Shown piece after piece: positions 1 through 37,226 of a stretch of 37,226 nt of DNA (positions are counted from its first letter, which is position 1; each line of letters starts with the position of its first letter). The position numbers and the translations under genes are program-made. The notes beneath the pieces were generated by a model that made no database searches, was not told the DNA's origin, and saw nothing but the letters and a program-made list of their open reading frames with translations. The stretch lies in assembly GCA_902781545.1 (NCBI GenBank), contig CACZJR010000024.1, positions 1 through 37,226 on the forward strand, given 5' to 3'. The stretch comes from an uncultured Spirochaetales bacterium (GTDB lineage: Bacteria; Spirochaetota; Spirochaetia; Sphaerochaetales; Sphaerochaetaceae).

Positions 1-5
1 CCACG

Positions 6-2204
6 ATGCGCTTCATCGATTACGAGGTCCTTCTCAAGTACTCCAGGGGAGAGATCGAGGAATCCTCCCTGCAGGATGAGCGCAGACGTATCCACGCCCA
101 GGTGTTCCCCTCTGATGAAGTCATCAACGTATGCGACCGCGACGACATCAACAACGCATTCTTCACTCTGATTGACCTCGAGAACGGCAAGGCAAAGGGC
201 TTTGTTGATTTCGATGTCATGAGAAACACAAGCCTCGACCCGCAGATCTGCCAGAGACTCTCTGCTGTCCCCAGGCTTGATGAGAAATTCCCGCAGTCAC
301 GCTACGGAATCATCGGCTCATGTAATTCCTACCTTGATACCCCGTTCATCAAATACAGCGGAAGCTATTACAGCTTTGTGACAGCCTTCAGCCTCAGGAG
401 AATCTCATCTGTCGTCTCCGAGCTTGCAGCATCAATTCCTGAACCTGTTGCAGAAGAGCAAGTTCTGGAAGAGCCTGTCACTGAAGAGGTTATTGAAACA
501 GCTCCTCAGCCTGAGCAGGCATCGGAACCGGAGCAGATTCCAGAGGAGCCTGAGTCTCAGGAAGAGACCTTGGCCGCAGAGACCGTTGAGGAACCGGAAG
601 AAGAACCGATCATTGAGAGCGAACCTGAACCAGTAACAGAGCCGGAGATTGAGTCCGCTGATGAACAGGTTCCTGAGAGCGAATCCGAGCCTGATGAAGA
701 GCCTGCTCCTACTGAACCGGAACCAGCATATGAGGAGCCTTTCTCCGAGCCTGAGGCCGAGACATCACCGGAACCGGAGATTGAGGCAGATGAGGAGGAA
801 GAGCCTGCCTCAGAGATCACTTTTGAGTCCGAGCCTGCAGAGCCTGTCGCTGAAGAGCCTGCTCCGCAAGAGCCAGAGCCCATAAACGATGAGCCTTTCT
901 CAGAGCCGGAGCCTGAGGTCTACTCAGAGCCTGAGATGACAGAGGCAAGCGATGATGAGGAAGATGACATCCCGTTTGACGAGCCGTCTGAGGAAGAGCC
1001 TGTCGTAGAAGAGCCTGCAGAGCAGCCGCAGGAACAGCCGGAGGCATCAGATGAGTCCGAATCCATGTTCGATGAGGATGATGAGATAGAGAACAGCGAG
1101 GATGATGCAGAAGGCTCAATGCCCTCCGATGATGACTCCGCGTATCTTGAGACAGACGAGTATGAGTACCCCGATGAGTTCGAGGAGGATACTTCCGAGT
1201 CAGAGGCCGAGGCAGAACCGGAGGAAGATGTCTACGAGGAGACCGAATACGACAACGATGCCTCATTCAGTCCCGCTTCCGAACTCCCGTATGACGAGGA
1301 GCTTGCGGATGAGCCGTTTGAGAGACAGGCAGAGGAATACACCGCACTGGTGAGTCCTGACACATATGAGTACCTTGATGAGGCCAAGTCCTCGGACTTC
1401 ACCTCAGATCCGATGCTTGATGAGCAGGAGTCTGACGGCTACTACTACGACGATGAGGATGAGGAGACCGATGAGGTCCCGGATGACAATGAGCCGGATC
1501 CCTACAGCGGAGAGTCACTGTTCTCAATAGTGGATGAGTCCGATGAGGAGGATGCGCCGCAGGAGGAAGAGAAACCAGAGGTCACATTTGTCCTGGCAAG
1601 CCATAACCAGGAGCAGAGCTTCCCGAAGGATGAGGATGACTATCCGCAGGAGGAGCCCGTGCCAGAGGCAGAGCCGGAAGACAAGCCCGAACAGGATTCA
1701 GAGCCGGCTGATGAAACTGAGCCTGAGCCCGAAACTGAGCCAGAGGCCCAGGCCCCGTTGGCAGAGCCTGAGCCGGAGACGCTTCCGCTTCTGGACCAGA
1801 TCCTCAAGTTCTCACCGTCAAGGAACAACCCGATCACCCAGTATCTGTCGGCGTGCGACATGCAGCAGAAGAAGGAGATCGTCAGGTTCATAGAGATGGC
1901 CCGCAAGGCATGGCTCATTGACGGCAAAGACAAGATGTTCACCATCCCCGACTCCAACATCTCTGTGGCTGTATTCTCAGAGACCCAGGATCCGATGCTT
2001 GCAATCCAGAGAAGAGAGAACATCGGTGCTGTGATGTATGCCTCACAGAATGACAGCTGGAACTCACTTGAGATCTCCTATGACAGTGCAGGACAGTTCG
2101 TCAAGGCAGACTTCATCAGGGTGGCAAAATCCAGCTTCACAGACTGGCAGTGGAAGGTCGTTGAGAAGATGGGACAGAGACTGATAGAGAGGCGTGGCAA
2201 ATGA
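6..2204 (+). CDS. Acidic Glu/Pro-rich protein of unknown function
   Basis: I do not recognise this protein. Three parts are visible: an ordinary N-terminal domain (about residues 1-140), a very long low-complexity region (about 140-595) made mostly of Glu, Pro, Asp and Ser with recurring E-P and S-E-P steps, and an ordinary C-terminal domain (about 596-732) ending in Arg/Lys. No signal peptide or membrane segment is seen, so it is probably cytoplasmic. The acidic part is expected to be disordered and may act as a linker or a binding surface for basic partners (inference). The first ATG lies five bases from the window edge with no room to see a ribosome binding site, so the true start may be upstream. 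The stop overlaps the next gene by ATGA, so the two are probably translationally coupled. Confidence is high for coding, low for function. Confidence 0.8.
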   Translation: MRFIDYEVLLKYSRGEIEESSLQDERRRIHAQVFPSDEVINVCDRDDINNAFFTLIDLENGKAKGFVDFDVMRNTSLDPQICQRLSAVPRLDEKFPQSRYGIIGSCNSYLDTPFIKYSGSYYSFVTAFSLRRISSVVSELAASIPEPVAEEQVLEEPVTEEVIETAPQPEQASEPEQIPEEPESQEETLAAETVEEPEEEPIIESEPEPVTEPEIESADEQVPESESEPDEEPAPTEPEPAYEEPFSEPEAETSPEPEIEADEEEEPASEITFESEPAEPVAEEPAPQEPEPINDEPFSEPEPEVYSEPEMTEASDDEEDDIPFDEPSEEEPVVEEPAEQPQEQPEASDESESMFDEDDEIENSEDDAEGSMPSDDDSAYLETDEYEYPDEFEEDTSESEAEAEPEEDVYEETEYDNDASFSPASELPYDEELADEPFERQAEEYTALVSPDTYEYLDEAKSSDFTSDPMLDEQESDGYYYDDEDEETDEVPDDNEPDPYSGESLFSIVDESDEEDAPQEEEKPEVTFVLASHNQEQSFPKDEDDYPQEEPVPEAEPEDKPEQDSEPADETEPEPETEPEAQAPLAEPEPETLPLLDQILKFSPSRNNPITQYLSACDMQQKKEIVRFIEMARKAWLIDGKDKMFTIPDSNISVAVFSETQDPMLAIQRRENIGAVMYASQNDSWNSLEISYDSAGQFVKADFIRVAKSSFTDWQWKVVEKMGQRLIERRGK

Positions 2205-2827
2205 AATACAAGGCAGTGTTCTTTGACCTGGACGGAACGTTGATGGATACATCCGACGGTATATTCGCCGGCGGCCGTTATGCAATGGATAAAGTCGGAA
2301 TCCCCATTCCCGAGATTGAGGACTGGAACGTTTTCATCGGACCTCCGCTCGGAGACTGCTTCCGCCTGACATTCGGCATAAAGGATGAGGAGAAGATCCA
2401 CCAGCTCTGCGAGGCTTACCACGATTTCTACGTGAAGGAAGGCTACTTCCGCGCCCATTTCTATCCTGGAATCCTTGAGACTGTGAGACAGCTCAAGGAA
2501 AGAGGTTATATCCTGGGCATTGCATCCATGAAGAACGAGGACTTGGTGCAGCAGATGTGCAGGCATTTCAAGGTGGACGACCTTTTCGACGTTCAGCTTG
2601 GAATTGATCTTGTAGGAACAATGACCAAGGCGGATCTTCTGAAGGACGGTTTCAAGAGACTAGGCCTTTCCGCATCACAGTGCGTTCTTGTGGGAGACAC
2701 GAAGATAGATGCCAAAGGAGCTGCGGACGCAGGATGCTCCTGCATCAGGGCAAACTGGGGATTCGGGTTCAAGCCTGGTGAGGAAGGGACCATTAGCAGC
2801 CCCTATGATATCCTATCTTTAGTCTGA
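2201..2827 (+). CDS. HAD-superfamily phosphatase (phosphoglycolate phosphatase/beta-PGM-like)
   Basis: This 208-residue protein is a haloacid dehalogenase-type phosphohydrolase. Motif I, DLDGT, is at residues 9-13 with both catalytic aspartates. A conserved Lys lies in the MTKAD stretch, and motif III/IV reads VGDTKIDAKGA. Length and the helical cap inserted after motif I fit subfamily IA (Gph/PgmB/PpaX-like). The substrate cannot be read from sequence; phosphoglycolate, sugar phosphates or pyrophosphate are possible. It starts at an ATG inside the stop of the preceding acidic-protein gene (ATGA overlap), which implies coupling. It converges with the aminotransferase gene, and only four bases separate the two stop codons. 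No strong terminator is visible there, only a weak imperfect palindrome over both stops. Confidence 0.85.
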   Translation: MKYKAVFFDLDGTLMDTSDGIFAGGRYAMDKVGIPIPEIEDWNVFIGPPLGDCFRLTFGIKDEEKIHQLCEAYHDFYVKEGYFRAHFYPGILETVRQLKERGYILGIASMKNEDLVQQMCRHFKVDDLFDVQLGIDLVGTMTKADLLKDGFKRLGLSASQCVLVGDTKIDAKGAADAGCSCIRANWGFGFKPGEEGTISSPYDILSLV

Positions 2828-2831
2828 TAAA

Positions 2832-4031
2832 TCAGATTTCTCTGTTGTTGTAAGCTTTCAGACCCTCTTTGAGACATTCACATGCCTTTCCAAGGTCCTC
2901 AGTGTTCAAAACATAAGCGATTCTGACCTGGTCACGCCCCAGGTCCTTGCTCTCATAGAAACCTTCAGCGGGTGCAAGCATGACGGTCTCACCCTTATAA
3001 TCAAAGTCCCTAAGCATAAAGATCGAGAAGTTCTCGGCATCCTCGACAGGAAGCCTTGCAATCAGATAGAAGGCTCCGTTCGGTCTTGAACACTTCACAC
3101 CCGGAATGGAGTGCAGTGCCTTGACCACGAAGTTTCTTCTCTTCTCATATTCCTTCTTCACGTTCTCAAGGTACTCGGAAGGAGCACCGAATGCTGCAAG
3201 TGATGCATGCTGCTCGACTGTCGGTGAGCACAGGCGTGCCTGGCTGAGCTTAAGTGTCTCCCTGATGACGTTCCTGTTGCGGCAGATCAGTGCACCCACC
3301 CTGGCCCCGCACATGGAGAATCTCTTGGAGACACTGTCAATGCAGATCACGCGCTCGGAGTATTTCTCATAGCTGAGGATGCTCGTGAACTTGAGCCCGT
3401 CATAGCAGAACTCACGGTAGACCTCATCCACGATCAAGAAGATGTCATGGCGCTCACACATGTCCAGTATGATCTCAAGCTCCTTGGCACTGTAGATGTG
3501 GCCAGTAGGATTGTTCGGGCTGTTGAGAAGTATAGCCCTGGTCTTGCTTGTGATCCTCTCCTCAATCATGTTAAGCGGAGGAAGAGCGAAGTTGTCCTCA
3601 AGAAGACTGGTCACAGGCACAATGCTGACATTCGCCATCCTGGCAAATGAGTGCACGTTTGTGTAGTAAGGCTCAGGGACAATGACCTCGTCACCGGGAT
3701 CGCACAGAGCCATGAGTGAGAACAATATGGCCTCAGAGCCTCCGGTCGTGATCAGGACATCATCGGTTGTGATGTTCACTCCGACACTGTCGCCGTAATA
3801 GCGCACAAGGGCTTTCCTGAGCTCAAGGTCTCCGTCACTCTCGCCGTATGCGATGATGTCATTCGGATATGAGTGAATCGCATCAAGGGCCTCCTTGGGG
3901 CTCTTGATATCCGGCTGACCTATGTTGAGGTGGTAGACCTTGATACCCCTGGCCTTGGCTGCCCTTGCATATGGGCTGAGCCTTCTGATCGGCGATGCCT
4001 GGAAGCCGCGGATCCTATTCGATATCTCCAT
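2832..4031 (-). CDS. Pyridoxal-phosphate aminotransferase, class I/II (aspartate aminotransferase-like)
   Basis: This is a fold-type I PLP enzyme transferring an amino group between an amino acid and a 2-oxo acid, probably aspartate or an aromatic amino acid. In the 399-residue form it has the N-terminal NIGQPD motif, the AYGESDGDLELR substrate-loop region, NNPTG around 173-177, the DEVY motif, and SVSKRFSMCGARVG with the PLP lysine at about residue 236. I place the start at 4031. It follows an AAGGA box by 8 nt, whereas an upstream in-frame start would add a basic N-terminus lying inside prs. The chosen start overlaps the 3' end of prs by 17 bases, so the genes form a coupled operon. Exact substrate specificity is not determinable from sequence. 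Confidence 0.88.
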   Translation of the reverse strand: MEISNRIRGFQASPIRRLSPYARAAKARGIKVYHLNIGQPDIKSPKEALDAIHSYPNDIIAYGESDGDLELRKALVRYYGDSVGVNITTDDVLITTGGSEAILFSLMALCDPGDEVIVPEPYYTNVHSFARMANVSIVPVTSLLEDNFALPPLNMIEERITSKTRAILLNSPNNPTGHIYSAKELEIILDMCERHDIFLIVDEVYREFCYDGLKFTSILSYEKYSERVICIDSVSKRFSMCGARVGALICRNRNVIRETLKLSQARLCSPTVEQHASLAAFGAPSEYLENVKKEYEKRRNFVVKALHSIPGVKCSRPNGAFYLIARLPVEDAENFSIFMLRDFDYKGETVMLAPAEGFYESKDLGRDQVRIAYVLNTEDLGKACECLKEGLKAYNNREI

Positions 4032-5301
4032 CGTTTGTGTCCTTCTTCTTTGAGGCTGCTGAGTTCTGAACGTCATCTACAAGACGCTGGACAATCTTCC
4101 TGTTGTCCAACAGAGGGCTGATTGCCCTTCCGTGGTGGAGCCTGTTGATGGCACGTGCGAACAGCTCGCTGGCATCGGTCTGGATGAACCACTTCTTAGA
4201 CAGGAGGTGATCGGTGTGGTAGACGACGTTGGTTCCGATGATATAGTCGAACACACCGTCCTCATAAGCCTTGTCAAATGTCTCTATGGCGTTTCCGTTG
4301 AAGAACGGCAGGCTGGTGATGCAGATGATCTTCTTGGCACCCTTCTCCCTCAGATACTTCATGGCAATGAGCATCGTGCCACCGGATGCGAGCATGTCAT
4401 CGGCGAGGATGACCGTCTTTCCGTTGACATCACCGAGGAGGTTGATGCTCTTTATGTTGGTGTTCTTTGCTCCGGTGGTGACTATCGAGTAGTCCCTCTC
4501 CTTGTAGAGCATGGCAAGCGGTCTGTGCAGGACCTGGGCGTAGAACTTGTTCCTTGAGACAGCTCCGACATCCGGGGACACAACTGTGATGTCAGGATCG
4601 GAGATGTCGATGATCTTCTTGAGCTCAACGATGAACTGATAGGAGGCATGCAGGTTCTCAAGATGAACCTTCCTGAAACAGTTCTCGATCTCCTTGCTGT
4701 GGATGTCCAGTGTGATGATGCGCTCGACTCCGAGTGTCTCGCACATCTGGCCGAACAGGGCGGCGGTAAGAGCCTCTCTTGAGCTCTTCTTGTGCTGTCT
4801 CGCATACGGATAGGTCGGAAGAACAAGCGTTATGCTCTCTGCTCCTGCGAGGTTCAACGCGTTGACAATGGTGAAGAGCATCATGATGTGGTCGTTGACT
4901 GAGAAACTGACAGGATCCTCGCATCCGTTGATCTTCATCGGAACATCGTTGGTCACATCGTAGATGATGTAGATCCTGATTCCCCTGACCGGCTCCTGTA
5001 TCTCTGCCTTCACCTCACCGTTGAGGAATCTGGTGTACTTGACCGGGATATCGAACTTGGGGCAGATGAACTCTGTCGGACACTTTCCAGAAGGAATCTT
5101 CTTGTTCCCGATGTCATCTATGAAGGTGACCTGCTTCAGGATCTCTTCCTCTGTCATCCCGTACCTGTAGGCGAGATTCTTGGAAAGCTTGTTGTAACGC
5201 TCTATGTAAAGACCTCTGAGGTGCTTCACAACCTTACCGGAAAGGTATTCAGAACCGGGACCGGTTATAATACCCAACTTATGCGGCTTCACTATGCTCA
5301 T
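4015..5301 (-). CDS. prs: Ribose-phosphate pyrophosphokinase (PRPP synthetase), long form
   Basis: This enzyme makes PRPP from ribose 5-phosphate and ATP for purine, pyrimidine, histidine and NAD synthesis. Recognisable elements are the ATP-binding flexible-loop motif PYARQHKK (165-172, usually PYARQDRK), LDIHS (198-202), the SPDVGAVSR stretch, and the PRPP loop DDMLASGGT at 301-309 (classically DDMIDTAGT). At 428 residues it is about 100 longer than typical bacterial Prs (about 315). The extra sequence is in the N-terminal ~110 residues and the C-terminal tail. The D-to-H change in the loop and the relaxed PRPP loop suggest altered kinetics or regulation (inference). ATG at 5301 follows AGGGAGA by 7 nt. 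The aminotransferase gene overlaps its end. Confidence 0.88.
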   Translation of the reverse strand: MSIVKPHKLGIITGPGSEYLSGKVVKHLRGLYIERYNKLSKNLAYRYGMTEEEILKQVTFIDDIGNKKIPSGKCPTEFICPKFDIPVKYTRFLNGEVKAEIQEPVRGIRIYIIYDVTNDVPMKINGCEDPVSFSVNDHIMMLFTIVNALNLAGAESITLVLPTYPYARQHKKSSREALTAALFGQMCETLGVERIITLDIHSKEIENCFRKVHLENLHASYQFIVELKKIIDISDPDITVVSPDVGAVSRNKFYAQVLHRPLAMLYKERDYSIVTTGAKNTNIKSINLLGDVNGKTVILADDMLASGGTMLIAMKYLREKGAKKIICITSLPFFNGNAIETFDKAYEDGVFDYIIGTNVVYHTDHLLSKKWFIQTDASELFARAINRLHHGRAISPLLDNRKIVQRLVDDVQNSAASKKKDTNDGDIE

Positions 5302-5408
5302 AAGGTTCTCCCTGGATAAAGGACTGACTCCCCATCAGGTCACTTTACCCTGATCATCTTTCGGCGGTTTGTTCCCTTTCCTTAAGGACGCCGCCTTCAA
5401 CTGCCTCC

Positions 5409-5438
5409 ATTATATTGGAAAGGCCGTTGAGGTTTCAA
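5409..5438 (-). promoter_or_regulatory. Sigma-70-type promoter for prs, with a structured leader downstream
   Basis: On the minus strand TTGAAA (5433-5438) is followed after 18 bases by TATAAT (5409-5414), close to consensus. It leaves a leader of about 100 nt before prs. That leader contains inverted arms cggcgg/ccgcc (5362-5367 with 5391-5395) and an ATCAGG/CCTGAT hairpin (5334-5354) just upstream of the ribosome binding site. The leader could be regulatory, but it matches no riboswitch I can name. Confidence 0.6.
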
Positions 5439-5444
5439 CTGATG

Positions 5445-6425
5445 TCAGTACGCCTCGGCGGTATTTGCAGCTCCGAATGTCGAGCCTCCGGTAACTGTGA
5501 CAATCCAATCCCGGCTGCCGTCCGTGTCAGGAAAACCTGGGAGGCGGCCCATTGACCTTGTCGCGGTCGATGATGTGCTGTCAACCGCATCGCCGCTCCA
5601 GGCCCCGGACTCAATGACCCAACGTGCGCGCTCAAGCGCGGACCTGGTGCCAAAACCCTCGTGGCTCTGGCTGTAATTGGAGTAGACAACTGCATCGATT
5701 ACCGATGAGCCCAGTGCAGGATTGTCACAGATGACCAGTGTTCCGTTGTTGGAAGGCAGGTTGTCCGCCGAACCCGCGCAGATGTTGAATACCCTGATGC
5801 CTCCTGAATCCGAAGGCCCTGAAGGCACCTGCTCGGGAAGCTCTTCCGTCCACCAGACCACAATCATGTCGCCGGTTCTGACATCGATGTCCCCAAACAC
5901 GACCGACACATCAAAATCATTCGGGACACCGCAGTATAAGGTCATTCCATTGATGTTTCCAGGCGTCACTATCAAAAGCTCGGTCCTGTCAGGGCTTCTG
6001 GCGGTGCCCTTTGTTGTGAATTCGTTTATCAGGACCCCTGGCAGATCCGGATTGAATCCCCATACCTGGATGGTGAAGCCCGATGTGTTCCCAGAGTAAT
6101 CCTTGACCCTCCCGCTGACATCTGACTTCATCCCCGGGAGAAGTGAGCGGTCAAGCGAGACATAGATGAACTTGCCGTCGGCACGGGCACTCAGCGGCTC
6201 GAAGGTCTTCCCGTAAACCCGGACCGGCTCATTGAACTCAAGTCTGATCACCGAGCTTGATACCGATGTCACCGAGACAAGCACCGGAGCGCTGGAGTCC
6301 GCCGATCCAAGAACGTTGAACACCTCTTTGGCCTCCTGATCCTGGGAACAGCCGAGAAGCACAAAAAGAAGCAATGAGAGAACAGCTGCCATGACCAAGA
6401 CAACTGCAAGAACTTTTCTGTCCAT
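5445..6425 (-). CDS. Lipoprotein with a lamin-tail (LTD)-like domain
   Basis: This 326-residue protein begins with a charged start, a hydrophobic stretch and a lipobox, LLGC, with the acylated cysteine at residue 26. It should therefore be anchored to a membrane facing the periplasm or cell surface. Residues ~40-125 look like a bacterial Ig-like or Big_5-type domain (LEFNEPV). From ~130 the pattern VLINEF followed by an ELLIVTPGN/MTLYCG core resembles the lamin-tail domain seen in many secreted bacterial proteins, often beside nucleases. No nuclease domain is visible here. An ATG at 6425 with AAGAGG 5 nt upstream is preferred over GTG at 6431. An ECF-like promoter element lies directly upstream. 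Function is unknown. Confidence 0.7.
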   Translation of the reverse strand: MDRKVLAVVLVMAAVLSLLLFVLLGCSQDQEAKEVFNVLGSADSSAPVLVSVTSVSSSVIRLEFNEPVRVYGKTFEPLSARADGKFIYVSLDRSLLPGMKSDVSGRVKDYSGNTSGFTIQVWGFNPDLPGVLINEFTTKGTARSPDRTELLIVTPGNINGMTLYCGVPNDFDVSVVFGDIDVRTGDMIVVWWTEELPEQVPSGPSDSGGIRVFNICAGSADNLPSNNGTLVICDNPALGSSVIDAVVYSNYSQSHEGFGTRSALERARWVIESGAWSGDAVDSTSSTATRSMGRLPGFPDTDGSRDWIVTVTGGSTFGAANTAEAY

Positions 6426-6443
6426 AGGCACCTCTTATAGCTC

Positions 6444-6506
6444 TATACGAAAAAAGTGCAGGAAATATTTCAACTTCAGGGAAAAAAAATCAGTTTTTTT
6501 CTGTTG
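6444..6506 (-). promoter_or_regulatory. Dispersed upstream element, copy A (ECF-type promoter candidate)
   Basis: On the minus strand this reads TGAAAT, 17 bases, then CGTATA, placed about 20 nt before the lipoprotein start. It contains the palindrome GAAATATTTC (6462-6471) and a CCTGCACTTTTTT spacer. Upstream it extends through A/T tracts to CAACAG (6501-6506), and this extension is shared with the copy near 23.7 kb. The spacing resembles the B. subtilis SigW consensus (TGAAAC-N16-CGTA). Confidence 0.6.
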
Positions 6507-6531
6507 CCGGCTGGCGGAGCTCATAAAGAAC

Positions 6532-6558
6532 GGAGGTGCCGGAAAAACCAGCACCTCC
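6532..6558 (-). terminator. Rho-independent terminator of the DUF5655 gene
   Basis: An 11-bp stem (one G-U pair in minus-strand RNA) closes a U5 loop and is followed on the minus strand by GTTCTTT. It lies just past the stop of the 6585-6965 gene. Confidence 0.75.
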
Positions 6559-6584
6559 CTAAGAGAAAGAGAAATTATTGGAAC

Positions 6585-6965
6585 TTATGCGTAATTCAGC
6601 TTTGAGTATTCATAGGACTGTCTGATCCAGCCCTTGATCTCGGAATCGATATCCTCGGCGGATCTGATTCCGATGTGGTAGACAAAAGAGTGTGATCCGG
6701 GAACAGGCTGAACTGTCTTCTCGATCCTGCTGCTGGTGAGTTTCTTCCTGTTGGTCAGGGCAAGATTGAAGAGCACCGAGCCGTCATCTGCCGGGAGAGA
6801 GATGTAGGCGAAACCTGCTGCGGTCCTGAAAGCAAGGAGGGAACCCTGGACGGAAATCACGGCATCCGGACAGAAATCATTTATATATAGCTTAAGGCAC
6901 TCGAAAGCCTTCAGTGAATCTATATGATCACCAAAGAATCCGACTGCTTTATCCTCGCCCGACAT
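6585..6965 (-). CDS. DUF5655-family protein
   Basis: This is a small soluble protein of 126 residues. Its C-terminal half (AYISLP... LFNLALTNRKKLTSSRIEK ... SFVYHIGIRSAEDIDSEIKGW) follows the pattern I associate with DUF5655 proteins: a beta strand, an R-rich segment, an H-containing strand, and D/E-I-D-x-E-I-x-x-W-I-R near the end. No enzymatic residues are evident and the role is unknown. ATG at 6965 follows AAGGAG with good spacing. It is a single-gene transcription unit, with its own near-perfect promoter upstream and a terminator downstream. Confidence 0.65.
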   Translation of the reverse strand: MSGEDKAVGFFGDHIDSLKAFECLKLYINDFCPDAVISVQGSLLAFRTAAGFAYISLPADDGSVLFNLALTNRKKLTSSRIEKTVQPVPGSHSFVYHIGIRSAEDIDSEIKGWIRQSYEYSKLNYA

Positions 6966-7049
6966 GCCTTTCTCCTTATGAAAATTTTTTTCAATCTTTA
7001 CAGCTGAAAACCGCCTGTTTTCGGGTGGCCTCCCCTGCTTGATGATTTG

Positions 7050-7078
7050 ATTATAGATTAGGCGGCCGTTTTTGTCAA
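7050..7078 (-). promoter_or_regulatory. Perfect consensus sigma-70 promoter for the DUF5655 gene
   Basis: On the minus strand TTGACA (7073-7078) and TATAAT (7050-7055) are separated by exactly 17 bases. Transcription would start near 7043, leaving a leader of about 78 nt. A perfect consensus in front of a small unknown gene suggests strong expression. Confidence 0.8.
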
Positions 7079-7323
7079 CTCCTTATTTTACAAGGATTTA
7101 CACTTTTTTTTGCTTATATCACAGTTATATAGGTTTTGCACCATACCAATAAGAAATTATGAAAAAACTTTTTAATTTTAATAGACTTTCCTTTAGTTTT
7201 AATTTGTCCACTTTCAGCGTGTTTCTTTGAGCTTCCGACCTTTCCTTTTTGGCTTGCTGACAGTATTATTCAAGTAGCAGGAAAAACAGTTCACCTGAAT
7301 TAATAATCCCAAGGAGAGAAAAT
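7079..7323 (+). other. AT-rich non-coding region upstream of trxA
   Basis: These ~245 bases are far more AT-rich than the flanking genes. They hold no credible gene: one ATG-led stretch of 23 codons near 7158 lacks a ribosome binding site. A -10-like TATTAT at 7264-7269 could serve trxA, but no matching -35 is evident. The trxA ribosome binding site AAGGAG is at 7311-7316. Confidence 0.5.
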
Positions 7324-7644
7324 ATGAGTGAAGTTATTCTTAACGGTTCCAATTTCGAACAGGAAGTCCTGAAGAGCGACATCCCCGTTCTGGTTGATTT
7401 CTGGGCAACATGGTGCGGCCCATGCAAGATGGTCGCCCCGATCATCGCCCAGATCGCAGTCAAGTATGACGGCAAGGTCAAAGTCGCCAAGCTTGATGTG
7501 GACGAGGCCCCTGAGGTCGCCGAGTCATTCAACGTCAGCAGCATCCCGACCATGATCATCTTCAAGAACGGTGAGGCTGTTGCACAGCGTGTCGGAGGAG
7601 CCGGAATGGGCGTTCTGGAGGCCTTCATCAACGACAACATCTGA
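7324..7644 (+). CDS. trxA: Thioredoxin
   Basis: This 106-residue cytoplasmic dithiol-disulfide oxidoreductase has the active site WCGPC at residues 30-34. It also has the buried Asp in VLVDFWA, the cis-proline region SSIPTMIIF and the GGAGMG turn near the end, all standard for TrxA. Length is normal for the family. It would keep ribonucleotide reductase, methionine sulfoxide reductases and similar enzymes reduced. AAGGAG lies 7 nt before the ATG. It appears to be monocistronic, with a strong hairpin terminator immediately after it. Confidence 0.96.
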   Translation: MSEVILNGSNFEQEVLKSDIPVLVDFWATWCGPCKMVAPIIAQIAVKYDGKVKVAKLDVDEAPEVAESFNVSSIPTMIIFKNGEAVAQRVGGAGMGVLEAFINDNI

Positions 7645-7672
7645 CATCAGATAAAAACAACAGAAAAAAAAC

Positions 7673-7714
7673 AAAAAAAGTGTCGGAAAGCTGAAATATT
7701 TCCGACACTTTTTT
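7673..7714 (+). terminator. Strong, potentially bidirectional terminator after trxA
   Basis: AAAAAA-GTGTCGGAAA (stem core 7680-7689) pairs with TTTCCGACAC-TTTTTT (core 7699-7708) around a 9-nt loop, giving a stem of about 16 bp flanked by A and T tracts. The 3' arm coincides with the spacer of the ECF-like promoter copy in front of ssb, so one sequence seems to do both jobs. Confidence 0.8.
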
Positions 7715-7720
7715 CGTATA
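7691..7720 (+). promoter_or_regulatory. Dispersed upstream element, copy B (ECF-type promoter candidate for ssb)
   Basis: TGAAAT (7692-7697), 17 bases, then CGTA (7715-7718) continuing TATAGG. GAAATATTTC and the CACTTTTTTCGTATA core match the other copies. A start of transcription near 7729 would begin exactly at the base of the structured ssb leader. Confidence 0.6.
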
Positions 7721-7728
7721 GGACTGTG

Positions 7729-7790
7729 TAAGGGAAAAATGCCCAACGGAGAAGGCACCTGGGTTCTATGGTGCCCCGACGCTCCCCTTA
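7729..7790 (+). ncRNA. Structured 5' leader of ssb
   Basis: Three stacked helices can be drawn: TAAGG/CCTTA (7729-7733 with 7786-7790), GGAG/CTCC (7748-7751 with 7782-7785) and GGCACC/GGTGCC (7754-7759 with 7770-7775). There is an asymmetric internal loop with CCGACG on the 3' side. The ribosome binding site GGAGG (7796-7800) follows directly. This is probably a cis-regulatory element. A CCG-containing bulge is reminiscent of the ribosomal S6:S18 leader motif, but rpsF is absent here, so that comparison is only a hint. Confidence 0.45.
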
Positions 7791-7805
7791 TAAGCGGAGG
7801 TTCGT

Positions 7806-8354
7806 ATGAACAACCTTAACACAGTCCTTATGGAAGGGACTCTTATCAGGGATCCGGAACGGTCCAACCAGGCCGAGGGATCATCGACTTGCAAGCTGGC
7901 TCTGGCGAACAACAGGTATTACTTCAAGGCAGGAGACTGGGTGCAGGACGCATCCTTCTTCACCATCTATGTCTTCGGCCCTGTTGCCGAGGCATGCCTG
8001 AAGGTGCTCAAGAAAGGACGCGGGATCCGTATCGTAGGCCGCCTGAAACAGCTCAGGTACACGGTTGCCGGCATCAGCAGGGAGAAAGTGGCCATCCTTG
8101 CGGAGCACATCGAATTCCAGCCTGTCAAGAAGACAGAGGACAAGGAGATCCCGATGCCGGAGAAAGAGCCAGGCATAATTGAGACAAAGACTGATTCCTC
8201 ATTGGATATGGTAAGTACGGCTGCCGAGCCGGGAAAGCCACAGGAGGAAGAAGGACCTGAGAGCTTCGACTCCTGTCCACCGGATGAATGCGCCGTGAAT
8301 GAGGAAGAGAGCAAGGAGGAGACAGCACCTTCCGGGGAAGACGCTCCCTTCTGA
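7806..8354 (+). CDS. ssb: Single-stranded DNA-binding protein
   Basis: This 182-residue protein has an N-terminal OB-fold (about 1-105) beginning NTVLMEGTLIRDPE, with the FFTIYVFG and VGRLKQ strands typical of SSB. A Pro/Glu/Asp-rich linker follows, ending in the acidic tip EDAPF that recruits RecQ, RecO, PriA and other partners. SSB coats single-stranded DNA during replication and repair. The usual spirochaete context is rpsF-ssb-rpsR; here ssb stands alone, so it may be a second or specialised SSB. The ATG follows GGAGG by 5 nt. It lies behind the structured leader and an ECF-like element shared with recQ. Confidence 0.88.
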   Translation: MNNLNTVLMEGTLIRDPERSNQAEGSSTCKLALANNRYYFKAGDWVQDASFFTIYVFGPVAEACLKVLKKGRGIRIVGRLKQLRYTVAGISREKVAILAEHIEFQPVKKTEDKEIPMPEKEPGIIETKTDSSLDMVSTAAEPGKPQEEEGPESFDSCPPDECAVNEEESKEETAPSGEDAPF

Positions 8355-8409
8355 CATCTGAGACGGGTAATTGATGATGCCTTTCCGTTTTACTGATCAA
8401 TTAAGCCCG

Positions 8410-8447
8410 GTCCCCGCATTCGCCTGTGCCATGCGGGGACATCTTTG
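8410..8447 (+). terminator. Rho-independent terminator of ssb
   Basis: GTCCCCGCAT (8410-8419) pairs perfectly with ATGCGGGGAC (8431-8440), then ATCTTTG. Its tail overlaps the -35 box of the next gene. Confidence 0.75.
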
Positions 8448-8472
8448 AAAACGGTCTGAAATGAAGTAGAAT
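8445..8472 (+). promoter_or_regulatory. Promoter of the SDR gene, leaderless arrangement
   Basis: TTGAAA (8445-8450), 16 bases, TAGAAT (8467-8472). The -10 box ends 6 nt before the ATG at 8479, so the transcript should begin at or next to the start codon. No ribosome binding site is present. Confidence 0.6.
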
Positions 8473-8478
8473 CAGGCC

Positions 8479-9282
8479 ATGAACACAAAATGCCCGTATC
8501 TGAAGAAAGTACTGATAACCGGAGCCTCCAGCGGAATCGGGAAAGAGACCGCTGACCTGTTTGCCATGAACGGCTTTGTGGTCTATGCCGCATCAAGGCA
8601 CCCGCAGAGCACAAACAACCCGAGCATCATCCCGATTGAAATGGATGTCACAGATCCAAAGTCCGTAAGATCTGCGGCAGAGAAGATTCCCGAGCTCGGA
8701 ATCATCATCCACTGCGCCGGCTTCGGAATCAGCGGATCTGCGGAGATGACTCCGGTCGAGAGAGCAAAGGCCCAGATGGACACCAATTACTTCGGAGTGA
8801 TCAATGTCAACAACGTCTTTGTGCCGCTTCTCAGAAAAAACCCCAGATCACTGGTACTTTTCACCAGTTCAGTGGCCGGATTAGTACCTATCCCCTACCA
8901 AAGTCATTACAGTTCTTCAAAATATGCCATCGAAGCCTATGCACAGGCACTCAGGATGGAGGCAAGGCAGTTCGGAGTCAGATGCTGTCTGGTCGAGCCC
9001 GGGGACACAAAGACCGGCTTCACCAAGGCAAGAACCAGTGATGAGCCTGAGAGTTCCCCTTACTTCAAGCAGTGTAAGGAATCCGTGGAGCACATGGCCC
9101 GTGACGAGCAGAACGGAAAGCCGGCCTCATCGGTCGCGAAGGTATTTTTGAAGCTTGCAGGAAAGAAGAATCCCAAGGTCCGCTGTGCGGTAGGGCTGGA
9201 TTACAAGGCCCTTGCCTTTTTGGCCAAGATCCTGCCCGCCAGGCTGATCAACTTCATCATCAGGCTGATCTACATCAGCTGA
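8479..9282 (+). CDS. Short-chain dehydrogenase/reductase (SDR), classical
   Basis: This 267-residue NAD(P)-dependent oxidoreductase of unknown substrate carries the Rossmann cofactor motif TGASSGIG (14-21), the CAG motif near 80, catalytic Ser near 131, and YSSSK with Tyr144 and Lys148. The C-terminus (from ~240) is hydrophobic with a basic patch and could touch the membrane, as in DltE/YbbO-like SDRs. The gene has its own promoter whose -10 box sits 6 nt from the ATG, and no Shine-Dalgarno sequence. Leaderless translation is therefore likely (inference). No terminator is seen downstream; the UMP kinase gene follows with its own promoter. Confidence 0.88.
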   Translation: MNTKCPYLKKVLITGASSGIGKETADLFAMNGFVVYAASRHPQSTNNPSIIPIEMDVTDPKSVRSAAEKIPELGIIIHCAGFGISGSAEMTPVERAKAQMDTNYFGVINVNNVFVPLLRKNPRSLVLFTSSVAGLVPIPYQSHYSSSKYAIEAYAQALRMEARQFGVRCCLVEPGDTKTGFTKARTSDEPESSPYFKQCKESVEHMARDEQNGKPASSVAKVFLKLAGKKNPKVRCAVGLDYKALAFLAKILPARLINFIIRLIYIS

Positions 9283-9293
9283 GATTACTGCGG

Positions 9294-9321
9294 TTGTCCG
9301 ATTCCGAACAGTTTTTATAAT
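9294..9321 (+). promoter_or_regulatory. Promoter of the UMP kinase-AEC operon
   Basis: TTGTCC (9294-9299), 16 bases, TATAAT (9316-9321). Transcription would start near 9328, about 58 nt before the UMP kinase ATG. Confidence 0.6.
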
Positions 9322-9385
9322 ATTAAACGTTACGCTTGCAAAACGGAAATGCTCTATATAGAATCTCCACTTGGAGGAGTTATTC

Positions 9386-10087
9386 ATGAGGATTTCAGTT
9401 CTTTCCGTGGGTGGATCTATCATAGCGCCGGACAAAGTCAACAGCACTTTCCTTTCCGGCTTTCTCGCAAAGATCAGACAGTATCTGTCAGACAATCCGG
9501 AGGACAAGCTGATCTTTGTCTGCGGAGGCGGAGCCCCTGCCCGTGTCTATCAGCAGGCATACAGGGAAGTCATAACTGATCCGAATGAGCAGGATGCGAA
9601 CGCCCAGGACTGGATAGGCATCAAGGCCACGCATATCAATTCCGAGCTGGTGAAGGCCATCTTCGGAGACCTTTGCAAGGACAAGGTCGTGACCAACCCC
9701 ACTGCAGATGATGTGAGCTTCACAGGACGCATCCTCGTGGCAGGCGGATGGAAGCCCGGCTTCTCCACAGACACTGATGCGGTCTACCTGGCAAAGAGGT
9801 TCGGAGCCAAGAAGATCATCAACCTCTCCAACATCGCAAAGGTGTACACTGACGATCCCCGCAAGAATCCTGACGCAAAGCCGATCGACAGCATCTCATG
9901 GGCTGATTTCAGGAAGATGGTCGGAGACGAGTGGGTTCCCGGAAAGAACGCTCCGTTTGATCCAATCGCGTCCAAGCTGGCACAGGATGCAGGAATCACA
10001 GTCATCTGCGCCGACGGCAGGGCCACGGAGAACACAATATCGATTCTCACGGACAAGCAGTTCACCGGCACAGTCATAGGAGGCTGA
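9386..10087 (+). CDS. pyrH: UMP kinase, archaeal/spirochaete-type amino acid kinase family
   Basis: This enzyme phosphorylates UMP to UDP in pyrimidine synthesis. The 233-residue protein opens with an amino-acid-kinase strand and VGGS phosphate loop (8-11), has CGGGAPAR, and has an FSTDTDAVYLAKRFGAKKIINLSNIAKVY region (Asp-Thr-Asp-Ala and the nucleotide-binding lysines). It ends with GTVIGG, as in PyrH. The DPRKNPDAKPI stretch is typical of the archaeal PyrH branch. ATG at 9386 follows GGAGGAG by 6 nt; an upstream in-frame TTG at 9371 would place the ribosome binding site inside the gene and is rejected. The next gene's ribosome binding site overlaps its end. Confidence 0.85.
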   Translation: MRISVLSVGGSIIAPDKVNSTFLSGFLAKIRQYLSDNPEDKLIFVCGGGAPARVYQQAYREVITDPNEQDANAQDWIGIKATHINSELVKAIFGDLCKDKVVTNPTADDVSFTGRILVAGGWKPGFSTDTDAVYLAKRFGAKKIINLSNIAKVYTDDPRKNPDAKPIDSISWADFRKMVGDEWVPGKNAPFDPIASKLAQDAGITVICADGRATENTISILTDKQFTGTVIGG

Positions 10088-10089
10088 GC

Positions 10090-11031
10090 ATGGATGTGAT
10101 CAGGATCTCGGCCATTGCCATCACCCCGCTCTTTGTGTTCATGATGCTCGGCTACTACTTCAAGAAGAAGAACTACCTCAGTCCTTCTTCCACCAAGCAG
10201 ATCAACATCCTGGTTTTCAGGTATTTCCTGTCAATCATGTGTGCCGAGACAATCTACAAAGCCAACCTCAAGGAGGATGTGGAGCTTCTTCCCCTTCTGG
10301 TGGTCGCGATTGGAATAATCTGCATCTTCCTCATCTCATGGCTGATAATACCGCGTTTCGTGAAGGACAAGACCCAGATTCCCGTGATGATTCAGGGCAT
10401 CTACAAGTCAAATTACGCGATCCTCGGAATCCCGATCGCACAGAGCATCTGCGGCGCGGACAATATCGGCATAGTATCCGTCATTGCAGTCATCCTGGTT
10501 CCGCTGAACAACTGCATCTCGGCATTCATCTTCGAGAAGTACACCGGCAATGCCACAAGCGTTCCCAAGCTGCTTCTGAACATCATCAAGAACCCTCTTG
10601 TTGTCGGAAGCCTTCTGGGACTTCTGCTGAATGTCACCGGAGTCAAGATCCCGTCATGGATCATGACAGGCATCGTCGCAAAATTAAGCGCCCTGGCCAC
10701 ACCGCTTTCGATGATAGCTCTGGGCGCCTCGTTCGAGTTCAGCCAGATCGGCAAATACAAGACAATGCTCACATGGGCAGTAATCGCGAAGCTGCTGATT
10801 GTCCCCGGCATCATCATCCCGGTGGCAATCATGCTCGGCATCCGCAGCGTGGCCCTTGTGGGAGTCATGATCTACGCCGCCGCCCCTAACGCCGTCAACT
10901 CATACAGCACGGCAGTTGCCATGGGTGGCGATGCCGACCTCGCGAACGAGATCGTTGTCATGACATCACTTCTGAGCATGCTCACCATGTTCGGCTGGTT
11001 CGTGCTCATAGGCCTTACAGTAGGCTTCTGA
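10090..11031 (+). CDS. AEC-family (auxin efflux carrier-like) transporter
   Basis: This 313-residue integral membrane protein has about 8-10 hydrophobic segments. The N-terminal helix pair LFVFMMLGYYFKKKNYL and the half-way repeat (helices near 175-195 and 205-225 with ATPLSMIALGASFEF) are hallmarks of AEC/YwkB/MdcF-type secondary carriers. Known members move malate, malonate or other organic acids; the substrate here is not determinable. It starts 2 nt after the UMP kinase stop, with GGAGG inside that gene's end, so the two are co-transcribed. It converges with ndk, leaving 6 bp between stops. Confidence 0.82.
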   Translation: MDVIRISAIAITPLFVFMMLGYYFKKKNYLSPSSTKQINILVFRYFLSIMCAETIYKANLKEDVELLPLLVVAIGIICIFLISWLIIPRFVKDKTQIPVMIQGIYKSNYAILGIPIAQSICGADNIGIVSVIAVILVPLNNCISAFIFEKYTGNATSVPKLLLNIIKNPLVVGSLLGLLLNVTGVKIPSWIMTGIVAKLSALATPLSMIALGASFEFSQIGKYKTMLTWAVIAKLLIVPGIIIPVAIMLGIRSVALVGVMIYAAAPNAVNSYSTAVAMGGDADLANEIVVMTSLLSMLTMFGWFVLIGLTVGF

Positions 11032-11037
11032 GAAACC

Positions 11038-11499
11038 TCAGTTCATCTTCTCCTTCAGGATCTCAAAGGCAGTCTTCCAGGATGTGCACATCTCCTCTTC
11101 CTTGAAGTAGATCGCAATCTCCCTGTCCGCACTCTCGGGACCGTCTGAGCCGTGAATCACATTGAAGCTCATCTCCGGTGAGAAATCGCCTCTGATTGTT
11201 CCGACCTCTGCATTGGCTGGGTTGGTCTTACCCATTATCTGCCTCATTCCGAGAATCGCATTGTCTCCCTCAATGACCATGGCCACTATCGGAGCGCTTG
11301 TGATGAACTTCACCAGGTTGGGATAGAACGGCTTCCCATAGTGCTCTGCATAGTGGGCGGCAGCCTGCTCCTGTGTCACCTCAAGCATCTTGAGGGCAAT
11401 GATCTTGTAGCCCTTCTCCTCTATCCTGCTGATGATCTTTCCGATGAGGCCTCTCTGGACTGCATCCGGTTTGATGGCGATAAAAGTTCTCTCTGTCAT
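11038..11499 (-). CDS. ndk: Nucleoside diphosphate kinase
   Basis: This enzyme exchanges the gamma-phosphate between NTPs and NDPs through a phosphohistidine. The 153-residue protein starts with [16 protein letters not shown] and contains the nucleotide-binding Lys and Arg residues. The catalytic motif is NVIHGSD, with His116 (the usual form is N-x-x-H-[AG]-SD). Length is slightly above the usual 140-150. ATG at 11499 follows AGGAG by 6 nt. It has its own promoter and is divergent from the lipid kinase gene. Confidence 0.96.
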
Positions 11500-11527
11500 T
11501 TGAATCTCCTAATACTGATGAATGAAT

Positions 11528-11556
11528 CTTATACCGAAATTACCGTCTCTCGTAAA
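11528..11556 (-). promoter_or_regulatory. Promoter of ndk
   Basis: On the minus strand TTTACG (11551-11556), 17 bases, TATAAG (11528-11533), about 30 nt before the ndk ATG. Confidence 0.45.
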
Positions 11557-11584
11557 GAGTGATACTTCCTGTGCAAAGCCTTTT

Positions 11585-11598
11585 TTGAGTATACTCAA
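11585..11598 (+). promoter_or_regulatory. Perfect 14-bp palindrome over the -10 box at the start of the lipid kinase gene
   Basis: TTGAGTATACTCAA is a perfect palindrome ending 3 nt before the ATG and containing TATACT (11590-11595). It is a candidate operator placed on a promoter that would give a leaderless transcript. No good -35 box is seen. Confidence 0.45.
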
Positions 11599-11601
11599 GA
11601 C

Positions 11602-12498
11602 ATGAGGAACGTCCTGCTATTGTTCAACCCACATGCCGGCAAGGGCAAGATAAACGCAAAGCTCTCCGCAATCACTGACATACTCACCAAGGAAGGTTTT
11701 CTTGTAACCGCCTATCCCACCCAGGACAAGGGCGATGCCAGGGATAAAATCCTCCAGTGGGGATCCTCCTATGACAGGATCATCGTAGCAGGCGGAGACG
11801 GCATGCTGCATGAGGCAATCAACGGAGTGATGAATCTGGAGACAAGGATTGACCTCGGCTATATCCCGTCGGGAACAGTCAATGACTTTGCCAACTCAAC
11901 AAAGATCCCCAAGACCGTCGAGCAGGCGACAAAGGTCGCCGCAGGTGAGACCAGGCAGACAATTGACGTCGGCAGGTTCGGGAAAGAGTACTTCTCCTAT
12001 GTCGCTGCTTTCGGTGCCATAACCGACATACCGTACACGACAAACCAGGACGCCAAGAACGCCTTCGGCTTCATGGCCTATTTCTTCAATGCGCTGAAGT
12101 ACATGGACATAAGGACCCTCTTGGCATCCTGCAAGAAGATGGAGATCATAACCGACACACAGGTCCTTACCGGCGAGTTTCTGGTAGGATGCATATCCAA
12201 CTCCAGGACAATCGGAAGCCTCAAGCAGCTTGTCCCGGATGATGTGGAGCTCAAAGATGGCCTGATGGAGGGCCTTTTCGTCCAAAAACCGACGAATCTC
12301 GCACAATTCAGTCATGCGATGGATCTCCTGGTTTCCGGGAACATGGACAATCCCGAGATTTTCTCAATCAAATCCAGCCGCTTTGAAATCAAGACAGATG
12401 AGGATACCCGCTGGACACTCGACGGAGAGGACGGCGGAGTGCACAGGGACATACTGATTCAGGACTGCAAGCAGGGCCTGACAATGATACTGCCATGA
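11602..12498 (+). CDS. Diacylglycerol/lipid kinase (DagK/YegS/BmrU family)
   Basis: This 298-residue kinase phosphorylates a lipid alcohol such as diacylglycerol. The N-terminal LLFNPHAGKG phosphate-binding motif, GGDGMLHE at 64-71 (catalytic GGDGT-type motif) and IPSGTVNDFA at 88-97 define the family. The C-terminal beta domain (WTLDGEDGG) is also present. It would act at the cytoplasmic membrane face in phospholipid recycling. No Shine-Dalgarno sequence precedes the ATG; the -10-like TATACT ends 6 nt upstream, suggesting leaderless translation. The stop overlaps the next gene by ATGA. Confidence 0.88.
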   Translation: MRNVLLLFNPHAGKGKINAKLSAITDILTKEGFLVTAYPTQDKGDARDKILQWGSSYDRIIVAGGDGMLHEAINGVMNLETRIDLGYIPSGTVNDFANSTKIPKTVEQATKVAAGETRQTIDVGRFGKEYFSYVAAFGAITDIPYTTNQDAKNAFGFMAYFFNALKYMDIRTLLASCKKMEIITDTQVLTGEFLVGCISNSRTIGSLKQLVPDDVELKDGLMEGLFVQKPTNLAQFSHAMDLLVSGNMDNPEIFSIKSSRFEIKTDEDTRWTLDGEDGGVHRDILIQDCKQGLTMILP

Positions 12499-13034
12499 AC
12501 AGGTTCTGGGGCCATCTGAGGACAATCACCAAGCACCGCCATCTTGTGATGCGGCATTGCTTCAAGGCAGGGATCCCATGGAGAGGACTCCTTCATGACC
12601 TCTCGAAATACAGCCCTCAGGAGTTCATCCCGGGAGTGAGGTTCTACACCAGAGACAGGAGCCCCACGGCCGGAGAGAGAAAGCAATACGGGTACTCCAA
12701 GGCATGGATGCACCACAAAGGACGGAACAAGCACCATTATGAGTACTGGTCCGACTTTTCCTTGGAGACACACACAAACAGGCCAGTGAAGATGCCTCTT
12801 GTATTCGTGATCGAGATGTTCTGTGACCGTGTCGCAGCCTGCAAGGTCTACCAGAAGGACAGGTATACAGACTCAAGCGCACTTGAATACTACAGAAGAC
12901 GCCTGGGTGAGGAGGACATGCATCCCGAGACCTCAAAGCTGCTCGGGGATCTTGTCTCCATGCTCTCAGAGAAAGGTGAGGAAGAGACCTTCAAATACAT
13001 CCGCACAGTACTGCGCAAACAGAAGGACTATTGA
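12495..13034 (+). CDS. DUF5662-family protein
   Basis: This 179-residue protein has the conserved histidine-rich pattern of the DUF5662 family: an N-terminal HLRTITKHRHLV and C...G, then LLHDLSKYSPQEF, then the SPTAGERKQYGYSKAWMHHKG block followed by N-x-HH-x-EYW. The spaced H..HD...H...HH residues suggest a metal-binding, HD-like helical fold, but the biochemical role is unknown. Such proteins are common in both cellular and phage genomes. It overlaps the lipid kinase stop by ATGA, so the two are translated together. Confidence 0.8.
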   Translation: MNRFWGHLRTITKHRHLVMRHCFKAGIPWRGLLHDLSKYSPQEFIPGVRFYTRDRSPTAGERKQYGYSKAWMHHKGRNKHHYEYWSDFSLETHTNRPVKMPLVFVIEMFCDRVAACKVYQKDRYTDSSALEYYRRRLGEEDMHPETSKLLGDLVSMLSEKGEEETFKYIRTVLRKQKDY

Positions 13035-13297
13035 TCCTTTTTGATGGCCCAGATCCTGTCCGATCCATTCATGTTGCCGGATACTATTGCCTAATACCCT
13101 CTGATCCGTCTCTAGCAAAAATGAAAGAAAAAGGAACCTCAACCTTTTACAGTATCAGTTCCCTTCCCGACTCCATAGTCTGACAGACATCCGAAGCCAC
13201 TCTTTTCTCTTTTTGTATAACGAGCGATTTCAGTATAGCACAGAAATCCCTCAAGGTACGAAAAAAACACAAAAAAACCGTAGAAATTGTATTTTTA
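13035..13297 (+). other. Non-coding region upstream of recQ
   Basis: No gene is apparent. A weak AAAAGG/CCTTTT hairpin near 13130-13148 could terminate the preceding operon. An inverted copy of the ECF element core, TACGAAAAAA (13257-13266), lies about 50 nt before the forward TTTTTTCGTA, separated by an A/T-rich stretch. Confidence 0.4.
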
Positions 13298-13329
13298 TTG
13301 AAATATTTCCTGCACTTTTTTCGTATTAA
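13298..13329 (+). promoter_or_regulatory. Dispersed upstream element, copy C (ECF-type promoter candidate for recQ)
   Basis: TGAAAT (13299-13304), 17 bases, CGTA (13322-13325) continuing TATTAA. The 26 bases from TTGAAA to TTCGT are identical to copy A. The element ends 5 nt before the recQ ATG, so the mRNA would be leaderless. Confidence 0.6.
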
Positions 13330-13334
13330 AGGGT

Positions 13335-14918
13335 ATGAGTGATTACCTTGGAAGAATACTGGCTACCGCCTCAGCAAGATTCGGGATCAGCATGCTCAAA
13401 CCTTATCAGATTCTCGTCATCCAACGCATATTGGAGCAGGAGGAGAGCTATGAGGTAAGAAACCAGCTTGTCATACTTCCGACAGGCACCGGAAAATCAC
13501 TGTGCTTCCTCATTCCCGCCACCTTGTGCAAGGGAATAACAGTAATCGTCTACCCTCTTCTTGCCCTCATGAATGACCAGATGTCAAAGCTCAAGGAAGC
13601 CGGAATAGATTGCGTCTGCATCAGGGGCGGTCAGACCAAGGCACAGAGGGATGAGGTTTTCAGGAGGCTGGATTCAGGCACCAAGATAGTGGTCAGCACC
13701 CCGGAAAGCCTTCAGAACCGCCATGTGATGAGAAGACTGTCCGGCATGAGGATCAGCCTCCTGGTGGTTGATGAGGCCCATGTGATATCACAATGGGGAA
13801 ACAGCTTCAGGCCGGCATATCTGTCGCTGACCGAGGCAGTGATAAGACTCAGACCACACCAGATACTCGCATTCACCGCCACTGCAACTGACAAGATCAT
13901 CAAGGACATCAGGTCCTGCCTCTTCTTCTCCAGACCGCTGATTGTCAAAGGTGACATTGACAGACCCAACATCATCTACAACTCATATCCGGCATTGAGC
14001 AGGACACAGGGAGTGGTTGAGCTTGCAAGGACATGCAAGAGACCGGCCCTGATCTTCTGCAGAAAGCGCGATGACACTAAAAGGCTGTGCATAAAGCTTC
14101 TGATGGAGACAGAAGGCATTCCGGTTCGATACTATCATGCAGGTCTCTCCAGGGCAGAGCGTGAGGCTATTGAGATATGGTTCCAGAACTCACATGACGG
14201 GATTCTTCTATGTACCAGCGCATATGGAATGGGCGTTGATAAGAAAGATGTAAGGACGGTCATACACCACAGACTTCCCTCCTCATATGAGGAATACCTG
14301 CAGGAGTCAGGTCGTGCAGGAAGAGACGGGGAAACGTCCATGGCCTGGGTAGTTGTGACAAGATCCGACATGGATGCGAGAGACCCGTATAGCCCTGTGC
14401 TTGAGACCTTCCGCAGTAAACCAGCAAGTTGCAGGAGAAGATCCCTGCTGAAGGCAATGGGTCAGGACAAGCAGGAATGCACCGGATGTGACGTTTGCCT
14501 TAAGACAGAATGCAAGGAGATGACAGCAGACAGACAGATAAGGAGACTGATCAGGAGATGGCCGTTCAGATTCAATCCAACAGTAGCCTCTTTTCTGCTT
14601 TGTGGCTCAAGAAACATCAACTCAAATATGATTGAGGCTACTTTTGACCCTCTTCATGGATCAGTCAAAGGCTGGAACCCTAAAAGCTTGAGCGATACGA
14701 TCAACAGACTTTCAGAAGAAGGAAGCTTCTATCCCATAACAGGCATATCCCTTCAAGGTCGTGGAAAGTTGCTGTACCCGTCAGGTAAATTCGTATATAA
14801 TGCCATTGCATCATTTCTCAGGAGAATCAACGATGGATATAAGTGGATTGTACGGGAAGCTGGCAGGCTCAGACAAAGAGCTTTCAGAAGCCGCGGAAAG
14901 AAGATTCAGAAGCCTTAA
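13335..14918 (+). CDS. recQ: RecQ-family ATP-dependent DNA helicase
   Basis: This is a 3'-5' superfamily 2 helicase of 527 residues, acting in recombination and fork repair. Motifs: Walker A PTGTGKS (49-55), DEAH (146-149) followed by ISQWG, TATA (181-184), and motif VI QESGRAGRDG (323-332). The zinc-binding cysteine cluster is C366, C382, C385, C388 and C393. The winged-helix region appears short and no HRDC domain is seen, so it is shorter than E. coli RecQ (about 610). The last ~30 residues are the out-of-frame translation of the start of galK, suggesting the original stop was lost. The proposed ATG lacks a properly spaced ribosome binding site. Confidence 0.88.
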   Translation: MSDYLGRILATASARFGISMLKPYQILVIQRILEQEESYEVRNQLVILPTGTGKSLCFLIPATLCKGITVIVYPLLALMNDQMSKLKEAGIDCVCIRGGQTKAQRDEVFRRLDSGTKIVVSTPESLQNRHVMRRLSGMRISLLVVDEAHVISQWGNSFRPAYLSLTEAVIRLRPHQILAFTATATDKIIKDIRSCLFFSRPLIVKGDIDRPNIIYNSYPALSRTQGVVELARTCKRPALIFCRKRDDTKRLCIKLLMETEGIPVRYYHAGLSRAEREAIEIWFQNSHDGILLCTSAYGMGVDKKDVRTVIHHRLPSSYEEYLQESGRAGRDGETSMAWVVVTRSDMDARDPYSPVLETFRSKPASCRRRSLLKAMGQDKQECTGCDVCLKTECKEMTADRQIRRLIRRWPFRFNPTVASFLLCGSRNINSNMIEATFDPLHGSVKGWNPKSLSDTINRLSEEGSFYPITGISLQGRGKLLYPSGKFVYNAIASFLRRINDGYKWIVREAGRLRQRAFRSRGKKIQKP

Positions 14919-16080
14919 GGACGAGCATGAAAGGCTGTTCGGTAAGAAGGCGGAGGCTGTATTCTCCACTTCCGGAAGGACAGAGCTCGGAGGAAACCAC
15001 ACAGACCACAACCTGGGAAAGGTCCTGGCCGGCTCAATCAATCTCGATACAATTGCCGCAGTTCATCTCACATCCGACAGCATGGTCTCATTTGTCAGCG
15101 AGGGTTATCCTGCCATTCATGCTGATATCTCTGACCTCTCAGTCCATGAGCAGCTCTTCGGAACAACAGAGGCAATCATAAGAGGAGTCGCATCTGCAAT
15201 GTCAGAGCGCGGAGGAAAGGTCGGAGGCTTCTGTGCAAATGTCTCATCCAGCGTGTTCAAGGGCTCGGGGCTCAGCAGCTCGGCCGCGGTCGAGGTCCTG
15301 ATAGGAACAATCTTCAACGACCTCTTCAACGGCGGAAGATTCACCACAACAGATCTTGCAATCATGGGACAGGAGGCGGAGAACATCCATTTCGGCAAGC
15401 CCAGCGGGCTCATGGACCAGATCGCCTGTGCCAACGGCGGGATTGTGGGCATAGATTTCCAGAACCCGAAGAATCCCGTGATCACACCTGTGGAGACAGA
15501 CTTCGCTGACTACGGCTACAACCTTGTGATCACCACAACCGGCGGCAACCATGCGGACCTGACCGCGGATTACGCATCAATCCCATCTGAGATGCGCCTG
15601 GTGGCACGTCATTTTGACAAGGAGTATCTCCGCGATGTCGATGAGCAGGAGTTCACCTCCCGGATCGGGGAGCTGAGAAAGGCAATCGGCAATGACAGGG
15701 CAATTCTCAGGGCCTTCCATTACTTTGAGGAGAACAGAAGAGTCACAGAGATGATTCAGGCACTGCAGGACAGGGATTTTTCCAAGTATCTTTCAGTTGT
15801 CAATGAGAGCGGAGACTCCTCCTTCAGGTTTCTTCAGAACATCTACAGTCCAAAGGCATTCCACGAGCAGGGAATCTCGCTGGCATATGCCATGACCGAG
15901 ACCTTCCTTAAAGGAGAAGGGGCTTGTCGCGTCCAGGGCGGAGGCTTCGCAGGCACAACTGAGGCCTATATCCCATGTGACAGGACAGCCGCATACTTCA
16001 GGCACATGGAGAAGCTGTTCGGAGAGGGCTGCTGCACTGTTCTTGCCATCAGGAACCTTCCCACCATGCGCGTCATGTGA
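14833..16080 (+). CDS. galK: Galactokinase-like GHMP-family sugar kinase
   Basis: This 415-residue GHMP kinase is the likely first step of the Leloir pathway (galactose to galactose 1-phosphate). Motif 1 is GRTELGGNHTDHN (48-60), the variant seen in some gut Firmicutes galactokinases in place of GRVNLIGEHTDYN. The ATP loop is GLSSSAA (146-152), SGLMDQ carries the catalytic Asp195, and motif 3 is GGGFAGT (369-375). The usual sugar-binding Glu of motif 1 is Asn here, so specificity could differ. The ATG at 14833 follows GGAGA by 7 nt. In-frame starts further upstream lie inside recQ and are not supported. It overlaps recQ by 86 bases. Confidence 0.82.
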   Translation: MDISGLYGKLAGSDKELSEAAERRFRSLKDEHERLFGKKAEAVFSTSGRTELGGNHTDHNLGKVLAGSINLDTIAAVHLTSDSMVSFVSEGYPAIHADISDLSVHEQLFGTTEAIIRGVASAMSERGGKVGGFCANVSSSVFKGSGLSSSAAVEVLIGTIFNDLFNGGRFTTTDLAIMGQEAENIHFGKPSGLMDQIACANGGIVGIDFQNPKNPVITPVETDFADYGYNLVITTTGGNHADLTADYASIPSEMRLVARHFDKEYLRDVDEQEFTSRIGELRKAIGNDRAILRAFHYFEENRRVTEMIQALQDRDFSKYLSVVNESGDSSFRFLQNIYSPKAFHEQGISLAYAMTETFLKGEGACRVQGGGFAGTTEAYIPCDRTAAYFRHMEKLFGEGCCTVLAIRNLPTMRVM

Positions 16081-16103
16081 TATGAACCCCAAACCTGAAG
16101 ACA

Positions 16104-16131
16104 AAAAAAAGTCCCGAGAACGGGACTTTTT
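16104..16131. terminator. Bidirectional terminator between galK and rpmB
   Basis: GTCCCG (16111-16116), loop AGAA, CGGGAC (16121-16126), flanked by A8 and T5 tracts. It serves both convergent genes. Confidence 0.85.
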
Positions 16132-16158
16132 CTTTCTCTTATGAAAAAAGATACGCTA

Positions 16159-16389
16159 TCAGATGACCTTCTGGATCTTTCCGGTCCTGAGGCATCTTGC
16201 GCAGACCTTGACTGTTGTCGGAGTGCCGTTGACCATTGTCTTGACTGTGATGATATTCGGTCTGAAGACTCTCTTTGTTGTGACACCGATATGCTGACCG
16301 ACACCACCCTTCTTCTTCGGCTGTCCTTTTCTGGTAACCACGTTACCGGCCATTGTTCCTTTTCCACAAATCTCACATCTACGTGCCAT
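16159..16389 (-). CDS. rpmB: 50S ribosomal protein L28
   Basis: This 76-residue ribosomal protein of the large subunit starts MARRCEICGKGTM. It has four cysteines in two pairs (CEIC near residues 5-8 and CARC near the C-terminus), making it the zinc-binding C+ form. The basic central loop and the FRPN segment match L28. ATG at 16389 follows AAGGTGG by 8 nt; a start four codons upstream is less likely. It is convergent with galK and shares its terminator. Confidence 0.94.
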   Translation of the reverse strand: MARRCEICGKGTMAGNVVTRKGQPKKKGGVGQHIGVTTKRVFRPNIITVKTMVNGTPTTVKVCARCLRTGKIQKVI

Positions 16390-16514
16390 AATATATTCCA
16401 CCTTAATGCAGTATCATAATGTAAAGCCGCACCCGTTGCCGAAGTGCAACATTAGGAACTTATCAGATATTCAAAAGAATGTAAAGTCCTTAAACGAACC
16501 TCAGACATTCCGTA

Positions 16515-16543
16515 TTTACTTTTTAGCCTTTCAGTTATATTAT
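16515..16543 (+). promoter_or_regulatory. Candidate promoter of the membrane-protein gene at 16598
   Basis: TTTACT (16515-16520), 17 bases, TATTAT (16538-16543), within an AT-rich stretch, about 50 nt before the ATG. Confidence 0.4.
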
Positions 16544-16597
16544 TTCTCACAAATTATTTTAAAGTTATCCATTGGACATGGATATGGGAGTTGTAAA

Positions 16598-17245
16598 ATG
16601 TACGAAAACGCTAGGAAAGGTCTTGGCAAGATTTACACCGCAGAGATCCTGACAATCTTTGTAGTCATTATCGGAATCGTTTCAGCAGTCATCTTAGTAG
16701 TCCTCGGAAAAGAGCTCAAAAGCGATGGGGCATCAGTGAACACAGCAGATGTGGTGTCATTTGTCTCAATGCTCGTTGCACTGGTTCTTGGAATTGTATC
16801 CTTCTTCCTGAATCTGTTCGGAATCATCTCTGCCTCAAAGGATGATGAGGGTTTCAAGAACGCCCTTTACATGGTCATCATCGGAATCATCGCTTCAATT
16901 GTCGCCTCAATCCTCAAGACAAAGCATCCCTCTATCGCAGGATATTTCGAGACAATTAACGATGTCTCAGAGCTCTTTGTCTTCTACTATGTGATCAGCG
17001 GATGTGTTAACATCGCAAGAGCAAAAAAGAATGATGCTCTGGTCGCTACTGGAAACAGGACAAAAGTCATCATCATCGTGATTTGGGTCATCTCTCTTGT
17101 CCTGAACTTCTTCAAGGGATCATTAGAGGCAAAAGGCACTGTCGGCGGAATCTTCACAGCAATTGCAATCATCGGCGGAATCGCATCCATCGTGTCCTAC
17201 ATCCTTTATCTGGTTATTCTCCGCAAGACAATCAATACTATCTGA
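16598..17245 (+). CDS. Six-helix integral membrane protein of unknown function
   Basis: I do not recognise this 215-residue protein. Six hydrophobic helices are visible (about residues 14-38, 52-78, 86-106, 122-137, 148-165 and 178-205) with short loops. The N-terminus is a short basic amphipathic stretch, YENARKGLGKIY. The longest possible reading frame starts at 16406, but the ATG at 16598 follows GGGAG by 7 nt, and translation upstream of it gives a low-quality basic sequence, so the shorter form is preferred. It has its own promoter and terminator and so is a single-gene unit. Confidence 0.75.
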   Translation: MYENARKGLGKIYTAEILTIFVVIIGIVSAVILVVLGKELKSDGASVNTADVVSFVSMLVALVLGIVSFFLNLFGIISASKDDEGFKNALYMVIIGIIASIVASILKTKHPSIAGYFETINDVSELFVFYYVISGCVNIARAKKNDALVATGNRTKVIIIVIWVISLVLNFFKGSLEAKGTVGGIFTAIAIIGGIASIVSYILYLVILRKTINTI

Positions 17246-17265
17246 TTCAACTCAGACTCATATCA

Positions 17266-17297
17266 GGGGCTGCTGCAAGGCAGCCCTTTTATTTTGC
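17266..17297 (+). terminator. Rho-independent terminator of the membrane-protein gene
   Basis: GGGCTGC (17267-17273), loop of 6, GCAGCCC (17280-17286), then TTTTATTTTG. It overlaps the 3' end of the convergent nth gene. Confidence 0.8.
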
Positions 17298-17921
17298 TTC
17301 AGGATCGGAGCACAAGCCTTTGAGCGGGCATATCATGCATTCCTGCCTTGATGCATGGCAGATGTTACGCCCATGAAGGTTCACCGTCATGGAGAACCTG
17401 TTCCAGGATTCCGGATCTAGATTGGAGCAGACAAACGTCTCCACCTTATCCGGGTCCCTTGTCCCCAGAGCAAACAGCCTGTTGATCACCCGTGAGAAAT
17501 GGGTGTCCACCACTATGCCGGGCAGTCCCAGCACGTTTGAGCGCAGGCAGTTAGCCGTCTTACGACCCACCCCAGGCAGAGACAGAAGGTCCTCCATCTC
17601 CACCGGCACAGCACCTCCGAAACGCTCCATTATCGCCTTTGCACAGTCAACAATATGCCTGGCCTTTGAGTTGAAGAAACCGGTAGGCCGTATGATCCTC
17701 TTCACATCCTCCAGATCTGCAGAGGACAATGAGGAAGCATCAGGATAACAGGCGAACAGCTCCGGTGAGACCTGGTTCACCCGCTCATCCGTAGTCTGCG
17801 CACTGAGTATCACACTTATCAGGAACTGGAACGGATCGCGCTTCTGGAGAAACGAGATATCCTCAGGGCTGCCCTGGTCCAGAATCTCATGAATGCGTCT
17901 GATCTTAGCTCTATTATCCAT
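17289..17921 (-). CDS. nth: Endonuclease III (DNA glycosylase/AP lyase)
   Basis: This base-excision repair enzyme removes oxidised pyrimidines and cleaves AP sites. The 210-residue protein contains SAQTTDERVN, the helix-hairpin-helix LPGVGRKTAN with the catalytic Lys at about 121, and VVDTH with the catalytic Asp at about 139. A C-terminal 4Fe-4S motif C-x6-C-x2-C-x5-C uses cysteines at about 188, 195, 198 and 204. Two ATGs lie close together; the second (17921) has AAGGA at 7 nt and is preferred over 17927. It is divergent from the tRNA-Pro gene. Confidence 0.95.
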   Translation of the reverse strand: MDNRAKIRRIHEILDQGSPEDISFLQKRDPFQFLISVILSAQTTDERVNQVSPELFACYPDASSLSSADLEDVKRIIRPTGFFNSKARHIVDCAKAIMERFGGAVPVEMEDLLSLPGVGRKTANCLRSNVLGLPGIVVDTHFSRVINRLFALGTRDPDKVETFVCSNLDPESWNRFSMTVNLHGRNICHASRQECMICPLKGLCSDPEAK

Positions 17922-17934
17922 GTCCATTTCCTTA

Positions 17935-17963
17935 TTGACCTTATCTGGTCAATTTCATATACT
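17935..17963 (+). promoter_or_regulatory. Promoter of tRNA-Pro with an overlapping inverted repeat
   Basis: TTGACC (17935-17940), 17 bases, TATACT (17958-17963), start expected near 17970. TTGACC-N6-GGTCAA (17935-17952) forms a perfect inverted repeat over the -35 box and lies only 14 bp from the nth start codon. It could be an operator shared by both genes. Confidence 0.65.
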
Positions 17964-17974
17964 CCATCATGCGA

Positions 17975-18047
17975 CGGGGCGTTGCCTAGCGGCTATGGCG
18001 CCTGCTTTGGGAGCAGGATATCGGAGGTTCGAGTCCTCTCGCCCCGA
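17975..18047 (+). tRNA. tRNA-Pro (anticodon TGG)
   Basis: The 73-base cloverleaf has a perfect acceptor stem (CGGGGCG/CGCCCCG), anticodon arm CCTGC-TTTGGGA-GCAGG with TGG at 18008-18010, and a GTTCGAG T-loop. CCA is not encoded: ATA follows the discriminator base. Confidence 0.95.
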
Positions 18048-18055
18048 ATACATGG

Positions 18056-18087
18056 AAACCAGTGCGAAAGCATTGGTTTTTTTGTTT
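18056..18087 (+). terminator. Terminator of tRNA-Pro
   Basis: AAACCAGTGC, GAAA tetraloop, GCATTGGTTT (one G-U pair), followed by a long T run. It ends at the stop of the convergent SDR gene. Confidence 0.85.
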
Positions 18088-19118
18088 TACAGGCCTGCCA
18101 GATAGTCACAGAAGGCATCGAACTGCGGGTCCTCCACCTGAAGCTCCTCGTGCTCCAGCATGTATCTCACAGCCCTGAGTGTCCCCTCCTTATGGCTGAT
18201 CTTGGCCTTGAACTCCGGGACAAGGGCCTTCACCTTGGAGTTGTCGAACACAACGCTGTTGGCCTTGTCCCCCAGAAGATTCCCCTCAAAGTCATAGCCG
18301 TAGGCACGGCCTTCCTTGATGATCCTGTCCGATGTCACATGATGCAGGACCGGATTGACTGCCCTGTCAAGGCACTCAGACAAGGCGTCCGCTATATCGG
18401 AGTAAATCCGATTCCATGTGATTGACTCATCGGATGTGATGTGGAAGGCCTGCCCTATGGCCTCTTTCTTCCCAAGCAGTCCGGTGAACGCCACGGCAAA
18501 ATCCCTGCTGTCTGTCATGGTCCAGAGTGAGGTTCCGTCTCCGTGGACAATGACAGGCTTTCCTTCAATCATCCTCTTGAGGACCTGCCAGCTGCCTTTT
18601 GCACCATGAAGTCCCACAGGGACAGAGCGCTCACAATAGGTGTGGCTCGGCCTGACTATCGTTGCCGGGAAACCTTCTCCACGATATTTCTCAAAGAGAT
18701 AATCCTCACATTGGATCTTCTTCCTGGAATACTCCCAGAACGGATTCTCAAGCGGGGTACTCTCTGTTATCAGATAGCTTGCAGGCGGCTTCTGGTATGC
18801 GGAAGCGGAGCTGATATATACGAACTGCTTGATCTTTCCGGCAAACACATCATGGGCAACAATGACCTGATTCAGCTCAAATCCTATAAAGTAACAAACA
18901 ACATCAAATTGCAGGCCATCAACAGCCTTACTCAATGACTCTTTGTCATATGCATCGGCAACAATCTGCCTCACTCCAGAAGGTAAGCACGCTGCCCTTT
19001 TTCCCCTGTTCAGGACCCATAGCTCATCTTTTCTCTCTCCCGAGGCAATCCTCTTTGAGATCAGAGCAGTGATAGCACTGCTGATAGTACCTGTGCCGCC
19101 AATTAACAGAATCCTCAT
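18087..19118 (-). CDS. Extended SDR: NAD-dependent epimerase/dehydratase-like
   Basis: This 343-residue extended SDR has an N-terminal dinucleotide motif GGTGTIS, a downstream VYISSASAY strand with the catalytic Ser region, and a YSRKK motif supplying the Tyr and Lys. Its overall pattern (IRP/VRPSHTY, GDGTSLWTMTDSRDFA) resembles CSP41-like and RNA-binding-type epimerases more than classical GalE. It probably acts on a nucleotide sugar or related metabolite; the substrate is unknown. The start overlaps the stop of the upstream Cof-type phosphatase by 4 bases, so the two form an operon transcribed leftward. It converges with tRNA-Pro. Confidence 0.75.
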   Translation of the reverse strand: MRILLIGGTGTISSAITALISKRIASGERKDELWVLNRGKRAACLPSGVRQIVADAYDKESLSKAVDGLQFDVVCYFIGFELNQVIVAHDVFAGKIKQFVYISSASAYQKPPASYLITESTPLENPFWEYSRKKIQCEDYLFEKYRGEGFPATIVRPSHTYCERSVPVGLHGAKGSWQVLKRMIEGKPVIVHGDGTSLWTMTDSRDFAVAFTGLLGKKEAIGQAFHITSDESITWNRIYSDIADALSECLDRAVNPVLHHVTSDRIIKEGRAYGYDFEGNLLGDKANSVVFDNSKVKALVPEFKAKISHKEGTLRAVRYMLEHEELQVEDPQFDAFCDYLAGL

Positions 19119-19924
19119 CCAAGTCTCCCCAAACTGTACTTCATGGCATTGGCAATGCCGCCATCCTCAATGTCCGTCGTCACATAAGACGCATGGGCCT
19201 TAAGCATATCACATGCGTTGCCCATGGCAATCCCTATGTTGCAGACGTCTATCATATCAACATCATTCTCACCGTCTCCAACACCGACGGTGCTCTCCAT
19301 GCCCTCACCCAGGAAAGCCATCATCCTTTTTATCCCGGATCTCTTCGAGAAATCCGGTGACATCAGCTCGGCAGCGCTCTCAGGCGCAAGACCGTTGGTG
19401 TTGTTCACAGAATGAAACGGACCCTCCAGGGCTTCCCTGGCCTTGAGCACAAGGCCCTTGTCCGAGAGAATGAACAGCTTTGAGATCGGCTTCCCTGCCG
19501 GGAAGGAATCCACGATATGGAACCCCTGGAACTGGATTGTCCTTGAATGGACGGACATGCAGAGATCAGAATAGTACCTCACTGCCTTCTCGGTGGTATA
19601 AGAGCCGTCATCCGACTGTATGATCCACATCAGGTCATATTCATCGACAATCTTGAAGAAGAAAGCCTTCTGCTCCTCTGTTATGTAGCCGTGGAAGACT
19701 GTATCCTCACCGTATTTGACAAATGCACCTGCGGAGAACACACCGCCGTCAAACGGGAAGGACCTGATCTCATCCGTAAGCTCGAACGGACTTCTGCCGG
19801 TGCACAGGAACAGCCTGTGGCCAAGCTCCTTGGCTCCTCTCAATGCCGCCACCGCATCATCAGGCATGGGTTTCCCCACCGGGAGCAATGTGCCGTCTAT
19901 GTCAAAGAAGAAATTCAGCCTCAT
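19115..19924 (-). CDS. Cof-type HAD phosphatase (subfamily IIB)
   Basis: This 269-residue HAD hydrolase has FDIDGT near the N-terminus (residues 7-12), CTGRS motif II, and the C-terminal GDGENDVDMI plus GIAMGNA signature of Cof/YidA-type sugar phosphate phosphatases. The type-IIB cap lies in the middle. The substrate is unknown. No Shine-Dalgarno sequence is present. On the minus strand TATAAT ends 7 nt before the ATG, so the transcript is probably leaderless. Its promoter fully overlaps that of the divergent phosphofructokinase gene, which points to linked control of sugar phosphate metabolism (inference). Confidence 0.88.
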   Translation of the reverse strand: MRLNFFFDIDGTLLPVGKPMPDDAVAALRGAKELGHRLFLCTGRSPFELTDEIRSFPFDGGVFSAGAFVKYGEDTVFHGYITEEQKAFFFKIVDEYDLMWIIQSDDGSYTTEKAVRYYSDLCMSVHSRTIQFQGFHIVDSFPAGKPISKLFILSDKGLVLKAREALEGPFHSVNNTNGLAPESAAELMSPDFSKRSGIKRMMAFLGEGMESTVGVGDGENDVDMIDVCNIGIAMGNACDMLKAHASYVTTDIEDGGIANAMKYSLGRLG

Positions 19925-19931
19925 GAAAATG

Positions 19932-19962
19932 ATTATACATAAACCAGACTATTTGGTATATT
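19932..19962. promoter_or_regulatory. Overlapping divergent promoters for Cof-type HAD and phosphofructokinase
   Basis: The 44-bp gap between start codons holds two face-to-face promoters. Rightward: TATACA (19934-19939), 17 bases, TATATT (19957-19962), ending 6 nt before the phosphofructokinase ATG. Leftward: TATAAT (19932-19937), ending 7 nt before the HAD ATG. The -10 of each lies on the -35 of the other, so polymerase binding should be mutually exclusive. Confidence 0.55.
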
Positions 19963-19968
19963 TAAGAC

Positions 19969-21291
19969 ATGACGAAACTTGACTTTTCAATTGAGAGCCT
20001 CGGAGAGGCTAAAATCCCCTCTCCCATCAAGATGAGCGATCTTAACGGTGATGGCTTCGCCGATTATGTCTCTGACAATGACAAGATCCTTTACTGCATT
20101 GACACAGTCATGAACGAGAAAGGACACATTGTCCCGAAGAGCGAGGAAACAGTCGAGCTTGCAGGCCCCAGGGAGAAGATTTACTTCAACCCCGCCCATG
20201 TGCATGCCGCGATCTGCACCTGCGGCGGAATCTGCCCAGGCCTGAACAACGTCATAAGGGCGATTGTCCGCTGCCTCTGGTACAGATACGGTGTCAGACG
20301 CATCACTGGAATCAAATACGGCTATCAGGGGCTTCTACCGACCTCACTTGAGACCCCGGTCGCACTCGATCCGGATGTCGTTGATGATATCCAGGAGAAA
20401 GGCGGAACAATCCTCGGCAGTGCCCGCGGAGGCGGAGAGCGAACTTCCGACATCGTGGACACCCTTGAGCGCATGAACGTCAACATCCTCTTCACAATCG
20501 GAGGCGACGGCACCCAGAGAGGCGCATACGCCATCTCCGAGGAGATCAAGAAGCGCGGGCTGAAAATCTCCGTCGTGGGAGTCCCCAAGACAATAGACAA
20601 CGACCTCGCATTCATCCAGACATCGTTCGGATTCGACACCGCAGTTTCAATGGCCGTCCCGGTTGTTCGTTGCGCCCACATCGAGGCCAAGAACGCCGTC
20701 AACGGAGTCGGACTCGTGAAAGTCATGGGCCGCGAAAGCGGATTCATCGCAGCCCACACCTCACTGGCACAGAGCGACGTCAACTTCTGCCTCATCCCCG
20801 AGGCCCCGTTCGACCTCCACGGCGAGAAAGGCCTTCTTGAGCTCCTGAAAAAGCGTCTGCACGACAGAGGCCACGCCGTCATCCTCGTGGCAGAGGGCGC
20901 AGGCCAGGACCTCCTCCCCAAAACCGACAAGACCGATGCCTCTGGCAACGTCAAGTTCAGCGATATCGGCACGTTCCTCAAAGAGGAGATCGAGAAGTAC
21001 TTCAAGAGAGAGAAGATCATCGTGAATGTGAAGTACATCGATCCCAGCTACATCATCAGGAGCGCACCAGCGGATTCCTATGACTCAATCTACTGTGCCC
21101 GTCTTGGTGCCAACGCCGTCCACGCGGCAATGGCCGGCAAGACCGCGGTCCTGGCAAGCATGATGCACGACAGGTTCATCAACCTGCCCATCAAGCTCGC
21201 CGTCTCCTCAAGAAGCCGTGTCAGCACCACAAGCGCACTCTGGCGCGATGTCCTTGAGAACACCCGTCAGCCGACAAGCATGAAGAACTGA
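19969..21291 (+). CDS. pfkA: 6-phosphofructokinase, TP0108/BB0727-type
   Basis: This enzyme phosphorylates fructose 6-phosphate at C1, the committed step of glycolysis. The 440-residue protein has a ~75-residue N-terminal extension, then GGICPGLN (86-93), the donor-site motif GGDGT (178-182), GVPKTIDND with catalytic Asp (204-212) and MGRESG (253-258). Gly in GGDG is the ATP-type residue, whereas Lys in PKTIDND is the pyrophosphate-type residue. This hybrid also occurs in trypanosomatid and spirochaete enzymes of this clade, so the donor (ATP or PPi) is not settled by sequence. There is no ribosome binding site, and the -10 box lies 6 nt from the ATG. It converges with the NimA-like gene. Confidence 0.9.
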   Translation: MTKLDFSIESLGEAKIPSPIKMSDLNGDGFADYVSDNDKILYCIDTVMNEKGHIVPKSEETVELAGPREKIYFNPAHVHAAICTCGGICPGLNNVIRAIVRCLWYRYGVRRITGIKYGYQGLLPTSLETPVALDPDVVDDIQEKGGTILGSARGGGERTSDIVDTLERMNVNILFTIGGDGTQRGAYAISEEIKKRGLKISVVGVPKTIDNDLAFIQTSFGFDTAVSMAVPVVRCAHIEAKNAVNGVGLVKVMGRESGFIAAHTSLAQSDVNFCLIPEAPFDLHGEKGLLELLKKRLHDRGHAVILVAEGAGQDLLPKTDKTDASGNVKFSDIGTFLKEEIEKYFKREKIIVNVKYIDPSYIIRSAPADSYDSIYCARLGANAVHAAMAGKTAVLASMMHDRFINLPIKLAVSSRSRVSTTSALWRDVLENTRQPTSMKN

Positions 21292-21305
21292 TTATTATTT
21301 TAGAA

Positions 21306-21782
21306 TCATGACTCTTTGACAAGCTTACCCGTAATGTGCTCAGGCACCAGTGCAAACAGAAGGGTATTCTTGCCGGAGCGTTCAATCTCCTCAGCAATGT
21401 ACTTCTCGTCTGATGTGAACTTATAACTGAGAAGGCGGGATATCTCATTGATCTTTCCCTGATCCTCAATCAGCTCTATCCTGCCGAACACAATCACGCT
21501 CCTGATGCGCAGGAACCACTCGCCCTCCTGCCTGAATCCCTGGTCATACACACAGAAGGAAGCCTTGCCGCAGCGTCTGATCGCGTCGATCTTATGGCCC
21601 TTCTTCCCTCCGTGGAAATATAACTTCCCATCCTCTTCACAGTAATAGTGATTCATCGGCATGCCATAAGGATATCCGTCATCTCCCAGAACCGACAGGA
21701 CTCCCCGCTTCTCGTTCTTCAGGATCTCAATGCACTCGCTCTCTGCAAGCTGCTGCCTTATTCGCGTCATTTCCCTGAACAT
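21306..21782 (-). CDS. Pyridoxamine 5'-phosphate oxidase-family flavoprotein (NimA-like)
   Basis: This 158-residue split-barrel FMN-binding protein has the N-terminal MTRIRQQL motif, the GVLSVLGDDGYPYGMPMNHYY core, and FHGGKKGHKID. All are characteristic of the NimA/5-nitroimidazole-reductase-like branch, and no pyridoxal synthesis context is seen. Likely a general FMN reductase involved in detoxification or redox balance. ATG at 21782 follows GGGGAGG by 5 nt. It lies 19 bp downstream of the GNAT gene on the same strand, so co-transcription is possible. Confidence 0.82.
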   Translation of the reverse strand: MFREMTRIRQQLAESECIEILKNEKRGVLSVLGDDGYPYGMPMNHYYCEEDGKLYFHGGKKGHKIDAIRRCGKASFCVYDQGFRQEGEWFLRIRSVIVFGRIELIEDQGKINEISRLLSYKFTSDEKYIAEEIERSGKNTLLFALVPEHITGKLVKES

Positions 21783-21801
21783 AACAACCTCCCCGTCCTG
21801 T

Positions 21802-22245
21802 TCATAACGGCTTTCTCAGGTAGACCATATCCACAAGCTGAACGCCGCCCTCAAATATCGGATGACTGTAATTGGCGGTGAAAAAGCCCTGCACTGTATG
21901 CGAGCGGACAAAGCCGCACTTCTCGTAAAACGGAACTGTCAAAGGGCTATCACCGGTTCCTACCTGCAGAACCGAGTAATGCCCCTTATAATTATCTTCT
22001 ATATATCTGAGCATTGCCCTCGCATAACCTTTGCCCTGATGTTCCGGAACAGTGGCGATGTTCTTGATCTCCAGCACACCGTCACCCTCATCAGTTATGA
22101 CATACTCGCACTTGACGCCGTCATCATCAAGGACAAACATCCTGCCCCTTTCAAGATAACGGTCAATCATGTCCTCCTGCTCATCAGCAAGCAGCAGTAA
22201 AGAGAGATACTTCTTTTTATTCTCAGTGACTTCCTTAATATCCAT
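21802..22245 (-). CDS. GNAT-family N-acetyltransferase
   Basis: This 147-residue acetyl-CoA-dependent acyltransferase has the motif A core VPEHQGKGYARAM (Q-x-x-G-x-G/A) after two beta strands, and a C-terminal YEKCGF motif B. The acceptor substrate cannot be inferred. The start codon has no clear Shine-Dalgarno sequence; AT-rich TATAAA and TAATAT hexamers lie close upstream, so a very short or absent leader is possible. Same orientation as the downstream NimA-like gene. Confidence 0.82.
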   Translation of the reverse strand: MDIKEVTENKKKYLSLLLLADEQEDMIDRYLERGRMFVLDDDGVKCEYVITDEGDGVLEIKNIATVPEHQGKGYARAMLRYIEDNYKGHYSVLQVGTGDSPLTVPFYEKCGFVRSHTVQGFFTANYSHPIFEGGVQLVDMVYLRKPL

Positions 22246-22565
22246 CTATTTATATTACATTTTATACATATGCTTACAGCAAGGCAAACAGAAGTCACGA
22301 TTCGTTGTCATTCGTGAGCTTCGTGCGCACCAAGGATTTTTACAATCCCGAAAGAATTATCATTTCCTCCTCATTGAAAAATAAAAATAATTCCTGTCAT
22401 TTCATTCGCTGCTTTTCATTGCAAATCAGGCCGAAAAACCTCATTTCATGTGCCTCCAAGGGCATTTTGTCCCTCAGAACCCCTGTTTCGGAGGGTCTCC
22501 TGACTGCTAGGCTTTAAGTGTAAGGAAAAACAAGACACACCACCGCCGATGACAAGGAGATGACG
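22246..22565 (+). other. Non-coding region between the GNAT and secreted-protein genes
   Basis: No coding sequence is supported. The left ~40 bases hold AT-rich promoter material for the leftward GNAT gene. The middle contains short self-complementary runs (e.g. AGGG/CCCT near 22460-22485 and GGAG/CTCC near 22492-22502). I find no convincing -35/-10 pair for the rightward gene. The ribosome binding site AAGGAG at 22554-22559 serves the ATG at 22566. Confidence 0.4.
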
Positions 22566-23066
22566 ATGATGAAGAAGATGATGATGACAGCAATGATGAT
22601 CCTGGTCGCAGCCCTCTGCTGCTTCGCCGGCACACACACCCACACCATCACCCTCGTCTCCAGGGTCGAGAAGCAGGACGCACAGTACGTCATCCGCAAC
22701 GCAGAGACAGGTGCCACAGGCGCATCAGTCGTGTACTGCACAGACGAGATCGCAAGACAGGATGTCGGCACCTCCTTCGACATCATCCAGTGCAATGACA
22801 GCAACGGCATCAACAAGGTTCACTTCACAGTCAGCGCCACAGAGCTTCAGGCGAAGGTCGGCGGAAAGCTCTACAGCACCAACGGAGTCCAGATCCTGAT
22901 GGGCGGAGTCGCATGCGGATCAGAGGTCAGCTTCACAAGGACAACAGTCGGAGCTGTGGCAGCCGGAACAGTCGTCGAGGGCTTCGAGGTGATCTGGCCG
23001 ACAAACGCAAATCTGGTGGATGCAACTTATGAGGCATGTGTGGTCCTTACAGCAACATCACTCTGA
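22566..23066 (+). CDS. Secreted protein of unknown function
   Basis: This 166-residue protein starts with a Met/Lys-rich signal peptide (MMKKMMMTAMM, then a hydrophobic stretch to CCFAG). The mature part is rich in Thr, Val and Gly with an even pattern of beta strands and several cysteines, suggesting a compact beta-sandwich exported to the periplasm or surface. I do not recognise the family; a pilus or coat-like subunit is one possibility. ATG at 22566 has AAGGAG at 6 nt; the ATG at 22560 would have no spacing. A strong terminator follows, so it is a single-gene unit. Confidence 0.75.
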   Translation: MMKKMMMTAMMILVAALCCFAGTHTHTITLVSRVEKQDAQYVIRNAETGATGASVVYCTDEIARQDVGTSFDIIQCNDSNGINKVHFTVSATELQAKVGGKLYSTNGVQILMGGVACGSEVSFTRTTVGAVAAGTVVEGFEVIWPTNANLVDATYEACVVLTATSL

Positions 23067-23098
23067 TATTTGATTGGGTTAGTTGAGATAGATGAGTG

Positions 23099-23132
23099 AG
23101 CCGGTCCGTGAGGGCCGGTTCTCTTTTTCTTT
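23099..23132 (+). terminator. Terminator of the secreted-protein gene
   Basis: AGCCGGTCC (23099-23107), loop GTGA, GGGCCGGTT (23112-23120) with G-U pairs, then CTCTTTTTCTTTC. Confidence 0.75.
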
Positions 23133-23167
23133 CAGTTTTGCAGGTATCAACTATTTGGCTGGCGCTT

Positions 23168-23250
23168 GCAAAGAAGATACTTGCCCCTTGAGCCTTTCAT
23201 TGCCTCAGTGAACACAACCGCAAAAAGTGCTTCCGAGAATCAGGACTGCC
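23168..23250 (-). repeat. Duplicated 3' gene end, distal copy
   Basis: These 83 bases are about 95% identical to 23774-23855, the coding end of the gene at 23753-24166. There is a one-base indel and a few substitutions. On the minus strand this copy abuts the broken rhuM sequence, and its reading frame is not open. Confidence 0.85.
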
Positions 23251-23637
23251 CCAGCACGCTTGTGGCACATTTTCGTAATATGACACCTCTCATGGATTTA
23301 ACTCTGTATCCGACGGCAATTATTGCATCGAGATTGTAATCGGCTTCTTCACATAATTAAAGTGCGCTTTCCGCAACATTATTAATCAGACTGATCTCGC
23401 CATCCTTCGATTTCCCTCAATCCGAACTTGTCGGATTTTCCGACAGGTTGAAGATTCATCCCATTCTTTTTCTGCGTAAATGTTTCTGATGTGCTCAACA
23501 ATATTGGATCTTGAAGTTTGAAACAGCAGAACCATCTGTTGTTGCGTAAGCCATACAGTATCCTCCTCAGGACTCACATTCACCTCAAGCTCAAAGCTGC
23601 CGTCAACGAACTTGACTAACTCATAGGACTCTGACAT
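23251..23637 (-). pseudogene. rhuM-like gene remnant, frameshifted and truncated
   Basis: The minus strand from 23637 encodes 83 residues beginning MSESYELVKFVDGSFELEV with TVWLTQQQMVLLF. These match the N-terminal part of RhuM/Fic-linked virulence-type proteins, which are normally about 300+ residues. The frame then stops. In another frame (codons starting at 23341) the next conserved RhuM block follows, YNLDAIIAVGYRVKS. After ~30 codons it runs into the duplicated gene end. The gene is therefore broken by a frameshift or internal deletion and lacks its C-terminal two-thirds. A ribosome binding site (GGGAGG) and an ECF-like element remain upstream, so a short peptide may still be made. Confidence 0.8.
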
Positions 23638-23674
23638 GACTCATTCCTCCCGGATATCAGACTTCACATCTATA

Positions 23675-23736
23675 TACGAGAAAAGTGCGGGAAAAATTTC
23701 AACTTTCAGGAAAAAAGTTTGATTTTTTTATGTTGG
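23675..23736 (-). promoter_or_regulatory. Dispersed upstream element, copy D (ECF-type promoter candidate)
   Basis: On the minus strand TGAAAT (23696-23701), 17 bases, CGTA (23675-23678) continuing TATATA. It shares about 60 bases with copy A, including the distal CAACA and A/T tracts. It lies about 40 nt before the rhuM remnant. Confidence 0.6.
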
Positions 23737-23752
23737 CAGGTTTTTGGGGACT

Positions 23753-24166
23753 TTAATTAGCAGGCCGATACTCGCAAAGAAGATACTTGCCCCTTGACCC
23801 TTTCATCGCCTCAGTGAACACAACCGCAAAAGTACTTCCGAGAATCAGGACTGCCTCCGGACTGGCTGCTGCCTGACAGACTGCATCCTGTAGCACAACA
23901 TTCTTCTCATTCAAGGCATAGTCTGAGGACAGGATATAACACGGTTCATTGTGGAGAATGACAAAGCGTCTGAAATCCGGATTTCTCTCAAGGTCATCCC
24001 CTGACAGCCTGATCTTTGATCTGTCTAGAAAGTCTTCAGCCTGATGGCAGAACCTGCTTACACCGTCATATCTCTTATCCGGTGTTGTAAGCTCATATAA
24101 GAGTCTATCTCTCCTTTCTTTCCGTATGAAGGAGCGGACAAAGTGTTTCTCTTCTGAATAATCCAT
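23753..24166 (-). CDS. Conserved-looking protein of unknown function
   Basis: I do not recognise a named family for this 137-residue soluble protein. The N-terminal half is basic and Arg/Lys-rich (SFIRKERRDRLLYEL, YDGVSRFCHQAEDFL). The C-terminal half reads like an alpha/beta core (AVLILGSTFAVVFTEAMKG, SRGKYLLC). Its coding end is duplicated at 23168-23250 with a decayed rhuM gene between the copies. No ribosome binding site is seen; on the minus strand TATAAT (24178-24183) ends 11 nt before the ATG, so any leader would be about 4 nt. Confidence 0.7.
   Translation of the reverse strand: MDYSEEKHFVRSFIRKERRDRLLYELTTPDKRYDGVSRFCHQAEDFLDRSKIRLSGDDLERNPDFRRFVILHNEPCYILSSDYALNEKNVVLQDAVCQAAASPEAVLILGSTFAVVFTEAMKGSRGKYLLCEYRPAN
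23774..23855 (-). repeat. Duplicated 3' gene end, copy within the intact gene
   Basis: This is the partner of 23168-23250, in the same orientation. The two copies bracket about 520 bases containing the rhuM remnant and an ECF-like element. Confidence 0.85.
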
Positions 24167-24210
24167 CGCTGACTCACATTATAGCTGAAAACCGGAGTCA
24201 TGAGGGACAA

Positions 24211-24891
24211 TTACTTTGGATCGGGTAATGCCTGGAGGAATCCTGCCAGTTTCTCTGCAATAATATGGTTTGCCACCTCATTGAAATGGTAGCCGCCATA
24301 AGAGTACTGCTTTGCCTGATCAGGCTTGGACAGGTCTATCCCATGATTCCTGTACATGTCAAAGACAGGAAAGCCGTGTGCCTTGGCTATTTCAATAACC
24401 CTGTCCACATATTCCACAAGAGTTCTCTTCTCAGGGCAGTTGGCTTTCAACGGACTCGTGGATGGCAGATAATCCTCCTTGCAGTGCGACGGAGTCAGAA
24501 AGACCTTAACCGCTTTAGGATACAGTTCCTCAAGCAGGCTGCAAAGATATTCCAGGGCACCTGAGAATGTGCTTCGCGTCTTGTCTCCGATCTCACCAAG
24601 AGGAGCATCGCCGGTGTAGTAGTCATTTGAGCCGCCCATGACAACTATCACATCAGATTCAGGATCCAGCTGCCAGGCCCTCATGCAGAAATCCTCATCA
24701 TGCAGGGCTTTGGGACTCGGGTTTTTCTGATAGGCGATCCTTGTTCCGGATATACCGTAGTTGTTCACCCTTTTCAGACCGCACATCTGTTTGATGATAT
24801 TGTCAAACCTGTCCTTCTCTTTGTCGGAGATTCTCTTTCCGAATGTGTTGCTGTCTCCCAGAAAACTGATGATCTTCCATTTCAGCTCCAT
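24211..24891 (-). CDS. SGNH/GDSL-family hydrolase with an atypical active site
   Basis: This 226-residue SGNH-fold protein has SFLGDSNTFG at residues 9-18 with the nucleophilic Ser in GDS, the oxyanion Gly (NYGISGT) and Asn in GGSNDY. The C-terminal block is YGGYHFNEVANHI with the catalytic His. The usual Asp three residues before that His (DGxHPN) is Gly, so the triad appears incomplete. It lacks a signal peptide, so it is probably cytoplasmic, acting on an ester of unknown type. It lies 36 bp downstream of the outer-membrane protein gene on the same strand, with a ribosome binding site (GAGGA), and may be co-transcribed. Confidence 0.8.
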   Translation of the reverse strand: MELKWKIISFLGDSNTFGKRISDKEKDRFDNIIKQMCGLKRVNNYGISGTRIAYQKNPSPKALHDEDFCMRAWQLDPESDVIVVMGGSNDYYTGDAPLGEIGDKTRSTFSGALEYLCSLLEELYPKAVKVFLTPSHCKEDYLPSTSPLKANCPEKRTLVEYVDRVIEIAKAHGFPVFDMYRNHGIDLSKPDQAKQYSYGGYHFNEVANHIIAEKLAGFLQALPDPK

Positions 24892-24927
24892 TTAGGTCCT
24901 CTCCTCCTGGAACGAACTGTCAAGCAA

Positions 24928-26541
24928 TCAATAACTGATTGAGGCTCCAAGTACAAACTGGTTGTCGATGTCTCCGTCTGCATATCCCAGATTGTACTGT
25001 CCGAAAACGCCTATATGCGCATTCAGCTCCTTTCTTCCATATAGCTGGAATATTCCGTATATCTTTCTCTCTCCGCTTAATGACCAGGACCTTTCTCCCC
25101 TCACATATTTTGAGTCATAGTTCTTCTCCCCATGGACCATGAACAAGCCCTCTGCTTTCAGAGCATAGTTTTCGGGAACGATATATGAGACTCTCAGATC
25201 CAGCAGCGCGGCATCACCTCCATACGGATAGCCGATGTAGTACCTCTTGTAATCGATTTCTCCTCCTGCGTATCTGATGATCCCGATATAAGACAGACCG
25301 GTATCGTCATCCGGCTGAGTGTAAGCACTCGTTGATCTGTGATAGAGGAAAGGAAGCGTGTAGACAGCCTCGAGACTCACACCGAGGATACCGTCTCTGA
25401 TAGCGCTCATGTGCTTGATCCCGATCATGAAACCCAGTTCGTCAGGAGCGGAGTCACCCCCTTTGGCCTCGTTCGGCGATGAGATGTCATCTATCAGGAT
25501 CTGCCCGTAAGCATTCCAGCTTTTTGCAAGAGCCAGGACAGCCTCAAAGGAGCAGGAGGAATTCTGCCTGCTTCTGACGAAATAATTATGATAGTAGTCT
25601 ATCGGATTGAGATATCTGAGGTTGATTCCGTCATCGTTGTCATTTTTGAAGAGCGTGGTGTTGCTGAATGCAAAATACAATCTGTCGGAGAGGAAACGTC
25701 CTTCCAGGCGGTTGGTCATGTAGGCATAGGCGCCTCTTGTCTTCTCATCACCGTCTTTCTGGATATCCGGATGCCAGAAGGAAATGAGGGCATATGAGAA
25801 CTTGAACCGTGTACCGAAAAGGTTGAATCTGAGCAAATCCTGATGTAGGAAACTGTCACTGAGGATCAGACTTCCCGTTTCACCGGTGCCGATTGAGAAC
25901 CTGTCCCTTCCCAACTGAATATTCCAGAAAGAGCCTCCTGCAGACAGGAAGGCACGGTCAGGAACAATCAGGTCAACGTCATATGTGAATCCCTCAGGAC
26001 TGAGATAGCACAGGTCGAAATTGAACCTGTAACTATGGAAGGGAATATCATTCATGCGATCTGCCGGTCTCAGCTGGAAGGAGAAGAAAAGATAGATGGA
26101 ATCAAGCCCGTAGATTCCAGCCTTCAGATCCAGCGTAGTCCTGTCATTGTCACTGAACATCCTGAAAAAATAATTGTCCGTCTCATCAAAGGGAAAATCA
26201 AATGAGGTGTTCGTATGATAGTAGGCGTTCACATTCGAGCTCAGACCAAGACGCAGATCAACTGTCTCGTCGAAGGAGATGGTGGCCTTCCTTCCGATCT
26301 CCTTCAATACAAAGTCATACAATCCAGGTGATGTTGATTCTGACACCATTGACAGATACTTTTCCGTTTCCGCAATGCTCCAAGGCCTTGTAGTCGACGG
26401 TATGGCTTTCCCCTCCATTATGAACAGGGCATCCATGGCATCATAGACACCACTGGCAAGAGGTATTATCTCCTGCCCGTTCATTGCGGCCAGAACTGAA
26501 AACACGAGAATAAAAGCAACTGCGGCAATAGTTTTTTTCAT
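24928..26541 (-). CDS. Outer-membrane beta-barrel protein (Wzi-like)
   Basis: This 537-residue protein has a clear signal peptide (MKKTIAAVAFILVFSVLAAM). After a short helical segment (~25-80) come many alternating aromatic beta strands ending in a terminal aromatic residue (GASISY), typical of outer-membrane barrels. The central block WNIQLGRDRFSIGTGETGSLILSD resembles the Wzi capsule-assembly family. It would sit in the outer membrane and may bind surface polysaccharide; the role is inferred, not shown. ATG at 26541 follows AGGAGAGGG by 5 nt, with a good promoter upstream. Confidence 0.7.
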   Translation of the reverse strand: MKKTIAAVAFILVFSVLAAMNGQEIIPLASGVYDAMDALFIMEGKAIPSTTRPWSIAETEKYLSMVSESTSPGLYDFVLKEIGRKATISFDETVDLRLGLSSNVNAYYHTNTSFDFPFDETDNYFFRMFSDNDRTTLDLKAGIYGLDSIYLFFSFQLRPADRMNDIPFHSYRFNFDLCYLSPEGFTYDVDLIVPDRAFLSAGGSFWNIQLGRDRFSIGTGETGSLILSDSFLHQDLLRFNLFGTRFKFSYALISFWHPDIQKDGDEKTRGAYAYMTNRLEGRFLSDRLYFAFSNTTLFKNDNDDGINLRYLNPIDYYHNYFVRSRQNSSCSFEAVLALAKSWNAYGQILIDDISSPNEAKGGDSAPDELGFMIGIKHMSAIRDGILGVSLEAVYTLPFLYHRSTSAYTQPDDDTGLSYIGIIRYAGGEIDYKRYYIGYPYGGDAALLDLRVSYIVPENYALKAEGLFMVHGEKNYDSKYVRGERSWSLSGERKIYGIFQLYGRKELNAHIGVFGQYNLGYADGDIDNQFVLGASISY

Positions 26542-26578
26542 TCCAACCCTCTCCTGAATCTATAGGTTGTATGAATTG

Positions 26579-26607
26579 ATTATAACTTATTTATCCCCCA
26601 ACAACAA
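26579..26607 (-). promoter_or_regulatory. Promoter of the outer-membrane protein gene
   Basis: On the minus strand TTGTTG (26602-26607), 17 bases, TATAAT (26579-26584), with the start about 35 nt before the ATG. Confidence 0.55.
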
Positions 26608-26610
26608 AGA

Positions 26611-26634
26611 AACCCAACCTTTTCAGGCTGGGTT
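26611..26634 (-). terminator. Terminator behind the duplicated tRNA 3' end
   Basis: On the minus strand AACCCAGCCT, GAAA, AGGTTGGGTT (one G-U) then TCTTTGTTGTTG. It resembles the tRNA-Arg terminator at 26767-26790, and both sit just downstream of a copy of the tRNA 3' end. Confidence 0.7.
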
Positions 26635-26661
26635 ATCTGTTGATACGGCGACTTGGGCTCG
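26630..26661 (-). repeat. Partial duplicate of tRNA-Arg 3' end and its flank
   Basis: Positions 26644-26661 match the last 18 bases of tRNA-Arg (26799-26816) exactly, and GGGTTATCTGT (26630-26640) matches 26786-26796. The copies are about 155 bp apart in the same orientation. No other tRNA arms can be recognised upstream of this copy. Confidence 0.8.
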
Positions 26662-26766
26662 CCTTCTGCCTCCCTGATGTCCGGCTTCAGGCCGGCCTGG
26701 CTTCGGACGCAGTGCGGCCTCCTACCGCCAGGCTTCTCGCCCCATCATGTCCCGACAAAAACAGAA

Positions 26767-26790
26767 AACCCGGTCGAAATTGACCGGGTT
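26767..26790 (-). terminator. Terminator of tRNA-Arg
   Basis: On the minus strand AACCCGGTC, 6-nt loop, GACCGGGTT, then TTCTGTTTTTG. Confidence 0.8.
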
Positions 26791-26798
26791 ATCTGTCT

Positions 26799-26872
<74 letters not shown>

Positions 26873-26883
26873 ATGCATTAAAG

Positions 26884-26912
26884 TATATATCCTAATTTGC
26901 CGTTTTGTGCAA
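26884..26912 (-). promoter_or_regulatory. Promoter of tRNA-Arg
   Basis: On the minus strand TTGCAC (26907-26912), 17 bases, TATATA (26884-26889), placing the start a few bases before the tRNA 5' end. Confidence 0.6.
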
Positions 26913-27010
26913 GTGTCGGACAAAAAGCAGGCTACCGGAGAACTAACAGCTTCCGGCAGCCAATTATGAAGGGAAAACCAATCAGGACTAGGAGTACGTC
27001 CTGCAAAAGC

Positions 27011-27382
27011 TCATTCCTGTGCCTGCGCTTCCTCTGCAGGTGCTTCCATAGGCGGCTCAATTGCAGCCTGCGCCTTCTCTTCCTTGACTTCCTTGATCTC
27101 ATGCCTGCAGCAGCCATGGTCCTTCTGAGGCCTGCAGCATGTGAGTGCAGAGAGCATAAAAAGAAGGATGCCGCCGATGAACAGGAATCCGCCTGCGATG
27201 ATCATGCCCAGACACACATTGGCCATGGATGACGTCATTGTGTAAGTCATCTGCATGAAGGCACCATAGTGTCTGACATAATGAGCGCCGTTGATATATG
27301 TGAAACCAAGAACGTTCAGTACAACCGAACAGACAATCAGGATGATTGCCACAATGAAACTTGCCGTTGAAACTTTCTTCAT
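27011..27382 (-). CDS. Small two-helix membrane protein, acidic cytoplasmic tail
   Basis: I do not recognise this 123-residue protein. Two hydrophobic helices (about 7-28 and 55-82) are separated by a Tyr/His/Met-rich loop. They are followed by a cysteine-rich juxtamembrane segment (LTCCRPQKDHGCCRHE) and an acidic Glu/Ala/Pro tail. The clustered CC pairs with His could bind metal, or could be lipid-modified; this is speculation. ATG at 27382 follows GGAGG by 9 nt. The ribosome binding site lies beside one arm of an inverted repeat that spans the likely promoter. Confidence 0.65.
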   Translation of the reverse strand: MKKVSTASFIVAIILIVCSVVLNVLGFTYINGAHYVRHYGAFMQMTYTMTSSMANVCLGMIIAGGFLFIGGILLFMLSALTCCRPQKDHGCCRHEIKEVKEEKAQAAIEPPMEAPAEEAQAQE

Positions 27383-27434
27383 GATACGAATCCTCCGTAC
27401 TTCTGGCTCAAATATAAACCACAGGATCCGTATC
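27383..27434 (-). repeat. Inverted repeat flanking the promoter region of the small membrane protein gene
   Basis: GATACGAATCC (27383-27393) and GGATCCGTATC (27424-27434) are inverted with 10 of 11 positions complementary. A -10-like TATATT lies between the arms, and the proximal arm touches the start codon. It could be an operator or, if transcribed whole, a ribosome-masking hairpin. Confidence 0.4.
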
Positions 27435-27472
27435 AGGAACGTTTAGGAGTCAATCAACACTTTTCTTCACAT

Positions 27473-27925
<453 letters not shown>

Positions 27926-28717
27926 TCAATCCTCCCTGGAAGAAAAGTAGCCGCTGGTCCTTGCATAGTGGAAAAGATACTGCTGCGCCACTCCGGCATA
28001 AGGTCCGAAGATATCCTTGTCCTTGCCGGGGAAGCATTCAGCCATCACCCTCTTCATCCAGACATCCATCGGGAAACAGTCAAGCCTGTGGCACCCGAAC
28101 AAGAGGGCACAGTCAGCGACCTTAGGCCCTATTCCCTTAACCTTCATGAGGGTTGCCCTGGCGACATCTATGTCTATGCTCTTGAGCTTCTCAAGGTCAA
28201 TCGCACCATCATGGACGGCACGGGCAGTGTTCACAATGTAAGGTGCCCTGAAACCCAGGCCAAGCATCCTCAGGTCATCCTCTTTGGCATCAACCAGGGA
28301 AGACACCTCTGGAAAGCCTCCGCCACCATAGAAATTGCACATGCGGTCTATTATTCCCATTATCCTCTTTATGTTGTTGTTCTGGGACACGACAAAGCTG
28401 CACAGGGCTTCCCACGGGTCCTGGTTGAGGATCCTTATTCCCGGCGCATAGGCACATGCGTCTGCCATGAAAGGAGAGATGGATGAGAACCCTGCCTTCA
28501 GGCTCTCATAATCCGTATCAAGGTCAAAGAAGTGCGCCCAGAACGGGTCCTCCGTTATTGGACGCAGGTCATCCTGGCTGACAGTCAGCACTCTTACACC
28601 GGAGCCCACTCCTGCTTTGACTGTCCAAAGTCCGTCCTGCTCTGAGAACCTGAAGCACTGTCCGCTTGGAAGTGTGTCCTTCAGGCTGAGCTGTTTTTCC
28701 GTAATCCCGTTGATCAT
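27926..28717 (-). CDS. ogg: 8-oxoguanine DNA glycosylase/AP lyase (OGG1-type)
   Basis: This 263-residue HhH-GPD-family repair enzyme excises 8-oxoguanine. Family marks are SGQCFRF near the N-terminus, SQNNNIKRIMG in the middle, GFRAPYI, and the helix-hairpin-helix KGIGPKVADCALLF with the catalytic Lys. DCFPMDVWMKR carries the catalytic Asp. The fit is to the OGG1/AlkA branch, not MutM. ATG at 28717 is preferred over a TTG two codons upstream. No ribosome binding site is visible and a weak promoter (GATAAG) lies close by. Co-transcribed with the DUF386 gene. Confidence 0.87.
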   Translation of the reverse strand: MINGITEKQLSLKDTLPSGQCFRFSEQDGLWTVKAGVGSGVRVLTVSQDDLRPITEDPFWAHFFDLDTDYESLKAGFSSISPFMADACAYAPGIRILNQDPWEALCSFVVSQNNNIKRIMGIIDRMCNFYGGGGFPEVSSLVDAKEDDLRMLGLGFRAPYIVNTARAVHDGAIDLEKLKSIDIDVARATLMKVKGIGPKVADCALLFGCHRLDCFPMDVWMKRVMAECFPGKDKDIFGPYAGVAQQYLFHYARTSGYFSSRED

Positions 28718-28758
28718 GCTCAAAGCTTATCACGTTGCACGGTTTTTGTCTTAACATC

Positions 28759-28787
28759 TTAACAAATAAAGACTGCTGGTTTATATT
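28759..28787 (+). promoter_or_regulatory. Promoter of mntP, leaderless arrangement
   Basis: TTAACA (28759-28764), 17 bases, TATATT (28782-28787), each five of six to consensus. The -10 box ends 8 nt before the ATG at 28796, so the mRNA would start within a few bases of it. No Mn riboswitch could fit. Confidence 0.6.
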
Positions 28788-28795
28788 AAGTGGCA

Positions 28796-29386
28796 ATGCA
28801 GTGGAGTGTCCTTTTCTTCTTCAACAGCATTCTTCTCGGGGTGGGCCTTGCCATGGATGCGTTCTCAGTATCCCTTGCCAACGGCCTTAATGAGCCACAG
28901 ATGGGAAACGGCCGCATGAACCTGATTGCAGGCACCTACTCATTCTTCCAGTTCGCAATGCCGATGATCGGCTGGGTATGCGTTCATTTCATAGTCGAGA
29001 AGTTCAGGACATTCGAGAAGTTCGTCCCCTGGATAGCGCTTGCGCTTCTGGCTTATATCGGCGGTGAGATGCTGATCAAAGGCATCAGAAAGGAAGAGAG
29101 CAAGGAATGCGTGAAAGAAACCAGGCTGGGTACTGGAAAGCTTCTTGTGCAGGGTATTGCAACATCGATAGACGCCCTTTCCGTAGGATTCACGATCGAG
29201 CAGTACCAGTTCCCCATGGCACTGGTAGCATCACTGATTATCGCAGCAGTCACTCATGTGATCTGCATAGGCGGTCTTGCGCTCGGAAAGAAGTTCGGCC
29301 TCAAACTTGCAGATAAGGCCTCCATACTCGGAGGCCTCATCCTGATAGGTATTGGGTTGGAAATCCTGATCAAAAGTTTCTTCTGA
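28796..29386 (+). CDS. mntP: Manganese efflux pump MntP
   Basis: This 196-residue membrane protein has about six helices arranged as an inverted repeat. The family signatures GLAMDAFSVSLANG and ATSIDALSVGF carry the paired intramembrane aspartates that bind Mn(II). It exports manganese from the cytoplasm. An in-frame GTG at 28790 is possible, but the ATG at 28796 fits the promoter geometry. There is no ribosome binding site. Convergent with tyrS, with only 8 bp between stops and no clear terminator. Confidence 0.9.
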   Translation: MQWSVLFFFNSILLGVGLAMDAFSVSLANGLNEPQMGNGRMNLIAGTYSFFQFAMPMIGWVCVHFIVEKFRTFEKFVPWIALALLAYIGGEMLIKGIRKEESKECVKETRLGTGKLLVQGIATSIDALSVGFTIEQYQFPMALVASLIIAAVTHVICIGGLALGKKFGLKLADKASILGGLILIGIGLEILIKSFF

Positions 29387-29394
29387 TCCTGATA

Positions 29395-30627
29395 TTATTT
29401 CACGATCACGCGCATGAAGCGCTTCTTGCCTGCACGCAGGATCAGCTCACCGTCCTTGGCGCTGTCCTTTGTCACAACTGCCTTGACGTCAGTGACCTTA
29501 ACATCATCGATGAAGCAGCCTCCACCTTCAACAAGGCGCCTGACATCGCTCTTGGTAGCACCGAGCTTGGCCTCGAAGAAAAGATCAATGACTCCCTTGC
29601 CCTCGCCGATCTCAATCTCGACTGTAGGCATGGAGCTCTTGTCCCCGCCACCGCCGAAAGCAGCCTTTGCACCGGCAACGGCTTTGTCAGCCTCTTCCTG
29701 CCCGTGGATGATCTTGGTGATCTCATAGGCAAGGCGGGCCTTGGCGTCGTTGATGTTGCGTGCCGGATCTGAATACTCGGCAATCTCATCAAGGGACATG
29801 AATGTGAAGAGCTTCATGAACTTCACGGCATCGGCATCAGCGACATTGCGCCAGTACTGGTAGAAGTCATACGGGCTGTAGAGACCCGGGTCAAGGAACA
29901 CGGCTCCCTGCTCGCTCTTACCCATCTTCTTTCCGTCAGCCCTCATGATGAGGTTGAATGTCAGTCCGAAGCACTCCGGTCCGCCCATCCTCTGGATCAG
30001 GTCGATACCTGCAACGATGTTGCCCCACTGGTCCGCGCCGCCGATCTGAAGGCGGTTGTCGTAGTTCTTGTAGAGCATGTAGTAGTCGTATGACTGCAAC
30101 AGCTGGTAGTTGAACTCGATGAAGGACAGACCTCTCTCAAGGCGCTGCTTAACACCCTCGAATGTGAGCATTCTGTTGACAGAGAAATAGCGTCCGACAT
30201 CCCTGAGGAACTCGATGTAGTTCAGGCCCACAAGCCAGTCGGCATTGTTGACGATCCTTCCCTGGCCATAGCCTGCGGGAGGGACCTCGTCAAAATTGAC
30301 GACCTTTGCCAGCTGACCTGCGATGCGCTTCGCATTCTCCGCGATTGTCTCTGCCGGCAGGATCTTGCGCATCTCGGTCTTTCCGGAAGGATCTCCGATC
30401 AGGCCTGTTCCGCCTCCGACAAGTGCAAGAGGCTTGTGCCCGTGCTGCTGCAGATGATGCATGGCGAAGAACGGGACAATGTGGCCGACATGAAGTGACG
30501 GACCTGTCGGGTCGGTACCGCAGTAGAAGGTGACCGGACCATTGTCCATCAGGTCGGAGAGACCGTCTGTGTTTGTGCAGTCCTTGACGAAACCCCTGTC
30601 CATCAGGACCTGTAGTGCTTTATTCAT
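29395..30627 (-). CDS. tyrS: Tyrosyl-tRNA synthetase
   Basis: This class I synthetase charges tRNA-Tyr. The 410-residue protein has the HIGH motif as HVGH (46-49), the tyrosine-binding YDYYML and QIGGADQWGN region, the KMSKS motif as KMGKS near residue 235, and a C-terminal S4-like RNA-binding domain (LVEGGGCFIDD). Length is normal. It starts 2 bp after the glyS stop, with its ribosome binding site (AGAGAG) inside glyS, so it is the last gene of a synthetase operon. Confidence 0.95.
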   Translation of the reverse strand: MNKALQVLMDRGFVKDCTNTDGLSDLMDNGPVTFYCGTDPTGPSLHVGHIVPFFAMHHLQQHGHKPLALVGGGTGLIGDPSGKTEMRKILPAETIAENAKRIAGQLAKVVNFDEVPPAGYGQGRIVNNADWLVGLNYIEFLRDVGRYFSVNRMLTFEGVKQRLERGLSFIEFNYQLLQSYDYYMLYKNYDNRLQIGGADQWGNIVAGIDLIQRMGGPECFGLTFNLIMRADGKKMGKSEQGAVFLDPGLYSPYDFYQYWRNVADADAVKFMKLFTFMSLDEIAEYSDPARNINDAKARLAYEITKIIHGQEEADKAVAGAKAAFGGGGDKSSMPTVEIEIGEGKGVIDLFFEAKLGATKSDVRRLVEGGGCFIDDVKVTDVKAVVTKDSAKDGELILRAGKKRFMRVIVK

Positions 30628-30629
30628 AA

Positions 30630-31958
30630 TTAAACTCTCTTGTAATCCTTAGTGGCTTTCTTGATTGTGGCGACCAGCTCTGAGACAGGAACCCTGACCT
30701 GCTCCATTGAGTCACGGAACCTCAGAGTGACTGTGTTGTCGTTCATTGTGTCATAGTCGACGGTCACGCAATAAGGAGTTCCGATCTCATCCTGGCGGCG
30801 GTAACGGCGTCCGATAGCTCCGCTCTGGTCGTAGTATGTGGCAAAGTCGTCCCTGAGCTCATGCTCGAGCTTTGAGGCATACTCTGCAAGGCCGTCCTTC
30901 TTGACAAGAGGAAGAACCGCGACTGTGACAGGAGCGATGCTCGGATGGAAGTGCAGGACTGTCCTGATATCACCCTCGGCCACAACCTCCTCATCGTAGG
31001 CATCTGAAAGGGCCATGAGGACGTTTCTGGTAAGACCTGCTGAGGTCTCAACGACGTACGGGATGTACTTCTCGTTCGTCTCAGGATCAAGGTAGGTCAT
31101 ATCCTTGCCGCTGAACTTCTGGTGCTGTGTCAGGTCATAGTCAGTCCTGCTGTGGACTCCCTCGAGCTCCTGCCATCCCATCGGGAACAGGAACTGGATG
31201 TCAAAGGCGTCCTTGGCGTAGAATGCCAGCTCATCCGGTCCGTGCTGATGCCATCTGAGGTGCTCCGGATGGATTCCGATCCTGTTGACGTAGAAGTTCA
31301 TCCTCTGCTCTCTCCAGTACGGGAACCACTGCTCGTCTGTGCCCGGCTTGCAGAACCACTGCATCTCCATCTGCTCGAACTCACATGAGCGGAAGATGAA
31401 GTTCTTGGTTGTGATCTCGTTGCGGAAGCTCTTTCCGACCTGTGCAATCCCGAACGGGACCTTCACACGTGATGATGAGACGACGTTCTTGAAGTCAACG
31501 TAGATTCCCTGTGCTGTCTCAGGTCTGAGATAGATTGTTGAGGCGGCATCGACATCAGCTCCGATATGTGTGGCGAACATGAGGTTGAAGTTCCTCGGGG
31601 CCGTGAATGTGCCCTTGTTGCCGCATACCGGACACGGTGCGTTCAGGTCAATCTGGTCTGCTCTGAAGCGGCTCTTGCACTGCTTGCAGTCAACCATCGG
31701 GTCAGTGAAGTTGCTCACATGGCCGCTGGCCTCCCATACTCTGGGATGCATGAGAATAGAGGCATCGAGTCCGACGATGTTGTCATGGAGCTGTATCATC
31801 TCCTTCCACCATGCGTCACGGATGTTGTTCTTGAGCTGCACACCCAGCGGACCGTAGTCATAGGCGCCGTTCAGGCCCCCGTAAATCTCACTGCTCTGGA
31901 AAATGAATCCACGTCTTTTGCAAAGTGATACGATCTTATCCATTGTAACTTCAGCCAT
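30630..31958 (-). CDS. glyS: Glycyl-tRNA synthetase, homodimeric type
   Basis: This class II synthetase charges tRNA-Gly. The 442-residue single-chain alpha2 type has FIFQSSEIYGGLNGAYDYGP, a zinc-type CKQC...CPVC pair near 95-118, motif 2 FRNEITTKNFIFRSCEFEQME, and motif 3 GLTRNVLMAL. A C-terminal anticodon domain (DEIGTPYCVTVD) follows. This form differs from the two-subunit GlyQ/GlyS of many bacteria. ATG at 31958 follows AAGAGG by 6 nt and overlaps the gltX end by 8 bases. An earlier in-frame start would add six residues without a ribosome binding site. Confidence 0.95.
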   Translation of the reverse strand: MAEVTMDKIVSLCKRRGFIFQSSEIYGGLNGAYDYGPLGVQLKNNIRDAWWKEMIQLHDNIVGLDASILMHPRVWEASGHVSNFTDPMVDCKQCKSRFRADQIDLNAPCPVCGNKGTFTAPRNFNLMFATHIGADVDAASTIYLRPETAQGIYVDFKNVVSSSRVKVPFGIAQVGKSFRNEITTKNFIFRSCEFEQMEMQWFCKPGTDEQWFPYWREQRMNFYVNRIGIHPEHLRWHQHGPDELAFYAKDAFDIQFLFPMGWQELEGVHSRTDYDLTQHQKFSGKDMTYLDPETNEKYIPYVVETSAGLTRNVLMALSDAYDEEVVAEGDIRTVLHFHPSIAPVTVAVLPLVKKDGLAEYASKLEHELRDDFATYYDQSGAIGRRYRRQDEIGTPYCVTVDYDTMNDNTVTLRFRDSMEQVRVPVSELVATIKKATKDYKRV

Positions 31959-33426
31959 TGTTAACCTCTTTCTCAAGTATTGCTATCGCGCGCTCAATGC
32001 GCCTGTAACTCTCTTCTTTGCCCAACAGACGGATACAGCTGAACGGCGGCGGGCTCACGGCCATTCCTGTAACAGCGGTTCTGAGCGGATTGAAGACTCC
32101 CGCATTCTTGATTCCGAGCTTCTGAGCAAGGTCCATGAGATCCTGCTGGAGCTCCTCGTCGTTCTTTCCGGCATCAAGGCCGGCCTTCACTGTCTCATAC
32201 ACGTTCTTAAGCGCATTCAGTGTTCCGGCGGCATCCATCTTCTTCGGAATCAAAAGCGCAGCCTCGGGCTCACCCTTGTCCTTCAGGAACTCGACCATCG
32301 GGACGATGTCCGACAGAAGCGTGATCCTGTCGCGGATTCCCGGGACAAATGCCACAAGGCGGTCACGTGAGCTCTCATCCAGAAGACCTGCGTCCTTCAG
32401 ATAAGGCATCAGGAGATCTGCAAGCTCCTCATCGCCCTTGCGGCGGATGTACTGGGCGTTGAACCAGTCAAGCTTCTGGTAGTCGAATACTCCGGGAGCC
32501 TTGTTGATCTTCTCAAGGGAGAAGCACTTCTCAAGCTCCTCACGTGTGAAGAACTCCTTCTCTCCGTCATATGACCAGCCTACCAGGCTCACATAGTTCA
32601 GCAGTGCCTCCGGCAGATAGCCTTTCTGCCTGAAGTCCCTGACACTTGTGGAGCCGTGGCGCTTTGAGAGCTTGTGCCCGTCATTTCCCATGACCATTGG
32701 CAGATGGCAGTAGGTCGGAACCTGCCAGCCGAATGCCTCATAGAGGATCACGTGAAGCGGTCCGGAAGGAATCCACTCCTGTGCCCTCATGATATGGGTG
32801 ATTCCCATCAGATGGTCGTCTATGACATTCGCAAGATGATATGTCGGGAATCCGTCGGACTTGAGCAGGACAGGATCCGGACTGATGTCCTTGTTGTCCC
32901 TTGTGATGTCACCCATCAGGACATCGTGGAAGGTCGTGCTTCCCTCTCTGGGAACCTTGAGCCTGATGACAGGGCGGATACCCTGGGCCTCAAGCTCAGC
33001 CCTCTGCTCTGCGGTGAGATCCCTGCAGTGTCCGTCATATCCCTGGACAGGACTCTTCTCCTCCATCTGCTTCTGTCTGAGGGCCTCAAGGCGCTCGGCT
33101 GAGCAGTAGCAGTAATAGGCCTTGCCCATATCAACGAGCTTCTTGGCGTATTCCTGGTAGATGGCGAATCTCTCACTCTGGATGTATGGTCCGTACGGGC
33201 CGCCTACAACAGGGCCCTCATCCCATTTGACACCAAGCCATTCCAGGGTATCGTAAAGGTCCTGGAGAGACTCGTCGCTGTAACGCTCGCGGTCGGTATC
33301 CTCAACCCTGAGGATGAACTTGCCGCCGTTCGCCTTGGCGAAGAAATAGTTGAAAAGCGCTGTCCTGACACCGCCGATGTGCTGAAGGCCTGTCGGCGAT
33401 GGTGCATATCTGACTCTTACACTCAT
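31951..33426 (-). CDS. gltX: Glutamyl-tRNA synthetase
   Basis: This class I synthetase charges tRNA-Glu (and possibly tRNA-Gln in organisms lacking GlnRS). The 491-residue protein begins SVRVRYAPSPTG with the HIGH motif as HIGG (16-19). It has KLSKRHG near residue 250 and helical anticodon-binding domains in the C-terminal half. ATG at 33426 follows GGAG by 7 nt and is preferred over a GTG four codons upstream. First of three overlapping or abutting synthetase genes. Confidence 0.95.
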   Translation of the reverse strand: MSVRVRYAPSPTGLQHIGGVRTALFNYFFAKANGGKFILRVEDTDRERYSDESLQDLYDTLEWLGVKWDEGPVVGGPYGPYIQSERFAIYQEYAKKLVDMGKAYYCYCSAERLEALRQKQMEEKSPVQGYDGHCRDLTAEQRAELEAQGIRPVIRLKVPREGSTTFHDVLMGDITRDNKDISPDPVLLKSDGFPTYHLANVIDDHLMGITHIMRAQEWIPSGPLHVILYEAFGWQVPTYCHLPMVMGNDGHKLSKRHGSTSVRDFRQKGYLPEALLNYVSLVGWSYDGEKEFFTREELEKCFSLEKINKAPGVFDYQKLDWFNAQYIRRKGDEELADLLMPYLKDAGLLDESSRDRLVAFVPGIRDRITLLSDIVPMVEFLKDKGEPEAALLIPKKMDAAGTLNALKNVYETVKAGLDAGKNDEELQQDLMDLAQKLGIKNAGVFNPLRTAVTGMAVSPPPFSCIRLLGKEESYRRIERAIAILEKEVNNG

Positions 33427-33515
33427 TTTAAACTCCACATGGGTATTCCCATGACTGTATATTTGTATCGTAAATCGAGGTTTCTTTCAATGTATAAGGG
33501 GAAAGGCCCCGGGTC

Positions 33516-34418
33516 TTACGACCAGGGACCTTCCTTCAAAGCCTTCAGCAGGTCAATGCGGGAGCGGACTCCCATCTTGCTGAAGATGTTGGCAACATGG
33601 TTGTTCACCGTGTTGACCGAGATTGACAGCTCCTGTGCAATCTCCTTGTTGGTATAACCTTCGCAGATGAGCTGCACTACCGTGAACTCACGCTCTGATA
33701 TCTTGTAATGTGACAGGCTCTCATAATTGAGCTCCGGTTTGCTTTCCGACTCCTCCTTGTCAAGTCCGAACCTTATGTAGTTGTAGACTATGATGATTAT
33801 GGAGAAAGCCAGAACGTATATCGGGTAGCTGAATTCCGCAATCCATTCCACATAAAGCGAAAGGATCGAGAGCGGGATCAGCGAGAGGCTCACGATGTTG
33901 ATCGACAGCGCGACACCTCTTGCAGATTGATCCTCTATGCTCTTCAGGTTCACCCACAGCGTGATGATGCAGTAGACATACATCCCGAGGAAGATCAGGG
34001 TCTGGGAGAGATTCACCCAGAACGAGAAGACCTCGTTGTTGACAATCAGGGCGGCAAGCCCTATGCCGAAATATGTCATTGCCAGAGGGGTGAACCTCAG
34101 CAACTGCACCTTTCTCCAAGGCTTGGCTATCACCCAGCTCAGGAAGAACGGAAGATACACTATCACAAAGCTCATGCTGGCCATCATGGCGGTCTTGAAT
34201 ATGAAGTTGAATACAACCAGCAGATTCTCCGGCATGAAGAACAGCGATATCTTTGATGCAAGATACAGCACCATGATTCCTATAAGACAGGACTGGAAGA
34301 CGATGTACCGTACACCCCAGTCCGTCTTATGAAGAATCTGTGAGGCAATGGCTAATGCCAGAGCCATACAGGAGACCGCAATTGAAGCTGTAAAAGTGAA
34401 CAGCAGAAAACCATTCAT
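33516..34418 (-). CDS. Membrane-anchored LuxR-family transcriptional regulator
   Basis: The first ~215 residues of this 300-residue protein contain seven predicted membrane helices with short loops and no recognisable sensor domain. A charged linker (EESESKPELNYES) leads to a C-terminal LuxR/GerE helix-turn-helix (239-295: ISEREFTVVQLICEG, TNKEIAQELSISVNTVNNH, VRSRIDLL). The layout fits a one-component regulator that senses a membrane or envelope signal and binds DNA directly. ATG at 34418 has GGAG 7 nt upstream. It lies 27 bp after the RloB-like gene and about 90 bp before gltX on the same strand. Its targets are unknown. Confidence 0.85.
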   Translation of the reverse strand: MNGFLLFTFTASIAVSCMALALAIASQILHKTDWGVRYIVFQSCLIGIMVLYLASKISLFFMPENLLVVFNFIFKTAMMASMSFVIVYLPFFLSWVIAKPWRKVQLLRFTPLAMTYFGIGLAALIVNNEVFSFWVNLSQTLIFLGMYVYCIITLWVNLKSIEDQSARGVALSINIVSLSLIPLSILSLYVEWIAEFSYPIYVLAFSIIIIVYNYIRFGLDKEESESKPELNYESLSHYKISEREFTVVQLICEGYTNKEIAQELSISVNTVNNHVANIFSKMGVRSRIDLLKALKEGPWS

Positions 34419-34445
34419 ATTGCAACTCCATTTATGCGATTATTA

Positions 34446-35087
34446 TCACTGCGCAAGAACCTTGTTGTTGTGTGAGAGATCAGCGTCTCCGCAGATTTCC
34501 TTGATGTCGTCATACATCTCAACAAAAGTTGTGGCAGGGACACCGTTCTTCTTCTCGGCGATCTTGTTGTATGCGCTGGCATTGTTCACGGCCATGGCGA
34601 AGAACTTGAACAGCTTGAGGTGGATCTCACTGCCCTCGCCTGTCATGAACTCGGCTGTGGGCTTGTAGCCGGGGAAGTACTTGGCGATCTGCTGGTCGAA
34701 CTGTGATGCGTTCTCGACATAGAAGTTCGGAGCCTGCTTTGTCAGATGCAGGTACAGCCACATGCTGATGTTCGGGGTTGTCCAACCGAGCTTGACCTTC
34801 CTTGACTCAGCAAGATCCTTGAGACCCTCAAGGTCAGCCGGCTCGAGATTGAAGTCGCTCAGTCCGAAGACTGCCCATGCGGATGCGAACTTTCCGGCGA
34901 TACGTGCCTTTCCGGTTGCCTTGATGAAACTCTCCACAGAGTCTGAGGGGATGTACTCGACAGTCATGTTGACATATCTGCAGTCCTTCCTGACCCTTGA
35001 GAAATATGCTGCGATTGCTGCATTGGCAGTTGAGATGAGAATTGTCTTCCTTGGAAGTATCGGTGTTCTCTTTCTGGTCATGGTCAT
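34446..35087 (-). CDS. RloB-like protein with a degenerate active site
   Basis: The frame of this 213-residue protein matches RloB: a basic N-terminus, strand ILISTANAAIAAYF (16-29), WAVFGLSDF (71-79), GWTTPNISMWLYLHL (101-115), then helices. In RloB as I know it these positions read roughly EGxxTE...Y, VFDxDEF and SNPxFExWLLLHF; those Glu, Asp and Asn residues form the TOPRIM-like metal site. Here they are Thr/Ala, Gly/Ser and Thr/Ser, so nuclease activity should be lost. The start overlaps the ATPase gene's stop by 4 bases, which implies a coupled pair. The assignment rests on the pattern and on the partner; a plain unknown protein is the alternative. Confidence 0.6.
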   Translation of the reverse strand: MTMTRKRTPILPRKTILISTANAAIAAYFSRVRKDCRYVNMTVEYIPSDSVESFIKATGKARIAGKFASAWAVFGLSDFNLEPADLEGLKDLAESRKVKLGWTTPNISMWLYLHLTKQAPNFYVENASQFDQQIAKYFPGYKPTAEFMTGEGSEIHLKLFKFFAMAVNNASAYNKIAEKKNGVPATTFVEMYDDIKEICGDADLSHNNKVLAQ

Positions 35088-36343
35088 GCCTCCTCATTGA
35101 CAAAGCGGAACTCGCTTGTGATTGGAAGTGCTCCGAATGCACCGCTCTCATACATGGCACGGATCTTTCCGTTTGCCCCGATCCTGTAGTTGCTAAGCGG
35201 ATAGTAGACTGTTGATCCGAGACTGTCCTTCTCTGCGAAATAGATGCTGTCTCTTCTGAGGAGACCGTCCTCAAGCAGTGTCGGGTTGCAGTCTGCGACA
35301 ATCATCTGGCTTGCGCGCTTGCAGCCGTTTGTGAATACGCTAGTCAGATAGATCAGGACCTCCGGATGCAGGAACATGCCGTAGTCGTCAATGATCAGCA
35401 CCTTGGGCTTTGTGAATGCCTCAAAGAATGCAAGTGCGAGGAGCGAAAGTCTCTTCATTGAGAGGCTCTCTTTGGCATAAAGGCTGGACATTGTGGCGTT
35501 CTTGTTGGAGTGGAAGAAAATGACCATGTCGCCTTCGTTCGACTGCACGAACTTTCCGTCCTTGTTGTATCCGACCCTGATGTCCCTGATGTCTGTGACG
35601 TCCATGCTCCAGAAGAAGTTGATCAGCTGATCCTTCCATGCCGGATGAGCATTGAGCATTGATGCGATGTAGCGCTCTGATGAGGACCCCACACCCATCG
35701 GGAGGATGTCCAGGACCTCTGTGAACCACTTGTAGACCTCTGAGCAGGTCTCACCGCCCTTGTCCGCGGCGTTCTTGATGAAGGAGTGCCTGCAGTCAAC
35801 TGCCTTCTCGTTTCTCTTCTTGTCGCCTCTGTAGAGCTTTCCCCAGCGGACCTTGTACTGAACCTCGTCATCGAGTGAAGCGGTTGCGACTCTGTCGAAC
35901 ATGAGCTTTCTGGATGTTCCGAAGTTGTAGTAGAGCTTCTCCTCCCAGATATGATCAAGGTCAGCCTTGAGGGTGTATGTTGCGAATACCTCAGGCTCCT
36001 CTTCGGAGACGAACTCCCTGAGAAGGAATCTGACTGTGAACTCTGCCGGCTGGTTCTTTACATCATTGTATGCGAACAGTGATCCTCCGAGGACTCTTCT
36101 GAGAGGATTGGCCTCACTTGCCTCGGCGGTGATGACTCCCTTGACTGCCTCAAGGGCTCTGACAACGGTGCTCTTTCCTACACCGTTCGGTCCGATGACA
36201 GCTGTGCTCCTGAGGATCTTCAGCTTGTCAGAGATGACCTGGACCTTGGACTGGTCCATTCTCTTGTCCTTAAGGGCAGCAAATGAAACTGTCTGCGGAT
36301 CCCTTACCGACCTGAAATTGGCCATTGTAATATCAATAAGCAC
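35084..36343 (-). CDS. RloA-like AAA15-family ATPase, degenerate motifs
   Basis: This 419-residue protein follows the AAA15/RloA plan: N-terminal ITMANFRSVRD, Walker A GPNGVGKST (51-59, usually GANASGKS), ESLSMKRL (292-299, usually ESDGTKRL), and Walker B VLIIDDYGMFLHPE (315-328, usually IIDELDxSLHP). The switch region is VADCN (349-353, usually TTHN). The C-terminal LLRRDSIYFAEKD and GAFGALP blocks are well kept. ATP binding looks possible, but the catalytic Glu is Asp, the signature Gly is Ser and the switch His is gone, so hydrolysis may be slow or absent. It starts with GTG behind a perfect AAAGGAGG at 6 nt. It couples to the RloB-like gene by ATGA. Confidence 0.72.
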   Translation of the reverse strand: MLIDITMANFRSVRDPQTVSFAALKDKRMDQSKVQVISDKLKILRSTAVIGPNGVGKSTVVRALEAVKGVITAEASEANPLRRVLGGSLFAYNDVKNQPAEFTVRFLLREFVSEEEPEVFATYTLKADLDHIWEEKLYYNFGTSRKLMFDRVATASLDDEVQYKVRWGKLYRGDKKRNEKAVDCRHSFIKNAADKGGETCSEVYKWFTEVLDILPMGVGSSSERYIASMLNAHPAWKDQLINFFWSMDVTDIRDIRVGYNKDGKFVQSNEGDMVIFFHSNKNATMSSLYAKESLSMKRLSLLALAFFEAFTKPKVLIIDDYGMFLHPEVLIYLTSVFTNGCKRASQMIVADCNPTLLEDGLLRRDSIYFAEKDSLGSTVYYPLSNYRIGANGKIRAMYESGAFGALPITSEFRFVNEEA

Positions 36344-36369
36344 TATAGGCCTCCTTTATCGTGGCAACG

Positions 36370-37005
36370 TCACAGATTCAGGCTCTCCATCCTGGCGCAG
36401 ATCTGCGGAAACGCATCAAGACAAGCCCTGAGCTTCCCCGGAAGACTTCTGTCGCCATGGTTGTCATCCGCTATGATGTCAACCAGGTCCCTCTGAATGT
36501 ACGGCATTGCCGACTTATTCTCTATGCCTGACACATTGACCTGTATCCAGGCACCCATATCCTTGAGCATCTGAAACGTCTCTCCCTGCGGCCTCAGCCA
36601 CGGGTAGCGCTCCACGTGGGCGATTATCGGCTCCAGCCCCTGGTCCAGAAGCTGCTGCAGCTTGCGGTCCAGTCCGATCGGCTTGGCCGATACCGGGAAC
36701 TCCACAAGGGCATACCTTCCGGCAATCGGGATTGTCCTGACCTCTGTCTGGCTGCCCAGGTACAGCTCCGCTCCGAGTATCGTGCGGATCCCCACCTTGG
36801 CCGCATCCTCCGATGCAAGACGGAAGTTCTCCCTGATGTTCTCCACCCTTGTCTTCACCGTCGGGTGAAAGATGTGCGGCGTCAGAACCAGGGTATCTAT
36901 CCCGTGCTTCCTGTACTCCAGAAGAAGAGCCCTGTACAGCTCCCTGGTCTGGACTCCATGGTCTACACCGAACAGAAGATGTGAATGCAGGTCCAAACGG
37001 TTCAT
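36370..37005 (-). CDS. CpsB/YwqE-like PHP-domain phosphatase
   Basis: This 211-residue PHP-domain protein resembles the manganese-dependent tyrosine phosphatases CpsB/CapC/YwqE that control polysaccharide synthesis kinases. Visible motifs are DLHSHLLFGVDHGV at the N-terminus (usually HxHxLPGIDDGA, so one Asp is His), TPHIFHP, GAELYLGS, HVERYPWL and ADDNHGD (usually SDAHN). The metal-site changes may alter metal use. No ribosome binding site is evident; an AT-rich TAAAAT lies just before the ATG. The next gene starts 26 bp downstream, so it may head the operon with the RloA/RloB-like pair. No matching tyrosine kinase gene is seen in the window. Confidence 0.78.
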   Translation of the reverse strand: MNRLDLHSHLLFGVDHGVQTRELYRALLLEYRKHGIDTLVLTPHIFHPTVKTRVENIRENFRLASEDAAKVGIRTILGAELYLGSQTEVRTIPIAGRYALVEFPVSAKPIGLDRKLQQLLDQGLEPIIAHVERYPWLRPQGETFQMLKDMGAWIQVNVSGIENKSAMPYIQRDLVDIIADDNHGDRSLPGKLRACLDAFPQICARMESLNL

Positions 37006-37068
37006 AGCATTTTAGATTTTAAAGGAAAATGCCAAACAATGGAAGAAGTTTGTGGAAAAATAATAATC

Positions 37069-37097
37069 AGGCCATCGTTTGCAAAAAACAATGGCCT
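37069..37097 (-). terminator. Terminator for a leftward transcript entering from beyond the window
   Basis: A 12-bp stem (AGGCCATTGTTT/AAACGATGGCCT on the minus strand, one G-U pair) with a 5-nt loop is followed by GATTATTATTTTT. Confidence 0.75.
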
Positions 37098-37226
37098 ATA
37101 TCACTTAAAATGTAAATAAAAATGACTTTTTTCAAGAATTTAATTTAGCTTGTGGTATTATATATTTTTATGGAATAGAAAATTTAATCAAACCTGATCT
37201 AAAAAAAAGTTTATTTAAATTTAAAA
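37098..37226. other. Very AT-rich non-coding end of the window
   Basis: These bases are mostly A and T, with stops in all frames and no gene. Together with 37010-37068 they form the lowest-GC stretch here and may mark the edge of a horizontally acquired region or a regulatory zone for a gene outside the window. Confidence 0.5.

Follow-up and report, generated by a model that had tools for sequence, protein, structure and literature searches.

Two overlapping genes on the minus strand of a contig from an uncultured Spirochaetales bacterium are laid out like an anti-phage pair of ATPase and TOPRIM-type nuclease, and key residues of both active sites are substituted. The question raised by this locus is what such a pair does in the cell. 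The window, the whole stretch of DNA that was analysed, is 37,226 nucleotides long. Both frames are open and overlap by ATGA, as the first-pass annotation had read them:

35084..36343, minus strand: RloA/AbiLi-type ABC-class ATPase, 419 aa (Pfam AAA_21, 1.9e-11; PADLOC AbiLi, 1.3e-54)
34446..35087, minus strand: RloB/AbiLii-like partner without TOPRIM acids, 213 aa (Pfam RloB, 6.6e-9, over the cut-off)

The GTG start of the ATPase at 36343 agrees with the family alignment, in which 79/83 rows have M1. The AAA_21, AbiLi, and RloB matches back the annotation's assignment to the RloA/RloB type; the partner scores 36.7 bits against RloB (PF13707), for which the curated cut-off is 31.5. Its sole PADLOC match is a weak one to AbiLii (7e-4). 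The ATPase additionally matches the PADLOC AriA profile (1.8e-11), and no AriB profile in PADLOC matches the partner, so the PARIS effector is not recognized here. With an AbiLi-type ATPase upstream of an AbiLii/RloB-type gene, the layout is that of AbiL, and the window pair is an AbiL/RloA-RloB-type ATPase and partner.

The predicted structure of the ATPase (AF2, pLDDT 86.9) retrieves PtuA, Rad50, SMC, and OLD in Foldseek, with E values of about 1e-10 to 1e-8. Septu PtuA, OLD, and Rad50-SMC share the ATPase fold and have different partners; their signature and Glu motifs are normal. The active site of the window ATPase is built from the following motifs:

36167..36193, minus strand: intact Walker A GPNGVGKST, residues 51-59 (G51, N53, G56, and K57 invariant in 77/77 family members)
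35447..35470, minus strand: signature motif ESLSMKRL, residues 292-299, with Ser295 in place of Gly (all 77 family members have S, all 64 canonical proteins G)
35378..35398, minus strand: Walker B LIIDDYG, residues 316-322, with Asp320 at the site of the catalytic Glu (all 77 family members have D, all 64 canonical proteins E)
35282..35299, minus strand: H-loop position VADCNP, residues 349-354, with Cys352 in place of His (DCNP common to all 77 family members; 59/64 canonical proteins have H)

Measured against 64 canonical RloA-type ATPases, the substitutions quoted in the annotation (ESLSMKRL, IIDD, VADCN) are real. Walker A and the invariant Walker B aspartate D319, which are typical of ABC-class ATPases, are retained; the signature glycine, the catalytic glutamate, and the H-loop histidine have given way to S295, D320, and C352. 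These three residues, together with D351, N353, and P354, are common to all 77 alignable ATPases of the family. As far as the motifs allow a judgment, the ATPase probably keeps ATP binding, and its hydrolysis of ATP is uncertain.

The partner differs from canonical RloB in three former catalytic stretches and in two motifs of its own:

35001..35033, minus strand: STANAAIAAYF in place of EGxTExxYF, residues 19-29 (E21 in 0/79 family members; follows predicted strand 1)
34854..34868, minus strand: FGLSD in place of FDxD, residues 74-78 (D75 in 4/79 family members and 57/57 canonical proteins; end of predicted strand 3)
34764..34781, minus strand: TTPNIS in place of PxFE, residues 103-108 (column 108 highly variable, entropy rank 177 of 207)
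34968..34991, minus strand: new conserved motif RKDCRYVN, residues 33-40 (wherever present, D35 and R37 do not vary; C36 in 74/79)
34467..34493, minus strand: new C-terminal motif CGDADLSHN, residues 199-207 (C199, G200, and N207 in 79/79 family members)

The annotation's partner substitutions (STANAAIAAYF, FGLSD, TTPNIS) likewise hold against 57 canonical RloB proteins. In these, position 21 is Glu in 54 and Asp in 2 of the 56 with a residue there, D75 is present in all 57, position 77 is Asp in 51 and Glu in 6, and position 108 is Glu in 55 and Asp in 2. The window partner has lost E21, D75, D77, and E108 and thereby the whole TOPRIM-type set of E, DxD, and E. Across the family, the first acid is mostly replaced by Ala or Ser, and positions 77 and 108 vary. 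For conservation, the columns of the four lost nuclease acids rank 57, 64, 135, and 177 of 207, which is middling to low, and the columns of the new motifs rank near the top. D35, R37, H114, G152, C199, G200, and N207 are invariant in the family partners. The RKDCRY motif is unconserved in canonical RloB, and the tail with C199-N207 is mostly missing from it (a median of 4 residues left versus 15-22 here). Only the loss of E25, the second Glu of EGxTE, is special to the genus of the window genome, where it is kept in 0/11 members versus 62/68 other family members; the other substitutions are family-wide. Within this genus, the partner is about 60-69% identical to that of the window and the ATPase 78-87%, the nearest relative (98-99%) set aside.

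The AF2 model of the partner (pLDDT 90.3) finds the viral RloB-like protein A0A8S5LTA7 in Foldseek (E 3.8e-8, TM 0.65), which places it in the RloB fold; a search of the PDB with the partner by sequence and by fold gave no significant match. The structure search thus pointed to no unrelated fold, and the acids are not relocated, in keeping with the RloB scaffold that the annotation had proposed. Strand 1 is formed by residues 16-20 and strand 3 by residues 69-75 in the model, so that the lost acids would lie directly after strand 1 and at the end of strand 3, where a TOPRIM-type site is expected. For the PARIS effector AriB a two-metal TOPRIM site has been proposed, and its E26A mutant is inactive (PMC12409363). 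By this analogy, the RloB-type nuclease chemistry has very probably been lost from the partner. The annotation's view that both active sites look dismantled goes too far: it stands for the nuclease acids; in the ATPase the site is altered, with ATP binding residues kept and the substituted residues strictly fixed.

The relation to known systems can be drawn from these features. AbiL of Lactococcus lactis shares the gene order of an ATPase followed by an RloB-family gene and supplies the best PADLOC models for both proteins. AbiLii has been described as the toxic TOPRIM effector of an abortive infection system carried on a plasmid (PMC10440598), whereas the window pair sits at a fixed chromosomal locus and its partner, judged by sequence, is not a catalytically competent TOPRIM effector. 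The RloA/RloB pairs of phages, plasmids, and other spirochaetes are alike in their Pfam RloB match over the cut-off, their gene order, and homology along most of both proteins, but have G295, E320, H352, E21, D75, D77, and E108 and are devoid of the RKDCRY and CG.AD..N motifs. PARIS (AriA/AriB) also joins an ATPase to a TOPRIM-type partner; in the window pair, however, the first TOPRIM acid itself is replaced.

Genomes were sampled within one spirochaete class. The partner is detected in 84/150 related genomes, in 79/91 sampled genomes of the family, usually as a single copy, and in 11/11 of the genus, window genome included. The ATPase adjoins it in essentially all loci. Twelve of the 91 family genomes are devoid of the pair; four of these are at least 90% complete (genera g7, g8, and g19), and the other eight are less complete. 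Missing catalytic residues might be expected of a decaying pseudogene pair or an assembly artefact. That explanation is almost inconceivable here and is refuted by the common substitutions, the open frames, and the low omega: orthologous pairs with intact frames and matching substitutions occur family-wide, in 77-79 species (77/77 ATPases with the altered motifs, 0/79 partners with E21), and omega against the closest relative is 0.015 for the ATPase and 0.017 for the partner. The annotation had rightly set simple decay aside. Family medians are 0.08 and 0.14, respectively, compared with 0.07-0.20 for the neighbouring synthetases (Nei-Gojobori estimates, saturated for distant pairs). Such strong purifying selection fits a housekeeping role and a lasting defence role alike.

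The canonical relatives (57-64 proteins from phages, plasmids, and other spirochaetes) retain essentially all catalytic residues. Two sister families hold an intermediate form, with ESLG, DD, and GVD in the ATPase and E25 and E108 in the partner, from which it follows that the Walker B, H-loop, and first TOPRIM substitutions predate the change of the signature motif. In FastTree phylogenies the pair clade is monophyletic with a support of 1.0 and a stem of more than 1 substitution/site in both gene trees, so both subunits changed together long ago. Common descent with the AbiL/RloA-RloB class is established. In the pair tree every family genus represented by at least two members forms a clade of its own, weakly supported for g3. 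Pair distances correlate with gltX+glyS distances (r 0.80), and 28/33 strongly supported splits are common to both; as gltX and glyS belong to the locus itself, it is the genus labels that serve as the independent check. The pair is vertically inherited at a fixed chromosomal place.

Flagellin is lacking in the 11 family genomes and the 4 sister-family genomes checked for it and occurs in all 4 genomes of f24, a further family; a treponeme host was discounted on this ground. Sphaerochaeta is described as nonmotile (PMC6284720). The pair-bearing lineage is one of flagellin-less spirochaetes, made up of the window family (probably Sphaerochaetaceae) together with its two sister families. Rumen 'Spirochaetales' MAGs are among the near relatives, and a literature search on RloB in spirochaetes found nothing. 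We give an even chance to the reading that the pair is an ancient AbiL/RloA-RloB offshoot, domesticated in this lineage as an ATP-binding, nuclease-dead module.

The annotation had also suggested an immunity or regulatory partner of an active RloAB/PARIS system elsewhere in the genome. About half of the genomes do carry extra RloB-family matches, which would suit this idea; by match counts, about half of the pair-bearing genomes have none, and in the window genome the single RloB-family match is the partner itself, so this search revealed no active paralogue there. Across 91 genomes, the pair and canonical RloB copies show no association (Fisher p 0.36; copy numbers are match counts, which split genes can inflate). 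The canonical copies are patchy in the family, unlike the pair. The absence in the window genome and the lack of association largely refute the immunity role, which is left very improbable; a sensor, scaffold, or regulator role, named in the same annotation, is possible. One family genome (G053) has eight RloB-family matches, some of them possibly fragments.

A more serious rival holds that the pair still serves defence: it would sense phages and act by other means than RloB nuclease chemistry, such as those of a guard, decoy, or recruiter. Its nearest profiles are defence systems, and the scaffolds and the partner geometry are retained. The distribution is nevertheless not the patchy or mobile one of defence genes, nor is the context an island: the near-universal, single-copy, vertically inherited pair occupies a fixed site among core genes in 79/91 genomes, in contrast to the patchy canonical copies. 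With the ATPase as query, viral contigs, phages, and plasmids yielded distant relatives only, mostly at about 20-28% identity, and those aligned have canonical motifs; the partner had no match in the mobile collections. No relative of the altered type was found in the phage, plasmid, and viral collections searched, and a continued defence role is judged unlikely. Among the canonical pairs, one on a Persicobacter plasmid (L129) shares its stretch with cas9 and an AbiEi antitoxin gene.

Alternatively, the pair may be a re-tooled enzyme with one or both active sites run on other residues, namely Asp320/Cys352 in the ATPase and the new Cys/Asp/His/Asn motifs in the partner. The fixation of S295, D320, D351, C352, N353, and P354 in 77/77 ATPases is stricter than a dead site would predict, and invariant Cys, Asp, His, and Asn residues have arisen in the partner. 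Against this, no family partner has E21, and its residues 77 and 108 are free to vary, so that TOPRIM two-metal chemistry cannot persist as such; the proposal is rated quite improbable.

The neighbourhood offers candidates for a cellular role of the domesticated module:

36370..37005, minus strand: CpsB/CapC-family PHP phosphatase, 26 bp upstream of the ATPase (Pfam PF19567, 6.2e-32; flanks of 61/82 loci)
33516..34418, minus strand: predicted multi-pass membrane protein ending in a LuxR-type HTH domain, 27 bp downstream of the partner (Pfam GerE, 1.6e-18; hydropathy; 72/82 loci)
29395..33438, minus strand: gltX, glyS, and tyrS, which form the conserved downstream frame (synteny; synthetase identity by sequence inspection)

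Neighbours were checked by profile in 82 loci, and contig ends make these counts lower bounds. The conserved run consists of pdxA, a lipoprotein-like gene, a CobO-type gene, the PHP phosphatase, the ATPase, the partner, the membrane LuxR gene, an alpha/beta hydrolase, gltX, glyS, and tyrS. In some genera a block is lost: genomes of g8, g12, and g19 keep lipoprotein-LuxR-gltX and miss the CobO-type, PHP, ATPase, and partner genes, and of these four G016 (g7) keeps only the CobO-type gene. These natural deletions (L230-L236; g7, g8, g12, and g19), with gltX still downstream, are useful empty-site controls. In the gltX+glyS tree the genus of the window genome is nested among pair-less genera, which implies either repeated loss, the simpler account, or a single loss followed by regain at the original site. 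Together with the 12/91 absences, this nesting means that the pair is dispensable in some lineages.

That PHP is lost along with the pair hints that they are functionally linked. Genus g13 keeps the pair with PHP and LuxR both absent, and LuxR is kept in genomes without the pair, so PHP and LuxR are not obligate partners. The LuxR-type protein, a predicted membrane-bound regulator, stays beside gltX even there. The PHP protein reads GVDHG where relatives have GIDDG/AIDDG, and the phosphatase may also be altered in the genus of the window genome.

Somewhat short of an even chance is the fuller form of the domestication reading, in which a defence pair was recruited in the ancestor of the flagellin-less spirochaetes as a nuclease-dead, ATP-binding housekeeping module whose new surfaces serve regulation and not defence. 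A tentative mechanism, which as a whole we consider possible and yet doubtful, would start with ATP binding by the ATPase, which would dimerise or oligomerise as other ABC-class ATPases do, with slow or no hydrolysis. It would keep the nuclease-dead RloB-like protein bound, and the nucleotide state or a cellular signal would alter the complex. The new conserved surface of the partner would then touch a cellular target, and no nucleic acid would be cut; the linked PHP phosphatase and the membrane LuxR-type protein are the first candidate targets. In AbiL-type systems the ATPase is described as an antitoxin that neutralises its TOPRIM partner (PMC10440598), and a complex kept without cutting would fit an ATP-gated scaffold. 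The function is perhaps that of a regulatory scaffold of this kind tied to its PHP/LuxR neighbours.

Annotation by defence profiles (AbiL, RloB) would call this core locus anti-phage, though its effector is without catalytic residues. The exaptation of defence genes for cell functions in bacteria is often proposed and seldom shown. The spirochaete pair is a clean test case for it, as both subunits were rebuilt in parallel and family-wide, with canonical relatives whose catalytic residues are retained and the deletions in sister genera as controls.
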